Translations under genes and position numbers: made by a program
The notes under the pieces: generated by a model
What the model was told of the DNA's origin: nothing
Seen by the model: only the letters and a program-made list of their open reading frames with translations
Databases searched by the model: none
DNA from: Epilithonimonas hominis
Lineage (GTDB): Bacteria > Bacteroidota > Bacteroidia > Flavobacteriales > Weeksellaceae
NCBI RefSeq assembly: GCF_003730015.1
Contig: NZ_RJTU01000061.1
Coordinates: 62,001-126,000 of the forward strand
Length of the DNA: 64,000 bases
Direction of reading: 5' to 3'
Shown here: positions 1 to 64,000 of the stretch, piece after piece
Layout of the letters: each line of letters starts with the position of its first letter
Numbering within the stretch: the stretch's first letter is position 1

Positions 1-280
1 GTCTTTCTGAGATTACATCTTCACCCTTTTGCTGGATTATGAAATCCGTAGATTCATTAAATAATTCCTGAAAACTTTTGAAATCTTCTTTGTAAAGATA
101 GATTTTATGTTTTTCAAAAGTTGCTTCGCCATTTTCCCCGAAATTCTTTTTACTTTCTGTAATGGTCAAATAATAATCACCCGCTTTGGTCTCCCGCACA
201 TCAAAGAAATAGGTTCTTCTGCCTGCTTTCAACACTTTAGTGAAAATCTCATTCTCATGTCGTTCCTTAAATTCACTCAT
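1..280 (-). CDS. PUR-alpha-like DNA/RNA-binding protein (DUF3276), 3' end cut off
   Basis: The first 93 codons of a gene that runs off the left edge. The protein starts MSEFKERHENEIFTKVLKAG and continues through RTYFFDVRETKAGDYYLTIT, which matches the small Bacteroidota DUF3276 family with a PUR fold that binds single-stranded nucleic acid. It has no signal peptide, so it should act in the cytoplasm. The ATG at 280 lies about 30 bases from a good promoter. The family call comes from recognising the beta-strand pattern. The role in RNA or DNA binding is known of the family and is not shown here. Confidence 0.8.
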   Translation of the reverse strand, partial: MSEFKERHENEIFTKVLKAGRRTYFFDVRETKAGDYYLTITESKKNFGENGEATFEKHKIYLYKEDFKSFQELFNESTDFIIQQKGEDVISER

Positions 281-311
281 TGTTAAATATTTTTTTAGAA
301 ATCTGTTCTAA

Positions 312-340
312 CAAATATAATAGAATTCTCGGAATTTCAA
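312..340 (-). promoter_or_regulatory. Promoter of the PUR-like gene
   Basis: On the minus strand TTG (338-340) is followed after 18 bases by TATATTTG (312-319). This fits the Bacteroidota primary sigma consensus TTG-N(17-23)-TAnnTTTG, about 30 bases before the ATG at 280. Confidence 0.7.
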
Positions 341-418
341 AATGTTTTGTTAAAAAAAACTCATAAACACAAGTTTTTCTTAAAATTTTAATAATTTCTA
401 TTTCAAAATCAAATAACT

Positions 419-2107
419 CTAATTAAGATAAAGAATCTGGTCTGCCCGTTTTGCGCTTGATTCTCTGTGTGTTATGATAATTGAAGTGGTGGTTTTGATA
501 TCTTTGTCAATATTCCGAAGAATGTTTTCTTCTGTTTCAGTATCCAATGCAGACAGACAATCATCAAATATCAGAATGTTAGGTTGCTTTATCATTGCCC
601 TTGCAATGCAGATTCTTTGTTTTTGACCGCCGGATAACATCACGCCACGCTCGCCCACCAGAGTGTTATACTGATCTTTGAACTCCTCTATGTTTTTGTG
701 GACATCAGCTTTTTTAGCCATTTCAACCACAAGGTTGTGGCTTGGATTGTCTATTGCGAAACCAATGTTATTCTCAATAGTATCGGAAAAAAGATAACTT
801 TCCTGAGGTGTGTAACCTATCTGTTCACGATAAAGATGTAGATTATGATTCTTCAGATTTTTCCCGTCGATAAGAATTTCTCCTTCATCAGGATCAATCA
901 GTCTACAAAGCAATTGCGCAATTGTAGATTTGCCACTTCCAGTTTTTCCCATTATTGCCAGTGATTTTCCAGCATCAATTACAAAGCTCAAGTTATCAAT
1001 AGCTTTAATCCCTGTATTCGGATAAGTGTAGCTTACATTCCGGAATTCGATCTCGCCTTTTATTGGATAGATGTCGTGGTTGGTGTTAATAATCTCGGAT
1101 TTCATATCCAGAAACTCATTCACTCTCTGCATACTGGCTTCGGCTCTTTGATTGACAGACGTGACCCAGCCCAGCATAGAAAAAGGAAAAATTAGAATAT
1201 TAATATACATAAAAAAGTCCGCAATGGTTCCCACGCTCATTTCGCCGTCAATATATTTTTGACCGCCAATCACTAGTATTGCAACATTCAGAAGACCGAT
1301 GACGAAGATGATAATCGTAAAAAAATAGGCTTCTGTCCTTGCAAGATCCAATGCTTTGTCCTGATAATCTTTTACTTTGATGCCATAATTTTTCTCAATA
1401 TATCTTTCCTTACTGAAAAATTTGATAACACGAATCCCAGAAAAACTGTCCTGAACAAAAGTTGATATGGCAGACTGACTTTTCTGCATCACCTTTGACT
1501 TTTTATTAATAATATCACTCACCTTATAAATTCCGTAAGAGAGTATAGGCAGAGGAATCAGTGTCCAAAGAGTCATCTGTAAATCCGTCATAAACATATA
1601 AATGCTTGTGATAATAAGTAATATAATCAGGTTTACTACATACATTACTCCTGGTCCCAGATACATTCTGATAGCTACAACATCTTCACTTAATCGGTTA
1701 AGAAGATCACCAATGGTCGTTTTCTTATAATCGGTAACCGATAATTCCTGATAATGTCTGTAGATTTTGTTTTTCAATTCATATTCAATCCTTCTGGATG
1801 CAACAATAATGGTTTGTCTCATCATAAATGTGAAAAAACCAGAGAGCAATGAGCAACCGATTAAAATGCCAGAGTTGATAAAAATTACTCTGAAATAAGT
1901 CCAATTGTTTCTTACATTATCTATAAGTCCCGCATCTGCAGAAAGTTTAAGCGTAGAATAATTTTTCTCGATAATATTAATTGTCTGACCGATATACTGA
2001 ATTTTGTAAATCGTAAAAAAGTTACTTAGTATGATGAATAGGAATCCCCAAAACAGTAACATACGATGTTTCCAGAAATAAGGATTAAGTGTTTTTAAAG
2101 CTTTCAT
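419..2107 (-). CDS. ABC exporter, fused permease and ATPase
   Basis: A half-size ABC exporter of the MsbA type, about 562 residues. The N-terminal half holds about six membrane helices (type IV permease). The ATPase follows with Walker A GKTGSGKST near residue 387, signature LSGGQ near 491 and Walker B ILIFDD near 511. The Walker B position that normally carries the catalytic glutamate is aspartate, as in degenerate sites of heterodimeric exporters. I chose ATG 2107, giving MKALKTLNPY, over the in-frame ATG at 2140, because the -7 element at 2138-2145 would leave the upstream ATG untranscribed. The substrate cannot be told from sequence. It is a single gene, divergent from mqo. Confidence 0.85.
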   Translation of the reverse strand: MKALKTLNPYFWKHRMLLFWGFLFIILSNFFTIYKIQYIGQTINIIEKNYSTLKLSADAGLIDNVRNNWTYFRVIFINSGILIGCSLLSGFFTFMMRQTIIVASRRIEYELKNKIYRHYQELSVTDYKKTTIGDLLNRLSEDVVAIRMYLGPGVMYVVNLIILLIITSIYMFMTDLQMTLWTLIPLPILSYGIYKVSDIINKKSKVMQKSQSAISTFVQDSFSGIRVIKFFSKERYIEKNYGIKVKDYQDKALDLARTEAYFFTIIIFVIGLLNVAILVIGGQKYIDGEMSVGTIADFFMYINILIFPFSMLGWVTSVNQRAEASMQRVNEFLDMKSEIINTNHDIYPIKGEIEFRNVSYTYPNTGIKAIDNLSFVIDAGKSLAIMGKTGSGKSTIAQLLCRLIDPDEGEILIDGKNLKNHNLHLYREQIGYTPQESYLFSDTIENNIGFAIDNPSHNLVVEMAKKADVHKNIEEFKDQYNTLVGERGVMLSGGQKQRICIARAMIKQPNILIFDDCLSALDTETEENILRNIDKDIKTTTSIIITHRESSAKRADQILYLN

Positions 2108-2137
2108 TTCTTTTGCTTTGATTTTCCAAAGGCACTG

Positions 2138-2145
2138 CAAAATTA
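2138..2145 (-). promoter_or_regulatory. -7 element of the ABC exporter gene
   Basis: TAATTTTG on the minus strand matches TAnnTTTG. It lies 30 bases before ATG 2107 and overlaps the ATG at 2138-2140, so it decides the start. No clear -33 TTG is seen at the right distance. Confidence 0.55.
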
Positions 2146-2232
2146 ACGAAATAATTTTACGTTGGCTTTGAAAGCCATTAACAAAGGGGAATAAATTTTT
2201 TATTATAAGGCATAGAAATTGACATTAATCTG

Positions 2233-2240
2233 TAATTTTG
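2233..2240 (+). promoter_or_regulatory. -7 element of mqo
   Basis: TAATTTTG, 19 bases before the mqo ATG, fits TAnnTTTG. A properly spaced -33 TTG is not evident. Confidence 0.5.
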
Positions 2241-2259
2241 TAATCGAAAAATTTAAAAA

Positions 2260-3741
2260 ATGACTCCTAAACCAAAATATGATGTTGCATTAATAGGGGG
2301 CGGAATTATGAGCGCTACACTTGCAACAATGCTCCACGAATTTGATAATTCTCTTGAGATCGTTATTTTCGAAAGACTGTCCGAGGTGGCAAAAGAAAGT
2401 TCCTCGGCCTGGAATAATGCAGGAACGGGGCATTCCGCATTCTGTGAGCTTAACTACACACCGGAAAAAGATGGTCAAATCGATATCAAAAAGGCAGAAT
2501 ATATTGCCGAGCAATTTGAAGTTTCAAAACAATTCTGGTCTTATCTTATTAACAAGGGTATTATTGACAAACCAAAAGAATTCATAAATTCTTGTCCGCA
2601 TATGAGCTTTGTCTTTGGTGAAAAAGATGTTGATTACCTCAAAAAAAGACATGAAGCATTATTAAAGTCTCCGCTGTTTCAAGGAATGGAATATTCGGAT
2701 GATCATAAAAAGCTTGCAGAATGGATTCCATTAGTAATGCAAAAAAGAATGTCTTCAGATAAATTGGCTGCAACCAAAATGGATCAGGGAACGGACGTCG
2801 ATTTTGGAAAATTGACATCTAAGTTAATCGAACACCTCAGTAAAACCGAATCTGTAGAAGTTTTTACTTACCACGAAGTAAAAGATATAGATTCTGATGG
2901 TAAAGGAGGATGGGATCTAAAGGTAAATGACAGAAAAAACCTGCATAAGCAGACAGTGCATGCAGATTTCGTGTTTATTGGTGCAGGCGGTTATGCATTG
3001 CCCCTTTTGGAAAGTTCTGGAATTGAGGAAAGTAAAGGTTATGGTGGTTTCCCTGTGAGTGGACAATGGCTAGTGACCACTAATCCGGAATTGGTTGAAA
3101 AACATCATGCTAAAGTTTATACGCAAGCAACGGTTGGTGCACCGCCCATGTCGGTTCCACATCTTGATCTCAGAATTATTGACGGTCAGAAAGCATTATT
3201 ATTTGGTCCATTTGCAGGATTCTCGACCAAATTTTTGAAAGAGGGAAGCTATCTCGATTTGCCAGAAAGTGTTAATTTTAAAAATATACGATCATTATTT
3301 GGCGCTTGGTGGCACAATATGCCTCTCACAAGATACCTGATCCAACAGGTGACGATGAGTAAAGAACAAAGAATGTCCCATCTTAGAGATTTTATAAAAG
3401 ATGCAAAGGAACAAGACTGGGAACTAAAACAAGCAGGGCAGCGTGTTCAGATTATTAAAAGAGACCGTTTTGAAGGCGGTAGATTAGAATTCGGAACAGA
3501 AGTTGTTGTGAACAAAGAAAGGAATATAGCCTCTCTGTTAGGTGCTTCACCGGGTGCAAGTACCTCAGCCTTTGCAATGATAATGGTGCTGGAAAAATGT
3601 TTTGAAAAAAGGTTGGCAACCGAATGGAAAGATAAACTCATACAGATGATACCAAGCTACGGAAAAAAGTTGGCAGAGCACCCAGAGCTTATACAACAGA
3701 TCCGCGATTATTCGAAAGATAAACTTGAGCTGGACTATTAA
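2260..3741 (+). CDS. mqo: Malate:quinone oxidoreductase
   Basis: A membrane-associated FAD enzyme that oxidises malate to oxaloacetate and passes electrons to quinone, replacing or supplementing soluble malate dehydrogenase in the citric acid cycle. The 493 residues match the family length. An FAD-binding Rossmann motif VALIGGGIMSATLA lies at about residues 9-22, and conserved blocks SSAWNNAGTGHSA and SLLGASPGASTSA are present. The start is the first ATG, 19 bases after a TAATTTTG element. A small conserved gene follows after 17 bases and is probably cotranscribed. Confidence 0.95.
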   Translation: MTPKPKYDVALIGGGIMSATLATMLHEFDNSLEIVIFERLSEVAKESSSAWNNAGTGHSAFCELNYTPEKDGQIDIKKAEYIAEQFEVSKQFWSYLINKGIIDKPKEFINSCPHMSFVFGEKDVDYLKKRHEALLKSPLFQGMEYSDDHKKLAEWIPLVMQKRMSSDKLAATKMDQGTDVDFGKLTSKLIEHLSKTESVEVFTYHEVKDIDSDGKGGWDLKVNDRKNLHKQTVHADFVFIGAGGYALPLLESSGIEESKGYGGFPVSGQWLVTTNPELVEKHHAKVYTQATVGAPPMSVPHLDLRIIDGQKALLFGPFAGFSTKFLKEGSYLDLPESVNFKNIRSLFGAWWHNMPLTRYLIQQVTMSKEQRMSHLRDFIKDAKEQDWELKQAGQRVQIIKRDRFEGGRLEFGTEVVVNKERNIASLLGASPGASTSAFAMIMVLEKCFEKRLATEWKDKLIQMIPSYGKKLAEHPELIQQIRDYSKDKLELDY

Positions 3742-3758
3742 TTTTAATACAATTGGAA

Positions 3759-4154
3759 ATGAGTGAAACTAAACTCAAACCATTTATAGCTGACCAATTA
3801 CTCGCTTCGCTTCAGCCAGAAATTGAGGAAGAAAGCCAGGTAATACTTCATTGCTGTATAAAATCACAGTCGTTCTTGCAGGAAAAAATAAGAATTTGGT
3901 CTTCCACATATTTGGTTGATAGAACGTTAGAACATGTTTCCAAACTCATACATTTTGAAAATATAACTCTGTTTCCGGAATGGACAGATATTCCTTATGG
4001 AAATGAATACTGGTTTACGCTGGTTTTTTCAGGATTGCCAAAAGATTGTAAAGTTTTCGATTTTTTGGAACTTATACCACAGAACGGAGGTTTTTATTGT
4101 GAAGGAATTACCAGAAATTCTTCCGATGTTTATAAAATCATTTTAGATATTTAA
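3759..4154 (+). CDS. Conserved hypothetical protein downstream of mqo
   Basis: A 131-residue soluble protein with no signal peptide or membrane segment. I recognise a pattern found in uncharacterised Bacteroidota proteins: IRIWSSTYLVD, then HFENITLFPEW, FSGLPKDCKVFDFLE and a closing GGFYCEGITRNSSDVY. Many aromatic and beta-forming residues suggest a compact beta domain. ATG 3759 is preferred over the TTG two codons upstream. It sits 17 bases after mqo and ends at a strong bidirectional terminator, so it is likely in the mqo transcript. Its function is unknown. Confidence 0.75.
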   Translation: MSETKLKPFIADQLLASLQPEIEEESQVILHCCIKSQSFLQEKIRIWSSTYLVDRTLEHVSKLIHFENITLFPEWTDIPYGNEYWFTLVFSGLPKDCKVFDFLELIPQNGGFYCEGITRNSSDVYKIILDI

Positions 4155-4156
4155 AT

Positions 4157-4186
4157 AAAAGGGTTCAGAAATCTCTGAACCCTTTT
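4157..4186. terminator. Bidirectional terminator between the mqo unit and dapA
   Basis: A perfect 13-bp stem (AAAAGGGTTCAGA with TCTGAACCCTTTT) and a 4-base loop. It has T-rich tails on both strands and serves two convergent genes. Confidence 0.9.
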
Positions 4187-4189
4187 ATT

Positions 4190-5065
4190 CTAAGCAAGTT
4201 TTTGCATTTCTTGTTTTATTTTTTCCTGTAAGCTTTCAGAAGCTGCTACCAACGGAAGTCTGAGGTAGTTTTTTATCAATCCTTTCTCCGCGAGTATTGT
4301 TTTTACACCGCACGGATTACCTTCCGCAAAGATCAGTCGTGTTATTTCAACAAGAGAATTATGGATTTTATAGGCTTCATCTACTTCCCTTTTACGAGCC
4401 AGTTTTACCATTGTCGAAAACTCTTTTGGATAAGCTTGTCCGATTACAGAAATCACACCGTCTCCTCCGGCCAGTGTAACAGGCAGTGTGTATTCGTCAT
4501 CACCGGACATCAGTGAAAAATGTTCAGGTTTTTGTCTTAAAATATCAAAATATTGTAGCATATTTGGAGCTGCTTCTTTTATCATAAAAAGATTTGGAAA
4601 CTCATTCGCAAGACGCAAAGTGGTAGCTGCTTCCACATTTTGCCCCGTCCTGCCCGGGACATTATAAATAATTATTTTTTCTCCCGTTTCTGCTAGTGCT
4701 TTATAATGCTGATACAACCCTTCCTGGTTGGGTTTATTATAGTAAGGTGATACTGAAAGTACGGCTTCAAAGTCCGAAAGATCAGTTTCCTTGATCTGGG
4801 ATACAACTTCTGCAGTATTATTACCTCCAATCCCCAATACCAACGATAGTCTATTATTATTGATCTTGGTAATATGAGCAATAACTTTTTCCTTTTCTTC
4901 CTTGGACAATGTGGCAGCTTCCGCAGTAGTTCCCATCACTACTAAAAAATTGGTTCCATTGTCTATGTTATAATCGATAAGTTTCGTTAGAGATTCGAAA
5001 TCTATTGAAAGATCTTCATGAAAAGGTGTAATCAAAGCTACACCTACGCCTTTTAGCTGACCCAT
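4190..5065 (-). CDS. dapA: 4-hydroxy-tetrahydrodipicolinate synthase
   Basis: Condenses pyruvate with aspartate semialdehyde in the first committed step of lysine and diaminopimelate synthesis, in the cytoplasm. The 291 residues match the family. The Schiff-base lysine is Lys163 in FMIKEAAPN, the catalytic tyrosine is Tyr134 in IIIYNVPGRTG, and the threonine pair is in GTTAEA (45-50), where many homologues have GTTGE. It is monocistronic, with a clear promoter upstream and a shared terminator downstream. Confidence 0.95.
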   Translation of the reverse strand: MGQLKGVGVALITPFHEDLSIDFESLTKLIDYNIDNGTNFLVVMGTTAEAATLSKEEKEKVIAHITKINNNRLSLVLGIGGNNTAEVVSQIKETDLSDFEAVLSVSPYYNKPNQEGLYQHYKALAETGEKIIIYNVPGRTGQNVEAATTLRLANEFPNLFMIKEAAPNMLQYFDILRQKPEHFSLMSGDDEYTLPVTLAGGDGVISVIGQAYPKEFSTMVKLARKREVDEAYKIHNSLVEITRLIFAEGNPCGVKTILAEKGLIKNYLRLPLVAASESLQEKIKQEMQKLA

Positions 5066-5087
5066 TTTTATATGAAATTAAATTTCT

Positions 5088-5117
5088 CAAAGTTAATTTT
5101 ATTTTAATTATCAGCAA
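5088..5117 (-). promoter_or_regulatory. dapA promoter
   Basis: On the minus strand TTG (5115-5117), a 19-base spacer and TAACTTTG (5088-5095) form a full Bacteroidota promoter, 22 bases before the dapA ATG. Confidence 0.75.
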
Positions 5118-5257
5118 AGGTATTCCGAAGAGATCAGTCAAAATCTTTATCTTAATTAGTTTGTAAGGTATAGCTTACGAACATTCTAGTTCTTGAAAAA
5201 ACAATATATGAACTGGCTATCAAATAAATGATGTTAGTTTTAAAACTCTAAAATCAT

Positions 5258-5265
5258 TAGATTTG
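5258..5265 (+). promoter_or_regulatory. -7 element of the split nucleotidase operon
   Basis: TAGATTTG matches TAnnTTTG, 18 bases before the ATG at 5284. No exact -33 TTG is present. Confidence 0.5.
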
Positions 5266-5283
5266 TATCCATATTATTTTTAA

Positions 5284-6045
5284 ATGAAAAGTAAAGTTTT
5301 AGGTTTTGGGATTCTAGGCATATTACTAATGGGCTGTAAAGCACCTCTAAGTATAGCCCATGTGCATACCGAAAAGAATATTTTTATTACCAATGCGCTT
5401 ACCAATGATAAAAAAATAGAGGCTATCATCCAGCCCTACAAAAAAGAGCTGGAAGGTGAAATGAATACCAAAATCTCACATACAAATACAGAACTAAATA
5501 AAACAGGCGATAACAGCAACCTTGGAAATCTATTGGCAGATTATACTTTTCAGGGCGCAGATGATTGGGCAAAAAAGAATAATATCCCGCCCATTGACGC
5601 CGCAGTAATTAATATTGGAGGCATCAGAACCATTATCCCCAAAGGTGATATTTTGACGAAACAAATCTATGAGGTGATGCCTTTTGAAAACGAAATTGTA
5701 ATCGTTAAAATGACGGGGAAAGATGTCGAAGGATTGTTTGATTACTACATGAAAACTCAGAAAAATAATCCCGTTTCCCACATTTTAATCGAAACTGATG
5801 ATAATTCCATTTCTAAAAAGCTTATCAACGGCAAATCAGTAGATGAAGGTAAAACATATTATATAGCGACATCAGATTATCTTGCCTTGGGTGGTGACAA
5901 TATGTTTTTCTTTTCCAAAGGTCAGATGATCCAGACAGGAATAAAAATGCGAGATCTTTTCCTGGATAAGTTCAAACAAAACCCAGAGGTTTCTTCTCCA
6001 GACGATGTAAGATTGATTTTCAAAAACAAAAAAGTGCAGGAATAA
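5284..6045 (+). CDS. 5'-nucleotidase C-terminal (substrate-binding) domain lipoprotein
   Basis: The substrate-specificity half of a UshA-type 5'-nucleotidase as a separate 253-residue lipoprotein. The signal peptide ends in lipobox LLMGC (Cys18). Family motifs are NIGGIR (110-115), MPFENE (132-137) and YIATSDYLALGGD near residues 193-205. It lacks the metallophosphatase half, which is encoded by the next gene with a one-base overlap. The two products probably assemble in the periplasm. The arrangement, with the C-domain gene first, reverses the order in the fused enzyme. Confidence 0.85.
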   Translation: MKSKVLGFGILGILLMGCKAPLSIAHVHTEKNIFITNALTNDKKIEAIIQPYKKELEGEMNTKISHTNTELNKTGDNSNLGNLLADYTFQGADDWAKKNNIPPIDAAVINIGGIRTIIPKGDILTKQIYEVMPFENEIVIVKMTGKDVEGLFDYYMKTQKNNPVSHILIETDDNSISKKLINGKSVDEGKTYYIATSDYLALGGDNMFFFSKGQMIQTGIKMRDLFLDKFKQNPEVSSPDDVRLIFKNKKVQE

Positions 6046-6995
6046 TGAAAAGAAAAGAATTTCTAAAATATATCGGTGGCGGAAGTCTTGCTTTAACGCT
6101 TGCACCCAATCTTTTGTTGGCAGAGCAATTTGATATTCTAACAAAAGAATCAGCGCATAAATTGACGATTCTTCACACGAATGATCAGCACAGTAGGATA
6201 GAACCATTTGATGCATCTTATACCAAAAATCCAAATCAAGGAGGATTTGCTAGAAGAGCTTCATTAGTCAAGAAAATCAGGAACGAAGAAAAAAATGTTT
6301 TGCTTTTGGATTCGGGAGATATTTTCCAAGGAACGCCCTATTTCAATTTTTTTGGTGGCGAACTGGAGTTTAAGCTGATGAGTATGATGAAATATGATGC
6401 TTCTACAATGGGAAATCACGATTTTGATAATGGTTTAGATGGTTTTCTAAAAGTTCTCCCGAATGCAAAATTCCCCTTCATTTGCTCCAATTACGACTTC
6501 AAGAATACCATTCTTGATGGCAAAACAGAACCTTACAAAATGTTCAATAAGGACGGTGTAAGGATTGGGATTTTTGGTGTTGGAATAGAACTAAATGGAC
6601 TGGTAGGAAAAAAGAATTATGCAGAAACAGTTTACCAAGATCCTGTAGATGTAGCACAGCATTATGCAGATTTTCTTAGAAATGAGAAAAAATGTGATCT
6701 GGTGATTTGTCTGTCTCATATAGGTTTCGATTACAAAGATCAGCCGGAGAAAATGTCGGACAAGCATCTTGCAGCCAAAACCTCCGGAATAGATCTCATT
6801 TTGGGAGGGCACACGCATACATTTCTGAAAGAACCTCTGGTTTTTCAAAATAAGGTCGGTAAAAATGTTATTGTCAATCAGGTTGGCTGGGCAGGGATTT
6901 TATTAGGAAGATTAGATTTTTATTTTGATAAAAATAAGAATGTGAAAAATATTTCGTGGAATAATCAGTTAATAGATGAAAACATAATTGTTTAG
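6045..6995 (+). CDS. Metallophosphatase half of a 5'-nucleotidase (UshA-type N domain)
   Basis: A 316-residue exported enzyme with the two-metal phosphoesterase motifs in order: TILHTNDQHS (41-50), LLLDSGDIFQG (87-95), MGNHDFDNG (122-130), CLSHIGF and LILGGHTHTF (about 250-259). It probably hydrolyses 5'-nucleotides or related phosphoesters in the periplasm together with the preceding gene product. The N-terminus KRKEFLKYIGGGSLALTLAP resembles a Tat-like or lipid-free export signal. The start overlaps the upstream stop by one base, so translation is likely coupled. porZ begins one base after its stop. Confidence 0.85.
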   Translation: MKRKEFLKYIGGGSLALTLAPNLLLAEQFDILTKESAHKLTILHTNDQHSRIEPFDASYTKNPNQGGFARRASLVKKIRNEEKNVLLLDSGDIFQGTPYFNFFGGELEFKLMSMMKYDASTMGNHDFDNGLDGFLKVLPNAKFPFICSNYDFKNTILDGKTEPYKMFNKDGVRIGIFGVGIELNGLVGKKNYAETVYQDPVDVAQHYADFLRNEKKCDLVICLSHIGFDYKDQPEKMSDKHLAAKTSGIDLILGGHTHTFLKEPLVFQNKVGKNVIVNQVGWAGILLGRLDFYFDKNKNVKNISWNNQLIDENIIV

Positions 6996-6996
6996 A

Positions 6997-9216
6997 ATGA
7001 AGAAAATTTTATTAATTATATCACTTTTTACAGCACTGATTTTTCACGCGCAGACCAGCAAATGGAGCGATCTTTTCTCATACAATAATGTCCTGAAAAT
7101 AAGAGAAGACGGTGACCGATTAATCGCAGCAACAGAAAACGGAATTTTTTATTATTACCCAGGCACAGGAGAAATAAAAAAACTTTCTAAAGCCAATGGA
7201 CTCCACGAAGTTAAAATATCTGCTTTTGATTATAATGCTACAACTCAAACAGGCATTGTGGGCTACCAGAACGGATCTATGGATGTCATTACACCAAACG
7301 GTATTTTTCTGATTATTGATATCCCTCTTGCCAATGGTTATAACGGTAGTAAAAGGATCAATGATATATCCATCAATGGCGATAAAGCAATTATCTCAGC
7401 AGGTTATGGGGTGTCTATTTTCAATGTCACAAAAAGGGAGTTTGGGGATACAGCTTTTTTTACTACCGGTGGAGCATATGACGCAGTAAATTCCGCAGTT
7501 CTTAAGGATAACATTGTTTATGCAGCGACAAGAAAAGGATTGAAGTATCATGAGCTTAATGCCACATTTCCAGTATATAACAGTTGGGTATCTCCTACTA
7601 ATTTTCAAGGTGATTATAAAAAGATAGATGCCTCGGGAATTATAGCTTTTGCTTCAAATAACGATTTGAAATTCGGTAACTTTCCCAATTTATCTACCAA
7701 ATCAGGTTTTTCTAATATTCAAGATGTAAAGGTTGCTGGAAATCAGATTATTGTAACAGATCAAACTCAAGTCTATGTCTACGGACTTAATGGAACTCAG
7801 CAAAAGAATTTTAATGCTGAAGAATCAATCAATACGGCCATAGTCTATAATAATCAGCTTTTCACAGGGACTCGTTTTTCCGGAATTTATAATGAACAAA
7901 AAAGCAGTTTCAGACCAGATGGACCCTACAATAATTTGTCGTACAAAATATCGTTGCTAAATAATCAAATATGGGTTTCAACTGGAGGAAGAAGTTCTTA
8001 CAACGAATCATTATCTCCGGATATGGGTTATTACCATTATAATGGTACTAATTGGATATATCCGGAATATTTTAAAACGAATAATCAATTTAATATTTTA
8101 GATGTTGTCCCTAATCCATCTAAACCATCTGAAATATTTTTTACTAATTATTTTTTTTCTGGAAATAAAGGTATCTATAAAATGGATAATAATGAGTTTG
8201 TAAAATCTTATAGTTTAAATCCTGCGAACATTTATGGTGATCAGCCAGTAGGCTGCGTGTTCGATAGTAACAATGAGTTATTTTGCTCGGCCTCGGGAAT
8301 AGATGGGACTTTAGGTGCGGGGTTTTATTATTATGATAAATCCAATGATAAATTTATCAGTAAGAACTTAAATGTGTCTAACAACGCTCAAAAACCTCTT
8401 ATAAAAGATAAAATCCTCTATATTCCGGTTCCTAGAGTTGGAGGTCTTATTATGTATGATTACAATAATACACCATCTTCATTTTCTGATGATAAATTTA
8501 AACTCATTACCAAAGATAATAATCTACCAGTAAGTCAGGTGTACTCTGTTAATGTAGATAATAATGATGATGTTTGGATTGGGACAAAGGAAGGATTGCG
8601 TATTCTATCTAATCCAAAAGCCGCAATTCTTGAAAGTAATCCGCAAACCGATCCAATTATTATAGAACAAAACGGAATTGGAGAAGAACTCTTCAAGGAT
8701 GCTGAAATCTTACAAATTGCAGTAGACTCAGGAAACCAAAAATGGATATCTATTGGCGGTGGAGGCGTGTTTTACATAAGCTCATCCGGAGATAAAACAA
8801 TTTATCATTTCACAAAGTCTAATTCTCCATTGCCGAACGATATTGTAACAGATGTAAAAATTGATGAAAAAACCGGTAAGGTTTATTTTGTAACAACAGA
8901 TGGGATCGTAGTTTACCAGGGTGATGTAACAGAGGTAACATCCAATTTCGGTAATGTTCTGGTATATCCCAATCCGGTGGTCTATGCGCAATATAAAGGC
9001 AATGTAAGAATGCGTGGTCTAGCACAGAAAACCAATATCAGAATTACGGATGCCGCAGGTAATTTGGTGCATTCTGCTGTCGCAAATGGAGGCTATTTTG
9101 AATGGAATCTTAACAACCAAAGAGGAGTGAGGGTAGCTTCAGGAATCTATTATGTTTTGATGACCAACGAGGATGGAACTGATAGTGCTACAGCCAAAAT
9201 TGCTGTCGTAAATTAA
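6997..9216 (+). CDS. porZ: T9SS protein PorZ-like, beta-propeller with C-terminal sorting domain
   Basis: A 739-residue secreted protein: signal peptide ending near FHAQ, then two propeller-like blocks with repeated short units such as DRLIAATENGIFYY and NDDVWIGTKEGLRIL, and a final domain beginning NVLVYPNPV, typical of T9SS type A cargo. This architecture and the neighbouring recO match PorZ, the surface component that helps attach A-type LPS to T9SS cargo in Porphyromonas. ATG 6997 is preferred over an upstream TTG because MKKILLIISLF is a standard signal start. The PorZ role is inferred from architecture and context. Confidence 0.75.
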   Translation: MKKILLIISLFTALIFHAQTSKWSDLFSYNNVLKIREDGDRLIAATENGIFYYYPGTGEIKKLSKANGLHEVKISAFDYNATTQTGIVGYQNGSMDVITPNGIFLIIDIPLANGYNGSKRINDISINGDKAIISAGYGVSIFNVTKREFGDTAFFTTGGAYDAVNSAVLKDNIVYAATRKGLKYHELNATFPVYNSWVSPTNFQGDYKKIDASGIIAFASNNDLKFGNFPNLSTKSGFSNIQDVKVAGNQIIVTDQTQVYVYGLNGTQQKNFNAEESINTAIVYNNQLFTGTRFSGIYNEQKSSFRPDGPYNNLSYKISLLNNQIWVSTGGRSSYNESLSPDMGYYHYNGTNWIYPEYFKTNNQFNILDVVPNPSKPSEIFFTNYFFSGNKGIYKMDNNEFVKSYSLNPANIYGDQPVGCVFDSNNELFCSASGIDGTLGAGFYYYDKSNDKFISKNLNVSNNAQKPLIKDKILYIPVPRVGGLIMYDYNNTPSSFSDDKFKLITKDNNLPVSQVYSVNVDNNDDVWIGTKEGLRILSNPKAAILESNPQTDPIIIEQNGIGEELFKDAEILQIAVDSGNQKWISIGGGGVFYISSSGDKTIYHFTKSNSPLPNDIVTDVKIDEKTGKVYFVTTDGIVVYQGDVTEVTSNFGNVLVYPNPVVYAQYKGNVRMRGLAQKTNIRITDAAGNLVHSAVANGGYFEWNLNNQRGVRVASGIYYVLMTNEDGTDSATAKIAVVN

Positions 9217-9219
9217 GAA

Positions 9220-9897
9220 ATGACCCAAGAAGTTTTTTTATTGTCTTATACAAAATATGGAGATCACGATGCTGTTCTCCATTGTTTTTGCAGAGAAAAT
9301 GGATTCGAAAGTTTTTTTGCCAAAGGTATCTATGCTCCAAAAAATAAAAAAAAGGCATTTCTTTTTCCTCTAAATGAACTATTGGTTTATACGTCTGACA
9401 AAAAAAAAAATATCCAGAATGTTATCAAATTGGAACAGAAAAATTCTGAACTTTTCACGTCTGATATTAGAAAGAATGCGATTTTATTTTTTATCTCTGA
9501 TTTGTTGAATCAAGTTCTTAGGAATGAAAATCAGAATCAGAATATTTATTCTGAAATTTCTCTTTTTTTGAGTCAATTGCAGATGGATAATTTCCAATCT
9601 CATTTGATATTTATTTTTAGATTGCTGAAACAGCAAGGTTTACAGCCTTTATTTTCGGATAAAATTTATTTGAATCCAGAATCTGGAAACTTCGAAGACA
9701 TCGAGTCTCATCATTTTTTTAATCAAGATATTTCAGCAATTTGGAAGGAGCTGATTGTCTCGCAAAATCCGTATGACATTAAATTAAGCAGATTAGGGAA
9801 ACAGAATTTTCTGGATTCGGTTTTAGTCTATTTTCATTATCATTTTACAGATTTCCGAGAACCAAGATCCTTGGAAATCATCAAAGAAATTTTTTAA
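9220..9897 (+). CDS. recO: DNA repair protein RecO
   Basis: A mediator of RecA loading in the RecFOR recombination pathway that binds single-stranded DNA. The 225 residues are slightly short for the family. The N-terminal OB-fold shows FLLSYTKYGDHDAVLHCFC and the KGIYAPKNKKKAFLFPLNEL segment common in Bacteroidota RecO. The four-cysteine zinc motif of some homologues is absent, as is usual in this phylum. It starts three bases after porZ and is followed three bases later by an acetyltransferase, so it lies in one operon. Confidence 0.85.
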   Translation: MTQEVFLLSYTKYGDHDAVLHCFCRENGFESFFAKGIYAPKNKKKAFLFPLNELLVYTSDKKKNIQNVIKLEQKNSELFTSDIRKNAILFFISDLLNQVLRNENQNQNIYSEISLFLSQLQMDNFQSHLIFIFRLLKQQGLQPLFSDKIYLNPESGNFEDIESHHFFNQDISAIWKELIVSQNPYDIKLSRLGKQNFLDSVLVYFHYHFTDFREPRSLEIIKEIF

Positions 9898-9900
9898 ATT

Positions 9901-10389
9901 ATGATTATTAAAGCCGAACAAAAAGACATCTCTGTTATTCAAGATTTAGCAAAAAGATCTTGGAGTTTTGCTTATGCGGACATATTGGAACAGGATCAGA
10001 TAGATTATATGTTGGATTTGATGTATTCTGAAGAAGTATTGAAAAAACATTTTGAAAATCCAAATTATCATTATTATTTGATACAGGAAGACAATCAATT
10101 CTTAGGCTTCGTTGGGTTTGAATTTCATTTAGAACCGGAAACCACAAAACTTCATAGGATTTATTTTTTAAAAGAAGCACAAGGAAAAGGTCTGGGTAAA
10201 AAAGCTCTGAACTTTATAAAGGAAGAAGTAAAAAAGATTGGTGATAAAAGAATCACTTTAGCTGTTAACAAAAATAATCAAGCAAAAAGTTTTTACGAAT
10301 CTCAAGGTTTCAATGTCTATGATGAAGGCATTTTTGATATCGGAAATGGATACGTAATGGATGATTATTTGATGGAATTTGTCCTTTAG
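9901..10389 (+). CDS. GNAT-family N-acetyltransferase
   Basis: A 162-residue cytoplasmic acetyl-CoA transferase. The acetyl-CoA pyrophosphate loop is seen in EAQGKGLGKKAL near residues 95-106, with the following helix and the NQAKSFYESQGF motif typical of the fold. The substrate cannot be predicted. It is the last gene of the plus-strand run and is followed by a terminator. Confidence 0.8.
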   Translation: MIIKAEQKDISVIQDLAKRSWSFAYADILEQDQIDYMLDLMYSEEVLKKHFENPNYHYYLIQEDNQFLGFVGFEFHLEPETTKLHRIYFLKEAQGKGLGKKALNFIKEEVKKIGDKRITLAVNKNNQAKSFYESQGFNVYDEGIFDIGNGYVMDDYLMEFVL

Positions 10390-10411
10390 TAATAACTCCA
10401 AAAATATATTG

Positions 10412-10445
10412 AAAAAGCATTTGTTCATTAGCAAGTGCTTTTTTT
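10412..10445 (+). terminator. Terminator after the nucleotidase-porZ-recO-GNAT run
   Basis: AAAAAGCATTTG (10412-10423) pairs with CAAGTGCTTTTT (10432-10443) with one wobble, and a T-tract follows. Confidence 0.75.
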
Positions 10446-10731
10446 GTGATTTTATTTTTGATGAATATTATTAGTTCTTTTGAATAAATTATTAATATTC
10501 AAAATAATGATAAAAACTTAAAAACTCTTTTTGGGTTTTGTTTAGCTTGGAATTAATTTCTATTTATTTGAATATTAAATGAATAATTATTTTGTGAAAT
10601 TCTATTAATTCTGTTTTTAAGTTTGTGATGAATACAATATTAATTTTTTAGGGCAAATTATCTTAATTAATTCTTACCATTCTTTAATAAACGATTAATG
10701 ATTCTTTAAAGTTCAATATCGGAGATAATTT

Positions 10732-10834
10732 TAGATTTGTCGCAGAACGAAATCAAGCTGATGCCTGATAGTAATTTTTCTTCATATACTATTTTTTAAA
10801 TTTAGAAAGCCAGCTATTTATAGTTGGCTTTTTT
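10732..10834 (+). ncRNA. Candidate small RNA with its own promoter element and terminator
   Basis: The gap 10390-10835 has no credible gene and is very AT-rich. Near its right end TAGATTTG (10732-10739) fits TAnnTTTG, about 90 bases later a hairpin (AAAGCCAGCTA 10806-10816 with TAGTTGGCTTT 10821-10831) ends in a T-tract, and no reading frame lies between. This layout suggests a short plus-strand transcript starting near 10745. There is no good -33 TTG. The hairpin could instead serve the minus-strand gene that ends at 10836, though its T-tract points the other way. Confidence 0.35.
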
Positions 10835-10835
10835 A

Positions 10836-11033
10836 TTATTCCCAAGGAAATTTCTGTATTAACCTCAGTTGTGGTGCACCGCCACCGTGATATTCGGAAT
10901 TAGGATATTCTAAAATCCATTTTTCTGAATTTTCATCAATATAATATATACACCAACCATCTTCGCTCGCACCAACCTTACTTAGCTGTTTTTGTTTTTC
11001 AACTAATTCATTTCCAATTAAAATAATATTCAT
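10836..11033 (-). CDS. Imm27-like immunity protein
   Basis: A 65-residue soluble protein. Its middle and end, GWCIYYIDENSEKWILEYPN followed by SEYHGGGAPQLRLI, match the pattern I recall for Imm27 immunity proteins of polymorphic toxin systems (GWE..Y.DP..G.YWEL.YPQSE.HGGGPP). Such proteins neutralise a cognate effector by binding it. No toxin gene is adjacent, so this is an orphan immunity gene or a domesticated family member. It lies 25 bases after recG on the same strand and may be cotranscribed. Recognition is from memory of the motif. Confidence 0.6.
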   Translation of the reverse strand: MNIILIGNELVEKQKQLSKVGASEDGWCIYYIDENSEKWILEYPNSEYHGGGAPQLRLIQKFPWE

Positions 11034-11058
11034 AGTGTTTATTTTTAACTCGAACTCT

Positions 11059-13146
11059 CTAACTAATCTGCGCCCACTTATTCTTCCCTTTATACTGCCG
11101 GATGTAATATTGTTTCATCACTTGATTATCGGGATGATTGAGAAGAGAATCTTTCTCCAGAATTCTTTCCACAGTTAGTTTTGAAGCTTTGATAATGGCA
11201 GAATCTTCTATCAGACTTAGTTTTTTGAAATCCACAATACCACTTTGCTGAGTTCCCAGAATGTCGCCCGGACCGCGCAATTCCATATCAACTTCCGATA
11301 TTTTGAAACCATCGTTCGTCTGAACCATTGTTTTGATTCTGGTTCTGCTTTCTTTGCTCAGTTTATCATCTGTCATCAGGATACAATAACTTTGCTCTGC
11401 TCCTCTTCCAACACGTCCTCGCAACTGATGAAGCTGTGATAATCCAAATCTCTCGGCGCTTTCAATAACCATTACAGAAGCATTCGGAACGTTCACACCA
11501 ACTTCTATCACTGTTGTTGCCACCATAATTTGGGCATTTCCGGAAGCAAAGAATTGCATATTAATATCTTTTTCTGCAGGTTTCATTCGTCCGTGAACCA
11601 TTGTTACATCATAGCTTTTGAAAAAATTCATAACCTGATCCATACCTTCCATTAGATTTTTGTAATCCAAGGTTTCAGATTCTTCAATCAAGGGATAAAC
11701 GAAATAAATTTGACGTCCTTTCTCTATTTCTTCTCTGCAAAATTGATAAACAGAAAGCCGGTCTTTTTCTCTTCGGTGGGCGGTTATAATCGGTTTTCTA
11801 TTAGCCGGTAATTCATCAATCACAGATACGTCTAAATCGGAATAAAAACTCATCGCTAATGTTCTCGGAATTGGGGTTGCAGTCATCACCAAAATATGTG
11901 GCGGAATATTATTTTTTGCCCAAAGTTTCGCACGCTGAGCTACTCCAAATCTATGCTGCTCATCAATAATTGCTAAACCGAGGTTTTGAAATTTGACTTT
12001 ATCTTCTAGAATAGCGTGTGTTCCAATCAAAATGGAAAGTTGTCCATTTTCCAATTCCTCGTGGATGATTCTTCGCTCTTTTGTTTTGGATGAACCAGTC
12101 AAAAGTTTGACGTTGATATCTGTATTTTGTAATAATTCCTGAATTGAATTAAAATGTTGTTGCGCCAAAATTTCCGTTGGCGCCATCAGACAAGATTGAA
12201 AACCGTTGTCCATCGCAATCAACATTGTTAATAATGCGACCATTGTTTTTCCAGAACCAACATCACCTTGCAACAAACGATTCATTTGGGTCGAACGTTT
12301 CATATCGGTTCGGATTTCTTTCAGAACTCGTTTTTGAGCGTTAGTTAATTCGAAAGGAAGATTGTTATTATAGAAATTTGTGAAATGATCGCCGACAATC
12401 GGAAACGGATTTCCGAACGATTTCGTTTTCTGATGCAGTTTTTTCAGTCCATAACCTAATTGGAAGAAAAACGCTTCTTCGAATTTCAATCGTCGGTCAG
12501 CCGCTTCAAAATGTTTAAAATCTTTTGGGAAGTGTATGTTGTAATAAGAATTTAATCTTCCCATCAACTTCATCGATTCCAAAATATAATCTGGCAAATT
12601 TTCCGAAATCAGTTGAGGTAAAGCTTTTAAAATGTTGAAAATAACATTCTGAAAAAACTTATTATTAATGCCTCGCTTACTCAGCTTTTCACTTCCAGGA
12701 TAAACGGGCAAAAGTGTTCCTGATATTGCTTTCTTTTCATCCGCTTCAATCTCAGGATGTGGCATAGAAAAATTACCGTTGAAAAAGTTGACTTTTCCAA
12801 AAATAAAAATTTCTTTGTTTAATGGAATCGAGTCTTTCATCCAATTGGTGTATCGGAACCAAACCAAATCCATCGTCCCAGTTTCATCCCGAAATTTCGC
12901 CGACAAACGTTTCCCTTTTTCGTAAACAACTTCTTGGATATCCGTGATTTTCCCTTTCAACTGGATATCAGCATCTGGTTCTTTTGTTAAATCACCGATT
13001 TTGTAAATCTTACTTTTATCGATGTAGCGAATCGGGTAGAAGGTCAGCAAATCTTCCACAGTCGAGATTCCCAACACGTTTTTGATGATTTTTGCGCGTT
13101 CGGTTCCGATGTTTTTGAGAAATTCTATAGAAGTTTCTAAAATCAA
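11059..13146 (-). CDS. recG: ATP-dependent DNA helicase RecG
   Basis: A superfamily 2 helicase that remodels stalled replication forks and branched recombination intermediates. The 695 residues match the family. An N-terminal wedge OB-fold is followed by Walker A QGDVGSGKT (about 293-301), the DEQHRFG box (about 395-401), TATPIPRTLAMS and the RecG C-terminal pattern RGRVGRGAEQSYC. The only start compatible with full length is TTG at 13146, giving residues ILETSIEFLKNIG. An in-frame stop lies upstream with no ATG between. Confidence 0.93.
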   Translation of the reverse strand: MILETSIEFLKNIGTERAKIIKNVLGISTVEDLLTFYPIRYIDKSKIYKIGDLTKEPDADIQLKGKITDIQEVVYEKGKRLSAKFRDETGTMDLVWFRYTNWMKDSIPLNKEIFIFGKVNFFNGNFSMPHPEIEADEKKAISGTLLPVYPGSEKLSKRGINNKFFQNVIFNILKALPQLISENLPDYILESMKLMGRLNSYYNIHFPKDFKHFEAADRRLKFEEAFFFQLGYGLKKLHQKTKSFGNPFPIVGDHFTNFYNNNLPFELTNAQKRVLKEIRTDMKRSTQMNRLLQGDVGSGKTMVALLTMLIAMDNGFQSCLMAPTEILAQQHFNSIQELLQNTDINVKLLTGSSKTKERRIIHEELENGQLSILIGTHAILEDKVKFQNLGLAIIDEQHRFGVAQRAKLWAKNNIPPHILVMTATPIPRTLAMSFYSDLDVSVIDELPANRKPIITAHRREKDRLSVYQFCREEIEKGRQIYFVYPLIEESETLDYKNLMEGMDQVMNFFKSYDVTMVHGRMKPAEKDINMQFFASGNAQIMVATTVIEVGVNVPNASVMVIESAERFGLSQLHQLRGRVGRGAEQSYCILMTDDKLSKESRTRIKTMVQTNDGFKISEVDMELRGPGDILGTQQSGIVDFKKLSLIEDSAIIKASKLTVERILEKDSLLNHPDNQVMKQYYIRQYKGKNKWAQIS

Positions 13147-13215
13147 GAAAGAAAAATTTGTTCCGACGAATTTCGGGAAATTTTATTGTAAAATAAAATA
13201 GGGGATATAATAAAA

Positions 13216-13238
13216 AAACATCCGAATTCTGATGTTTC
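13216..13238 (-). terminator. Terminator of the thioredoxin-like gene
   Basis: AAACATC (13216-13222) pairs with GATGTTT (13231-13237). Read on the minus strand it ends in a run of seven T. Confidence 0.65.
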
Positions 13239-13243
13239 TATAA

Positions 13244-13777
13244 TTAATCTTTAATCTTCGACTTGAACTTCTTCTGATAACCTTCCCATTCATTTCTGCT
13301 TTTGATCGTTTTGTACTCATCAGAAGCAATCATAGAAAAATAGGGTTCTACTTCTTTCGCATTCAGAAATCCAGAAAGACTAGTGATCGGATCTGTCTTT
13401 TCATCCAAGAAAACCATTGTTGGAATCATATTGATGTTCATGTATTTTGAAAATTGATGAAGTCCGTTTTTGGATTTTTTGTCTTTATAATCAGAGTTAG
13501 TGAATGTGTGTCCAGCAAAACTAAGCGTTTCGTTCCCATCACTTTCGAACTTAACAGCATAAAATTTTTCATTGATAATTTTAGCAATTTCCGGATGATT
13601 GAACGTGAATTTGTCCATCTCTTTACAAGGTGCACACCAATCTGCATAGAAATCGATAATGATTTTCTTTGGTTCTTTTTTCTGTGCTGCGAGCGCCTGA
13701 GTCATCGTCATCCAGCGGACTTGAGCAAACCCAGAAACTTGAATCAGAAATAAGGTTAAAAATAATATTTTTTTCAT
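13244..13777 (-). CDS. Exported thioredoxin-family protein
   Basis: A 177-residue protein with signal peptide MKKILFLTLFLIQVSGFAQ and one thioredoxin domain. The redox motif WCAPC is at residues 47-51, preceded by IIIDFYAD, and a cis-proline segment MIPTMVFLDE follows. It probably reduces or isomerises disulfides in the periplasm, or supports a specific partner, as is usual for the many short exported thioredoxins of this phylum. It has its own terminator. No partner gene is adjacent. Confidence 0.85.
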   Translation of the reverse strand: MKKILFLTLFLIQVSGFAQVRWMTMTQALAAQKKEPKKIIIDFYADWCAPCKEMDKFTFNHPEIAKIINEKFYAVKFESDGNETLSFAGHTFTNSDYKDKKSKNGLHQFSKYMNINMIPTMVFLDEKTDPITSLSGFLNAKEVEPYFSMIASDEYKTIKSRNEWEGYQKKFKSKIKD

Positions 13778-13834
13778 CTGCGTGTTTTGTTTTCGGTTAA
13801 CTTCTCATAGGCATAGACGTTTGAACGATTTAAA

Positions 13835-15345
13835 TTACTTTACACCTTGCATTAGTTTTTTTACAAAAGGTGAAATCAAAATTAATATTACTCCGGCAAT
13901 CAAGGCATATAATCCCAATTGTTTATATCCATCGGTGTAAGTGATAAGAGCGTCATAATTAGTGGCGCCAGATTTTACTTTTGCTAATCCTGCTCCAATT
14001 TGTCCCGCAACGTATTGCCCGTAAGCAGATGCGAGAAACCACATTCCCATCATCATTCCTTGTAACTTTTCTGTGGATAATTTTGTCATAATAGACAATC
14101 CAATTGGAGACAAGCATAGTTCCCCGAAGGTTATCACAAGTAGCGCAATCGTAAAGATATTAAGAGACGTTATTCCTTGAAGATTCGCGAAAAACTTAGT
14201 TCCAAAAAGAACATAATAGCCTAATCCTAAGAATATAAAACCTAATCCGAATTTGATGATTGTATTGGGTTCCAGTTTATTTTTGCTTAACCAAATCCAA
14301 AGTAATCCAACCAAAGGCGCTAAGAAAATAATAAAGAATGCACCTCCAGAGTTATTTACACCATTAGGATCCAATCCGAAAAGGTCTTTGTTTAGGTTAT
14401 TGGCAGCGAAAATACTCAATGAACCACCACTTTGTTCGTAGATTCCCCAGAACAGGATTGAGAAAATAATGAATATCAGGGCAGCCCAAAGTTTTTACGT
14501 TCCGACGAATTCACTTTTGTCATCTCGTAAAAAAGATACAATAATGTCAGTGGTCCGACTGTCCACATAAAATAATCCGTGTATTGCGGAACAGAAACCA
14601 TTATCATAATTAACGGAATGAAGACTAATGATAAAATGTAAACACCATATTCTTTCCATTTTTCAAGTGGAGAAAAAGTGCCATCGGAATTCAGTTTTTG
14701 AGGTTGAAGCCCAATGGGGCCTAATTGTCTTTGTGTAAAAATGAAATTGATCAAACTAATAACCATTACAATTGCAGCCAAACCAAAAGCGACGTTCCAT
14801 CTTTTATGTTCTGGAATTAAATCAGAGAACATTTCACCTTTACCTATAGCAATACAAAGATATCCGCCTAGAAGTGCACCAAGATTGATTCCGGCATAAA
14901 ACAAAGAGAATCCTGCATCTGTTCTGGAGTCGTTTGCTTTGTATAATTTTCCAACCATTGTGGAAATATTCGGTTTAAAAAATCCTGTTCCTACAACGGT
15001 GAAAGAAATACCTAAAAAGAAATAATCGTGCGGATTGGTAGCTAGAATTAGGCTACCGATAATCATCAGAATTCCGCCCCAAAAAAGAGATTTTCTGAAT
15101 CCTAAAATTTTATCAGCAAACAGACCACCGACAAAAGTAAAGGCATAAACAAAAGCCTGTGTTGCGCCGTATTGAAGGTTGGCTTGTTCATCACCAAATT
15201 TCAATTGAGAAATCATAAAGAAAACGAGCATCCCTCGCATCCCGTAGAAACAGAAGCGTTCCCACATTTCTGAGAAAAATAAAGACCAAATTTGTTTCGG
15301 ATATTTTCCTTTGAAACTCTGAATTTCTTCAAGTGTAAGATTCAT
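13835..15345 (-). pseudogene. POT-family peptide:proton symporter, broken by a frameshift
   Basis: Two reading frames together make one complete POT transporter of about 500 residues. The first part (15345 to 14476) carries proton-coupling motif EMWERF (26-31) and TM1-TM8, and ends abnormally after SSERKNFGLP. The second resumes in another frame as LWAALIFIIFS and contains the remaining helices to LMQGVK. The break is a run of five A (14492-14496, minus strand). Six A would restore RKKLWAAL, so a single-base deletion explains it. This could be a real lesion or a homopolymer read error. Two intact paralogues lie just upstream. Confidence 0.85.
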
Positions 15346-15379
15346 CGAATATAATTTTGTTTTATGTTAAAAATACAAA

Positions 15380-15387
15380 CAAATTTA
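15380..15387 (-). promoter_or_regulatory. -7 element of the frameshifted POT gene
   Basis: TAAATTTG on the minus strand, 34 bases before the ATG at 15345, matches TAnnTTTG. Confidence 0.45.
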
Positions 15388-15388
15388 A

Positions 15389-15415
15389 ATAAAAAAACCA
15401 CCTAAGCGGTGGTTT
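15389..15415 (-). terminator. Terminator of the second POT transporter gene
   Basis: AAACCACC (15395-15402) and GGTGGTTT (15408-15415) form a perfect 8-bp stem, followed on the minus strand by a T-tract. Confidence 0.85.
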
Positions 15416-15442
15416 GAATTTATAAATAAATGTGAAAGTTTT

Positions 15443-17158
15443 TTAGTTCACACCGTGCATCATTTTCTTTAATCTTGGGGATAAAATTGCTAAAATCACA
15501 GAAGCTATTCCGCACAGAACTACGAAAACCATAAAGAACTCGAACAAGTTGTGGATTTCTATCCCTGCAAAAGATGTGTTTGCTACTGGAATTTGTTCTT
15601 TTTCAAACAATGCTACTTGCTCGGCGCTCAACGTTACTTTTTTGTCCAAAACATCTTGAAGGTTTATTCCTAGTTTTTCAGCTTTTGCAAATTTGTCACC
15701 TGTTGCCGGGATGATGGCTCCTAAAGAACCTGCCAGCGCGTAACCTGCCGCATTGGAAATGAAGAAAACACCATATAATAAAGATGCAAATCTCTTTGGG
15801 GCTAATTTTCCTACAAGTGATAATCCTATCGGAGACAAGCAAAGTTCTCCCATTGTTTGGATTAAATATAGTAGAATTAACCATTTTATTGCCAATAAAC
15901 CAGAGTTTCCTAAATCTTTAACGTTATAAGCGATAATCAAATAAGATAAAGCAATCAATGCTAAACCAATGGCTTGTTTCAAAGGAGAAACGGGTTCTTT
16001 GCCCTGAGCTCTTAATTTGTCCCAAAGCAAACTGAATGGTAGTGCCAATAAGACCACGAACAACCCATTGAAAATCTGCACCATTGATGGTGGCATATCC
16101 CACCCAAAAATACTTCTGTCGGTTTGATTATCCGCAATGAAAGTCAAAGATGAACCAGCTTGTTCAAATGCTGCCCAGAAGAAAATGATAAAGAATGAAA
16201 CGATATAAATCACCCAGATTCTTTGTCTTTCAACCTTATTTTCAGCAGAACTCATAATCAAAAATGCCAATGAAATCCCCGCTGCATAGATGAATGGGTA
16301 AATCAAACCTTTAATCAATTGTCCCATCCCCACAGAGCTGAATCCAATCTCGTTAACCAAAATATATCTGAAAACAAAGAAAAGAGCGACAAATAACAAG
16401 CCTGCTATTCCCATATTTTGGCCTGAAAATTTAGCAGTTTGACTTTCCCCTTCTTCAAAATCGTCTTTTGTGTTATTTTTTGGTAATCCACCAATTGGCC
16501 TGCCTTCCGGTGTTACAACATATTTGTTTTTAAAGAAAAAGAAAGTAACCGTTCCAATCATCATTGCGATAGAAGCTGCTAAGAATCCCCATTTGAAAGC
16601 GAAAATATCTCGCACGCCATCCGCATCTTTCACATCTCCAACGTATGGACAAATGAACTGACCTAAGAATGCTCCTATATTAATTCCCATATAGAAAATA
16701 GTAAAAGCAGAGTCCAATTTAGATTTTTCTTGCTTTGGATAAAGGCTTCCCACCATCGAAGAAATATTAGGTTTGAAGAAACCATTACCAAAAATAATGA
16801 TGAAAAGTGCCAGCCACATCAAACCTTTCGCACTTGCTAAATCTGAAGAAAAGGTAGAAGCACTGAAAAATAAAAGCAATTGTCCAAGTGCCATCAACGA
16901 ACCTCCTGCCAAGATTGCATTTCTGTTTCCAATATATTTATCAGCAATAAAACCTCCTAAAAGTGGTGTCAAATAACACAATGCCAAAAAGCCACCATAT
17001 ATAATCGCTGCATCTGCTTCTTTAATTAAGAGAGAATTTACCATAAAGAGCGTCAACAATGCTCTCATTCCATAAAAATTGAAACGCTCCCACATTTCTG
17101 TCCCGAAAAGGACCCACAAACCTTTAGGATGTTTTGAATTAGTCGTAACTGTATCCAT
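15443..17158 (-). CDS. POT-family peptide:proton symporter
   Basis: An inner-membrane transporter that imports di- and tripeptides with protons. The 571 residues hold about 14 hydrophobic segments. The E1xxE2R proton-coupling motif is EMWERF (21-26), and the PTR2 signature region GNGFFKPNISSMVGSLY and family block MGELCLSPIGLSLVGKL are present. A long loop near residues 485-525 separates the last helices. A TATATTTG element lies upstream and a terminator downstream, so it is a single-gene unit. It is one of three tandem family members near a DPP4-type peptidase. Confidence 0.92.
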   Translation of the reverse strand: MDTVTTNSKHPKGLWVLFGTEMWERFNFYGMRALLTLFMVNSLLIKEADAAIIYGGFLALCYLTPLLGGFIADKYIGNRNAILAGGSLMALGQLLLFFSASTFSSDLASAKGLMWLALFIIIFGNGFFKPNISSMVGSLYPKQEKSKLDSAFTIFYMGINIGAFLGQFICPYVGDVKDADGVRDIFAFKWGFLAASIAMMIGTVTFFFFKNKYVVTPEGRPIGGLPKNNTKDDFEEGESQTAKFSGQNMGIAGLLFVALFFVFRYILVNEIGFSSVGMGQLIKGLIYPFIYAAGISLAFLIMSSAENKVERQRIWVIYIVSFFIIFFWAAFEQAGSSLTFIADNQTDRSIFGWDMPPSMVQIFNGLFVVLLALPFSLLWDKLRAQGKEPVSPLKQAIGLALIALSYLIIAYNVKDLGNSGLLAIKWLILLYLIQTMGELCLSPIGLSLVGKLAPKRFASLLYGVFFISNAAGYALAGSLGAIIPATGDKFAKAEKLGINLQDVLDKKVTLSAEQVALFEKEQIPVANTSFAGIEIHNLFEFFMVFVVLCGIASVILAILSPRLKKMMHGVN

Positions 17159-17190
17159 ATAAAATAATTGTTAAATTTTCTTAAAGGTAA

Positions 17191-17198
17191 CAAATATA
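17191..17198 (-). promoter_or_regulatory. -7 element of the second POT gene
   Basis: TATATTTG on the minus strand, 32 bases before the ATG at 17158, fits TAnnTTTG. Confidence 0.5.
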
Positions 17199-17275
17199 GT
17201 TTTTTTTCATAAACGTAGGCGATTCCCGATGCTGTTTATGCAAGATTTAATAAATCCTATTTTATCAATTTGCAT

Positions 17276-17283
17276 TAACTTTG
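17276..17283 (+). promoter_or_regulatory. -7 element immediately before an acetyltransferase gene
   Basis: TAACTTTG ends only six bases before ATG 17290. Transcription would start at or next to the start codon, implying a leaderless or nearly leaderless message. Confidence 0.5.
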
Positions 17284-17289
17284 TCTTTT

Positions 17290-17799
17290 ATGGAAATGTA
17301 TTTAGAATTTAGAAAAGCAATTTCAGACGATTCTTCAGAGATTTGGGATATATTGCAAGACGCTATCATAAGAAGAAAAAATGATGGTAGCAGGCAATGG
17401 CAGGATGGCTACCCGAATCTTGAAACTGTGAAATCCGATATAGAAAAGGGATGTGGTTATGTTTTATTGGTTGACGGAATTATTGCAGGTTACAGCGCAT
17501 TAATCTTAAATGATGAACCTGCTTATAATGATATTGAAGGAGAGTGGCTGACCAATGGTAATTTTTTGGTAGTTCACAGAGTGGCTATTTCGGATAAGTT
17601 TGCTGGGAAAGGATTGTCCAAAAATATTTTCACCTTTATAGAAGATGTTGCCAAGGAGAATAATACTTTTAGTATTAAAGTTGATACCAACTTTGATAAT
17701 CTTGCAATGTTAGCAATTCTAGAGAAATTTGGATATCAATATTGTGGAGAAGTCCATTTTAGAGGAAGTGCTAGAAAAGCGTTCGAAAAAGTCCTTTAA
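17290..17799 (+). CDS. GNAT-family N-acetyltransferase
   Basis: A cytoplasmic acetyltransferase of about 169 residues. The core shows VHRVAISDKFAGKGLSKNIF, the beta4-alpha3 region that binds acetyl-CoA, and DTNFDNLAMLAILEKFGY. The N-terminal block RRKNDGSRQWQDGYPN is common in small Bacteroidota GNAT proteins. The substrate is unknown. ATG 17290 is taken as start, though ATG 17296 is possible. The gene lies between two minus-strand peptide transporters on the opposite strand and ends at a strong terminator. Confidence 0.8.
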   Translation: MEMYLEFRKAISDDSSEIWDILQDAIIRRKNDGSRQWQDGYPNLETVKSDIEKGCGYVLLVDGIIAGYSALILNDEPAYNDIEGEWLTNGNFLVVHRVAISDKFAGKGLSKNIFTFIEDVAKENNTFSIKVDTNFDNLAMLAILEKFGYQYCGEVHFRGSARKAFEKVL

Positions 17800-17815
17800 T
17801 ACTAATTTATAACTC

Positions 17816-17854
17816 AAAAAAAGCGAAATTAAATCAGATTAATTTCGCTTTTTT
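17816..17854. terminator. Bidirectional terminator between GNAT and POT genes
   Basis: A 16-bp stem (AAAAAAGCGAAATTAA with TTAATTTCGCTTTTTT) around a 6-base loop. It serves convergent genes ending at 17799 and 17883. Confidence 0.9.
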
Positions 17855-17882
17855 AATTTAGAAGAGGAACTTTAAATTATAA

Positions 17883-19553
17883 TTAATGTCCGCTTTCTCT
17901 CATAATTTTGTTTAATCTCTTCAACATCATCAACCCCAGCAAGGTTGCGAAAATCAACAGTCCAAAATTGACCAAGAAGTAATTGGCCTTGTTTTCATAA
18001 TTGTACCAAGTGCTGGCAAGGATTCCGGATAATTTATTCCCAACCGAGTTCGCTAAGAAAAATCCACCCATCATCAAGGCTGTCAATCTCGCTGGAGATA
18101 ATTTGGAAACGAATGATAATCCCATCGGCGAGAGACAAAGTTCTCCGATTGTTACGACTCCATATCCAGCAATCAACCAAAGTGCAGAAACTTTTTCAGC
18201 ACCATTGTTTCCTGCATAAACAGCGCCAACCATTACCAAACAAGATAAACTGGTGATGAATAATCCCAATACAATTTTACTCGGTGTCAAAGGTTCTTTT
18301 CCTCGTTTTCTGAGCATCGCCCAAACACCAACAATGACTGGCGTTAAAGCAATTACCCAAAATGGATTTATCGATTGGAATAATTCTGTGTTATAAAGGA
18401 AAACCGGCTTGTCAGTTTTAGTTTCCAGTTCAGCCCTTTTTTCTACCGAAATATTTCTGAAATAAATATCTTTCCCGGTTTCTTTCAAAGTCTTCCCATC
18501 ATCACCTTTCTGAGAACGATATTGATCATCATAAATCGGGGTTTCTTTATCAGCATAGCTTTTTTCTTCGACCAAATAAAGTGAAGCCAAAGGTTTTTCA
18601 ACAGATTCGGAAACGCTTCGGTCGGTGTAATAATTGGCCCAACGTGTCAGCGCAGTTCCATTTTGTTTGAAAACCGCCCAGAAAAACATGCTGATAAGAA
18701 ATATCGAAAGCAAAGCACCAATCGCGGGTTTCTCCAATGGATTAGATTTAAAATAAAGCGAAACATAGAAGTAAATCACAGGAATACAAGCGAAAATAAA
18801 TGCATCCGTATTTGTGCTACCAAAAATATTAGTTCCTAAAATCATCGTTGGAACAAACCAACCGATAACGCCTGCTATAATCGCGGGAACAAAAACTTTC
18901 ATCATGATTTCAGACAGTTTGGTGTCGCCTTCTTGGCTCGGTTTCATAACTGCAGCATGTCTGTAATGTTTCATTCCGATTGAGAAAATTACCAATCCAA
19001 GCAACATCCCAACGCCCGCAGTTATAAACGCTTCGCCCCAACCGAACTTGTTACGCATAAATGCTGCAATAATGTTACAGATAAATGCCCCAATATTGAT
19101 TCCCATATAGAAAATATTGTAACCGGAATCTTTATTAGCTTTATAAGGTTCTTCGGAATAGAGATTTCCCAAAAGTGTAGAAATAGTTGGTTTGAAGAAG
19201 CCATTTCCAATGATAATTAAAGCCAATGAACCATAAAACAACGGCAAATCCTTGAAAACACCTACACCAATATAACCTGCAGCCATCAAAATGCCACCCA
19301 GGTAAATGGATTTGATATAACCTAATACGCGGTCAGCTAAAAATCCGCCAAGAAAAGGCGTTAGATAAGTCAGCGCTATGAAGGTTCCGAAGATATCATC
19401 GGCATCTTTATCAGGGATTCCCAATCCTCCGGCAACGCCTTGTGGTTCTATTAAATAGAGAACAAAAATTCCGAGAATCAAATAATAACCGAAACGTTCC
19501 CACATCTCGGTAAAAAACAAAAAGGGTAAACCTTTTGGGTGTTTAGTCTTCAT
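17883..19553 (-). CDS. POT-family peptide:proton symporter with long central loop
   Basis: The third family member, 556 residues, importing di- or tripeptides across the inner membrane. EMWERF is at 16-21, GNGFFKPTISTLLGNLY follows TM4, and the family block IGELCLSPMGLSFVSKL is near residue 475. A hydrophilic insertion of about 70 residues (roughly 310-380, rich in K, D, E and Y) lies between the central helices and is much shorter in the two neighbours. The substrate range may therefore differ. It is transcribed alone, away from the toxin-antitoxin pair. Confidence 0.92.
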   Translation of the reverse strand: MKTKHPKGLPFLFFTEMWERFGYYLILGIFVLYLIEPQGVAGGLGIPDKDADDIFGTFIALTYLTPFLGGFLADRVLGYIKSIYLGGILMAAGYIGVGVFKDLPLFYGSLALIIIGNGFFKPTISTLLGNLYSEEPYKANKDSGYNIFYMGINIGAFICNIIAAFMRNKFGWGEAFITAGVGMLLGLVIFSIGMKHYRHAAVMKPSQEGDTKLSEIMMKVFVPAIIAGVIGWFVPTMILGTNIFGSTNTDAFIFACIPVIYFYVSLYFKSNPLEKPAIGALLSIFLISMFFWAVFKQNGTALTRWANYYTDRSVSESVEKPLASLYLVEEKSYADKETPIYDDQYRSQKGDDGKTLKETGKDIYFRNISVEKRAELETKTDKPVFLYNTELFQSINPFWVIALTPVIVGVWAMLRKRGKEPLTPSKIVLGLFITSLSCLVMVGAVYAGNNGAEKVSALWLIAGYGVVTIGELCLSPMGLSFVSKLSPARLTALMMGGFFLANSVGNKLSGILASTWYNYENKANYFLVNFGLLIFATLLGLMMLKRLNKIMRESGH

Positions 19554-19613
19554 AATTTAATTTTTCACAACTTTCCCAAAAATAGGATTTTAAAATGGAT
19601 TAGAAAATTTTTA

Positions 19614-19621
19614 TAACTTTG
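19614..19621 (+). promoter_or_regulatory. -7 element of the toxin-antitoxin operon
   Basis: TAACTTTG lies 21 bases before the antitoxin ATG at 19643 and fits TAnnTTTG. Confidence 0.5.
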
Positions 19622-19642
19622 ATATGCTTAAATATTCAGAAA

Positions 19643-19900
19643 ATGGAAATCACAATAAAAGATTTGGAAAACGATTTGAAGTCTTTGCCAAAAGAACTTC
19701 TTCAACAGGTGAGTGATTATGTTGCTTTTTTGAAACAAAAGTATAACGGACAAGTCAATGAGGATTGGGCAACTTATTTATCCACAAGCCAAAAAGAATC
19801 TATTGAAAAAGGAGCTTCTGATATTGAAGAGGGAAGAATTATTTCCCATGATGAAGCGAAACAAAAGATAAAGGAATACCTTAATTCAAAAACTGTCTAA
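19643..19900 (+). CDS. Antitoxin of a RelE/ParE-type toxin-antitoxin pair
   Basis: An 85-residue acidic protein beginning MEITIKDLENDLKSLPKELL. The N-terminal helical part VSDYVAFLKQKY is of the DUF2281-like kind seen in Bacteroidota antitoxins, and a flexible charged tail would wrap the toxin. ATG 19643 is chosen because the -7 element at 19614-19621 rules out the upstream in-frame TTG. The toxin gene starts directly after its stop codon. Autoregulation is usual for the class but no operator was identified. Confidence 0.75.
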   Translation: MEITIKDLENDLKSLPKELLQQVSDYVAFLKQKYNGQVNEDWATYLSTSQKESIEKGASDIEEGRIISHDEAKQKIKEYLNSKTV

Positions 19901-20179
19901 GTGGAAATTGTTTGGTCAGATGAGTCTCTCCAAAAGTATTTCGGAGTTTTAGACTATTTGTTAGAAAATTGGACAATTAAACAAGTTGAAAAGTTCGAAA
20001 ATAGTTTTGATGCTCTTATAGAACGATTGAAATCTAATAAAGAAATTTGCCCAAAATCTAAGTTCCTAAATTATAGAAAATGTCTTATCGACGAACATAA
20101 TTCTTTAATTTACCAAGAAGTGAATCACACTATTTTTCTAATTACAATTATTGACAATAGAAGCTTAAATAATTATTAA
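19901..20179 (+). CDS. RelE/ParE-family toxin
   Basis: A 92-residue protein of the RelE/ParE fold, with VWSDESLQKYFGVLDYLLEN at the N-terminus and LIYQEVNHTIFLITIIDNRS near the end, where the final beta strands carry the active or binding surface. It may cleave mRNA at the ribosome or inhibit gyrase, and which one cannot be told. The start is GTG, immediately after the antitoxin stop, fitting translational coupling that keeps toxin level low. Confidence 0.8.
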   Translation: MEIVWSDESLQKYFGVLDYLLENWTIKQVEKFENSFDALIERLKSNKEICPKSKFLNYRKCLIDEHNSLIYQEVNHTIFLITIIDNRSLNNY

Positions 20180-20214
20180 AAAACCGCAAAAGAAAACATC
20201 TTCTGCGGTTTTTT
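20178..20214. terminator. Terminator between the toxin gene and DPP4
   Basis: AAAAAACCGCA (20178-20188) pairs with TGCGGTTTTTT (20204-20214). Its T-rich ends suit both convergent genes, and it overlaps the toxin stop codon. Confidence 0.85.
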
Positions 20215-20248
20215 AACTTCCGTCCTCGGACTTCCATCTTCCATCTTT

Positions 20249-22387
20249 TTACAAATTCTCCAAAATAAAATTCGTCATTTTCTCATAAAGCTGAGGTCTG
20301 GTTTGTCCACCATAGATGCCGTGGTTTTTGTCCGGATAAGCCATAAAATCAAACTGTTTTTTATTTTGAATTAAGGCTTCAGAGAACTCCATAGAATTTT
20401 GGAAATGAACATTGTCATCTGCCGTTCCGTGGATCAAAAGAAATTTTCCTTTCAATAAATTAGCAAAAGTTGTCGGTGAGTTTTGGTCATAACCTTCCGG
20501 ATTTTCTTGAGGTGTTTGTAGGAATCTTTCGGTATAGATGCTGTCATAATATCTCCAGTTGGTAACCGGTGCAACAGCAATTCCCATTTTAAAAACATCA
20601 GCACCTTTTGTCATGGCTAAAGAAGTCATATAGCCACCAAAACTCCAACCGAAAATCCCGATTCTAGATTTGTCAATATAAGATTGGTTTCCAAACCATT
20701 TGGCAGCAGTAATTTGATCTTCTATTTCATATTTGCCTAATTGTTTGTAAGTTACTTTTTTGAATTTTGCACCTTTATAGCCTGTTCCGCGTCCATCTAC
20801 ACAGGCTACAACGTAACCTTTCTGAGCTAGCATTTCGAACCAAATTCCGTTGCCGCCATCCCAAGAATTGGAAACCTGCTGAGAACCAGGACCAGAATAT
20901 TGGAACATAAATAATGGGTATTTTTTATTAGGGTCAAAGTTTTTAGGTTTAATAATCCAAGCGTTCAATTGGTCGCCAACAGAATTCGGAATGGTGATGA
21001 ATTCCTTTGTTACAAAGTTATCTTTCTGCAGTTTAGAAAGCATCTCATTATTATTCTGAAGTTCTTTTATTTCCTTGCCAGAAGCATCTTTCAAAACATA
21101 TTTGTAGGGTATTCCAGCTGTAGAATTGGTATTGATGAAATAGTTAAAAGACTTGCTAAAACTTGCCGAGTTATTTCCTTCTGGATAAGAAATCAAAGTT
21201 GTTTTTCCGGAATTGATATTCAGTTTTGAAACGACTTTGTTCAAACTTCCTTTTTCAGTGGTTTGGATATAAGCTTCCTTAGTTTTTGGGTTGTAACCGT
21301 AATAATCTGTGATTTCCCAGTTACCTTTCGCAACTTGCTTTTTCAATTTCCCAGCTTTGTCATACCAGTACAATTGTCTGTATCCATCACGTTCCGAAGC
21401 CCAAAGGAAAGAGTTGTCATCCAAAAACTCCAACGTCAGATTGTCGGTTTCTATCCAAGCGTTGTCGGTTTCTGAAAATAATTTGGTTAAGTTCCCGGAT
21501 TTTGTATCCACTTTTATCAAATCTACTTTACTGTGATGTCTGTTGCTGGTTGCGATGACAATTTCATTCGCATCATTCGTTTGCCAAAGTTGCGGAATGT
21601 AATGATTTTCAAAACTTCCAAGATTCAGAGCTGTTGTTTTTGCTGAATTTAATTGATAAAGATTAGCAGTAACTGTTGAATTAGTTTCTCCAGCTTTTGG
21701 ATATTTGTAGCGCATCTCCGTTGGATAAAGCGATTTCCCGTAGATTGGAATATAAATTTCCGGAACTTTTGACTCATCGAATCTTACAAAAACAATTGCA
21801 TCGCCCGCTTTGTTCCATTGGTAATAATCTGCGTGAGAAAATTCTTCTTCATAAACCCAGTCTCCCAATCCATTAATTATAGAATTTTTCTTTCCGTCAG
21901 TTGTAATCTGCGTGATTTTTCCGGAGGTCAAATCTTGATAAAACAAGTTGTTGTCAACGATAAAAGCCACTTTGCTTCCGTCCGGAGAAAACTTCGGTTC
22001 CTGAATCCAGTTTCCATTATTAAGTGGCATTACTGTATTTGATTTCAAATCCTTAACATCAAATTTTCCCAAGAATGAATGTCTGTAAATCGGTTCACTT
22101 TCTTTCTGAAGAAGAATTTTGGATTCGTCTGCAGAGAAAATATAAGATTCGAAACTTCCATCTACAATATTTCCAACTTTCTGGAATGTTTTATAGCTAT
22201 ATTTTGCGATTCCGTCTTTTTCTATAGTGGCGTAATTTTCACCATCGTTAAGGGAAGCAATTCCTGCAATTCCTTTTCCACGATAGTATCCGGAGTAGAT
22301 TTTGTCTAACGTAATTTCTTGAGCATTAATGTTTTGTGATAAAACTGCTGTCATCAAAACAACAGAAACAAGGATTTTTTTGTTCAT
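20249..22387 (-). CDS. Exported S9 prolyl oligopeptidase (dipeptidyl peptidase IV type)
   Basis: A 712-residue exported serine peptidase that releases Xaa-Pro dipeptides. The signal peptide MNKKILVSVVLMTAVLSQNI precedes NAQ. A beta-propeller with WVYEEEF, the glutamate motif binding the substrate N-terminus, is followed by an alpha/beta hydrolase: Ser582 in GWSFGGY, aspartate in GTADDN near 657, and His689 in DKNHGI. ATG 22387 is chosen over a start 18 codons upstream because it gives a clean signal peptide. Its dipeptide products could feed the three POT transporters encoded next to it. Confidence 0.92.
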   Translation of the reverse strand: MNKKILVSVVLMTAVLSQNINAQEITLDKIYSGYYRGKGIAGIASLNDGENYATIEKDGIAKYSYKTFQKVGNIVDGSFESYIFSADESKILLQKESEPIYRHSFLGKFDVKDLKSNTVMPLNNGNWIQEPKFSPDGSKVAFIVDNNLFYQDLTSGKITQITTDGKKNSIINGLGDWVYEEEFSHADYYQWNKAGDAIVFVRFDESKVPEIYIPIYGKSLYPTEMRYKYPKAGETNSTVTANLYQLNSAKTTALNLGSFENHYIPQLWQTNDANEIVIATSNRHHSKVDLIKVDTKSGNLTKLFSETDNAWIETDNLTLEFLDDNSFLWASERDGYRQLYWYDKAGKLKKQVAKGNWEITDYYGYNPKTKEAYIQTTEKGSLNKVVSKLNINSGKTTLISYPEGNNSASFSKSFNYFINTNSTAGIPYKYVLKDASGKEIKELQNNNEMLSKLQKDNFVTKEFITIPNSVGDQLNAWIIKPKNFDPNKKYPLFMFQYSGPGSQQVSNSWDGGNGIWFEMLAQKGYVVACVDGRGTGYKGAKFKKVTYKQLGKYEIEDQITAAKWFGNQSYIDKSRIGIFGWSFGGYMTSLAMTKGADVFKMGIAVAPVTNWRYYDSIYTERFLQTPQENPEGYDQNSPTTFANLLKGKFLLIHGTADDNVHFQNSMEFSEALIQNKKQFDFMAYPDKNHGIYGGQTRPQLYEKMTNFILENL

Positions 22388-22495
22388 TATCTTTTTATTT
22401 TTATTTAAGGAATTCACGAACCTTGCGGTTTTATTTTTCAAATTTTAGAGTTGTAAATATATTTATTTTTTGTCTAATATGTTGAGTTGTAGCCT

Positions 22496-22556
22496 AACCC
22501 TTTCAGAGTTTCAAATTGACTATCGTCTAATCTTTGATTTCTGAAAGGGTTTTTTA
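22496..22556 (+). repeat. Palindrome with T-tract, terminator-like
   Basis: AACCCTTTCAGA (22496-22507) is matched by TCTGAAAGGGTT (22540-22551) around a loop of about 32 bases, with T's following on the plus strand. Weaker pairing extends the stem inward. No plus-strand gene precedes it, so it is either a terminator of an unseen transcript or a dispersed repeat. The motif GAGTTGTA occurs three times around it (22447, 22484, 22562). Confidence 0.5.
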
Positions 22557-22572
22557 ACATCGAGTTGTAAAT

Positions 22573-22684
22573 GCGTGAGGGATAGTAGTGGAAACCCTTT
22601 TTTGTCGGCCTTAGGAGGACAGAAAAGATTGTAACGGATAGCCCGACCCAAGCTTTGAACTTAGCCTTGGAAAGGCACACGCCC
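22573..22684 (+). ncRNA. Structured RNA element, flavo-1-like
   Basis: A multi-helix RNA can be drawn. The outer stem pairs GCGTG (22573-22577) with CACGC (22678-22682). Hairpin one pairs CTTTTTTGTC (22597-22606) with GACAGAAAAG (22618-22627), with one wobble. Hairpin two is GCCTT-GGA-AAGGC (22664-22676). The unpaired linkers GAGGGATAGTAGTGGAAACCC and CGGATAGCCCGACCC resemble a motif dispersed in Flavobacteria, which I believe is the flavo-1 RNA, recalled from memory. It ends before the trhO promoter, so it is not a leader. The strand is inferred from that motif. Confidence 0.55.
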
Positions 22685-22727
22685 AAAAACTGACAACCAT
22701 CAACTGGAAACTATCAACTAATATTTG

Positions 22728-22735
22728 TATCTTTG
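22728..22735 (+). promoter_or_regulatory. -7 element of the trhO operon
   Basis: TATCTTTG, 34 bases before the trhO ATG, is a good TAnnTTTG match. It places the transcript start near 22741. Confidence 0.6.
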
Positions 22736-22769
22736 CACCATTATTTTTCTCACTTAAAACGTTTATAGC

Positions 22770-24128
22770 ATGCAACTGTATAACACATTAAGCGCAGAAG
22801 AAAGAGCTCGACTTATCGATGAGGCCGGACAAGAGCGCCTTACATTGTCTTTCTATGCGTACGCCAAAATTGAAAATCCTAAGAAATTTCGCGACGACTT
22901 ATTTATTGCTTGGAACGCTCTTGATGCACTAGGTCGTATCTATGTTGCTCACGAAGGAATTAATGCTCAGATGAGCGTTCCTGCGGAGAATTTCGAAGCT
23001 TTTCGTGATACGCTGGAGGTTTACGACTTTATGAAGGGCATCCGCCTGAATGTCGCTGTTGAGCAGGATAATTACTCTTTTTTGAAGTTAACGATTAAAG
23101 TTAGAAACAAAATTGTTGCGGATGGTTTGAATGACGAAACTTTTGATGTCACCAATAAAGGAATTCACTTGAAAGCTCAGGAATTCAATAATATGTTGGC
23201 GGATCCAAATACAATTGTAGTAGATTTCAGAAATCATTACGAAAGTGAAGTGGGGCATTTTGAAGGCGCAATTACACCAGATGTTGAGAATTTTCGAGAA
23301 AGTTTACCTATTATTAATGAACAATTACAGGATTTCAAAGAAGATAAAAATTTGTTGATGTATTGTACTGGCGGAATCCGTTGTGAAAAAGCGAGTGCTT
23401 ATTTCAAACATCAAGGTTTTAAAAACGTTTATCAATTAGAAGGCGGAATTATCGAATATACACGCCAAATTAAAGAAAAAAATATTAAAAGTAAATTCAT
23501 CGGGAAGAATTTTGTGTTTGACCATCGATTAGGCGAAAGAATTACGGACGATATTATTGCGCAATGTCATCAATGTGGAAAACCTTGTGATAATCATACA
23601 AACTGTGCAAATGATGCTTGTCATTTGTTATTCATCCAATGTGACGAATGTAAAGCTGTAATGGAAAATACTTGCTCAACCGAATGTCACGAAATAATCC
23701 ATTTGCCACAAGAAGAGCAAGTTGCGAGAAGAAAAGGCTTGCAAGTGGGGAATAAAGTGTTCCGAAAAGGTAAATCCGAAGCTTTGAAATTTAAAAATTC
23801 AGGAGATTTATCAACGCAAACTTTGGCAAAAGCAAAACCTGAAACTACAGATATCCGTCAGAAAATTAAAGTTAAAAAAGTATTGATTGGTAAAGGAGAA
23901 CATTATTATTCTAAATCTAAAATAGGACAGTTTTTAATTGAAAACAAAGAACTTTCTGTAGGTGATAAAGTTTTAATTTCCGGTCCTACAACTGGAGAAC
24001 AAGAGTTTACCATTAAAGAAATTTTCGCTAATGGCGCTTCAACTGAAATAGCTAAAGTGGGTGATCAAGTTACTTTTGAGCTTCCATTTAGAGTTCGTTT
24101 GTCCGATAAGTTGTATAAAATCTTATAA
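22770..24128 (+). CDS. trhO: tRNA uridine-34 hydroxylase TrhO with extra U32-type C-terminal domain
   Basis: Oxygen-dependent hydroxylation of U34 in tRNA, the first step to ho5U derivatives. The N-terminal acylphosphatase-like domain is about 25-115. The rhodanese domain is about 140-235, with catalytic Cys199 in MYCTGGIRCEKASAY. A cysteine-rich, probably metal-binding region spans about 266-306. Residues 365-452 form an extra domain with SVGDKVLISGPTTGEQE that closely resembles the end of the next gene product, TrhP. TrhO homologues such as E. coli YceA are shorter. It starts a four-gene operon. Confidence 0.88.
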   Translation: MQLYNTLSAEERARLIDEAGQERLTLSFYAYAKIENPKKFRDDLFIAWNALDALGRIYVAHEGINAQMSVPAENFEAFRDTLEVYDFMKGIRLNVAVEQDNYSFLKLTIKVRNKIVADGLNDETFDVTNKGIHLKAQEFNNMLADPNTIVVDFRNHYESEVGHFEGAITPDVENFRESLPIINEQLQDFKEDKNLLMYCTGGIRCEKASAYFKHQGFKNVYQLEGGIIEYTRQIKEKNIKSKFIGKNFVFDHRLGERITDDIIAQCHQCGKPCDNHTNCANDACHLLFIQCDECKAVMENTCSTECHEIIHLPQEEQVARRKGLQVGNKVFRKGKSEALKFKNSGDLSTQTLAKAKPETTDIRQKIKVKKVLIGKGEHYYSKSKIGQFLIENKELSVGDKVLISGPTTGEQEFTIKEIFANGASTEIAKVGDQVTFELPFRVRLSDKLYKIL

Positions 24129-24136
24129 GATTTAAG

Positions 24137-25381
24137 ATGACAAACAGTGGTAGAATAGAGTTGATGGCGCCAGCTGGCGATTTTACATCAATGCAAGCGG
24201 CTTTGGATAATGGTGCAGATTCCATTTATTTTGGTGTAGAACAGCTGAATATGCGGGCCAGAGCATCAATGAATTTCATAATTGATGATTTACCAGAAAT
24301 AAATAAACGTTGCTCAGAAAAAGGAGTGAGAACTTATCTTACACTCAATACAATTATATACGATCACGATTTATCTATTATAAAAACACTTCTTGATAAA
24401 GCAAAAGAGGCTAATATTACAGCAGTCATTGCGATGGATCAAGCGGTAATTTCTTACGCGAGACAAATTGGGATGGAGGTTCATATTTCTACACAAATCA
24501 ATATCACAAATATTGAAACGGTAAAATTCTATGCGCTTTTCGCTGACACAATGGTTATGAGTCGTGAATTGAGTATTAACCAAATCAAAAAAATATGTGA
24601 CCAGATTATAAAAGATGATGTAAGAGGGCCGTCTGGGAATTTGGTTGAGATTGAGATTTTCGGTCACGGAGCTCTTTGTATGGCCGTTTCTGGCAAGTGT
24701 TATTTGAGCTTGCATTCAGCTAATTCTTCTGCAAATAGGGGAGCTTGCAAGCAAAATTGCAGAAAAAAATATACGGTTATCGATCAGGAAACAGGTTTTG
24801 AAATAGAACTTGATAATGAATATATGATGTCACCAAAAGATCTTTGTACGATCAGTTTTCTTGATCAGATCATAGATTCGGGAGTGAAAGTTCTAAAAAT
24901 CGAAGGACGCGGACGTGCTCCTGAATACGTTGCTACAGTTGTAAAAGCTTATAGAGAAGCAATTGATGCTATTGCAGAAAAGACTTTTTCTCAGGAAAAA
25001 GTTACAGAATGTATGTCTAGGCTGGAAACAGTTTATAATAGAGGTTTTTGGAGCGGATATTATCTTGGTCAGGAATTAGGTGAATGGTCTGATAATTCTG
25101 GTTCTAGTGCTATTCAAAAGAAAGTTTACGTTGGGAAAGGTCGTCATTTTTATCCAAAATCTAATATTGCAGAATTTCTTATAGAAGCTTATGATTTGAC
25201 TGTGGGAGATAAAGTTTTGATTCAAGGTCCTACAACAGGTTCTCAAGAAATGATAGTGGAAACAATGCAGGTTGATGAAAAGCCAGAAGCAAACAAAGCA
25301 TCCAAATCAGATTTAATCACATTCAAGACAGATTTCCGGGTTCGTCCTTCTGATAGGTTATATAAAATAATTCAAGCTTAA
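24137..25381 (+). CDS. trhP: tRNA uridine-34 hydroxylase TrhP (U32 peptidase family)
   Basis: Oxygen-independent, prephenate-dependent formation of ho5U34 in tRNA in the E. coli YegQ family. The 414 residues include ELMAPAGDFTSMQAALDNGA at the start, the FGHGALCMAVSGKCYLS block and conserved cysteines (GKCYLS, GACKQNC) expected to hold an iron-sulfur cluster. A C-terminal U32_C beta-barrel (about 325-414) contains TVGDKVLIQGPTTGSQE. It begins eight bases after trhO, the alternative enzyme for the same tRNA position, and is followed by a ferredoxin gene. Confidence 0.85.
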   Translation: MTNSGRIELMAPAGDFTSMQAALDNGADSIYFGVEQLNMRARASMNFIIDDLPEINKRCSEKGVRTYLTLNTIIYDHDLSIIKTLLDKAKEANITAVIAMDQAVISYARQIGMEVHISTQINITNIETVKFYALFADTMVMSRELSINQIKKICDQIIKDDVRGPSGNLVEIEIFGHGALCMAVSGKCYLSLHSANSSANRGACKQNCRKKYTVIDQETGFEIELDNEYMMSPKDLCTISFLDQIIDSGVKVLKIEGRGRAPEYVATVVKAYREAIDAIAEKTFSQEKVTECMSRLETVYNRGFWSGYYLGQELGEWSDNSGSSAIQKKVYVGKGRHFYPKSNIAEFLIEAYDLTVGDKVLIQGPTTGSQEMIVETMQVDEKPEANKASKSDLITFKTDFRVRPSDRLYKIIQA

Positions 25382-25428
25382 TAATAAGGAATATTTGCAT
25401 TGTTGTTTCTCTCTTATTTTTAATTAAG

Positions 25429-25659
25429 ATGGTAATTGTAACACTTCAGCGAGACAAATGTATCGGTTGCAACTATTGTGAAGAGTTCGCGCCAGAGTTT
25501 TTTAGGATGTCTAAAAAAGATGGTAAATCAGTATTGTTGAGATCGATTGATAAAAAAGGCTTTTACACGATTAAAACGCCACAACATGAGTCTTTTGAAC
25601 CATGCGATAGAGCATCTAAAGCTTGTCCTGTGAATATCATTTCAGTTAAAGAAATTTAG
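25429..25659 (+). CDS. 4Fe-4S ferredoxin
   Basis: A 76-residue electron carrier with Cys11, Cys14 and Cys17 in CIGCNYC and Cys66 in KACPVNI, enough for one 4Fe-4S cluster, plus Cys59. No second cluster motif is present. It follows trhP by 47 bases and precedes the next gene by one base. Context suggests, but does not prove, that it donates electrons to or helps assemble the TrhP centre. Confidence 0.88.
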   Translation: MVIVTLQRDKCIGCNYCEEFAPEFFRMSKKDGKSVLLRSIDKKGFYTIKTPQHESFEPCDRASKACPVNIISVKEI

Positions 25660-25660
25660 G

Positions 25661-26239
25661 ATGAATCTTAGTCTTACCAAAAAAGAACTTAGAACGATTT
25701 ATAAAGAAAAAAGAATGGCCTTATCGCAAGATGAGGTCAATTTTTTGTCTCAAAAAATCCTTGATCAGTTTATTTTACAATTTAATATAATTGGAAATCA
25801 AAAAGTTAATATTTTTTTACCTATTGAAAAATTTAATGAGATAAACACTCAGATTTTTATAGATTATTTTTTTAATAAAAATGTTCGTGTTTTTGTGCCG
25901 AAAATTCAAGGTGAAAATATGATTTCGGTGGAGATTTTTCCTAATTCAGAATTTGAAATTAACAATTGGGGAATCAAAGAGCCTATTTCTAATATTGATG
26001 CTAATGTAGAATTAGACTATGTTTTAACGCCATTATTGTATTGTGACCAATTTGGAAATAGAGTAGGCTATGGAAAAGGTTTCTATGACTCTTTCTTTTA
26101 TGGTAATTCAAAAATTCATAACAAAATTGGTTTAAACTTCTTTTCTCCGAATGAAGGCATCGCAGATGTTTTTCAGAAAGATGTAGCTTTAGATGGTTTG
26201 ATTACACCTTCAGAATATATAGATTTTACTGTTAAATAA
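25661..26239 (+). CDS. 5-formyltetrahydrofolate cyclo-ligase
   Basis: An ATP-dependent enzyme converting 5-formyl-THF to 5,10-methenyl-THF, a folate repair step. The 192 residues match the family. The N-terminal LTKKELRTIYKEKRMALS and the diagnostic GNRVGYGKGFYDSFF near residues 128-142 (ATP and folate site) are present. It starts one base after the ferredoxin stop. No terminator was seen after it. Confidence 0.88.
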   Translation: MNLSLTKKELRTIYKEKRMALSQDEVNFLSQKILDQFILQFNIIGNQKVNIFLPIEKFNEINTQIFIDYFFNKNVRVFVPKIQGENMISVEIFPNSEFEINNWGIKEPISNIDANVELDYVLTPLLYCDQFGNRVGYGKGFYDSFFYGNSKIHNKIGLNFFSPNEGIADVFQKDVALDGLITPSEYIDFTVK

Positions 26240-26260
26240 TTGGTATTCAGGTATATTTAT

Positions 26261-26278
26261 TTGTAAATCACTTTACAA
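26261..26278. promoter_or_regulatory. Palindrome upstream of the first micro-lipoprotein gene
   Basis: TTGTAAA (26261-26267) and TTTACAA (26272-26278) form a perfect inverted repeat with a 4-base spacer. The same half-sites, followed in both cases by an ATATTACAA-type block, recur upstream of the paralogous gene at 28506. It lies 23 bases before the -33 element and is a likely operator. Confidence 0.5.
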
Positions 26279-26300
26279 TGATATTACAAGTTATTTAGTA

Positions 26301-26329
26301 TTGATTTTTGCCAGACCGTTCTACCTTTG
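26301..26329 (+). promoter_or_regulatory. Promoter of the first micro-lipoprotein gene
   Basis: TTG (26301-26303), an 18-base spacer and TACCTTTG (26322-26329) match the full consensus. The leader to the ATG is about 60 bases. Confidence 0.75.
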
Positions 26330-26395
26330 TCTTGTAATTATGAAAAGATAATTAACGAATAACAATATATAATAATTAATTTAAATTTTTAGAAA

Positions 26396-26632
26396 ATGAA
26401 AAAGTCATTATTTGTAGCTGCTATTGCTGCTATCGCTCTTGTAGCTTGTAAAAAAACTGATAAAGTAGAAGCTAACGCAGTTGATTCTGTAGACGCAGTT
26501 GCTGATTCTACTGTTGCAGTAATCGATTCTACTGCAACTGCAACTGTTGATTCAGTAAAAGCTACTGCTGACTCTGCTAAAGCTGAAGTAAAAGCTGACG
26601 AGAAAGCTGCTAAAGAAGAAATCAAAAAATAA
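26396..26632 (+). CDS. Low-complexity micro-lipoprotein, copy 1
   Basis: A 78-residue lipoprotein: signal MKKSLFVAAIAAIALVAC, a lipobox cysteine at 18, then a low-complexity tail of Ala, Asp, Val, Ser, Thr and Lys with repeated D-S-V/T units and a charged end. The tail should be disordered or helical. The first about 65 nucleotides nearly match those of the gene at 28506, so the two are recent duplicates. It has its own promoter and a strong terminator. The function is unknown. Small abundant envelope lipoproteins are one analogy. Confidence 0.8.
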   Translation: MKKSLFVAAIAAIALVACKKTDKVEANAVDSVDAVADSTVAVIDSTATATVDSVKATADSAKAEVKADEKAAKEEIKK

Positions 26633-26656
26633 TTAGATTCCAAATCTAATTTTAAA

Positions 26657-26684
26657 ACAAAACCCGCTAATTAGCGGGTTTTGT
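26657..26684. terminator. Bidirectional terminator
   Basis: A perfect 12-bp stem (ACAAAACCCGCT with AGCGGGTTTTGT) and a 4-base loop. The stop codon of the minus-strand lipoprotein gene lies inside the stem. Confidence 0.9.
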
Positions 26685-27263
26685 TGTTTTTATAGTGTCA
26701 TAATCCTTTTTGTAGAAATTGGTAAAGTAAAACTTAAACTCTTTCTGGAATTTGACTGGCGATGCTTTTAGTGTAAACTGCGCTTTTCTGTTAACTGTTG
26801 TGAGATAAGTTCTTTTGTTGTCATAGTATTCTACATCAAAGTTTGCCAAATCCAACGTATCTTTTTCTTTTACAGTTTTGGAAGTTGTTAGTTTGCTCAC
26901 TTTAGCGAATTTCACTTTCAGACTATCCATTTCTTTTAACAAAGGTGTCAAGTTACTGGAATCTTTTGATAAAAAATGAGCCTGCATTTGTGTGTAAATC
27001 ACAGAATCTATTTCTGTGTCCTTATTTCCAGAAGTGTAAAGCGCAGACAAGTCTAATAAATCCTGTACTTTTTGAGTTGTAATCAAATTAATTGCCTGCA
27101 AACTATCCAATTTTATCTTAGAATAAGTCCCATTATTATTGGCATTTCTGATCACTTCTATGGAGTTTTCGTCACCTTCATATTTTTTATTACAGGATAT
27201 TATTGTTGCGGTTATTATAGTTATGCTTAATATCCAATAAGATAGTTTATTTCGTTTTTTCAT
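26667..27263 (-). CDS. Hypothetical lipoprotein
   Basis: A 198-residue protein with a signal anchor at about 8-24 and lipobox ATIISC, so probably an envelope lipoprotein. The rest is hydrophilic, with predicted helices (LDSLQAINLITTQKVQDLLD) and a beta-rich end. No known family is recognised. It overlaps the upstream membrane protein gene by 17 bases, so the two are cotranscribed and probably work together. Confidence 0.75.
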   Translation of the reverse strand: MKKRNKLSYWILSITIITATIISCNKKYEGDENSIEVIRNANNNGTYSKIKLDSLQAINLITTQKVQDLLDLSALYTSGNKDTEIDSVIYTQMQAHFLSKDSSNLTPLLKEMDSLKVKFAKVSKLTTSKTVKEKDTLDLANFDVEYYDNKRTYLTTVNRKAQFTLKASPVKFQKEFKFYFTNFYKKDYDTIKTTKPAN

Positions 27264-28338
27264 CGTCTGTAATTTTGAATTTAATCATCACAATTTTTCC
27301 GTTTTTCATTTGAGAATCAATTACTTCCAGATTTTCCAAACTCGTAGTTGGAAGCGTCACCAGCGATATATATTTCTGCTTATCCAAAGTTTCTATCCCA
27401 TATATATCACTATCAACTACCTGATAAATCAATGCGTTATCACTAATTAGTCTATTCAGCTGCTGTGTTTTTTTCTTAAAATCTTTTATTGATTTTGAGT
27501 AGTAATACAACTGAACAGCATATTCGTTAGGTTTTAGCTCGATATTCTCTGTGTCAGGTGCGTTGGTCAAGTCTCTAGTTATTTCTTCAGCTTTATAGAA
27601 AGGAGAAGAAATAATCATTTTCAAGCTTTTGCTTTTCGTTTCATATACAAATTTTGAATTAGGTTTCACCTTAAAAAGTATAGGCGATTCGTTTTCTCTA
27701 ATGATTTTTACGTCGAGTTCACCTTTTATTGAGGAGTTTCGGTCTGCATCTATAAAAGCGTAAGTGTACTTTTTATAAAACAAATTATCATAAAATACTA
27801 ATATCAAAACAATTGCGAACAAGAAAACCGAGATTCCCAACCACAGATATCTTTTTAAGAAATTTTGTTCGTGACTTTTGAAATTGATATTCTTATTAAT
27901 CTCATCAAAAGCCTGATTGTCAATAGAAACTGGAGGGTTTTCCGTAATTGGATTTTGAATTTGTTCTACTGAAACTTTTTCGCTTGGTTCTTCTATTGCA
28001 GGTTCGGAAACTTCGACTGCGGTTGGTTCTTCCCCAGTTGCTGCGATCGGATTTTTCTTTTTAAACTCAGACCAAGAATTGAATCCAGAATAAACGGACA
28101 AGATATTCAGCGTATCAATTCTAGGGATTTTTTCCTGAGAATTATTCTTGAAGTATGTATAAAAAGTTTTTTCGCTGATATTCCCCTTAGCCTTTTGTCT
28201 CAGATCTTCTTGGAAGTAAATAATATCTATTCCTTTCCATTTGGAAATATCATCATATGCTGGGGAATGCGTTTCAAGATATTTGTCCTGAACAGCCTTT
28301 TTTAAGGATTGAAAATGTAAAAATTCGGTATCGCTCAA
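27247..28338 (-). CDS. Single-pass membrane protein with cytosolic HTH-like domain
   Basis: A 363-residue protein. Residues about 53-94, ISEKTFYTYFKN then DTLNILSVYSGFNSWSEF, fit an HTH-like domain common in Bacteroidota (usual form TL..L..YLGY.SW..F). An acidic Pro/Glu linker (100-150), one membrane helix (about 165-184) and an extracytoplasmic beta-rich domain of about 180 residues follow. This suggests signalling across the inner membrane. The only usable start is TTG at 28338, since an in-frame stop lies just upstream and the next Met is far inside. It overlaps the following lipoprotein gene. Confidence 0.7.
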   Translation of the reverse strand: MSDTEFLHFQSLKKAVQDKYLETHSPAYDDISKWKGIDIIYFQEDLRQKAKGNISEKTFYTYFKNNSQEKIPRIDTLNILSVYSGFNSWSEFKKKNPIAATGEEPTAVEVSEPAIEEPSEKVSVEQIQNPITENPPVSIDNQAFDEINKNINFKSHEQNFLKRYLWLGISVFLFAIVLILVFYDNLFYKKYTYAFIDADRNSSIKGELDVKIIRENESPILFKVKPNSKFVYETKSKSLKMIISSPFYKAEEITRDLTNAPDTENIELKPNEYAVQLYYYSKSIKDFKKKTQQLNRLISDNALIYQVVDSDIYGIETLDKQKYISLVTLPTTSLENLEVIDSQMKNGKIVMIKFKITDDEKTK

Positions 28339-28380
28339 AATTCTATTTTATGCTTAATTCGTTGATTTACAGTATTTTTT

Positions 28381-28404
28381 ATTTGTAAATCGTGTTTTAC
28401 AAAT
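28381..28404. promoter_or_regulatory. Palindrome between divergent genes, matching the one at 26261
   Basis: ATTTGTAAA (28381-28389) and TTTACAAAT (28396-28404) are perfect inverted repeats with a 6-base spacer, between the TTG start at 28338 and the ATG at 28506. TATTACAA follows, as it does at the other copy. It is a likely shared operator for the micro-lipoprotein and membrane protein genes. Confidence 0.55.
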
Positions 28405-28445
28405 ATATTACAATTAATTTTCAAAACAAAAATATTTTACCGATA

Positions 28446-28453
28446 TAATTTTG
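28446..28453 (+). promoter_or_regulatory. -7 element of the second micro-lipoprotein gene
   Basis: TAATTTTG lies 52 bases before ATG 28506. It makes the upstream in-frame ATG at 28467 less likely as the start, and that ATG would also spoil the signal peptide. Confidence 0.5.
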
Positions 28454-28505
28454 CGCTGTTCAAATAATGGACAGTCTATTAACTAACAATTTAAATTTAA
28501 TTATT

Positions 28506-28736
28506 ATGAAAAAGTCATTATTCGTAGCTGCTATCGCTGCTGTAGCTCTTGTAGCTTGTAAAAAAACTGAAACTGTTGATACTGCTGCTGCTGATTCTGC
28601 TGTAGTTGATTCTTCTGCTTCAGCTCTTGATTCTGCTGCTGCTCACGTTGATTCTGCTGCTGTAAAAGTTGATTCTGCTGCTGCTAAAGTAGAAGGAGCT
28701 GCTGCAAAAGTTGATTCTGCTGCTGCTAAAAAATAA
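28506..28736 (+). CDS. Low-complexity micro-lipoprotein, copy 2
   Basis: A 76-residue lipoprotein: signal MKKSLFVAAIAAVALVAC, then a tail built from imperfect repeats of D-S-A-A-A-K/H-V (VDSAAVK, VDSAAAK, VEGAAAK). The signal and its codons nearly match the gene at 26396, while the tails have diverged. ATG 28506 is chosen because it matches that copy. Its regulatory palindrome is also shared with that copy. The function is unknown. Confidence 0.8.
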   Translation: MKKSLFVAAIAAVALVACKKTETVDTAAADSAVVDSSASALDSAAAHVDSAAVKVDSAAAKVEGAAAKVDSAAAKK

Positions 28737-28759
28737 TCTTAACCCAGTTAAGAATTTGG

Positions 28760-28788
28760 AACCGTTTCTTTAGAGAAGCGGTTTTTTT
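28760..28788 (+). terminator. Terminator of micro-lipoprotein copy 2
   Basis: AACCGTTTCT (28760-28769) pairs with AGAAGCGGTT (28774-28783) with one wobble, then a run of T. Confidence 0.85.
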
Positions 28789-29557
28789 ATTTCTCCAATT
28801 TCTGTCTCAATATTTCGTAGCAAGTAATTGCCGCAGCATTACTCAAATTAAGAGAATCGATGGTTCCGGACATAGGAATTAAAACATTTTCTCCCTTATC
28901 TTTCCAGAAGTCACTTAATCCAGAATGTTCTGTTCCAAATAAAACAGCAGATTTGTTTTTCAAATTCTTCTCCTGAATGTTTTTTGCATCATCACTCATA
29001 AAAGTAGTGAAGATATTATAGTCTTTGATTTTAAGGAATTCTAAAGTTTCCTCGTTGGACGCTTGAAAGATATTCATTCCGAAAAGACAACCTACGCTGG
29101 AGCGAATAACATTTGGATTATAGAAATCTGTTCTTGGGTCTGTCACAATCAAAGCGTTGATTCCAAATGCTTCGCAACTTCTTAGAATAGCACCAAGATT
29201 TCCCGGCTTCTCTACACTTTCCAAAATAATGACAGCAGAATCCTGTTTCGGTTTAAACTCGTCCAGATTTCTTTGTTCCAGTTTATAAATTCCGATAATT
29301 CCCTCTGTAGTGCCACGATAGGCTATTTTCTCGTATAATTTCTCAGTTATAAAGTGGATTTTCGAGTCTGGTAATGAGCCTTTGAAAATAGTTTCGCAGA
29401 TAAAAAATTCTTCTGGCTGATTGCCAAAATGAAGTGCACGTTCGTTTTCCTGCTGCCCTTCTACTAAGAAAACTCCGGCTTTTTTCCTATCTTGATTTTT
29501 AGACAGAAGTCTTGTTAGTCTTTTGATTTTTTCGTTTTGAAGGCTTTCTATGAGCAT
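28787..29557 (-). CDS. TrmH/SpoU-family RNA 2'-O-methyltransferase
   Basis: A cytoplasmic SAM-dependent rRNA or tRNA ribose methyltransferase with the knotted SPOUT fold. The 256 residues include an N-terminal L30e-like substrate domain (to about 95) and the three motifs PGNLGAILRSCEAFG (about 117-131), LFGTEHSGLS (about 202-211) and IDSLNLSNAAAITCYE (about 229-244). The exact nucleotide target is not predictable. It is divergent from lptB. Confidence 0.88.
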   Translation of the reverse strand: MLIESLQNEKIKRLTRLLSKNQDRKKAGVFLVEGQQENERALHFGNQPEEFFICETIFKGSLPDSKIHFITEKLYEKIAYRGTTEGIIGIYKLEQRNLDEFKPKQDSAVIILESVEKPGNLGAILRSCEAFGINALIVTDPRTDFYNPNVIRSSVGCLFGMNIFQASNEETLEFLKIKDYNIFTTFMSDDAKNIQEKNLKNKSAVLFGTEHSGLSDFWKDKGENVLIPMSGTIDSLNLSNAAAITCYEILRQKLEK

Positions 29558-29570
29558 TTTAAGATTTTTG

Positions 29571-29578
29571 CAAAGATA
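29571..29578 (-). promoter_or_regulatory. -7 element of the RNA methyltransferase gene
   Basis: TATCTTTG on the minus strand, 13 bases before the ATG at 29557, fits TAnnTTTG. Confidence 0.55.
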
Positions 29579-29637
29579 ATAAATTGTAAAAGTTTAACTT
29601 CCATCTTCTGACATCTGTCTTCCAACAAAAAAATATA

Positions 29638-29645
29638 TATCTTTG
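29638..29645 (+). promoter_or_regulatory. -7 element abutting the lptB start codon
   Basis: TATCTTTG ends four bases before the lptB ATG at 29650, so the predicted transcript start coincides with the start codon and the message would be leaderless. Confidence 0.5.
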
Positions 29646-29649
29646 TTTT

Positions 29650-30378
29650 ATGATTTTACGAGGAGAAAATTTAATCAAGGAATACGGACCGAAAAAAGTG
29701 GTGAAAGGCGTATCACTGGAGGTTCAGCAGGGCGAGATCGTCGGGCTTTTGGGACCAAACGGCGCCGGAAAAACGACTTCTTTTTATATGATAGTAGGAT
29801 TAGTGAAACCAACTTTGGGGAATGTTTTCCTAGATCAGCAAAATATTACACAGGATGCAATGTACAAACGGGCGCAGAAAGGAATTGGTTATCTTGCGCA
29901 GGAGGCATCAGTTTTCAGAAAGTTGTCTGTTGAAGATAATATCCTGGGTGTTTTGCAATTGACGAACCTTTCCAAAAAAGAACAACAGAAAAAATGTGAT
30001 GAGTTGATTGAAGAATTCCATTTGGAACACGTTCGTAAAAACAGAGGTGATTTGCTTTCCGGAGGTGAAAGACGTAGAACCGAAATCGCACGTTGTCTCG
30101 CGACGAGTCCGAATTTTATCCTTTTGGATGAGCCTTTTGCCGGAGTTGACCCGATTGCGGTGGAAGATATTCAGAAAATTGTAAGGTCTTTGGTTGAGAA
30201 GAATATTGGAATTCTGATCACTGACCACAACGTACAACAAACCTTGGCAATAACCAACAAAACTTATATTATGTTCGAAGGAAAAATCCTGAAAGAAGGT
30301 CTTCCTGAAGATTTGGCAAACGACCCAGATGTAAGGAAAGCTTATCTTGGAGAGAATTTTCGGTTTGAGAAGATTTAG
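29650..30378 (+). CDS. lptB: LPS export ABC transporter ATPase LptB
   Basis: The ATPase that powers LptFG extraction of lipopolysaccharide from the inner membrane. The 242 residues match LptB. Walker A is GPNGAGKT (35-42), signature LSGGE (136-140), and Walker B ends [12 protein letters not shown] with Asp160 and Glu161. The family-specific [15 protein letters not shown] and the C-terminal LGENFRF are typical. The lptFG genes are not in the window. It is a single-gene unit ending at a strong terminator. Confidence 0.93.
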
Positions 30379-30418
30379 ATTTTATCGCAAAGTTGCAAGT
30401 TTTTTAATATTGAAATAT

Positions 30419-30452
30419 AAAAGTCGCAAAGGAAAAATTTGCGACTTTTTTA
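30419..30452. terminator. Terminator between lptB and the broken ABC exporter
   Basis: AAAAGTCGCAAA (30419-30430) pairs perfectly with TTTGCGACTTTT (30438-30449), with T's beyond. Confidence 0.9.
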
Positions 30453-30486
30453 TGAATTTAATTTTTTTTAATTCTGTTCAGAAGAA

Positions 30487-32295
30487 TTATTCATCTTTAT
30501 AAGTTTTCACGAGTCGGTCAAGATTCAAACTTCTTGCAGAAGCATCGAAGATTTCTCGGTAAGTTCCGTCTTTTTCATAAAGTTCTTCGTGCGTTCCGTT
30601 TTCTACGACTTCGCCTTTTTTCATCACATAAATCATATCAGAATCCAAAATCTGCGACAACGAATGCGAAATAATAATCACGGTTCTGTCTTTTTTAATC
30701 GCATCCAGAGAGTTTTTGATTTGTTCTGTGGCAATCGCATCCAGACTTGCAGTTGGTTCATCAAGAAAAATAATTGGAGGATTTTTTAAGAATAATCTTG
30801 CAATCGCAATTCTCTGTTGCTGACCTCCGGAAAGCTGCGTTGCATCGTGATTGTAACCATCTGGCAAATCCAAAATCTGCTCGTGAAGATAAGCTTTTGT
30901 CGCTGCTTCTTTAATTTGGTCAAGAGTGGCTTCCAGATTCCCGTATCGGATATTATCTTCAATACTTCCCTTGAAAATGTGATTTTTCTGAAGAACCAAA
31001 CCAAGGTCGTCACGCAGATAATCATTATCAAAATCATTCAGATTGTTGCCATCCAAAAGAATTTCTCCGGAATCTGGTTCATAAAATTTACAAAGCAGAT
31101 TAATCACGGTCGATTTTCCAGCGCCGCTTAATCCAACCAAAGCTGTCGTTTTCCCATTTTCTATTTTGAGAGAAACGTTTTTCAAAGCTTTCATTCCGTT
31201 TGGATAAGTGAAATCTACATTTTTTATTTCAAAACTGCCTTTGATTGGGATATTATTGATGGTTCCATTCGGTTCGGTTTCGTCGTCGTCATTTAGGATT
31301 TCAAAATAACCTTCAGCGTAAATGAATGCATCATTCATATCATCATAAATCCTGTGAAGCTGACGAATCGGTGCAGAGACGTTGTTGAACAACATAATAT
31401 GAAGCATAATTGCACCAATCGTCATTTGCTGGTCAAGCACAAGATAAACCGTCAAAAGGATAATCAAAACGACACCAAATTGCTCGATAAAAGTTTTCAA
31501 TCCATCGAAAATAAAACTGGTTCGTCTTGTGTACAACTGGCTTTCCATCAATTACATCTGGAGATTGTACTGTTTTTTGCCTTCAAATTTTTCCCGCACA
31601 AAACTTTTGATAACCATTATAGAATTGATAAGATTCAGAAGTCCGGATGTTTTCTGTTCCCGTTGATTTCGCAGGGTTCGTCTAACATTTCCTAGCTTTT
31701 TAGCTTGTCGAGAAGTTATATAGAAGTAAATAGGAACCACAAATGTCGAAACTAATCCAACATACAGATTCTGCATATACATTACAATCAAAGCAATAAT
31801 TGCAGTTGAAAATAATGGTAGAATATCAATGAAAAAGTTTTGGACAAGCTTGGTTAAGCTTTCAATTCCTCTGTCGATGCGGATTTGAAGTTTTCCGGAT
31901 TCGTGTCGGTCGTCGTTATAATAAGCAATTCTGTAAGTCAGGATTTTATCAATCGCTGCTTGTGCGAGTTCTGAACTGACATTAATTCTAATTTTTTCTC
32001 CATAAAATTTCTGTCCAAACTGAATAAAAATATTCGCTAATTCTTTTCCCAAGAGTATAATCGAAATCAGAATCAAAACGTGTATTCCTTCGGACATTGG
32101 ATGAGGAAGCTGTGTCAATTTTGTGACTTCATCAACTGTATATTTTAAAACAATCGGATTGACCTGCGCAAACAAAGCACCAATAAAAGTCAATGCCAAA
32201 GTTCCGAAAACCATCCATTTGTAAGGTTTTATGAAACTTTTCAATTGATTGAAAATATGGATGAGATTGGTTGTTTTCTGAAAAGGTTTTTTCAT
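30487..32295 (-). pseudogene. ABC exporter (permease-ATPase) interrupted by an in-frame stop
   Basis: One continuous 602-codon frame encodes an MsbA-type exporter but contains TAA at 31552-31554. The first part (247 codons) has about four membrane helices and ends NLQM. The same frame continues as LMESQLYTRRTS with the last two helices and an intact ATPase: Walker A GLSGAGKST, LSGGQQQR, Walker B FLDEPTASLD. A C-to-T change of CAA (Gln) to TAA would explain the break. Restart at ATG 31548 could give an ATPase-containing fragment, but not a complete transporter. A sequencing error is possible. Confidence 0.85.
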
Positions 32296-32320
32296 AACAG
32301 CAAGTTAAGAATTAATTTAA

Positions 32321-32433
32321 AAACACGTAGACACATAGGAAATGCTTAACAGAATTAAGTTTAAATAGCTATTTGAAGTTTTAGAAATAATTCATTTTAA
32401 ATTCTATTGTGCCTATGTGGTTCAAAAATAAAA
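32321..32433. repeat. CACATAG-type imperfect palindromic repeat
   Basis: The left arm AAACACGTAGACACATAGG (32321-32339) is an imperfect inverted match of the right arm CTATTGTGCCTATGTGGTTC (32404-32423). The right edge TGTGGTTCAAAAATAAAA is identical over 18 bases to the right edge of the repeat at 50524-50652. It fills the space between the broken ABC gene and the adenosyltransferase gene. Confidence 0.65.
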
Positions 32434-32462
32434 AGGTTAATTTTATCCAATAATATTTCAGA

Positions 32463-33035
32463 ATGAAAATATATACAAAAACCGGAGACAAAGGCGAAAC
32501 CGGACTTTATGGTGGAAGCAGAATTTCTAAAGCGAGCGCAAGAGTAGAATCTTACGGAAACATAGATGAACTGAACGCTTGTATTGGTGTTGCAAAATCT
32601 CATATCGAGGATGAAAATGTCATTAATCAACTCAAAAAAATTCAGTTTGATTTATTTACAGTTGGTTCAGAAGCTTCGACGCCAATTGATAAACTATTTT
32701 TGGCTAATGGAAAAGCTAGATTGCCATTGGTAATTTCGGACAAAGAAGTCGACGAGTTGGAAAATTGGATGGACGAAATGGAAGAGAAAGTGGAACCTTT
32801 GCAATATTTCATTCTACCAGGAGGTGGAAAAGCTGCGACTTTTCTTCACGTAGCGAGAACGGTTTGCAGACGTGCAGAAAGAAGTTTGGTTTTCCTCAAT
32901 CAATCTGAAGAAGTGAGAGCGGAATTAATCAAGTATCTGAACCGTTTGTCTGATTATCTTTTTGTTTTGGCAAGATATATTTCGAAACTTCATAATGAGC
33001 CAGAAGAATATTGGAATCCTAATTATAGAAGTTAG
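32463..33035 (+). CDS. PduO-type cob(I)alamin adenosyltransferase
   Basis: Transfers the adenosyl group of ATP to cob(I)alamin to make coenzyme B12, or acts in corrinoid salvage. The 190 residues include the N-terminal nucleotide loop TKTGDKGETGLYGG (about 5-18), SYGNIDELNACIG, and the C-terminal RRAERSLVFL and LNRLSDYLFVLAR helices that are hallmarks of the family. It starts directly after a repeat and is followed 15 bases later by thiamine pyrophosphokinase. Confidence 0.92.
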   Translation: MKIYTKTGDKGETGLYGGSRISKASARVESYGNIDELNACIGVAKSHIEDENVINQLKKIQFDLFTVGSEASTPIDKLFLANGKARLPLVISDKEVDELENWMDEMEEKVEPLQYFILPGGGKAATFLHVARTVCRRAERSLVFLNQSEEVRAELIKYLNRLSDYLFVLARYISKLHNEPEEYWNPNYRS

Positions 33036-33050
33036 AATTAAATTTTTTAA

Positions 33051-33683
33051 ATGAAAAAAGCACTTCTTTTCATCAACGGAGATTCTCCAAAAGCGATTCC
33101 TAATTTGTCAGGTTATGATTTGATTGCTTGTACAGACGGCGCTTTTCATTATTTGAAACAATTGAAATTTCCTTTGGATAAGCTGGATTTTATCTCGGGA
33201 GATTTCGATTCACATAAAATTGAAGAAGAAATTATTCAGCAAGGTCAGAATCACCAATTTGAAATCATAGAAACTCCTGACCAAAATAAAACCGATTTTC
33301 ATAAAGCTTTAGAAATCATTATCGAAAAAGGATTTGATAACATCGATGTTTTTGGTGGAAGTGGAGGAGAGCAGGACCATTTTCTCGGGAATCTGAGTGT
33401 TGCTTTTGCATTTAAAGATAAAGTGAATCTTCATTTTTTTGATGAATATTCATCATATTACTTTATTCCGAAAAAATTCACAATTTCTGATGTCAAAGGG
33501 AAAATGATTTCCCTGATGCCTTTTCCAATTGCCAAAAATATCGAAACAAAAGGATTGAAATGGCCTTTGTATAAGGAAGATTTGATTCTCGGAGAAAGAC
33601 TCGGAACTCGGAATATTGCTGAAAATAAAGATGTTACAATTAAGTATAAAAAAGGTGATTTGCTGATTTTTGTCGGAAATTAA
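33051..33683 (+). CDS. Thiamine pyrophosphokinase
   Basis: Makes thiamine diphosphate from thiamine and ATP. The 210 residues show ACTDGAFHYL (about 26-35), the metal-binding ISGDFDS (about 48-54), the QNKTDFHKAL motif and GGSGGEQDHFLGNL, matching the TPK catalytic domain, and then a beta-rich thiamine-binding C-terminal half. It is cotranscribed with the upstream cobalamin adenosyltransferase gene. Confidence 0.88.
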   Translation: MKKALLFINGDSPKAIPNLSGYDLIACTDGAFHYLKQLKFPLDKLDFISGDFDSHKIEEEIIQQGQNHQFEIIETPDQNKTDFHKALEIIIEKGFDNIDVFGGSGGEQDHFLGNLSVAFAFKDKVNLHFFDEYSSYYFIPKKFTISDVKGKMISLMPFPIAKNIETKGLKWPLYKEDLILGERLGTRNIAENKDVTIKYKKGDLLIFVGN

Positions 33684-33774
33684 TTCATTAATTTTTATAG
33701 AATTATTAACGTGAATATTCAGTTTATTTCATCATTTTTGCATCGTAAAACCAATTAACTTTTTTTAGCCAGAA

Positions 33775-35166
33775 ATGAAAATAAAATATTCTGAACTAAT
33801 TGACCAAACGCTTTATTTTCCGACTGAAGAATTCAGTGTAGAAGAAAATAATCTGAAATTCCACGACATCAATCTGATGGAGGTTGTGGAAAAATTCGGA
33901 ACTCCTTTGAAGTTCAATTATTTACCAAAAATATCTCAGAATATAGAAAGGGCAAAATTCTGGTTCAAAGAAGCTTTTGAAAAGAACGATTATCAGAAAA
34001 ATTACAGATATTGCTATTGCACAAAGTCCAGCCATTTTGCATTTGTTGTAGAAGAAGCGTTGAAAAATGACATTAGCCTGGAAACATCTTCGGCTTATGA
34101 TATGGATATTGTGAAGTCACTTTATGACAAAGGTAAAGTTGATAAAAGTATCGAAGTAATTTGTAATGGTTTCAAAACTGACGATTATTTGGCAAAGATT
34201 TCTGAGCTGATTAATAAAGGTTTCGAAAATATTACGCCGATTCTTGATAACTATAGAGAGTTGGACAAGCTAACGGAAAGTATCGACAGAACTTTTGACA
34301 TCGGAATCAGAATTGCTTCTGAGGAAGAACCAAAATTCGAATTTTATACATCGAGATTAGGAATTGGATACAAGGATATTATTCCTTATTACAGCCAGAA
34401 AATTGCTGAACATCCGAATGCAAGGCTGAAAATGCTTCACTTTTTCATCAATACGGGAATCAAAGACACGGCTTATTATTGGAACGAATTGTACAAATGT
34501 CTTCGCGTATATGCAAGATTAAAAAAAATTGCTCCGGAAGTTGATTCGTTGAATATTGGTGGTGGTTTTCCAATCAAAACATCATTGAATTTTGATTACG
34601 ATTACGCCTATATGGTGAACGAAATTGTATCCCAAATCAAGAAATTCTGTGAAGAAGAGGGGGTCGAAGAACCAAATATTTATACAGAATTTGGGAGTTT
34701 TACCGTTGGAGAAAGTGGAGGACATCTGTATAAAATTATTTCTCAGAAACGTCAGAACGACAGAGAAAAATGGAATATGATTGATTCGTCTTTTATGACA
34801 ACTTTGCCTGATACGTGGGCAATTTCCCGTCACTTTATTATGCTGCCGCTTAATCGTTGGGAAGATTCTTACGAAAGGGTTTTTCTTGGCGGACTAACCT
34901 GTGATTCAGATGATTATTACAACTCTGAACAGCATACGAATGCGATCTATCTTCCTGTTTTCAACGAAACAAAACCGCTGTATATCGGATTTTTCCATAC
35001 GGGAGCTTACCAGGAAACGATTGGTGGGTACGGCGGTGTTCATCATTGCCTGATGCCTCAGCCAAAACATATCCTGATCGATAAGGACGAAGACGGAAAC
35101 TTCACTTATGAATTATTCCGTGAAGAGCAAAGACCGGAAGATGTCCTGAAATTGTTGGGATATTAA
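33775..35166 (+). CDS. speA: Arginine decarboxylase-like PLP enzyme (fold III)
   Basis: A pyridoxal-phosphate enzyme of the alanine racemase-like fold III group. At 463 residues it is the short Flavobacteriia form usually annotated as biosynthetic arginine decarboxylase, which makes agmatine for polyamines. The PLP lysine is probably in YRYCYCTKSSHFAF (near 83), the phosphate-binding glycines are in LNIGGGFPIKTS (about 261-272), and the catalytic cysteine region is GGLTCDSDD (about 378-386). It is much shorter than E. coli SpeA, so the substrate call is less certain than the fold. Confidence 0.75.
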   Translation: MKIKYSELIDQTLYFPTEEFSVEENNLKFHDINLMEVVEKFGTPLKFNYLPKISQNIERAKFWFKEAFEKNDYQKNYRYCYCTKSSHFAFVVEEALKNDISLETSSAYDMDIVKSLYDKGKVDKSIEVICNGFKTDDYLAKISELINKGFENITPILDNYRELDKLTESIDRTFDIGIRIASEEEPKFEFYTSRLGIGYKDIIPYYSQKIAEHPNARLKMLHFFINTGIKDTAYYWNELYKCLRVYARLKKIAPEVDSLNIGGGFPIKTSLNFDYDYAYMVNEIVSQIKKFCEEEGVEEPNIYTEFGSFTVGESGGHLYKIISQKRQNDREKWNMIDSSFMTTLPDTWAISRHFIMLPLNRWEDSYERVFLGGLTCDSDDYYNSEQHTNAIYLPVFNETKPLYIGFFHTGAYQETIGGYGGVHHCLMPQPKHILIDKDEDGNFTYELFREEQRPEDVLKLLGY

Positions 35167-35172
35167 AAAATG

Positions 35173-35207
35173 AAAAAGGGATAGTCTTTTGAACTACCCC
35201 TTTTTTT
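35173..35207. terminator. Bidirectional terminator between speA and the surface-protein operon
   Basis: AAAAAGGGATAGT and ACTACCCCTTTTT pair with one mismatch around a 7-base loop, with T-rich tails on both strands. Confidence 0.8.
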
Positions 35208-35220
35208 GTTTAAGTTATTT

Positions 35221-36084
35221 TTATTTTACAATCAGCTTTTGGGTTCCTTCAGTTGTTTTGATAATATAAACACCCTTAGTTAATCCAGAAGTTGAGAAAG
35301 AAGCCGCACTTTTCCCTGTTTTTGCGACTTGCCCGCTTATAGAGATGACTTCATAATCCGTAGCCTTTCCGAAGAATACGGTTTCGCCAATATTTACCGG
35401 ATTAGGATAAAGTTGATTTTTATCCTTGTTTTTGATATCGTTAACGGCTAATGTAGGATCATATGTTCCTTTGAAAGTTACCATATCATATCTCACGGTT
35501 CCTGATTCTTTATAATTGCTGCTGCTTGTGGCAGCCGTATAAACCCCGCCAGCAAGTGCGCTTACAACTCTTATGCCCACATTGGCGTTGTTGTTAAGCG
35601 CAGTAATGGATGATAAATCCACTGTGTTATTGTTATACCATTCATCTCCGCCGTTACCTGCCGTAAAAGTATAAAAATCTGTCCAAACCGGTGTGGATGC
35701 GGAGGTGTCTGTGGAATACTGAACGACATAAGTTTTGTTAGCAGTATTACTTAATCTTACGTCATAAGAAAAGATAATGTCTCTGTGTAGAACAGTACTA
35801 ACATTGAACTGAACGCCTCTGGTTTTGTCTCCCGTTGACTGAGCTGCATATGTTGTGGTATTGTATGCCTGATTGGTAGAACCGGAAGTTGTATCTGAAG
35901 AACCGCTTCCGCTGGCAAAAGTCTGAGTAGTGCCACCTACCAAAGCCACAGTTCCTGAACCTGTGCTTGGTGTTGCTGTGCCGCCACTGGCGTTAAATGT
36001 CCACTGCACAAAAGTAGTTTGCGCAAATGTCCCTATGGATAATAATATCCCGATAATTGCTCCTAAAAATTTAAAATGTTTCAT
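35221..36084 (-). CDS. T9SS type A cargo protein, paralogue 1
   Basis: A 287-residue secreted protein: signal peptide to about residue 22 (IGTFAQ), a beta-rich jelly-roll-like domain with NKTYVVQYSTD, and a C-terminal sorting domain starting NQLYPNPV near residue 225 and ending GVYIIKTTEGTQKLIVK. This targets it through the type IX system to the cell surface or medium. It is a tandem paralogue of the next gene. The ligand or activity is unknown. It is the last gene of a five-gene minus-strand set. Confidence 0.82.
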   Translation of the reverse strand: MKHFKFLGAIIGILLSIGTFAQTTFVQWTFNASGGTATPSTGSGTVALVGGTTQTFASGSGSSDTTSGSTNQAYNTTTYAAQSTGDKTRGVQFNVSTVLHRDIIFSYDVRLSNTANKTYVVQYSTDTSASTPVWTDFYTFTAGNGGDEWYNNNTVDLSSITALNNNANVGIRVVSALAGGVYTAATSSSNYKESGTVRYDMVTFKGTYDPTLAVNDIKNKDKNQLYPNPVNIGETVFFGKATDYEVISISGQVAKTGKSAASFSTSGLTKGVYIIKTTEGTQKLIVK

Positions 36085-36104
36085 AATAATATTTTTCTAA
36101 TAAA

Positions 36105-36935
36105 TTATTTAACGATGAGTTTCTGAGTACCCTCATTGGTTTTAATAATATAAACCCCTTTACTAAGATTGGAAGTTGAGAAAGATTTTGTATTTTTTCC
36201 GGATTTCAAAAGTTGTCCGTTTACAGAAAACACTTCATAATCAGTAGCTTTCCCAAAAGTTACATTTTCATTCGCATTTACCGGATTAGGATAAAGCTGA
36301 GATTTTCCTTTTTGGGTTTCATTAACAGCCAGAAGAGAAGTTCCTGCAAAAGTTACCATGTCATATCTTACAGTTCCTGTTGTTGCATAATTACTGCCAC
36401 TTGTAGCAGCCGTATAAACTCCGCCAGTAAGTGCGCTTACAACTCTTATCCCTACACTTGCATTATCGTTAAGTGCAGTTACAGACGATAAATCTACTAT
36501 TGGCTGATACCATTTATCTCCGCCATCATTTGCCGTAAAGGTGTAAAAATCTGTCCAGGCAGTATTGTCCGTGGAATACTGAACAACATAAGTTTTGTTT
36601 GCTGTATTGCTCAATCTTTGATCATAAGATAAAATAATGTCTTTGTAACCAACAGTGCTAATGTTGAACTGAACACCTCTAGTTTTGTCTCCTGTTGACT
36701 GAGCTGCATATGTTGTGGTATTGTATGCCTGATTAGCAGAACCGGTAATTGGATCCGTAGGGCTTCCGGCGGCATAAGTCTGAGTTGTGCCACCCACAAG
36801 AGCTACAGTCCCTGAACCTACGTTTGGAGTAGTATTCTGGCTGTTAAAATTCCATTGCACAAAAGTAGTTTGTGCAAATGCGCTTATGGACAATAATGTT
36901 CCGATAGTTACATTTAAAAAATTGATTTTTTTCAT
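36105..36935 (-). CDS. T9SS type A cargo protein, paralogue 2
   Basis: A 276-residue secreted protein with the same layout as its neighbour: signal peptide ending ISAFAQ, a beta-rich domain with long shared blocks such as NQAYNTTTYAAQSTGDKTRG, and a sorting domain from SQLYPNPV near residue 213. Stretches of tens of nucleotides are nearly identical to the paralogue, which indicates recent duplication. It lacks some Ser/Gly-rich spacer residues near 40-60. It is 20 bases from paralogue 1 and 29 bases from the porin gene. Confidence 0.82.
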   Translation of the reverse strand: MKKINFLNVTIGTLLSISAFAQTTFVQWNFNSQNTTPNVGSGTVALVGGTTQTYAAGSPTDPITGSANQAYNTTTYAAQSTGDKTRGVQFNISTVGYKDIILSYDQRLSNTANKTYVVQYSTDNTAWTDFYTFTANDGGDKWYQPIVDLSSVTALNDNASVGIRVVSALTGGVYTAATSGSNYATTGTVRYDMVTFAGTSLLAVNETQKGKSQLYPNPVNANENVTFGKATDYEVFSVNGQLLKSGKNTKSFSTSNLSKGVYIIKTNEGTQKLIVK

Positions 36936-36964
36936 AGAATGAATATTTAAAGATTAAACTGTTT

Positions 36965-38134
36965 TTATTTGAAACCTAATTGAAATCCTATTCTGAATTG
37001 CTCTTTCCATTTCAGCGGATCTATGCTTTCTTCCTGTAATATATTGAAATATTGTGCTTTTATCATTGCATTATAACCGTTTATTTTGTAGGCAACAGCA
37101 CCGGAAAATCTTTTGGCTTTTCCTGGAACCAAATCATTCAGATCCAATTCTTCATAACGTACAGAAAAAATGGTGTTGATTTTTTTAAAATTGTAATTTA
37201 GTTGTGTCAGGAATCCTCCTGCCTGCACGTAACCTCCGGTTTGCTCCAATGTATAACCTTTATATAGCGGATCCGAAGCATTTTGTGGTTCGGCTTTTAT
37301 TTTGTGAATTTCAAATTCTGCAGATACGCCCTTATACATAGCAAAAAAATCCAGACCATACCCGTATCTCTTGCCGTTAATCATTTTCCAGTCATAATCA
37401 CCTGCTGCTCCTGGTGGGAACGTTTTGCCACTTGGTAATGCCTTGTCGGCATATCTTGCGTTGAGGCCAAGTTGAAACATCGGGATTGGAGATATATCAT
37501 CATCAATATCTCTGTATCTTACTCTGGAAGGATAAGAAACATCAACACGGCCAACATACTCAAATTTTCCGCTGGCATCATTATCACCGTTTTTTACGGA
37601 CATTTCTCCTAATCCAGTATAAATACCGGCGTATGCATTGACTTTTTGGTTCCAGAAATCTTTTTTCAGAGTAATTCCCAGATCCCTTGCGCTTTGCAGA
37701 TCACCTTTTGCAATGATAGCTCTCTGCCAAAATGGAGAATATTGGAAAGGTACGATAGAACTTCTTCCATAATATAGCTTTCCGTAACCACCCTGAATAT
37801 CAACGAATTTTAAGCCTTTATAAGTAACACTGGCTTCCATAAGCCCGGGATTCTCGGCGTCGAAATCTTCTCCATTATAAGATGCATCTGCAAAATCATA
37901 TTTTAGTTCGTATTCCCATATTTTTCCAATCCTTCCTTCGATTTGTAACTGGGCATCCCGAAGTTCGAAACGGTTATTTTTTTTATTTTCAAAGCCTTCT
38001 TTCAGAGGGCGGTAATTATAGTAAGAGGATATAAGTCCCGAAATTTCAACGACATGATTCCCGTTGGAAATGGTTACTTGCGAAAAAACGATTTGGCTTA
38101 TAAATAGCATTCCCAGAATATATATTTTTCTCAT
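36965..38134 (-). CDS. Outer-membrane porin (phosphate-selective porin O/P-like)
   Basis: A 389-residue exported protein with a signal peptide ending VFSQ. It is a beta-barrel with alternating aromatic strands: NRFELRDAQLQIEGRIGKIW and WEYELKYDFADASYNGEDF near the N-terminus, and a terminal strand FRIGFQLGFK ending in the usual aromatic-X pattern. The N-terminal pattern resembles OprO/OprP-like porins. The start is two bases after the upstream gene's stop, so translation is likely coupled. The solute is inferred only loosely, as phosphate or another anion. Confidence 0.75.
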   Translation of the reverse strand: MRKIYILGMLFISQIVFSQVTISNGNHVVEISGLISSYYNYRPLKEGFENKKNNRFELRDAQLQIEGRIGKIWEYELKYDFADASYNGEDFDAENPGLMEASVTYKGLKFVDIQGGYGKLYYGRSSIVPFQYSPFWQRAIIAKGDLQSARDLGITLKKDFWNQKVNAYAGIYTGLGEMSVKNGDNDASGKFEYVGRVDVSYPSRVRYRDIDDDISPIPMFQLGLNARYADKALPSGKTFPPGAAGDYDWKMINGKRYGYGLDFFAMYKGVSAEFEIHKIKAEPQNASDPLYKGYTLEQTGGYVQAGGFLTQLNYNFKKINTIFSVRYEELDLNDLVPGKAKRFSGAVAYKINGYNAMIKAQYFNILQEESIDPLKWKEQFRIGFQLGFK

Positions 38135-38136
38135 AA

Positions 38137-38862
38137 TTATTTTTCAGGGTTATCAAAAGTGTAAAGTCTCTGAAGATTATCAGACAGTATATATAATGTT
38201 CCGTCTTTGCCGAATGTGATGCCTTCGGGATTATAAACCGGAACTTCAAATTTTGCCATCACATTATAGGTTTTTGGGTCGAGCTTAAACACCATTCTGT
38301 CTTCATCGCTTAACAGCCATATATTACCATTGTAATAAGTTGCAGCAGAGATGTCTCCGGCCATTTTGCTGATATTATACTCGTTGATCTTATTAAAATT
38401 TTTGTCAAGCTCAAAAATATAAATCGGATCCTTCTCAGTAATCAATAGGAAAACTTCTTTGTCAGGATTGTAAACAAAAGCTTCGTATGCCTTGTTTCTC
38501 CCACCGTTATATGGGATGTGGGCTGTTCTTGTCAGTTCTCCGGAATTTTTGTCAAATATTCTTATTTTCCTGGTGAACTCTTCTACGGCATATACATAAT
38601 TGTTATCTGCATAGACTGCTTCTATATCGATACCTTCAAATGGGAAAGTTTTTGTTATTTTTCCTTGCAAATCAGTTTCGTGAACAAAACCGTTATCGGA
38701 AACCATAAAAAAATGTTCAGGATTATCCGGGTTTAAAACGATATCAGAGGGCTCGGTCACTTCTACTTTTACCCATTTCACCGGCGTTATTTTTTTTGAT
38801 TTTTGCCCATAAACATTTATGCTTACAAGTAGTATCAAAAGTATTATGTTGATTTTTTTCAT
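38137..38862 (-). CDS. Exported SdiA-regulated-like beta-propeller protein
   Basis: A 241-residue protein with signal peptide to about residue 19 (SINVYGQ). Repeated propeller blades follow, with patterns like DIVLNPDNPEHFFMVSDNGF, GIDIEAVYADNNYVYAVEEF and NPEGITFGKDGTLYILSDN. This matches the SdiA-regulated family, which is phytase-like in fold. Enzyme activity cannot be claimed. It lies between a two-domain lipoprotein gene and a porin gene in one operon. Confidence 0.75.
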   Translation of the reverse strand: MKKINIILLILLVSINVYGQKSKKITPVKWVKVEVTEPSDIVLNPDNPEHFFMVSDNGFVHETDLQGKITKTFPFEGIDIEAVYADNNYVYAVEEFTRKIRIFDKNSGELTRTAHIPYNGGRNKAYEAFVYNPDKEVFLLITEKDPIYIFELDKNFNKINEYNISKMAGDISAATYYNGNIWLLSDEDRMVFKLDPKTYNVMAKFEVPVYNPEGITFGKDGTLYILSDNLQRLYTFDNPEK

Positions 38863-38875
38863 TACGGTTTAATAA

Positions 38876-40069
38876 TTAGTTGATATTTCCTTCGATCGTG
38901 AAATTGTCAAAACGGTTGTTCCCGGAGGTTCCGGTTGTCCCTGTTCCTGTAAAGTTGATTTTAAACTTAAAATTCGGATTGTTATTCACTTCGGAAATGG
39001 ATGACAAATCTATTGTTACTAAATTATAAACAGGGTCTGAATCAGGATTATAAGAAGTGATTGGCAACCCTGTGGTAATATAATTGGTTCCGTCTGCAGT
39101 ATAAGAAAAAGACTGAGTCCCGGCTCCGCTAGCAGAGGATTTTTCAGTAGCATATTTGATAACTATATTTTTGTATCCGGCTGTAGAAGCAGCAACTATC
39201 ATTGCTCTTGTATCAGACGGATTCCTTAATCTCAAGCCATCTCCGGCAACATCTCCGTTTCTTGTATTGATGTCGGATCCCGGATTGACCTTATCAACAT
39301 ATCCGGCTCCTGTTCCTTCGTAAGTGATTCCGTTGGCAAGAACAGAATTTATAGTATAATCTGCAGGAACCGAAGAAGAAATTGTTCCGCTTGGTAAACT
39401 GTTGAAATTCCAGTAATGGAGTAGATAAAGCGAGTTGTCAGTTGGCGGAGGCACATCCAGAGGAATTCCTTCCAGACTAATGTTGTCAAATCTTGAGTTG
39501 CCGGAAGTTCCGTCACTGTTTATACTGAATGCAAATTTGATTTTGAATTTTGCATTATCATCAGCAGCTGAGATCTTGGAAAAATCAAGCTGATATACTT
39601 TAAAACTCTCAGCAACTGAAACTTCTGTAACGTTCAGTCCTGCTGTTGTATAATTAGACCCGTCTGTACTATAGCTTATATTCTGAACCTGAGGGCCATT
39701 ATTTGTCCGCATTGTTACGTATGTGAAAACGACTTTGCTAAAACCTGAAGTAGGTAAGCTAAGGACAAAATCTCCGGATGGGTTTCTCAACCTCAACGCG
39801 CTTCCGGGAGTACTCGTTAGTTTTAGATTGATATCCGAGCCTTCATTAACATCATCAAAATATGCCCCGGCATAAGTAAAACTTGCATTTCCCTTGGTAT
39901 ATGTAGGTTTTGCTAATGCCGCTGTAGAAGAAACATCATTAAAATCCCAATAATGGATTAATTGATACTCGGCGGGTAACTCCGTACTGAATTCTGTAAG
40001 ATCCCGATCTGATATACAACCCTGAAACAGAAAACCGAATATGCATAAAAAAATATAAAACTTCTTCAT
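38876..40069 (-). CDS. Lipoprotein with two repeated beta domains
   Basis: A 397-residue lipoprotein: MKKFYIFLCIFGFLFQGC with the lipobox cysteine at 18. The mature part has two related domains. The first starts LIHYWDFNDVSS and the second LLHYWNFNSLPS about 190 residues later, and each ends with a RFDN(I/F)(S/T)(L/I)EG motif. YSTDGSNY and YTADGTNY echo the T9SS cargo encoded downstream. ATG 40069 is preferred over ATG 40078 for the signal peptide. It is the first gene of the operon. No promoter match was found upstream. Confidence 0.75.
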   Translation of the reverse strand: MKKFYIFLCIFGFLFQGCISDRDLTEFSTELPAEYQLIHYWDFNDVSSTAALAKPTYTKGNASFTYAGAYFDDVNEGSDINLKLTSTPGSALRLRNPSGDFVLSLPTSGFSKVVFTYVTMRTNNGPQVQNISYSTDGSNYTTAGLNVTEVSVAESFKVYQLDFSKISAADDNAKFKIKFAFSINSDGTSGNSRFDNISLEGIPLDVPPPTDNSLYLLHYWNFNSLPSGTISSSVPADYTINSVLANGITYEGTGAGYVDKVNPGSDINTRNGDVAGDGLRLRNPSDTRAMIVAASTAGYKNIVIKYATEKSSASGAGTQSFSYTADGTNYITTGLPITSYNPDSDPVYNLVTIDLSSISEVNNNPNFKFKINFTGTGTTGTSGNNRFDNFTIEGNIN

Positions 40070-40300
40070 ATCTGACATTTGTGGCGAAGCTACTTTTGTC
40101 AGATTAATTATGTGCTAAGGAATTATTGCATTTGAGTTAAATTAAGTTAAAAATTAAATTAAAAATCCCGCTATATATTAACGGAATTTTGATTTTTTGT
40201 TAATTGTGACGACTTGTTTACTGTGATTTATATCGTAGTGCCGATTGCTATTGAGTTATATCAATTCTTTACAATTTTTCGCAGAGAATTAATCTTTTGA

Positions 40301-40933
40301 TCAATCGATTTCTGTAATGAACTCTTCTTTTGGAGTTCTGTATTTTTTTAGATTTACCAGCCAGTCTCCGCTTGTATCTCTATAACCTAGAGGTAAAATC
40401 ACAATACTTTTCAATCCTTTTTCAGCGAATCCCAATAACTCGTCAAGAGCAGCACTGTTAAAGCCTTCCATCGGAGTTGCATCTACTTTTTGCTCAGCAG
40501 CCGCAGCAATTGCCAATCCGAAAGATATGTAAGCTTGTTTTGCTGCGTGAGTTGCGTGCCATTCGTTTCCAAGAGGTTCGTACATTCCCCAGAGTCTGGT
40601 TTTATAATCATCCATTGTTTCTTTAGGAATTCCCCTTTCAGAAGTCGTTTTTTCAAAAACTTCAGAGATGCTGTTATGAGAGTAACCATCCCAAGCTGCC
40701 CAAACCAAAAGATGCGAACCATCTGTAATCTGAGCTTGGTCAAAAGCAATCGGTTGGATTTTTTCTAATAACTCTTTATTCGTGATAACGAATAATCTGT
40801 AAGGTTGTAAACCAGAGGAAGAAGGTGCTAATCTTGCAGCTTCTACAATGTAATCTACTTTATCTTGAGGAACGGTTTCTCCGTTCATTTTTTTTGTTGC
40901 GTAACGCCAATTTAAGTCTTCTAATAAACTCAT
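40301..40933 (-). CDS. NAD(P)H-dependent nitroreductase family oxidoreductase
   Basis: A 210-residue FMN flavoprotein of the NfsB/nitroreductase family, likely reducing quinones or nitro compounds with NAD(P)H. Seen are RYATKKMNG (11-19), the FMN-binding RLAPSSSGLQPYR (about 34-46), and the C-terminal VILPLGYRDTSGDWLVNLKKYR. It is divergent from an HxlR regulator gene 172 bases away, an arrangement in which the regulator usually controls the reductase. Confidence 0.9.
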   Translation of the reverse strand: MSLLEDLNWRYATKKMNGETVPQDKVDYIVEAARLAPSSSGLQPYRLFVITNKELLEKIQPIAFDQAQITDGSHLLVWAAWDGYSHNSISEVFEKTTSERGIPKETMDDYKTRLWGMYEPLGNEWHATHAAKQAYISFGLAIAAAAEQKVDATPMEGFNSAALDELLGFAEKGLKSIVILPLGYRDTSGDWLVNLKKYRTPKEEFITEID

Positions 40934-40961
40934 TTTTAGATGATTTTTTGATTTGAAGTGT

Positions 40962-40969
40962 CAAATTTA
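40962..40969 (-). promoter_or_regulatory. -7 element of the nitroreductase gene
   Basis: TAAATTTG on the minus strand, 28 bases before the ATG at 40933, fits TAnnTTTG. Confidence 0.45.
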
Positions 40970-41005
40970 AATAAGAAAAGTTTATTTTTGTAATCTAGTT
41001 ACAAA

Positions 41006-41031
41006 AAGTTACCGTTACTACAAAGTAACTT
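41006..41031. promoter_or_regulatory. Candidate HxlR operator
   Basis: AAGTTAC (41006-41012) and GTAACTT (41025-41031) form a perfect inverted repeat with a 12-base spacer, between the divergent nitroreductase and hxlR-type genes. Extra half-sites AGTTAC (40997-41002) and CGTTAC (41013-41018) lie nearby. HxlR-type winged-helix dimers bind such repeats. Confidence 0.5.
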
Positions 41032-41105
41032 ATTTGATAATTAGCTAGTTATAAAATAATATTAATAAAAATTTAATATTATGAATCTGAAAATAAAAGT
41101 CTAAT

Positions 41106-41453
41106 ATGAAAATTAAATGTTGTAAAACCAATCTTCTAGCAGTTCAGGATACGATGGATATTTTGAAAGGCAGATGGAAAGTCCAAATCATTGCGGCGCT
41201 TTGTTATGATAAAATGCGTTTTTCGGATTTACAGAAAGAAATTGAAGGTATTTCTGCAAAAATGTTGAGCAGCGAATTGAAAGATTTAGAAATCAATCAA
41301 TTGGTGACAAGAACAGTTCTTAGCACGCAACCAATTACTGTCGAATACGAATTGACAGACTATGGACAAACTTTGAAAAAAATTATTGAACATCTAGTAG
41401 AATGGGGTGTTGAACATAGAAAAAAGATTATAGGAAAAGTATTAGAGAATTAA
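41106..41453 (+). CDS. HxlR-family winged-helix regulator
   Basis: A 115-residue transcription factor. The HxlR pattern is clear: ILKGRWKVQIIAALCYDKMR, FSDLQKEIEGISAKMLSSEL, then VEYELTDYGQTLKKII. Cys5 and Cys6 at the N-terminus could sense redox or electrophile stress, as in some family members. It is divergent from the nitroreductase gene, with an inverted repeat between them, so it probably controls that gene and itself. Confidence 0.88.
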   Translation: MKIKCCKTNLLAVQDTMDILKGRWKVQIIAALCYDKMRFSDLQKEIEGISAKMLSSELKDLEINQLVTRTVLSTQPITVEYELTDYGQTLKKIIEHLVEWGVEHRKKIIGKVLEN

Positions 41454-41601
41454 TCCGATTTCTATCTTATTTTAAATGGAAATAATAGTAAAAAAAAATC
41501 TTCGTATCTCTTAACTAATTTAAACACAGCTATTCCAAAACGCAATAATTCTTTTCATCATATTTTTCAAGCGGATTGTATATAGTTTTTCCAGATCAAA
41601 G

Positions 41602-42006
41602 TTATTCTTTTACAGTGATGTTTGGATTGATTCTTAGCAGTTCATTTTTTAATTTGTCAAAATCTTTGGGCGAAATCACGATACTGTCATTTTTATAATA
41701 GATTTCTACTCTTCCAATGATGCTTGGTGCTGGAGCAGAAAGTAGATTCCACGTTTTTTCTATTTTATGAATTTCTTTAATTTCAATCTTCGTTGTTCCA
41801 AAAATTGAATTTTTGATGTACAGAAATTCTTTATCAATTGTGTATTTTATTGAGAAGCAAAGACCCAAAATCAGCGCAAAAATAATGGCTGAAAAAATTA
41901 ACGCTTTCCATTCCAATGTGATGATTTGCTGATAATTGGAAAAAGTGAGTACTATCAAAATAAATAGTAACAATTCCCATCCGATTCTTACATTAATAGT
42001 TTTCAT
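41602..42006 (-). CDS. Membrane protein with bacterial PH-like domain
   Basis: A 134-residue protein with two N-terminal membrane helices (about 9-28 and 33-52), then a small beta domain with YTIDKEFLYIKNSIFGTTKI and a terminal helix SPKDFDKLKNELLRINP. This matches the bPH_6 (DUF1200) class of bacterial PH-like proteins. The role is unknown. No operon partner is evident. It converges on hxlR and lies upstream of the carboxylase terminator. Confidence 0.75.
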   Translation of the reverse strand: MKTINVRIGWELLLFILIVLTFSNYQQIITLEWKALIFSAIIFALILGLCFSIKYTIDKEFLYIKNSIFGTTKIEIKEIHKIEKTWNLLSAPAPSIIGRVEIYYKNDSIVISPKDFDKLKNELLRINPNITVKE

Positions 42007-42078
42007 TGCTATTGTCGTTATTAGTTTTGAAGTTTTTTTACTTTCTCAATAAGGTCATCCATTTTGTTTCTCATTGAA

Positions 42079-42107
42079 AAAAAAACTTCCAGAGTGGGAA
42101 GTTTTTA
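42079..42107. terminator. Terminator of the acyl-CoA carboxylase gene
   Basis: AAAAACTTCC (42081-42090) pairs with GGAAGTTTTT (42097-42106), and T's follow on the minus strand. Confidence 0.8.
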
Positions 42108-42122
42108 TAAAACAATTTAACA

Positions 42123-43751
42123 TTAAACCTGAATAACTCCAAGATTAAATTTTTCTGTAATTGGAGAATGGTTAGCTGCTTCTATTCCCATACTAATCCA
42201 TTTTCTGGTGTCAAGAGGGTTGATAATAGCATCTGTCCAAAGTCTTGCTGCTGCATAAGTTGGCTGGATTTGTTTGTTGTAATCTTTCAGGATTTTGTCA
42301 AGAATTTCTTTTCTTTCTTCTTCCGAGATTTCCTTTCCTTGTTTTTTAAGCGAAGATTCTTGGATTTGCAATAATACGTTTCCTGCTTGTGAACCACCCA
42401 TAACTGCTAGTTCTGCCCACGGCCAAGCAACAATTAATCTTGGATCATAGGCTTTACCGCACATTGCATAATTTCCTGCGCCATAAGAGTTTCCTGTAAT
42501 CACGGTGAATTTTGGAACCACAGAATTAGAAACTGCGTTTACCATTTTTGCTCCATCTTTTATGATTCCGCCTTGTTCAGATTTGGAACCAACCATAAAG
42601 CCTGTTACGTCTTGAAGGAAAACCAAAGGGATTTTTCTCTGATTACAGTTAGCAATAAAACGTGTTGCTTTATCAGCAGAATCAGAGTAGATAACGCCAC
42701 CGAACTGCATTTCGCCTTTGCCGCTTTTTACTAGTTTTCTTTGGTTGGCAACAATTCCCACACTCCAACCATCGATTCTGGCAGTTGCACAAATGATGCT
42801 TTTCCCATAATCGGGTTTATATTCTTCGTATTCAGAATTATCTACAAGACATTTGATGATTTCGAAAGTGTCATATTGCTCAGATCTCACAGCTGGCATT
42901 ATTCCGAAAATATTGTCTGGATTTTCTTTAGGAGGAAAACTTTCGGTTCTGTCAAATCCCGCTTTTGTAAAGTCTCCAATTGACTTCATTATATTTTTGA
43001 TACGATCCAAAGCGTCTTTGTCATCTTTGGCTTTATAATCTACAACACCAGAAATGGAACTGTGCATTGTAGCTCCACCTAGACCTTCATTGTCAATAGA
43101 TTCACCAATTGCTGCTTTCACAAGGTAACTTCCGGCCAAGAAAATACTTCCTGTCTTGTCAACAATCATCGCTTCATCACTCATAATCGGGAGATAAGCA
43201 CCACCAGCAACACAACTTCCCATAATTGCAGAAATCTGAATAATCCCTGCAGAACTCATTTTTGCATTATTTCTAAAAATTCTGCCAAACATCTCTTTGT
43301 CTGGGAAAATTTCATCCTGCATCGGCAAATAAACACCAGCAGAATCTACCAAATAAATAATTGGTAAACGGTTTTCCATCGCGATTTCCTGAGCTCGCAG
43401 ATTTTTCTTTCCTGTAATTGGAAACCAAGCTCCAGCTTTTACAGTTGCATCATTGGCAACAACAATACACTGTTTACCGGCAATGTATCCAATTTTTACA
43501 ACCACGCCGCCTGCAGGACATCCGCCTTCTTTCTCATACATCTCGTAACCTGCAAATGCGCCGATTTCTATGGTGTCAGAATTTTTATCAAAAAGATATT
43601 CTAAACGTTCCCTTACCGTCATTTTTCCTTGGTCGCGTTGTTTTTGAAGTGCTTTCTCGCCACCTCCCAATTTGATTTTCGATAAAATTTTCTTGGTGTG
43701 AGAAAGTTTCAGTTTGTTGATATCTTCTCTTTTATTGAATTCTAAATCCAT
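42123..43751 (-). CDS. Acyl-CoA carboxylase, carboxyltransferase (beta) subunit
   Basis: The biotin-dependent carboxyltransferase subunit, 542 residues, of the methylcrotonyl-/propionyl-CoA carboxylase beta type used in leucine or odd-chain acid breakdown. Two crotonase-like halves are present, with GGCPAGGVVVKIG and MGSCVAGGAYLPIMSDEA in the N-half, and FLQDVTGFMVGSKSEQGGII and GNSYGAGNYAMCGKAYDPR in the C-half. These blocks favour the methylcrotonyl-CoA type, but the substrate is not certain. No biotin-carrying alpha subunit gene is adjacent. Confidence 0.88.
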   Translation of the reverse strand: MDLEFNKREDINKLKLSHTKKILSKIKLGGGEKALQKQRDQGKMTVRERLEYLFDKNSDTIEIGAFAGYEMYEKEGGCPAGGVVVKIGYIAGKQCIVVANDATVKAGAWFPITGKKNLRAQEIAMENRLPIIYLVDSAGVYLPMQDEIFPDKEMFGRIFRNNAKMSSAGIIQISAIMGSCVAGGAYLPIMSDEAMIVDKTGSIFLAGSYLVKAAIGESIDNEGLGGATMHSSISGVVDYKAKDDKDALDRIKNIMKSIGDFTKAGFDRTESFPPKENPDNIFGIMPAVRSEQYDTFEIIKCLVDNSEYEEYKPDYGKSIICATARIDGWSVGIVANQRKLVKSGKGEMQFGGVIYSDSADKATRFIANCNQRKIPLVFLQDVTGFMVGSKSEQGGIIKDGAKMVNAVSNSVVPKFTVITGNSYGAGNYAMCGKAYDPRLIVAWPWAELAVMGGSQAGNVLLQIQESSLKKQGKEISEEERKEILDKILKDYNKQIQPTYAAARLWTDAIINPLDTRKWISMGIEAANHSPITEKFNLGVIQV

Positions 43752-43951
43752 AGGGTTTTCTTTGGGTCTAAAGATAAAATTTTTTGATTGATGGCAAAAC
43801 GAAAGAATTTATTAATTGCATAAGCGAATTGTATTGCATTTAAAAATTAATATTAGTTTCTGTAATATATCTCTGGATTTTTCGTTTGATTGATAAATGA
43901 AATAAATTTTTAGTTAGTTTATGTTTATTTTAATAAGTTTTCTTATTAGAG

Positions 43952-43980
43952 ATCCGTATAAATTTTTGTACGGATTTTTC
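43952..43980 (+). terminator. Orphan terminator-like hairpin
   Basis: ATCCGTA (43952-43958) pairs with TACGGAT (43969-43975), followed by T's on the plus strand. The gap 43752-44055 holds no gene and no plus-strand gene precedes the hairpin, so it may end an unannotated small transcript. A second small hairpin (AATAAG, 43932) lies just upstream. The rest of the gap is plain AT-rich sequence. Confidence 0.5.
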
Positions 43981-44025
43981 GTTGAGTCAATCCAGATTAT
44001 TAGCTTCAAAACAAGAAATTTATAC

Positions 44026-44033
44026 TAATTTTG
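44026..44033 (+). promoter_or_regulatory. -7 element of the EamA-porV2 operon
   Basis: TAATTTTG fits TAnnTTTG and sits 22 bases before ATG 44056. It rules out the in-frame TTG at 44038 as the start. Confidence 0.55.
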
Positions 44034-44055
44034 CAAATTGAAAATCAATAATTCT

Positions 44056-44955
44056 ATGAAGAATTCTTATCTGCTGAGGTTGCATTTTATCGTGTTTTTA
44101 TGGGGCTTCACAGCTATTTTAGGAAAGTTGATTTCTACGGATGCGCCACTTTTGGTTTTTTATAGAATGTCATTCGCTGCGGTTTTTCTTTACTTGTATC
44201 TCAGGATTGTAAAAAAAGAAAGCATTAAAGTTACAAAAGGTTTATTACTAAAATTGGTAGGAATAGGAAGTGTAACGGCTTTTCACTGGTTGTTCTTTTT
44301 TCAGTCCATTAAGGTTTCCAATGTATCAATTGCGCTTTCCTGTCTCTCATTATCCACATTATTTGCCTCTTTAATAGAACCAATAGTTTTTAAAAGAAAA
44401 CCAGATTGGGTCGAGGTTATTATCGGAATCATTATCGTGATTTGCATTTCTTTGATTTTCAATGCGGAACTGAAATACAAAGAAGGCATATTCTACGGCA
44501 TCTTATGTGCGCTTTTTGGAACTATTTTTTCTGTTTTTAATGGTAAAATTTTTGGAAAAACCAGCTCTGGAAATATTATTTTCTACGAGATTGCTGGTGG
44601 ATGGTTGGTCATTAGTCTGTTTTTTATCGTCACCGGACAAATTTCTTCTTTCAGCGAAATAAGTTACACCGATATTGCGTTAATAGTATTGTTGGCTTCT
44701 GTTTTTACGGCTTATCCTATGTTTGAAAGTGTAAAGCTAATGAAATTCATTTCGCCTTTTACATTGATATTGACTGTAAATCTTGAACCTGTTTATGGGA
44801 TTATTTTGGCTTTTTTTATCTTCGGAGCGTCTGAGCATATGAGTCCAGTTTTTTACATTGCATCATTCATAATGATTATTGCGATAGTAGCTAATGGTAT
44901 TATAAAATCCAGACGAAAAAAAGATGAATTACCTTCCGAAATAACTCCTCAGTAA
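44056..44955 (+). CDS. EamA/DMT-family transporter
   Basis: A 299-residue inner-membrane protein with ten hydrophobic segments arranged as two EamA repeats. The first starts HFIVFLWGFTAILGKLIS, the second near GIFYGILCALFGTIFSVFNG, and it ends with the basic tail KSRRKKDELPSE. Members export metabolites or amino acids, but the substrate is not predictable. The start ATG is set by the upstream -7 element. A PorV2-like gene follows after 10 bases, probably in the same transcript. Confidence 0.85.
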   Translation: MKNSYLLRLHFIVFLWGFTAILGKLISTDAPLLVFYRMSFAAVFLYLYLRIVKKESIKVTKGLLLKLVGIGSVTAFHWLFFFQSIKVSNVSIALSCLSLSTLFASLIEPIVFKRKPDWVEVIIGIIIVICISLIFNAELKYKEGIFYGILCALFGTIFSVFNGKIFGKTSSGNIIFYEIAGGWLVISLFFIVTGQISSFSEISYTDIALIVLLASVFTAYPMFESVKLMKFISPFTLILTVNLEPVYGIILAFFIFGASEHMSPVFYIASFIMIIAIVANGIIKSRRKKDELPSEITPQ

Positions 44956-44965
44956 AACCTTTTTG

Positions 44966-46048
44966 ATGAAAAGAATTTTATTTTTTTTACTGATTATTTT
45001 TTCGCAAATTATTTATGCTCAAATCATTAGAAAATATTCTAATGAATTTTTGAATATTGGAGCTGGTGCAAGAGGTCTTGCGATGGGTGGCGCTGTTGTT
45101 TCTAATCAGGATGATGTTTATTCTCCTATGTGGAATCCCGCTGGTCTCATAAAAATCGACCGCGATTGGCAAATGGCAGCTATGCACGCCGAATATTTTG
45201 AATCCATTGCTAAATATGATTACATCGCTTACGCCAAACCTTTGGATTATGGAAACGGTGTTTTCGCCATTTCACTAGTCAGATTAGGAGTTGATAATAT
45301 TCTTAATACAACTCAATTGATTGATCCAGAAGGGAATATTGATTATGATAAGATCAGTTCTTTTTCTACTTCAGATTATGCTGCACTATTTTCTTATGCT
45401 TTTCATCCTAATGGAAATCAGAAGTTAGATGTTGGTGCAACTGCAAAAGTAGTTTATAGAAACGTTGGGAAATTTGCAAGTGGTTATGGTTTTGGATTTG
45501 ATATTGGAGCAGTTTATCACACAGATACTGATTGGAATTACGGTTTTATGCTGAGAGATGCGACGACGACTGTCAATTTCTGGACAATCAATCAAAAAGA
45601 ATTATCTGCAGTTGTGAATGGGGAAGAATTCAATCCAGCGCCAACAGATAAAATGGAAATCACAATGCCAAAATTGAATCTTGGAGTCAGCAAAACGTTT
45701 GAGTTCAATAGAGATCTGAAGTTGTTACCAGAAGCTGGCGTTAATATCGACTTTGCGAAAACAGCAGCTTTAGTTTCTACAGATTTTGCAAGTATCACAC
45801 CTTATGTTGGCGGAGAATTGATTTTCCAGGATATGATTTTTGTAAGATTAGGATTAAATCGATTCCAATCTCTTACCGATATAGAAGACTTAAAAAGAAA
45901 AGTCTCTTTCCAGCCAAGCGCAGGTATTGGAATCAAATACAAAGGTTTGACATTGGATTATGCCATTACCAACTCGGGAATTGGTGGCTCTAATTTTTAT
46001 TCTAATTTCTTCTCTCTGAAGTTGGATATGCAAGGTTTCAGAAATTAA
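44966..46048 (+). CDS. PorV2/PorQ-like T9SS outer-membrane barrel
   Basis: A 360-residue outer-membrane beta-barrel of the FadL-like PorV/PorQ group. The signal peptide ends IIYAQ, and the diagnostic N-terminal block NIGAGARGLAMGGAVVSNQD (about 30-50) is followed by YSPMWNPAGL. Alternating strands run to SNFFSLKLDMQGFRN. Family members help release T9SS cargo at the surface. This single-copy type beside a hypothetical exported protein is often called PorV2. ATG 44966 is used, one codon after a TTG. Confidence 0.82.
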   Translation: MKRILFFLLIIFSQIIYAQIIRKYSNEFLNIGAGARGLAMGGAVVSNQDDVYSPMWNPAGLIKIDRDWQMAAMHAEYFESIAKYDYIAYAKPLDYGNGVFAISLVRLGVDNILNTTQLIDPEGNIDYDKISSFSTSDYAALFSYAFHPNGNQKLDVGATAKVVYRNVGKFASGYGFGFDIGAVYHTDTDWNYGFMLRDATTTVNFWTINQKELSAVVNGEEFNPAPTDKMEITMPKLNLGVSKTFEFNRDLKLLPEAGVNIDFAKTAALVSTDFASITPYVGGELIFQDMIFVRLGLNRFQSLTDIEDLKRKVSFQPSAGIGIKYKGLTLDYAITNSGIGGSNFYSNFFSLKLDMQGFRN

Positions 46049-46062
46049 TTATACAATTCATT

Positions 46063-46821
46063 ATGAAAAATATTACCATCTTTTTATTTGTTTTCTTGAT
46101 TGCAGTAGTCAAGGCTCAAACTGTTTCAGACTATAAATACATTGTAATTCCTGCAGAATTTAATGATTTCAAAGACAACAAAGCTTATGGTTTAAGCAAT
46201 CTTTTAGAAAAATCCTTGAAGGCAAAAAAATATACAGTTTTGTCATCTACTAAGAATGATTGGCCCTCTGATGCGTTGATGAATCCCTGCAGTATTCTGA
46301 ATACAGATCTTCTGAACGACAAAAGTATGTTCAGAAATAAACTGATTCTACAGTTCAAAGATTGCAACAATAAAGTTGTTTTCAATGAAAAAGGAAGTAG
46401 TATGATAAAAGAGTTTGAGCCAGGTTTTCAAGATGCGTTGAAGCAAACATTGGTAAAAATTCCTGTGTCTAATCCAACTACAACTGTGAATAAAATTGCT
46501 GAAACAACATACACAGAGCCTATTAAAAAAGAATTGCAGGACTCAAAAGAAGCCATTTTACAAACTTCGAATGTTATGAGATATAGCAACGGAACAAGAT
46601 CTGTACAAAAAATACAGATTGATAATAGTCAGTTCATTTTAGTTGATGGCAACAGTTCTGTACCTTTTGCAACACTAAAATCCACAACTAAAGAAGGCGT
46701 GTTTCGAGTAAAATTAGGTTCTGGAGAATCCACAATTGGTTACTATGAAAATGCCAATATTGTGATTGAAATGCCCAAAGCTAATGGCGATTATATTAAA
46801 GAAGTTTTTGCTGCTAAATAA
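46063..46821 (+). CDS. Hypothetical exported protein downstream of PorV2
   Basis: A 252-residue protein with signal peptide MKNITIFLFVFLIAVVKAQ. The first domain (to about 140) begins DYKYIVIPAEFNDFKDNKAY and resembles uncharacterised periplasmic proteins that follow porV2-like genes. A linker rich in Thr, Glu and Lys leads to a beta-rich C-terminal part (GTRSVQKIQIDNSQFILVDG). No enzyme motif is seen. It is cotranscribed with the PorV2-like gene, 14 bases upstream, so a role in the same envelope process is plausible. Confidence 0.7.
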   Translation: MKNITIFLFVFLIAVVKAQTVSDYKYIVIPAEFNDFKDNKAYGLSNLLEKSLKAKKYTVLSSTKNDWPSDALMNPCSILNTDLLNDKSMFRNKLILQFKDCNNKVVFNEKGSSMIKEFEPGFQDALKQTLVKIPVSNPTTTVNKIAETTYTEPIKKELQDSKEAILQTSNVMRYSNGTRSVQKIQIDNSQFILVDGNSSVPFATLKSTTKEGVFRVKLGSGESTIGYYENANIVIEMPKANGDYIKEVFAAK

Positions 46822-46847
46822 TAATTATAATCCATAATATAAATAAT

Positions 46848-46874
46848 AAAGCTCAGATCAATCCGAGCTTTTTC
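46848..46874 (+). terminator. Terminator of the EamA-porV2 operon
   Basis: AAAGCTC (46848-46854) pairs with GAGCTTT (46865-46871), with inner GAT/ATC pairing and T's after the stem. Confidence 0.8.
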
Positions 46875-46889
46875 TATGAAAACCTGAAT

Positions 46890-47525
46890 TTATTTATTCG
46901 GTTGTGGTGTGTATCGCAAGTATGGTTTTACAACTTTTACCCCTTTAGTAAATTTTTTCTCTGCGTCTTCTTGTGAAACAGCCGGCGGAATAATTACATC
47001 TTCTCCATCTTTCCAATCTACTGGTGTTGCGATTCCATAATTATCAACCAATTGTAAAGAATCCAATACTCTCAAGATTTCTGTGAAGTTTCTTCCTGTA
47101 GAAGCGGGATAAGTGATGATGAGTCTTACTTTTTTATTAGGGTCGATAATTAACAAAGATCTAACTGTAAGAGTCGCGCTTGCATTGGGATGAATAAAAT
47201 CATACAGCTCAGACACTTTTTTGTCCTGATCCGCAATTATTGGAAATTCTACTTCTGTATTTTGAGTTTCATTAATATCGGAGATCCAACCTTTATGATT
47301 CTCAATTCCGTCAACGCTTAAGGCTATAACCTTTGTATTTCTTTTATCGAATTCAGGTTTCAGTTGTGATGTTTTTCCCAATTCAGTTGTGCAAACGGGT
47401 GTATAATCTGCTGGATGTGAAAATAAAATTCCCCAGGAATCTCCGAGAAATTCGTAAAAATTAAGTTTTCCTAAACTGCTTTCTGCATCAAAATCCGGAG
47501 CGATATCGCCAAGTTTTATAGACAT
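46890..47525 (-). CDS. 1-Cys peroxiredoxin (Prx6 type)
   Basis: A 211-residue cytoplasmic peroxidase that reduces hydrogen peroxide and alkyl hydroperoxides. The peroxidatic cysteine is Cys45 in HPADYTPVCTTELG, with Thr42 and the later arginine in TVRSLLIIDP completing the active site. The long C-terminal domain ending KPYLRYTPQP is typical of Prx6. No resolving cysteine is present, so an outside reductant is needed. It has its own -7 element and is monocistronic. Confidence 0.92.
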   Translation of the reverse strand: MSIKLGDIAPDFDAESSLGKLNFYEFLGDSWGILFSHPADYTPVCTTELGKTSQLKPEFDKRNTKVIALSVDGIENHKGWISDINETQNTEVEFPIIADQDKKVSELYDFIHPNASATLTVRSLLIIDPNKKVRLIITYPASTGRNFTEILRVLDSLQLVDNYGIATPVDWKDGEDVIIPPAVSQEDAEKKFTKGVKVVKPYLRYTPQPNK

Positions 47526-47554
47526 ATATTTATTATTTTATGATTAAGTGATAA

Positions 47555-47562
47555 CAAATTTA
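47555..47562 (-). promoter_or_regulatory. -7 element of the peroxiredoxin gene
   Basis: TAAATTTG on the minus strand, 29 bases before the ATG at 47525, fits TAnnTTTG. Confidence 0.45.
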
Positions 47563-47612
47563 ATAATAAAAATTTCAATTCATACTAATTTAGTATTAAT
47601 TATTTTTGATCA

Positions 47613-47640
47613 TAAAAAAAACACAGATTCTGTGGTTTTA
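47613..47640 (-). terminator. Terminator of the hypothetical lipoprotein gene
   Basis: CACAGA and TCTGTG form a short stem flanked by A's and T's (47613-47640). On the minus strand it ends in a T-run, 23 bases after the lipoprotein stop. Confidence 0.5.
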
Positions 47641-47662
47641 AATTTATTTGTAAAAGTTATGA

Positions 47663-48169
47663 TTACAATGTTCCAACTTTGCTGTCATCGATATTGTATT
47701 TAGCAATAATCTCTTCATAAGACATTTTGGATAAATCTCCAGAGTTTGCATTCTTTCCATAAACTGCAGGAACCAAAACTACTCTGAAAGTTTGATTGTT
47801 CAAGTACTGAGGTGTGGTACTGATATCATAAGTTCCACCAGCATAAATCATAAAATCATTCTTAGAGAAATCAAAATCATAATCCAATTCTCCTTGATTT
47901 AGATAAAGTGTTCTTGGGATTTGTTGCCAAACTGGAGCATTTCCAGATGTTCCTGTTTGTCTGAATATTACAACATAATCTTGATCCAACATTGGATTTT
48001 TGAAACTTTGTCCATATTTCCATCCATCTGTAGCATTATATGAAAAATTAACATTTCTAAGGTCATATACTGCAGGATAATTTACATCTACGATTGTATC
48101 ATCATCTTTACAACTGAAGATAAATATACTGGAAATCAGTAATAATACGAGTGGAATAAATTTTTTCAT
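47663..48169 (-). CDS. Hypothetical envelope lipoprotein
   Basis: A 168-residue protein with signal MKKFIPLVLLLISSIFIFSC, a lipobox cysteine at 20 and KDDD after it. In Bacteroidota a charged run after the cysteine can act as a surface-export signal. The mature part is beta-rich with aromatic residues (VNFSYNATDGWKYGQSF, YVVIFRQTGTSG) and has no recognised family. ATG 48169 is chosen for the signal peptide over a start 16 codons upstream. It is monocistronic. Confidence 0.75.
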   Translation of the reverse strand: MKKFIPLVLLLISSIFIFSCKDDDTIVDVNYPAVYDLRNVNFSYNATDGWKYGQSFKNPMLDQDYVVIFRQTGTSGNAPVWQQIPRTLYLNQGELDYDFDFSKNDFMIYAGGTYDISTTPQYLNNQTFRVVLVPAVYGKNANSGDLSKMSYEEIIAKYNIDDSKVGTL

Positions 48170-48284
48170 AGGTTTAAATATTAATAGGTTAAATTTTACT
48201 TGCAATTTACAGACCATAAAAATAGCATTTCTCCTTGGAATTAATATCTTTATGGAAACTTTCTGAATTTTAGATTTTCAAAAT

Positions 48285-50036
48285 ATGAAAAGGTTAAGTC
48301 TTCTTATAATAACTTTTATTTCGCCATTTTATTTCACTCAATATCAGCCTAAAAATATTTCCAATTCGGATATCAAAAAAGCGAATGACTGGGTTGATAA
48401 AACTTATAGCTCACTTTCGCAAGATGAGAAGCTGGGACAATTATTTATTGTTGCACTTTATACCAACAAAGATGAAGCCCATATCAGTCAAATCAGAAAT
48501 ATTGTTAACCAAGACAAAATTGGTGGATTGATTCTAATGCAGGACGATGCAGAAAGAGAAATTAATTTGGTTAATGAATTTCAAGCTAAGTCAAAAGTTC
48601 CATTAATGATTGGAATGGATGCGGAATGGGGATTATTCCAAAGAATAGCAAAAGCACACAAATATCCTTGGGCAATTGCTTTGGGAGCGATTCAAGATAA
48701 AAATCTGATTTATGAGATGTCTGCTAAGATTGCCGAGGATTGTAAAAGAATGGGAATCAATTGGGATTTTGCGCCAGTTGTGGATGTGAACACCAATCCT
48801 GATAATCCGATTATTGGAAACCGTAGTTTTGGTTCTGATGTCAATAATGTTGTGAATTCTGCTTTGGCTTATTCTAATGGTTTGCAGGACAACAGAATTT
48901 TGGCCGCGATTAAACATTTTCCGGGTCACGGTGATACAGACAAAGATTCCCATCTGGATTTGCCGGTTGTTTCTCATAATTTGGAAAGATTGGAAAAAAT
49001 CGAAATCGCGCCTTTCAAAGCGTTGATGAATAAAGGAATTGGTGGTGTTATGGTTGCGCATCTTTACGTTCCAAGTCTCGAAAATGAAAAAGGAATTCCA
49101 GCCTCGGTTTCTAAAAAAATTGTGACCGGACTTCTTAAGGAAAAATTAGGTTACAAAGGTTTGATTATCACCGATGCGCTTAATATGGGTGCAGTTGCCA
49201 ACAAATTCAAAGCGGGAGAATTGGATGCAATGGCTTTCAAAGCAGGAAATGATATTATGTTATTTTCACAGGATGTTGCAACTGGAAAAAAATTAATCCA
49301 AAAAGCGATTGATAACGGCGAAATCCAACAAAGTAGAGTAGAAGAGAGCGTTAAAAAAATTCTTTTAACTAAGTATTATTTAGGTCTTAATCAATACAAC
49401 AATATCAATCCTGTAAATGTGAATGAGGATTTGAATAATGCATCACATTCGGCTTTAGTTCAAAAAATGTATGCGAATGCTTTGACATTGATTAAAGACG
49501 ACAAAAAGCTATTACCATTGGATTGTAAAGAAACTTACTATTATATTCCATTGGAAGAAGCACCTTATGAAACTTTCCTTAATCAAATCAATACAGGAAC
49601 AACTGTAATTGTTAAAAAAGCTAATGAAATCAATACCATTCCAGCCAATTCGAAAGTGATTGTTGGCTTTCATAAAGATAATTCTACAGCTTACAAACCA
49701 TACAAAATTTCTGATGCAAGCAAGAAAATTTTATCAGAATTAAGCAAAGATCAAAATGTAATGCTGGATGTATTTGGAAGTCCTTATGCGTTGAAAGATA
49801 TTGATATTTCTAAGGTTTCTACAGTTTTGGTTTCTTACGAAAATAATGACGACGCAATGAAAGCCACAGCCAACGGAATTCTTGGTCATACAAAAATCTG
49901 GGGAAGATTGCCTGTTTTAGTCAATGACCAATTGAAATTCGGAATAGGAATGGATGTCGAGGCTAAAAATCCAAGCAATCAAACTGATAGAAAAATTAGC
50001 TTAGAAACCAAAAATTCGAAGACTGTAATTGAGTAA
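48285..50036 (+). CDS. Exported glycoside hydrolase family 3 (beta-N-acetylhexosaminidase-like)
   Basis: A 583-residue exported enzyme. After a signal peptide of about 18 residues, the GH3 barrel shows GMDAEWG (110-116), NWDFAPVVDVN (159-169) and KHFPGHGDT (210-218), the His/Asp motif special to NagZ-type N-acetylglucosaminidases. The nucleophile is Asp297 in IITDALNMGA. A second Rossmann-like domain (about 390-560) follows, unlike the short E. coli NagZ. Likely substrates are peptidoglycan or chitin fragments. A repeat arm begins seven bases after its stop. Confidence 0.87.
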   Translation: MKRLSLLIITFISPFYFTQYQPKNISNSDIKKANDWVDKTYSSLSQDEKLGQLFIVALYTNKDEAHISQIRNIVNQDKIGGLILMQDDAEREINLVNEFQAKSKVPLMIGMDAEWGLFQRIAKAHKYPWAIALGAIQDKNLIYEMSAKIAEDCKRMGINWDFAPVVDVNTNPDNPIIGNRSFGSDVNNVVNSALAYSNGLQDNRILAAIKHFPGHGDTDKDSHLDLPVVSHNLERLEKIEIAPFKALMNKGIGGVMVAHLYVPSLENEKGIPASVSKKIVTGLLKEKLGYKGLIITDALNMGAVANKFKAGELDAMAFKAGNDIMLFSQDVATGKKLIQKAIDNGEIQQSRVEESVKKILLTKYYLGLNQYNNINPVNVNEDLNNASHSALVQKMYANALTLIKDDKKLLPLDCKETYYYIPLEEAPYETFLNQINTGTTVIVKKANEINTIPANSKVIVGFHKDNSTAYKPYKISDASKKILSELSKDQNVMLDVFGSPYALKDIDISKVSTVLVSYENNDDAMKATANGILGHTKIWGRLPVLVNDQLKFGIGMDVEAKNPSNQTDRKISLETKNSKTVIE

Positions 50037-50106
50037 ATTTGAAACAACAAAAGTCACAAAAGCTTTTTTTATTTTTAAGTTCAAAAAAGAAAGCCAAACA
50101 TAAATA

Positions 50107-50514
50107 ATGATAACACAATCTTATTTGACAGATTTAACTTATAAAATAAACGAAGCTTGTATTGAAGTTCACAAACATTTAGGTTCTGGCTTATTAGAAA
50201 GTGTTTATTGTGAAGCTTTGAAAGAAGAATTTGCTTTAAGAAATATTAATTTTAAATCTGAATTTAGAATTAATGTTATTTATAAAGAAAAGACTCTAAA
50301 TTGTGATTTCAGATGTGATTTTTTGATTGAAGATATAATTGTTTTGGAAATTAAGTCAGTCAAAAAGTTTGATGAAATGCATAAAGCTCAACTCTTAAAT
50401 TATATGGGATTATTAAAAGTTCCGAAAGGAATTCTTATTAATTTCAATGTAAAAAATATTTTTCACGAAGGGCAAGAAACATTTGTTAATAAGTATTATG
50501 AACAATTAATGTGA
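50107..50514 (+). CDS. GxxExxY protein, PD-(D/E)XK nuclease-like
   Basis: A 135-residue cytoplasmic protein of the GxxExxY family (PDDEXK_3-like). The naming motif is G28-LL-E31-SV-Y34, after helix INEACIEVHKHLG. A PD-(D/E)XK core follows with Asp71 in FRCDFLIEDIIVLEIKSVKK (67-86) and Glu81-Ile-Lys83. A closing block LLNYMGLLKVPKGILINF fits the fold. The biochemical activity of the family is not established to my knowledge. The gene is bracketed by CACAAAAG-type repeats, unlike its neighbours. Confidence 0.88.
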   Translation: MITQSYLTDLTYKINEACIEVHKHLGSGLLESVYCEALKEEFALRNINFKSEFRINVIYKEKTLNCDFRCDFLIEDIIVLEIKSVKKFDEMHKAQLLNYMGLLKVPKGILINFNVKNIFHEGQETFVNKYYEQLM

Positions 50515-50523
50515 TTTTTTATA

Positions 50524-50652
50524 AACCACAAAAGTCACAAAAGAAGAGTGAAAGTTTTCTTTTTAAAGAAGAAATGAGAAAACAAGTCCTTATTTTTCTT
50601 TAAAGACCGAATTAATTTCTCTTCAAATAAAACTTTTGTGACTTTTGTGGTT
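50524..50652. repeat. Perfect-ended palindromic element downstream of the GxxExxY gene
   Basis: AACCACAAAAGTCACAAAAG (50524-50543) and its exact reverse complement (50633-50652) frame 89 bases of AT-rich sequence with further partial self-complementarity. Each arm is a tandem pair of CACAAAAG units. Its right edge shares 18 identical bases with the repeat at 32321-32433. Confidence 0.8.
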
Positions 50653-50678
50653 CAAAAATAAAACAATAAAAAAGTAAA

Positions 50679-51830
50679 ATGAAAATAGGAATACTTTGCT
50701 ATCCAACTTACGGCGGAAGCGGAATTGTAGCAACAGAATTAGGAATGAGTTTAGCCGATAAAGGCTTTGAAGTTCATTTCATCAGTTCAGCTTTGCCAGC
50801 ACGTTTGGACGTTACCAATCCGAATATTTTTTTCCATAAAGTCAACGTTCAGACTTATCCGCTGTTCCAATATCAGCCTTACGATATTGCCTTATCATCC
50901 ATGATATATCGGGTAGTCAATCTTTACAAATTGGATATTCTTCACGCTCATTATGCGATTCCTTATGCTTATGCGGCGTTTACAGCGAAGCAAATGTTGA
51001 AAGCGGACAACAAAGATGTTCCTTTGGTAACAACACTTCACGGGACAGACATTACTTTGGTGGGACAACATCCGAGTTATAAACACGCTGTTGAGTTTTC
51101 GATTAATCAAAGTGATGCGATAACATCAGTTTCTGAGAGTTTGAAAAAAGATACACTTCAGTTTTTTAATATTCAGAAAGACATTCAGGTGATTACCAAT
51201 TTTATTGATAATTCTGAATTCGAAGAATGTACGACTTGTCAAAGAGAACAATTTGCGAGTGATGATGAAAAAATCTTGATTCACGTTTCCAATCTTCGAC
51301 CGGTAAAGAGAATTCAGGATGTTTTGGAGATTTTCAAAAATGTCAACAAGAAAGTAAAATCAAAACTGATTATCATTGGAGAAGGCCCGGAAATGGAAAA
51401 AATCTCCGAGTTTATGGAACATAATCCAGATTTGATAGGCAAAATCAAATTACTTGGAAAAGTGAATAATTTATATCATATTTTACAGCTTTCCGATGTG
51501 TTTCTTCTACCTTCGGAACAGGAAAGTTTTGGTTTGGCGGCGTTGGAGGCAATGGCGGCGAGAACACCGGTTATTAGTAGCAATGCAGGCGGAATTCCGG
51601 AAGTTAATATCCAAGGAGAAACCGGATTTTTGGCAGAAACCGGAAACGTTGAAGCGATGTCCAATTATTGCATCAAACTGTTGAGTGATGAAACTCTGCT
51701 TTCCGAAATGAAGAAAAACGCAAAAGCACAAGCCATCCATTTTGATTTGAAGAATATTCTTCCGATTTATATTGAGATGTATCAGAATACGATTGCCAAA
51801 TTTGAAGAAGCTAAGTATAAAGAAGTGTAA
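50679..51830 (+). CDS. bshA: N-acetyl-alpha-D-glucosaminyl L-malate synthase
   Basis: A GT4 glycosyltransferase that joins GlcNAc from UDP-GlcNAc to L-malate, the first step in bacillithiol synthesis. The 383 residues begin MKIGILCYPTYGGSGIVATE, the BshA-specific N-terminus. HAHYAIPYAYAAF (about 89-101), TTLHGTDITLVGQHPSY, and the donor-site HVSNLRPVKRIQDV and EQESFGLAALEAMA motifs are all present. Its start lies 26 bases after a palindromic repeat. bshB and bshC are not in the window. Confidence 0.93.
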   Translation: MKIGILCYPTYGGSGIVATELGMSLADKGFEVHFISSALPARLDVTNPNIFFHKVNVQTYPLFQYQPYDIALSSMIYRVVNLYKLDILHAHYAIPYAYAAFTAKQMLKADNKDVPLVTTLHGTDITLVGQHPSYKHAVEFSINQSDAITSVSESLKKDTLQFFNIQKDIQVITNFIDNSEFEECTTCQREQFASDDEKILIHVSNLRPVKRIQDVLEIFKNVNKKVKSKLIIIGEGPEMEKISEFMEHNPDLIGKIKLLGKVNNLYHILQLSDVFLLPSEQESFGLAALEAMAARTPVISSNAGGIPEVNIQGETGFLAETGNVEAMSNYCIKLLSDETLLSEMKKNAKAQAIHFDLKNILPIYIEMYQNTIAKFEEAKYKEV

Positions 51831-51853
51831 AATCTTAAATATAAATCATAAGT

Positions 51854-51923
51854 CTTCGACTCCGATCAGACTGACATTATTGAACGTTTAGAATTCGAGA
51901 TGTCACACTGAGCGGAGTCGAAG
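51854..51923. repeat. CTTCGACTCCG palindromic repeat
   Basis: The left arm 51854-51876 (CTTCGACTCCGATCAG plus CTGACA in register) and the right arm 51901-51923 (TGTCACACTGAG then CGGAGTCGAAG) pair at about 20 of 23 positions around a 24-base loop. This GAGTCGAAG-type sequence is a dispersed intergenic repeat that I recognise from many Bacteroidota genomes. Here it lies between bshA and the DUF2851 gene. Confidence 0.75.
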
Positions 51924-51980
51924 TGTTTTAGATTATTAATTAGCATTTTCAAATCTATATTTAAAATATTTCTGTAACTT

Positions 51981-52013
51981 AACCTTCCGGAGTTTTTCTT
52001 CGGAAGGTTTTTG
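51981..52013 (+). terminator. Terminator after bshA
   Basis: AACCTTCCG (51981-51989) pairs with CGGAAGGTT (52001-52009), then T's. It lies 23 bases before the next gene, so it could also act as an attenuator. Confidence 0.75.
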
Positions 52014-52035
52014 TTTAACGGAAATCAACACACAA

Positions 52036-53304
52036 ATGAATGAAGAAATATTACAATACCTTTGGAATTTTAAGAAATTTCGGAACTTTGATTTTATCTC
52101 CACAGACGGAAGAAAAATTGAAATTTTAGAATTTGGAGAATGGAATAAGAATTCTGGACCAGATTTTCTCTTTGCAAAAATCAAGATTGATGATATTATT
52201 TTTGCCGGCAATATTGAGATACATACCAAAGCTTCGGATTGGTTTTTTCATAATCATTCTGGCAATCCTGAGTTTGGAAATCTAATTCTGCACGCTGTTT
52301 ATATCAATGATTGTAATATTCCCGAGTTGGAACAACATAACATTCCGACTTTGGAACTCAAAAGTTATATTGATGAAGAACTGATTCAAAAACATCAAAA
52401 TCTGAAAGCCGAACATTCTTTTATAGCTTGTGAAGAGTTATTTGATAAGAATAAAATTCCTTTACTTTTTGAAGAAACTGTTTTGCTCAAAAAGTTAGAA
52501 GCCAAGTCACAAATCTTCCAAGAATCGCTAAGCAACAATCAAAATAATTATGAAGCAGTTTTGTTTCAAAATCTGGTTTATACTTTCGGATTAAAAGTGA
52601 ATGCAGAAATTTTTCTTCAGATGGCAGAAAGTCTGGATTTCTCTATAGTGCAGAAAATCAAACAAAATCCAACTCAATTAGAAGCTTTATTTTTCGGAAT
52701 CTGTTGCTTTTTGGATGAGCCAAAAGATGAAAGAATGCAAATTTGGAAACGTGAATTTGATTTCTTAAAAGTGAAATTTAACTTATCTGATTTTAGAATT
52801 CATCCCAAATTTTCAAAGCTTCGTCCACCGAATTTTCCCACCATCCGATTGTCGCAATTAGCCAATCTTTACCATTCTCAGCCTAATCTTTTCTCAAAAC
52901 TGATTGAAGCCAAAACGATTGAAGATTTATACAAGATTTTCAAAAATGTCAAAGCTTGCGAATATTGGGATAATCGGTTTAATTTTGGAAAGATTTCAAC
53001 AGTCGAAAGTAAGAAATATCTTAGTCAGGATTTTATTGATTTGATTATCATTAATACGATTTTGCCGATGAAGTATTTCTATCATAAAAATCATAATCCG
53101 GAAATAGTTGATGTTATTTTTGATTTCTACAAACAGATGAAACCAGAGAAAAATTCAGTTTTGGATGAATGGAAACAGTTAGGAATGAAATTCGAAAATG
53201 CGTTGGAAACACAGGCTTTCCTCTATCAATACAAACTATTTTGCAATCATAAAAAATGCTTAAATTGCAGTGTTGGTTTTCAGCTGCTGAAAACAGAAGA
53301 TTAA
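52036..53304 (+). CDS. DUF2851 family protein
   Basis: A 422-residue cytoplasmic protein of a family widespread in Bacteroidota and of unknown function. Recognisable blocks are IEILEFGEWNKNSGPDF (about 28-44), NIEIHTKASDWFFHNH (about 59-74) with HAVYINDC, and the C-terminal LPMKYFYHKNH and a cysteine-containing end CNHKKCLNCSVGFQLL that may bind metal. The N-terminal part has nuclease-like spacing of acidic and lysine residues, but no claim is made. A PspC gene follows 13 bases later. Confidence 0.85.
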   Translation: MNEEILQYLWNFKKFRNFDFISTDGRKIEILEFGEWNKNSGPDFLFAKIKIDDIIFAGNIEIHTKASDWFFHNHSGNPEFGNLILHAVYINDCNIPELEQHNIPTLELKSYIDEELIQKHQNLKAEHSFIACEELFDKNKIPLLFEETVLLKKLEAKSQIFQESLSNNQNNYEAVLFQNLVYTFGLKVNAEIFLQMAESLDFSIVQKIKQNPTQLEALFFGICCFLDEPKDERMQIWKREFDFLKVKFNLSDFRIHPKFSKLRPPNFPTIRLSQLANLYHSQPNLFSKLIEAKTIEDLYKIFKNVKACEYWDNRFNFGKISTVESKKYLSQDFIDLIIINTILPMKYFYHKNHNPEIVDVIFDFYKQMKPEKNSVLDEWKQLGMKFENALETQAFLYQYKLFCNHKKCLNCSVGFQLLKTED

Positions 53305-53317
53305 TCAGACTAAAGAA

Positions 53318-53554
53318 ATGAAAGAGCCTAAAATTATCAATGGTTTGCGCCATAAAATGGAAAGAGAATGGTTTGGCGTTTTGACCAGATACGGAACCAA
53401 ACTCGGAATACCAGTTTCCAAACTTCGCGTTTTCTTTATCTATTCTACGTTTGCAACTGCTGGGATTTTCTTTTTGTTCTATCTTGCTCTTGCATTTATG
53501 CTTTGGATAAAAGACTGCATCGTTACGAAGAGACCAAGTGTTTTTGATTTGTAA
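53318..53554 (+). CDS. PspC-domain membrane protein
   Basis: A 78-residue protein with a basic, soluble N-terminus (to about 40) and one or two membrane helices in FFIYSTFATAGIFFLFYLAL and AFMLWIKDC (about 39-68). This matches short PspC-domain proteins linked to envelope stress in other bacteria. It is probably cotranscribed with the upstream DUF2851 gene. The family call is moderate because the domain is short. Confidence 0.75.
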   Translation: MKEPKIINGLRHKMEREWFGVLTRYGTKLGIPVSKLRVFFIYSTFATAGIFFLFYLALAFMLWIKDCIVTKRPSVFDL

Positions 53555-53640
53555 ACCTATAAATATGTCGGTGCTTCGCATCTGTTTTTGAGACTCTTTA
53601 TTCCACAAATTTTTTGCAACTTCGTTGCTCCATAAAATAA

Positions 53641-53671
53641 AAAAAAATCCGATTGAGCTTTCAATCGGATT
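53641..53671 (+). terminator. Terminator after the DUF2851-PspC genes
   Basis: AAATCCGATTGA (53644-53655) pairs perfectly with TCAATCGGATTT (53660-53671) around a 4-base loop. Confidence 0.85.
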
Positions 53672-53723
53672 TGTATTTTAAAAGAAGTCTAGTCTAGCTT
53701 CTAAATTTAATTTTTATTATTAA

Positions 53724-53893
53724 GAGCCTGTTTAAAAATAATTAAAACCACATAGTCACATAGAAAAACTCAAGATTAATTGCAAAAAAGAAAAAATAGA
53801 AGTACAATATTTACTATTTTTTCTCTTATTTTTCCAAAAACTATGTGTCTATGTGGTAATAAAATTATTTCTGATACAAATTTAAACAGGCTC
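53724..53893. mobile_element. MITE-like element with nested palindrome at the sdhB stop codon
   Basis: Perfect 13-bp terminal inverted repeats (GAGCCTGTTTAAA at 53724-53736 and TTTAAACAGGCTC at 53881-53893) are flanked by TAA on both sides (53721-53723 and 53894-53896), a 3-bp target duplication. Inside, AACCACATAGTCACATAG (53746-53763) and CTATGTGTCTATGTGGT (53841-53857) form a second inverted repeat of the CACATAG type. There is no coding capacity. Ends starting GAGCC and a 3-bp TNA target suggest mobilisation by an IS5/IS1031-like transposase, which is an inference. It occupies most of the gap 53555-53892. Confidence 0.7.
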
Positions 53894-54666
53894 TAAGAAT
53901 TAGCTGTAGAAAGGTTAGCCACTGCAAATTCGCGGTTCATTCTTGCGATGTTTTCCAAAGAGATTCCTTTTGGACATTCTACCTCACAAGCTCCGGTGTT
54001 GGAACAATTTCCGAATCCTTCTTCGTCCATTGCTTTTACCATATTCAGAACTCTTCTTTTTGCTTCTACACGACCTTGTGGTAATAATGCGAACTGAGAA
54101 ACTTTTGCTCCAACGAACAACATTGCAGAACCGTTTTTACAAGTTGCTACACAAGCTCCACAACCAATACAAGCAGCAGCATCCATCGCTTTGTCTGCAT
54201 CTTCCTTAGGAACCAGAATTGCGTTGGCATCCAAAGTGTTTCCTGAAGTGTTTACAGAAACAAATCCACCTGCAGCCATCACTCTGTCGAATGCGCTTCT
54301 ATCAACCACCAAATCCTTGATTACAGGAAAAGCAGCACTTCTCCAAGGTTCTATATGGATTGTTTCGCCATCTTTGAAATGACGCATATGCAGCTGGCAA
54401 GTGGTGATTCCTGTATCTGGACCGTGCGCTCTACCGTTGATGTAAAGTGAACACATTCCGCAGATTCCTTCACGGCAATCGTGGTCAAAAGCAACTGGGT
54501 CTTTTTCCTCGTTGATTAATTGCTCGTTTAGGATATCCAACATTTCTAAGAATGAAGAATCTGTAGAAACATCAGAAATTTTATAGGTATCGAATTGTCC
54601 CTTCGATTTATTATTTTTTTGTCTCCAAATTTTCAGCGTAAGATTTAAGCCTTTTTTTGCACTCAT
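53893..54666 (-). CDS. sdhB: Succinate dehydrogenase / fumarate reductase iron-sulfur subunit
   Basis: A 257-residue electron-transfer subunit linking the flavoprotein to membrane quinone. The 2Fe-2S site is in [20 protein letters not shown] (about 64-83, with a later Cys in TTCQLHM). The 4Fe-4S and 3Fe-4S sites are in [11 protein letters not shown] and [15 protein letters not shown]. It is the last gene of the sdhCAB operon. Its TAG stop is completed by the first base of the 170-bp element that abuts it, and the coding sequence appears intact. Confidence 0.95.
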
Positions 54667-54689
54667 TTTTATATATTTTTGAATGGAGA

Positions 54690-56699
54690 TTATTTGTAAC
54701 TTCTTGCTTTAACTTCAATGTTCTCGTACACCAAGTCTTCTTTATGTAGCAGAGACTGGTTGATATCCATACCTTTATATTCCCAAGCGGCAACATATTT
54801 GTAATTAACATCATCACGTTCTGCCTCTCCATCCGGAGTAGAGTGGTCTTCACGGAAGTGTCCTCCACAAGATTCGTTTCTGTTAAGCGCATCGATTGCC
54901 ATTAATTGTCCTAGTTCCAAGAAATCTGCAACTCTGAACGCTTTTTCCAATTCCGGATTCAAATTATCAGCATCACCAGGAACTTTTACATTTTTCCAGA
55001 AATCATTTCTAACTTCTTCGATTTCTTTGATAGCTTCTTTCAAACCTTCAGGCGTTCTTCCCATTCCAACTTTGTTCCACATAATGTGTCCCAATTTTTT
55101 GTGGAAATGGTCAACAGAATGTGTTCCTTTATTATTTAAGAAGAAATCGATTTTATCTTTAATTTCTTTTTCAGCATTGTTGAATTCTGGAGTGTCTGTA
55201 GAGATTTTTCCAGTTCTAATATCTGCAGAAAGATAATCTGCAATGGTGTAAGGTAAAACGAAATATCCATCTGCCAGACCCTGCATCAGCGCAGATGCTC
55301 CCAATCTGTTCGCCCCGTGGTCTGAGAAATTAGCCTCACCAATCACAAAACATCCAGGGATTGTAGATTGTAAATTATAATCAACCCAAACACCACCCAT
55401 TGTATAATGAACCGCTGGATAGATTTTCATCGGCGTTTTATAAGGATCGTCTGCTGTGATTTTCTCATACATCTGGAAAAGGTTTCCATATTTTTCCTCC
55501 ACCCATTTTTTACCAAGGTCATAAATCTGCTGATCTGTAGGGTTGTGGATGTGTTTTTCAATAGCTGCTTCTTTTCCCTTTTTCATGATTTCTGTAGAGA
55601 AATCCAGAAAAACGCCTTCCTTGGTATCGTTATTTTCTATACCGAAACCGGCATCACATCTTTCTTTTCCAGCTCTGGAAGCCACGTCTCTTGGAACTAA
55701 ATTTCCAAAAGCAGGATATCTTCTTTCCAGATAGTAATCTCTGTCCTCTTCTTTGATGTTCTCGGCTCTCAATTTGCCTTCACGAATAGCGACAGCATCT
55801 TCAATCTTTTTAGGAACCCAGATTCTTCCTGAATTTCTAAGAGATTCTGACATTAGTGTCAATTTTGATTGTTGTGTTCCGTGAACCGGAATACAAGTCG
55901 GGTGAATCTGTACGAAACAAGGATTTGCGAAATATGCTCCTTTTTTGTGGATTTTCCACGCGGCAGAAACGTTGGAACCCATTGCATTGGTAGAAAGGAA
56001 ATATACGTTTCCGTAACCTCCAGAAGCAATGACTACAGCGTGTGCAGAATGTCTTTCGATTTCACCCGTTACAAGATTTCTTGCGATGATTCCTCTTGCT
56101 TTTCCATCAACGATTACTAAGTCTAGCATCTCGTGACGGTTATACATTTTGATTCTGCCTTTACCGATTTGTCGGCTCATTGCAGAATATGCTCCTAATA
56201 ATAACTGCTGTCCAGTCTGTCCTTTGGCGTAGAAAGTTCTTTTTACCTGAACTCCACCAAATGAACGGTTATCCAATTGTCCGCCGTATTCTCTACCAAA
56301 AGGAACACCTTGCGCAACACATTGGTCAATAATATTAGCTGAAACTTCAGCTAATCTATATACGTTAGCTTCTCTCGCACGATAATCTCCACCCTTGATG
56401 GTGTCGTAGAACAATCTGTAAGTTGAATCTCCGTCTCCTTGATAATTTTTTGCTGCATTAATACCTCCTTGAGCTGCAATAGAGTGTGCTCTTCTCGGAG
56501 AATCTTGGTAGCAGAACGCTTTTACGTTGTAACCTTGTTCAGCAAGAGTCGCAGCAGCAGAGCCACCAGCTAATCCTGTCCCAACAATGATAATGTCTAT
56601 TTTGTCTCGGTTGTTTGGAGCAACCAAGTTCATATGGTCTTTATGATTTTTCCATTTGTCCTTAAGTGGACCGTGAGGAATTTTTGAATCTAAACTCAT
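54690..56699 (-). CDS. sdhA: Succinate dehydrogenase / fumarate reductase flavoprotein subunit
   Basis: The 669-residue catalytic subunit that interconverts succinate and fumarate. The FAD site is [20 protein letters not shown] (about 37-56), the FAD-linking histidine region is [15 protein letters not shown] (about 69-83), and the active-site arginine region includes [11 protein letters not shown] and [20 protein letters not shown]. The long form with the [16 protein letters not shown]-like tail is typical of the Bacteroidota and epsilon type, which pairs with a single cytochrome b subunit. It lies between sdhC and sdhB. Confidence 0.95.
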
Positions 56700-56712
56700 A
56701 ATTTACTTTTTA

Positions 56713-57372
56713 TTATTGAGTAACGAAGTGATAAATAGCGATGATGATGAATCCTAAAGGAATGATAACAGAATACCAGTTTCCAAACGCCTTGATAAAA
56801 GGTGTATATTTCGGATGTCTTGCTCCGATAGATTGAAAAGATGACTGAAACCCGTGTGCCAAGTGAAGACCCAAAAGCACGAATGCTATCACATACAGTA
56901 CAACTCTCCAAATATCATGGAACTTGTGGTGTAACTCCTCCCAATATCTCAGCTCATCAGGGTTATTTGCCTGGATGTATTTGTAGCTGATCTCAGGATA
57001 CCAGAAATCATAGAAATGAAGCGCTAAAAATGCTAATACCACAGCTCCGGAAATCAACATGTTCCTTGACATCCAAGTGGAATTTGCAGAACCTTGGTTC
57101 ATCGCATATTTCACTGGTCTTGCATTGTTATTTCTGATTTCCAGAACGAATCCCATCACGAAGTGGAAAACAACTGCAAAAATCAAGATGGGCTGCATCA
57201 GAAACTGAACCGCAGGATTGTATCCCATAAAATGAGAAGCAGCGTTGAAACTGTCTTCGCTAAAGATGGAAATCATATTGGTGGATAAGTGCATCACCAA
57301 AAAAATCAGCAAGAACATTGCTGAAAGTGCCATAGCATATTTTCTGCCTATAGAAGACGTAATCCCTGCCAT
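56713..57372 (-). CDS. sdhC: Succinate dehydrogenase cytochrome b subunit
   Basis: A 219-residue membrane anchor with five helices that carries two haem b and the quinone site. It begins MAGITSSIGRKYAMALSAMF. Helix histidines suited to haem binding are seen in FLVMHLSTNM, AVVFHFVMGF, LALHFYDFW and LLGLHLAHGF. ATG 57372 is chosen over an in-frame ATG at 57423 because the -7 element at 57399-57406 lies downstream of the latter. It is the first gene of the operon. Confidence 0.93.
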   Translation of the reverse strand: MAGITSSIGRKYAMALSAMFLLIFLVMHLSTNMISIFSEDSFNAASHFMGYNPAVQFLMQPILIFAVVFHFVMGFVLEIRNNNARPVKYAMNQGSANSTWMSRNMLISGAVVLAFLALHFYDFWYPEISYKYIQANNPDELRYWEELHHKFHDIWRVVLYVIAFVLLGLHLAHGFQSSFQSIGARHPKYTPFIKAFGNWYSVIIPLGFIIIAIYHFVTQ

Positions 57373-57398
57373 AATTCTATTGTTATTTTGAATTTCCA

Positions 57399-57406
57399 CA
57401 AATTTA
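57399..57406 (-). promoter_or_regulatory. -7 element of the sdhCAB operon
   Basis: TAAATTTG on the minus strand, 26 bases before ATG 57372, fits TAnnTTTG and decides the sdhC start. Confidence 0.55.
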
Positions 57407-57516
57407 GAAAATAGTTGAATCATATCACATTGAGAAATGTCAGAAAAATATAGTTTGTAATGTTTCTAAATAACGTTAAGGATTTGTTAATAAAAACACA
57501 GTTTGTATAAAATAAA

Positions 57517-57537
57517 AATCCCGAAAGGTTCGGGATT
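57517..57537 (-). terminator. rpoN terminator
   Basis: AATCCCGAA and TTCGGGATT form a perfect 9-bp stem with a 3-base loop. A T-tract follows on the minus strand. Confidence 0.9.
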
Positions 57538-57540
57538 GTT

Positions 57541-59004
57541 TTATAGTTCTTTTCTGAGTCTTGCTACCGGGATATTGAGTTGTTCGCGGTATTTTGCAAT
57601 TGTTCTTCGGGCTATATTATAACCTTTTTCTTTAAGAATTCCTACTAGCGCGTCATCTGTGTAAGGTTTTCTTTTATTCTCCTTTTCGATGGCTTCCTGC
57701 AGATGTTGTTTGATTTCCTTAGTAGAAACTTCCTCACCATCATCATTGGTCAATGAGTCGGAAAACAGATTTTTAAGATAAACAATACCATTCGGAGTAT
57801 CTGCATATTTGCTTTTTACTACTCGGGAAATTGTTGAAATGTCAAATCCAGTGATATCGGCCACATCTTTCAGAATCATTGGCTTGATGTTTTTCTCATC
57901 ACCAGTCAGGAAATAATCTTTCTGCAGTTTCACAATTGCAGTAATGGTTTGCAGTAAAGTATTTTGTCTTTGATTGATGGCATCAATGTACCATTTGGCT
58001 GCATCTAGTTTTTGTTTAATAAAAAGCGCAGCTTGTTTATGCTCTGCCGATTTTTTATCGTGAGAGTAAGTGGTCAATATCTCTTTATATTCCTCGGATA
58101 CTCGAAGCGTTGGTGCGTTTTTATTATTAAGTGAAGGAATAACTTGGTTGTCCTTGATTTGAATAACAAAGTCTGGAATGATTTCCTGATTGATTGTGAT
58201 GGTTTGGGTGTCAAAGTTTCCGCCGACTTTAGGTGAAAGTCTTGAGATTTCATCCAAGGCATCCTTCAGATCTTCTTCTTCAATATCATATTTCTGAAGA
58301 ATTTTATTGTAATGTTTATTCGCTAAAGCATCAAACTGGTTTCTCAGAATATTTCCTGCAAGTATAATAGATGGGTTAGAACTTACTTTTTTTTCAATCT
58401 GTAAAAGCAAACATTCTCTCAGGTCTCTTGCGCCTACACCTGGTGGATCGAGTTTCTGAACATAATTTTCAAGGATATCGGTTACTTTTTCAACTGTAGT
58501 GTAAACACCTTGGGAAAAAGCCAAATCGTCTACAATAGATTTAATTTCTCTTCTTAGATATCCATCTGTGTCCAGATTTCCAATAATATATTCTGCTATT
58601 TTTAAATCTTCATCATCAATATTGGAAAGACGGATTTGTTCTAGCAGATAATCATAAAGTGTCTGTCCTTCAGTAAGAAGGGATTGGTTGTCGAACTCTT
58701 CATCGTCGGCAGAGTAGTTGCTGCTGGCAGTTTTGTAGCTTGGTTCGTCATCATAAAGATACTGATCTACATCGAAATCTGTTTCGATGCTTTCATTCCC
58801 TTCGTTTTCGTATTCTTCATCTGCTTTGGAATAATCTTCTTCCGCATTTTCATCTGCTACTTTTTCTAAAGCGGGATTTTCTTCCAATTCTCTTTCTAGT
58901 TCTTCTTCAAATTCCAAAGTATGAAGCTGAATCAACTTCATCAACTGAATCTGTTGAGGCGCTAATTTTTGTCCGAGTTTAAGTTGTAGATTTTGCTTTA
59001 GCAT
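57541..59004 (-). CDS. rpoN: RNA polymerase sigma-54 factor
   Basis: A 487-residue alternative sigma factor that recognises -24/-12 promoters and needs enhancer-binding ATPases. Region I is MLKQNLQLKLGQKLAPQQIQ with LIQLHTLEFEEELERELEEN. An acidic linker (about 45-95) follows, then the core-binding domain with DPPGVGARDLRECLLLQIE. The RpoN box is ARRTIAKYREQLNIP (about 467-481). It is monocistronic, with a near-consensus TAACTTCG on the minus strand at 59038-59045. Confidence 0.95.
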   Translation of the reverse strand: MLKQNLQLKLGQKLAPQQIQLMKLIQLHTLEFEEELERELEENPALEKVADENAEEDYSKADEEYENEGNESIETDFDVDQYLYDDEPSYKTASSNYSADDEEFDNQSLLTEGQTLYDYLLEQIRLSNIDDEDLKIAEYIIGNLDTDGYLRREIKSIVDDLAFSQGVYTTVEKVTDILENYVQKLDPPGVGARDLRECLLLQIEKKVSSNPSIILAGNILRNQFDALANKHYNKILQKYDIEEEDLKDALDEISRLSPKVGGNFDTQTITINQEIIPDFVIQIKDNQVIPSLNNKNAPTLRVSEEYKEILTTYSHDKKSAEHKQAALFIKQKLDAAKWYIDAINQRQNTLLQTITAIVKLQKDYFLTGDEKNIKPMILKDVADITGFDISTISRVVKSKYADTPNGIVYLKNLFSDSLTNDDGEEVSTKEIKQHLQEAIEKENKRKPYTDDALVGILKEKGYNIARRTIAKYREQLNIPVARLRKEL

Positions 59005-59121
59005 AGTTTAGTTAATTAATAATTGAATTAATTTTTACGAAGTTAAAAATATTTTTTATAAAAACAACAAGTTTAGCACGGTTTTTGTTATAGTATAATT
59101 AAGTTAAATAGTTAGTTAAAT

Positions 59122-59155
59122 AAAAACCCTTCAGATGGTGGTCTGAAGGGTTTTT
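59122..59155. terminator. Terminator of the M13 peptidase gene
   Basis: AAAAACCCTTCAGA (59122-59135) pairs perfectly with TCTGAAGGGTTTTT (59142-59155) around a 6-base loop. Confidence 0.92.
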
Positions 59156-59158
59156 AAA

Positions 59159-61240
59159 TTACCAGATTTTGATTCTGTTTTCCGGAGCAACATATAACTT
59201 GTCTCCAGGTTTTATGTCAAATGCTTTCTGGAAAGCTTCCATATTTACCAAAGGCCCAAAACTTCTGTAATAACCAGGCGAATGTGGGTCCGTTTTCACT
59301 TGATTTGTCATGTACTTATCTGTAGATTTGGTTCTCCAGACGGTTGCCCAGCTCATAAAGAACCTTTGGTCTTGTGTCAGTCCACTTATTTCTCCAGGAT
59401 TTCCGTGGTCCTTCAAGTACATCTGTAACGCTGTGTATGCAACATTGATCCCGCCCAAGTCTCCAATATTCTCTCCACTGGTGAATTTTCCATTGACAAA
59501 ACTACCTTTCACAGGTTCGTATTTGTCATATTGCGCAGCCAGTTGACCAACTTTTTCATCAAAGTTTTTTCTGTCGCTGTCCGTCCACCAATTGTTCAGA
59601 TTTCCATCTCCATCAAACCTTGAGCCGCTGTCATCGAATCCGTGGGAAATTTCGTGGCCTATTACACCACCAATTCCGCCAAAGTTAACCGCTGGGTCTG
59701 CTTTGAAATTGAAAAACGGAGGCTGAAGGATTGCCGCTGGGAAAACAATCTCATTATTGGAAGAACTGTAGTAAGCATTCACAGTCTGCGGTGACATTCC
59801 CCATTCGGTTTTATCAACTGGTTTTCCAATTTTCTCCAGATTTTTTGCGTAGTTCCACGCCGTGATTTTCTCCAGATTATTATAGTAGGTTCCGCCTTTG
59901 GAATCAAGGGTCAGATTGAGTTTGGAATAGTCTTTCCATTGGTCTGGATAAGCAATCTTTACTTTGAATTTGGCCAACTTTTCCAAAGCTTTTTCTTTGG
60001 TCACAGGCGACATCCAATCCAGGTTTTCTATATGTAGTTTGAAAGATTTTTTGATGTAATCTACATAGGTTTCCATCTTCTGTTTCGCTTCTGCCGGGAA
60101 ATATTTCTCAACGTACAGTTTCCCGAAAGCTTCTCCCAAAACACCATTAACGACACCAAGACCACGCTTTTCCATAGAGCGCTGTTCCTGCTGACCTTGC
60201 AGATATTTGGAATAGAAATCAAATCGGATATTATCAAGATTCTGGTCAAGATTTCCGGCGTTGCTATTCAAAAGGTCATATTTCATATAGTCTTTGATGA
60301 GTCCGATGTTTTTATCCGTCATCCAGGAATCCATATTTTGATAATATTTCAATTCCCCAATAATCACTTTGTCTGTGTTAACACCAACTGTTTTTAGATA
60401 ATCAGGAAGGTTAACATTTTTCACTAATGGTTTTAATTCCTCAACAGTTTTGGGATTATAACGCAAATTCGCATCACGACCTTGCTCCAAAGTCAAAAGG
60501 TCTTGAGCTAACTTCTTTTCAAAATCTACAATTTTTTGAGCAGTTGCATCAGGCGTTTTATTTCCAAGAACAGTTTCCATTTTAGCAACGTAGCCTTTGT
60601 ATTCTTCTAAAGTTTTTGTGTTGGCTTCATTTACTTTTTGATAGTAATCTTTCCCCAAACCAAGGCTTGGTCCGCCAAGATAAACCGCGTTCATATTAGA
60701 GTTTTTCATATCTGCGCCCACTCGCCAGCTATAAAAAGGATTATCACCTGAAGGAGTCGCTTCGATAAGATATTTTTGTAAATCTTTTACATTTTTAATA
60801 GCATCGATTTTAGCTAATTGAGATTTGATAGGTTTGATGCCTTCTGCATTTCTCTTATTCCAATCGATGAAAGTTCCGTAAAGTGCCTGAATTTTTTCGC
60901 CTTCGGAATTAGGACTGAATTTTTCTGAAAGAATTTTGTTCAAAATATCCAATGACGCCACATCGACATCTTCTCTCAATGCGTTGAACGAACCCCAGCT
61001 TGGTTTATCAGAAGGAATAACCGCTGTTTTCATCCAACCACCATTAACATAATTATAGAAGTCATCTTGAGGTCTTACAGATTTGTCCATATAAGAAATA
61101 TTAAGTCCTTCTTCTTTGATTTCCTTTGGCGCTTCTACTTCTTTTTTAGGTTCTTCTACTTGGGTTTTCTGTGATGTAGAGCAAGATTCCAAATAAAATG
61201 TTGCTGCCACAGTCAAGATGTAAACACTGATTTTTTTCAT
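59159..61240 (-). CDS. M13-family zinc metallopeptidase lipoprotein (neprilysin/PepO-like)
   Basis: A 693-residue exported endopeptidase that cleaves oligopeptides. The signal ends in lipobox YLESC (Cys20) and a Lys/Glu/Pro-rich spacer follows. The zinc site is HEISHGFDD (about 540-548) with the third ligand in ENIGDLGG (about 600-607). NAYYSSSNNEIVFPAAILQP precedes it, and the C-terminus ends in the family-typical IKIW. It likely works on peptides in the periplasm or at the outer membrane. It is monocistronic. Confidence 0.93.
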   Translation of the reverse strand: MKKISVYILTVAATFYLESCSTSQKTQVEEPKKEVEAPKEIKEEGLNISYMDKSVRPQDDFYNYVNGGWMKTAVIPSDKPSWGSFNALREDVDVASLDILNKILSEKFSPNSEGEKIQALYGTFIDWNKRNAEGIKPIKSQLAKIDAIKNVKDLQKYLIEATPSGDNPFYSWRVGADMKNSNMNAVYLGGPSLGLGKDYYQKVNEANTKTLEEYKGYVAKMETVLGNKTPDATAQKIVDFEKKLAQDLLTLEQGRDANLRYNPKTVEELKPLVKNVNLPDYLKTVGVNTDKVIIGELKYYQNMDSWMTDKNIGLIKDYMKYDLLNSNAGNLDQNLDNIRFDFYSKYLQGQQEQRSMEKRGLGVVNGVLGEAFGKLYVEKYFPAEAKQKMETYVDYIKKSFKLHIENLDWMSPVTKEKALEKLAKFKVKIAYPDQWKDYSKLNLTLDSKGGTYYNNLEKITAWNYAKNLEKIGKPVDKTEWGMSPQTVNAYYSSSNNEIVFPAAILQPPFFNFKADPAVNFGGIGGVIGHEISHGFDDSGSRFDGDGNLNNWWTDSDRKNFDEKVGQLAAQYDKYEPVKGSFVNGKFTSGENIGDLGGINVAYTALQMYLKDHGNPGEISGLTQDQRFFMSWATVWRTKSTDKYMTNQVKTDPHSPGYYRSFGPLVNMEAFQKAFDIKPGDKLYVAPENRIKIW

Positions 61241-61261
61241 TGAGATTTATTTTAATACTTT

Positions 61262-61269
61262 CAAATTTA
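61262..61269 (-). promoter_or_regulatory. -7 element of the M13 peptidase gene
   Basis: TAAATTTG on the minus strand, 21 bases before the ATG at 61240, fits TAnnTTTG. Confidence 0.5.
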
Positions 61270-61302
61270 AGGAAATTAATTTTTCCTGAGCTTTTATCAA
61301 TA

Positions 61303-61331
61303 AAAAATCCCACTCGATAAGAATGGGATTT
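61303..61331 (-). terminator. Terminator of the second toxin-antitoxin operon
   Basis: AAATCCCA (61305-61312) pairs with TGGGATTT (61324-61331), and the minus strand continues into T's. Confidence 0.7.
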
Positions 61332-61345
61332 GAGTATTTTTGAAT

Positions 61346-61639
61346 TTATAATTCTAAATTTTCTGGATTTCTTCTGTTGTCCCAGAAAGCTATTATTTCT
61401 ATTGTTTGTTCGGATAGTCTATAGTAGAGAGAAAAATATTTTAAAATAGGAACTTTATAAGTATTGTGAAAATTTGTTGCAATTCCTGAATTTGGATTTT
61501 GTATCAGATAATTTATTTTTCTTTCCACATTTGCAATCAATTTTTTCGAATATGAATTTGATTTATTGTGTTTTGTCCAAAAAACAAGTGTGTTATAATA
61601 ATCTGATTCTGCGTCATCTGACCAAATTACTTTATACAT
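61346..61639 (-). CDS. RelE/ParE-family toxin
   Basis: A 97-residue protein beginning VIWSDDAESDYYNTLVFWTK and ending with LYYRLSEQTIEIIAFWDNRR, which is the RelE/ParE fold with its closing beta strands and basic end. Sequence alone does not separate mRNA cleavage from gyrase inhibition. The start overlaps the antitoxin gene end by 13 bases, giving coupled expression. It is distinct from, and only loosely similar to, the toxin at 19901-20179. Confidence 0.8.
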   Translation of the reverse strand: MYKVIWSDDAESDYYNTLVFWTKHNKSNSYSKKLIANVERKINYLIQNPNSGIATNFHNTYKVPILKYFSLYYRLSEQTIEIIAFWDNRRNPENLEL

Positions 61640-61845
61640 TCTCTTGCTTTTTGACTCACGTCATCATTAGAAGAAAATTTTCCTTCTTTAATATCTTTAA
61701 TTCCCTTTAATATTTTTTCTTTTTGCCAATCCTGAAGCTCTTCAACTTGTTCCTCACTTTTAAATTTAATTTTCATTTCTTCTAAAAGAGATTTCAGAAT
61801 CTGAAGTTGTTTTTGGTTTTCAGGATAAATGATTAGATTTTCCAT
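61627..61845 (-). CDS. Antitoxin of the second toxin-antitoxin pair
   Basis: A 72-residue charged protein beginning MENLIIYPENQKQLQILKSL, with a helical Glu/Lys-rich middle (EEMKIKFKSEEQVEELQDWQ) and a tail for toxin binding. ATG 61845 is chosen because a -7 element at 61861-61868 overlaps the upstream alternative start. It overlaps the toxin gene by 13 bases. Confidence 0.75.
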   Translation of the reverse strand: MENLIIYPENQKQLQILKSLLEEMKIKFKSEEQVEELQDWQKEKILKGIKDIKEGKFSSNDDVSQKARECIK

Positions 61846-61860
61846 CAGTTCAATTTTTAT

Positions 61861-61868
61861 CAAAGTTA
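61861..61868 (-). promoter_or_regulatory. -7 element of the second toxin-antitoxin operon
   Basis: TAACTTTG on the minus strand, 15 bases before ATG 61845. The same octamer serves the first toxin-antitoxin pair. Confidence 0.55.
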
Positions 61869-61870
61869 AT

Positions 61871-61903
61871 AAAAAATTCCTTCAGTTTTAATTGAAGGAA
61901 TTT
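61871..61903 (-). terminator. asnS terminator
   Basis: AAATTCCTTCA (61874-61884) pairs perfectly with TGAAGGAATTT (61893-61903). On the minus strand T's follow. Confidence 0.88.
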
Positions 61904-61926
61904 GTGTTTTATGTTTAAGTTAATGC

Positions 61927-63375
61927 TTAAAATTCTGCATTTTTAGGCGTTCTTGGGAAAGGAATCACATCTCGGATGTTGGTCATTCCTGTTACGAAAA
62001 GAACTAATCTTTCCAATCCTAAACCAAATCCGGCGTGTGGAACAGAACCGAATTTTCTCGTATCCATATACCACCAAAGTTCTTCTTCGTCCACATGCAT
62101 TTCTGCCATTTTTGTTTTCAGAACATCCAGTCTCGCTTCTCTTTCAGAACCACCAATGATTTCTCCGATTCCAGGAAAAAGAACGTCCATTGCCGCAACA
62201 GTTTTATTATCATCGTTCAGTTTCATATAGAATGCTTTGATTTCTTTCGGGTAATCAAACAAAACAACTGGGCTTTCGAAATGTTTCTCTACCAAGAATC
62301 TTTCGTGCTCAGACTGTAAATCTGTTCCCCATTTCTCAACAGGATATTGGAATTTTCCTTTTTTGTTTTCTTTAGAATTCAATAAAATCTCAATTGCTTC
62401 TGTATAAGAAACTCTCTTGAATCTTTTTGCAATCACATTTTCCAGCTTTTCGATAAGACCTTCTTTCGCTCTTTCTTTTTCGGGTTTCTGTTTTTGCTCT
62501 TCTTCAAAACGCTTGTCTAAGAATTCCAAATCATCTTTGCAATTGTCCAAAACATATTTAATCACATATTTCAAGAAATCCTCCGCCAAATCGATGTTGT
62601 CTTCCAAATTATTGAAAGCCACTTCCGGCTCAATCATCCAGAATTCGGCTAAGTGACGCGTTGTATTGGAGTTCTCTGCACGGAAAGTTGGTCCGAAAGT
62701 ATAAATCCTTCCCAATCCCATTGCCGCAGTTTCGCCTTCCAATTGTCCGGAAACCGTCAGGTTGGTTTTCTTTCCAAAGAAATCCTGAGTAAAATCGATT
62801 TCTCCGTCTTCTGTTTTTGGAATATTATCAAGGTCAAAATTCGTAACACCGAACATTTCGCCAGCACCTTCTGCATCAGCTCCCGTAATTACAGGCGTGT
62901 TGATGTAGAAAAACTGATTTTGATTGAAGAAAGAGTGGATTGCAAAACTCACAGCGTGACGCACTCTGAAAACTGCGCCAAACAAATTGGTTCTGAATCT
63001 CAAATGGGCCTGCTCACGCAATTTCTCCAAACTGTGTTTCTTAGGTTGAAGAATAGTTGCCTGCAATTCGTCAAAGAAATTATCTCCAAGAACAGTGATT
63101 TTCTTAGCGATGATTTCTACAGTTTGACCTGCACCTTGGCTTTCTACCACCTCACCTACAACTTTCAAAGACGAAGCAGTATTGATTTTCTTGATAGTTT
63201 CCTCATCAAAATTTTCAAAATCTACTACAACTTGCAAATTATTAATCGTAGAACCGTCATTCAGTGCGATAAAGCGATTAGAACGAAACGCACGAACCCA
63301 CCCCTGAACGGTGATGTCGTGATGTAATACTTTTTTGTAATCTGCCAAAAGGTCTTTAATTGTCTGTCTTTTCAT
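61927..63375 (-). CDS. asnS: Asparagine-tRNA ligase
   Basis: A class IIb aminoacyl-tRNA synthetase charging tRNA-Asn. The 482 residues match. The OB-fold anticodon domain [20 protein letters not shown] is near 19-38. Motif 1 is in [15 protein letters not shown] (about 135-149), motif 2 in [20 protein letters not shown] (about 232-251), and motif 3 in [15 protein letters not shown] (about 449-463). It has an upstream -7 element and a clear terminator. Confidence 0.96.
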
Positions 63376-63451
63376 CTTTAGATAAAATATATTTTCAAAT
63401 CGAAGTGCACCATTTAAACAATGCTGTTTGATGGTTTAAAATTAGTGATTG

Positions 63452-63459
63452 CAAATGTA
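63452..63459 (-). promoter_or_regulatory. -7 element of asnS
   Basis: TACATTTG on the minus strand, 76 bases before the asnS ATG, fits TAnnTTTG and implies a leader of about 70 bases. Confidence 0.4.
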
Positions 63460-63510
63460 GTAAAAATTGCAGATAAAGCTGCGTTGCAATAGTTTTCGTG
63501 TTAGTGTTCT

Positions 63511-64000
63511 TTACTCATCCTTTTTCGAAGGAATCAAGAAAACATCCATCAAACCTTCCGGTAAGAACATTTTAATAAATTTCTCTTCACGATTCACTTC
63601 CAGAATCCAGTCTTTGATAATAGGAATAATGATTTCTTTGCCGGCAAGGTCTAGAATGAAATAGTTTTGAGCGGTTTGGTCATTAATGGATACAATATTG
63701 CCACAGGTTTTTCCGTCAGCTTCACGGATTTCGAAACCTATCACTTCGTGGTAATAGAATTTTTTTCCTGTTAGCGGAGGTAGGGTAGAGAGCGGCAGAT
63801 AAACACCTTTCCCAAGTGATTGATTCACCAAGGCTTCGGAAGAATTTTTGAAAGAAATAATTTTGGTGTCCGCTTTGGACCAAGATTGTTTTTCTACAAA
63901 AAAAGGAACCAGTAAACCATTGACTTCCACAAAAATCGATTCCAATTTGTTGTACATCTCAGGTTGGTCCGTGTCCAGTTTCAGGATAACATTCCCTTGT
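63511..64000 (-). CDS. rimM: Ribosome maturation factor RimM, N-terminus cut off by the window edge
   Basis: Helps assemble the 30S subunit head by binding ribosomal protein S19. The visible 162 codons are open to the right edge and read QGNVILKLDTDQPEMYNKLE before the first in-window ATG at 63957, so that Met is internal. The RimM domain has IFVEVNGLLVPFFVE, and the PRC-barrel half has YYHEVIGFEIREADGKTCGN and ends KMFLPEGLMDVFL. The true start lies beyond base 64000. Confidence 0.9.
   Translation of the reverse strand, partial: QGNVILKLDTDQPEMYNKLESIFVEVNGLLVPFFVEKQSWSKADTKIISFKNSSEALVNQSLGKGVYLPLSTLPPLTGKKFYYHEVIGFEIREADGKTCGNIVSINDQTAQNYFILDLAGKEIIIPIIKDWILEVNREEKFIKMFLPEGLMDVFLIPSKKDE

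Follow-up and report, generated by a model that had tools for sequence, protein, structure and literature searches.

GxxExxY genes of Bacteroidota mostly lie between tandem-unit arms that co-vary with the protein: a possible partnership of nuclease and palindrome

Introduction

Of 296 Bacteroidota genomes sampled, 152 encode GxxExxY proteins, representing 88 of 140 genera. For this family, described as common and unexplained, no function was found in the open-access literature searched, where the accessible passages on GxxExxY concern matters other than arms. The stretch of DNA analysed here (64,000 nucleotides, hereafter the window) contains one such gene between repeats that are first direct and then inverted, which raises the question of whether gene and repeats belong together. 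A preliminary description of the locus had suggested that the protein may maintain, process or spread the palindromes, much as RAYT proteins relate to REP sequences. Searches of open-access literature on palindromes, RAYT, the four-helix protein, Flavobacterium and Bacteroidetes gave no description of an association between GxxExxY and arms, and searches for PDDEXK_3 and for six arm sequences as text gave nothing.

The locus and its protein

The features of the window to which the text refers are the following (strand in brackets, where there is one).

50042..50062 (+): left arm, two tandem CACAAAAG units with one mismatch, from the repeat search
50063..50106 (+): leader with the inner motif AAGTTCAAAAAAG, which also occurs in the loops of type-A palindromes without a gene
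50107..50514 (+): GxxExxY gene, encoding a predicted PD-(D/E)XK protein of 135 aa with a Cas4-like fold
50523..50543 (+): second direct arm, which is the left arm of the downstream hairpin, from the repeat search
50544..50632 (no strand): loop of the downstream hairpin, 89 nt, partly self-paired
50633..50653 (−): inverted arm, the right end of the unit, from the repeat search
32323..32421 (no strand): diverged type-B palindrome without a gene, with CACGTAG/CACATAG arms
53723..53894 (no strand): type-B palindrome without a gene, with outer inverted ends AGAGCCTGTTTAAA and arms at 53748-53763 and 53841-53856

The arm is repeated directly and then inverted, as had been described, and each copy consists of two CACAAAAG units with a period of 9 nt. 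The two direct arms are identical over 95% of their 21 nt, while the inverted pair (50515-50543 and 50633-50661) has a complementarity of 90%. The 134-nt hairpin that lies 3′ of the gene (50522-50655) is stable when folded as a single strand (z = -6.4, with none of 200 shuffles as stable). The two gene-less palindromes that had been reported as related are also present (32323-32421 and 53748-53856), but they belong to a sister type, CACATAG, which matches another GxxExxY protein of the same genome.

Scans of the window protein against Pfam and NCBIfam returned PDDEXK_3 (PF13366; E 1e-36, 126.3 bits against a cut-off of 22), GxxExxY (TIGR04256; E 6.9e-38, 129.6 bits against a cut-off of 35) and a sub-threshold Cas4 match only, with no HUH motif, catalytic tyrosine or Y1 transposase domain. 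Across 68 aligned homologues, G28, E31, Y34, E81, K83, N112 and F113 are invariant, and D71 and Q95 are kept in at least 90%; by analogy with the PD-(D/E)XK superfamily, we take E31, E81, K83, D71 and Q95 to be catalytic. The conserved acidic residues, the ExK motif and the fold all agree with that superfamily, and we are confident that this is a predicted PD-(D/E)XK nuclease with a Cas4-like fold and intact putative catalytic residues. A profile search for a solved relative gave no convincing match, and the weak Foldseek matches include a homing endonuclease domain (3r3p, I-Bth0305I, E about 0.1). The gene is under strong purifying selection, with a median dN/dS of 0.07 between same-site orthologues at 15 sites, 14 of which lie below 0.5.

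Arms beside other GxxExxY genes

The arm score used here is that of the best inverted repeat between the 300 nt upstream and the 400 nt downstream of a gene, and 188 control genes from twelve 20-kb stretches had a 95th percentile of 13 and a maximum of 15.5. The matches listed in relatives gave 105 genes, 104 of them scorable, after fragments, matches below the cut-off and one internally deleted copy had been omitted. Their median score was 19, as against 10 for the controls; 87 of the 104 exceeded 13 and 76 exceeded the 99th percentile of the controls. Among 37 loci from named genomes, 35 scored above 13 and 31 above 15.5. Some of these apparently duplicate genes of the relatives set, a duplication that is removed by collapsing the 141 genes, by their neighbouring genes, into 49 independent sites represented by the median member. 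As 41 of the 49 sites score above 13 (33 above 15.5), the enrichment is not an artefact of counting orthologues.

Beyond these relatives, the 30 best-scoring matches of a search across Bacteroidota, one of them broken by a stop, gave scores above 13 in 22 cases. Their arms are built of tandem CRCDRAG units that are direct on the upstream side of the gene and inverted on the downstream side. Such units flank the gene on both sides at 24 of the 30 loci; the count is 2 of 30 for the wrong orientation and 0 of 188 for the controls, with a motif that was drawn up after these 30 loci had been viewed. A hold-out was made for that reason, consisting of 20 further loci among the next matches, picked from the list by the author and fetched once the motif was fixed, 18 of them from genomes that had contributed none of the 30. 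Units were found on both sides in 16 of the 20, the wrong orientation giving 2 of 20, and 14 of 20 scored above 13. Dialects differ, so that the generic motif alone has both sides in only 34 of the 104 relatives and in none of the 37 named loci; an extended list of units raises this to 56 of 104 and 30 of 37, with 4 of 188 controls. By either the score or the oriented units, 128 of the 141 genes and 44 of the 49 sites have arms, against 9 of 188 controls, with a unit list that was enlarged once more after the arms of the same 141 genes had been seen. The remaining 13 genes have arms by neither measure, and some are plainly armless (for instance, that of genome G000 at C36 and its orthologue in G004).

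The arm layout is thus confirmed as general in Bacteroidota GxxExxY loci, and the enrichment that was predicted is present, the arms being abundant beside these genes and rare beside the 188 controls, with the hold-out in agreement. Among eight plasmid-borne GxxExxY genes, three scored above 13, namely those of Bernardetia and Bacteroides (both Bacteroidota) and Gemmatirosa, the last scored on a frame that was short and with a less clean layout. The Treponema gene has a short exact pair adjoining it (score 11), the Sphingomonas gene has units upstream only, and the Fusobacteria, Persicobacter and Prevotella genes were below the threshold of 13; outside Bacteroidota, one of four plasmid genes exceeded it.

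Arm dialects and the protein

The wording of the arms is not constant. Along the protein tree, the dialects CACAAAAG, CACATAG, CACTTAAG, CTCGCAGATTT, CGCAAAG, CACAGAG and others succeed one another, arms and protein changing in step, with CATATAAG in Flavobacterium and CACCTTAG in a Chitinophaga. Considering only genes that score above 13, and one gene per site, arm similarity correlates with protein similarity (Mantel rho 0.26, p 5e-4, 42 sites), and in 24 of these 42 cases the arm that belongs to the nearest protein from a different site ranks within the most similar tenth. When arms are shuffled within genomes (87 genes), the match falls from 0.431 to 0.310 (sd 0.019, maximum 0.373 in 300 shuffles). 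Neither species nor base composition would by itself produce such covariation, and an explanation by genome or species alone is ruled out. Arm dialect tracks the protein, both across unrelated sites and within genomes.

Palindromes without a gene

The genome of the window contains 31 type-A arms (CCACAAAAGNCACAAAAG with at most one mismatch, 14 + 17), against 1 + 0 for the reversed pattern, and 46 type-B arms (CACATAG), against 0 for the control; these repeats are not chance. Gene-less palindromes with matching arms reach tens of copies per genome, and the copies examined are intergenic. Many of type A consist of AACCACAAAAGTCACAAAAG and its inverse, separated by about 90 nt, and contain an inner inverted motif. 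In shuffle tests against 14 gene-less loops of each type, the type-A leader (from the window) gave a z of 6.0 and the type-A trailer (from G005) a z of 2.3, and the type-B leader and trailer (both from G010) gave 3.4 and 4.4; the tests omit the subfamily with AGAGCCTGTTTAAA ends and the downstream hairpin of the window itself. Since the loops resemble leader and trailer, the gene-less copies look like the unit minus its gene.

The type-B subfamily with outer ends AGAGCCTGTTTAAA, which frame the palindrome, is represented in this genome by seven similar copies, spread over six places and including 53723-53894, and such a distribution indicates dispersal. Dispersed copies that share the same ends, as in TIR transposons and MITEs, are therefore present; the outer ends also give an impression of likeness to those of insertion sequences. 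Separately, a CTTCGACTCCGCTCAGTGTGACA-like repeat, palindromic as well, was seen near or inside such sites (L108, the L111 orthologue in G017, positions 51830-52035 of the window and positions 10187-10277 of L237).

For one arm type, copy number goes with the protein. The seven genomes that encode a matching protein contain 22-63 CACATAG arms each, and the 16 without it 0-22 (Mann-Whitney p 1e-4, uncorrected for kinship), six of the seven clade-B genomes falling into two lineages of a tree built on bshA alone, from which G001 is absent. Type-A arms number 27-83 with a clade-A protein and 3-45 without (p 0.04), and the counts of type-D arms overlap between the two groups; the clade of each genome was read by eye from the protein tree. 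That copy number always follows the protein is thus unsupported, the relation being clear for type B, weak for type A and not separated for type D.

These copies could have been moved by some other enzyme (a RAYT or another transposase) or by replication slippage, with GxxExxY as a passenger or cargo. Y1 transposase genes do occur in 21 of the 23 genomes of the genus, and the insertion-sequence-like look of the ends of one subfamily would also fit. Against this, exact type-A or type-B arm strings were found within 300-400 nt of none of 12 Y1 genes examined, 11 of which scored above 13 through repeats of other sequence and so serve as a positive control of the scoring method. That the arms belong to RAYT is thus unsupported for types A and B. 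Moreover, the genome with the most type-A arms (G005, with 83) has no Y1 match, and covariation of arm and protein is not expected of a passenger. We consider this account rather improbable.

Orthologous sites

At the bshA junction, which was compared by eye in 22 genomes of the genus, the gene is present in five genomes (internally deleted in one of them) and remnant palindromes in two. In five others, a CTCGCAGAT-like palindrome lies within type-A arms in varying states of decay; six genomes lack a palindrome, and the last four contain other sequence. In G002 and G013, the first codons and the arms are retained, the middle is deleted and the palindrome is kept, while in the form found in G005 the gene occupies the position of the hairpin loop. 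No clean empty site was found at this junction, the six genomes without a palindrome having spacers of 53-77 nt and differing sequence. The 100 nt before bshA are identical in G010 and G016 (L077 and L080), though their bshA genes differ; recombination restricted to the junction may thus have emptied the site in G010, the sister of G000 in the bshA tree.

Other sites show nesting and replacement. For instance, a CACTTAAG-type palindrome lies inside a type-A palindrome of the window's own genome (L130). When 21 palindrome sites of this genome, out of 23 candidates, were compared by eye with G017 and G004, the 42 comparisons gave the same palindrome in 22, a different element in seven (at six sites), an empty site in five, another gene or insertion sequence in four and no determinable state in four. 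In L262, a gene-less type-B palindrome of this genome corresponds in both relatives to a GxxExxY gene unit of type E, and in L128 (995-1360 of L292) a type-A palindrome shared with G004 corresponds in G017 to a unit with an S23 four-helix gene (TIGR02436, E 2.1e-26). Two of the seven exchanges rest on short S23-like remnants and none of the seven comes from the second batch of nine sites; with a baseline of hairpins in 12 of 155 intergenic regions, exchange between palindrome sites is suggestive. Five aligned empty sites had no consistent target-site duplication. The comparison of occupied and empty sites that had been proposed thus yielded occupied, empty and deleted states at orthologous positions, but the empty ones are mostly unclean and no target duplication accompanies them. 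Gene copies share fixed sites across species, which suggests that the gene itself moves rarely.

Some of these observations would also fit homing, in which palindromes already present are cut by the product of a selfish nuclease gene and repair of the cut copies this gene into the loop, so that the palindromes would be targets rather than offspring. The gene of G005 sits where a hairpin loop would be, other elements nest in palindrome loops, L262 contrasts a gene-less palindrome with a gene unit in two relatives, and the weak structural match to I-Bth0305I is to a homing endonuclease. However, the arm dialect follows the protein and not the site, the gene copies are common to fixed sites, the gene-less palindromes contain inner motifs of the leader and trailer of the gene, and derivatives with gene remnants exist. 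Homing appears unlikely.

S23 genes in similar arms

The layout is not unique to GxxExxY, as S23 four-helix genes also stand between similar arms. From a sample of 30 S23 loci, one of which was dropped, 18 of the 29 scored were above 13 and 14 above 15.5, with arms worded differently. Outside rRNA, S23 genes (L135-L164; for instance, L142, L145 and L152) are often found between inverted arms of GGTGACTGG-, TTAGACG- or GTTGTCGG-like tandem units. As a separate observation, Y1 (RAYT-like) genes were seen less than 2 kb from S23 genes in G004 (C1:1926205/1927965), G018 (C2:871736/873385), G006 (C59:94786/96610) and G015 (C1:312638/314432).

S23 is known from the intervening sequences of 23S rRNA, where RNase III cuts the paired ends (PMC4990558, in its available passages). 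The arms of GxxExxY genes might likewise act in the transcript, as terminators or RNase III stems that isolate or autoregulate the gene, the likeness between copies being secondary. The stability of the hairpin, the similar layout of these S23 genes and the intergenic position of the copies examined would agree with this. However, it leaves unexplained the dispersal of similar copies, the empty sites and why the sequence of the arms, and not merely their pairing, co-varies with the nuclease; we regard it as very improbable.

A possible mechanism

We favour a system of enzyme and palindrome in which GxxExxY recognises, cuts and disperses palindromes of its own dialect, and we give this a probability of about one half. 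In such a system, a small Cas4-like nuclease would pass vertically and be kept by selection. Its targets would be the tandem units in arms of its own dialect, recognised probably when those arms are extruded as a hairpin or cruciform or are single-stranded at replication, and it would cut at the recognised arms. Subsequent repair or copying may then keep up and disperse palindromes with matching arms, the products being the gene-bearing copy and gene-less copies derived from it. The enrichment of the arms and their covariation with the protein are as the RAYT-like relation proposed in the preliminary description predicts; that the protein recognises, cuts, moves and maintains the palindromes is what we infer.

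More tentatively, palindromic elements across Bacteroidota, and possibly beyond, may form a superfamily whose dedicated nucleases are the GxxExxY proteins. These would recognise their own dialect and write palindromes at or into existing ones, and junctions would serve as slots in which palindromes of competing dialects, and S23 elements too, take each other's place. If this doubtful but conceivable extension were true, competition between pairs of nuclease and palindrome would have given rise to an entire layer of intergenic DNA. Even the narrower reading would offer a likely origin for many intergenic palindromes of Bacteroidota and, as it links GxxExxY to a specific DNA substrate, makes the function of these proteins directly testable.

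Comparison with known systems

The unit of the window differs from the intervening sequences of rRNA, which lie inside the 23S rRNA gene and carry S23, as its neighbours on either side are protein genes and its product is GxxExxY. Both have a reading frame in the loop of a stem of terminal inverted repeats, an arrangement termed a selfish element in the available part of PMC4990558. By contrast, GxxExxY is a predicted nuclease and not a four-helix protein, is located outside rRNA, has dispersed gene-less copies and has arms that vary with the protein. It also differs from Cas4 and RecB-type nucleases in being a stand-alone protein of 135 aa that is tied to inverted arms. As with MITEs and TIR transposons, forms with the gene and forms with an internal deletion share their ends; unlike in these, the ends consist of tandem units and the unit lacks a DDE or HUH transposase. 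The five empty sites aligned gave no consistent target duplication.

A close parallel is with RAYT, REP and REPIN (REPtrons), where a vertically inherited gene also coexists with many dispersed palindromes that lack it, and where copies of the repeat flank the gene (PMC3733652, as far as its available passages go). The same passages describe TIRtrons as RAYT-like genes between long inverted repeats, to which the position of the GxxExxY gene between inverted repeats is similar. REPINs of E. coli are commoner where a RAYT is present, according to the available part of PMC8049555, and in our case palindromes of type B are commoner where the matching gene is present. The two systems differ in their enzyme, a Cas4-like PD-(D/E)XK protein instead of an HUH tyrosine transposase, and in their arms, which here are tandem CACAAAAG-like units with no GTAG tag at the ends of the arms or hairpin of the window. 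Additionally, the 12 RAYT-type genes examined in the genus are accompanied by repeats of their own. As enzyme, arms and tag differ, the GxxExxY system is not a member of RAYT/REPIN, though it would work alike. Layout, covariation of dialects and gene-less copies point, taken together, to a partnership of enzyme and repeat of which the open-access papers searched gave no description. Our best reading is that it works in the manner of RAYT/REPIN with an unrelated nuclease as its basis, which suggests that such partnerships of enzyme and palindrome have arisen independently.
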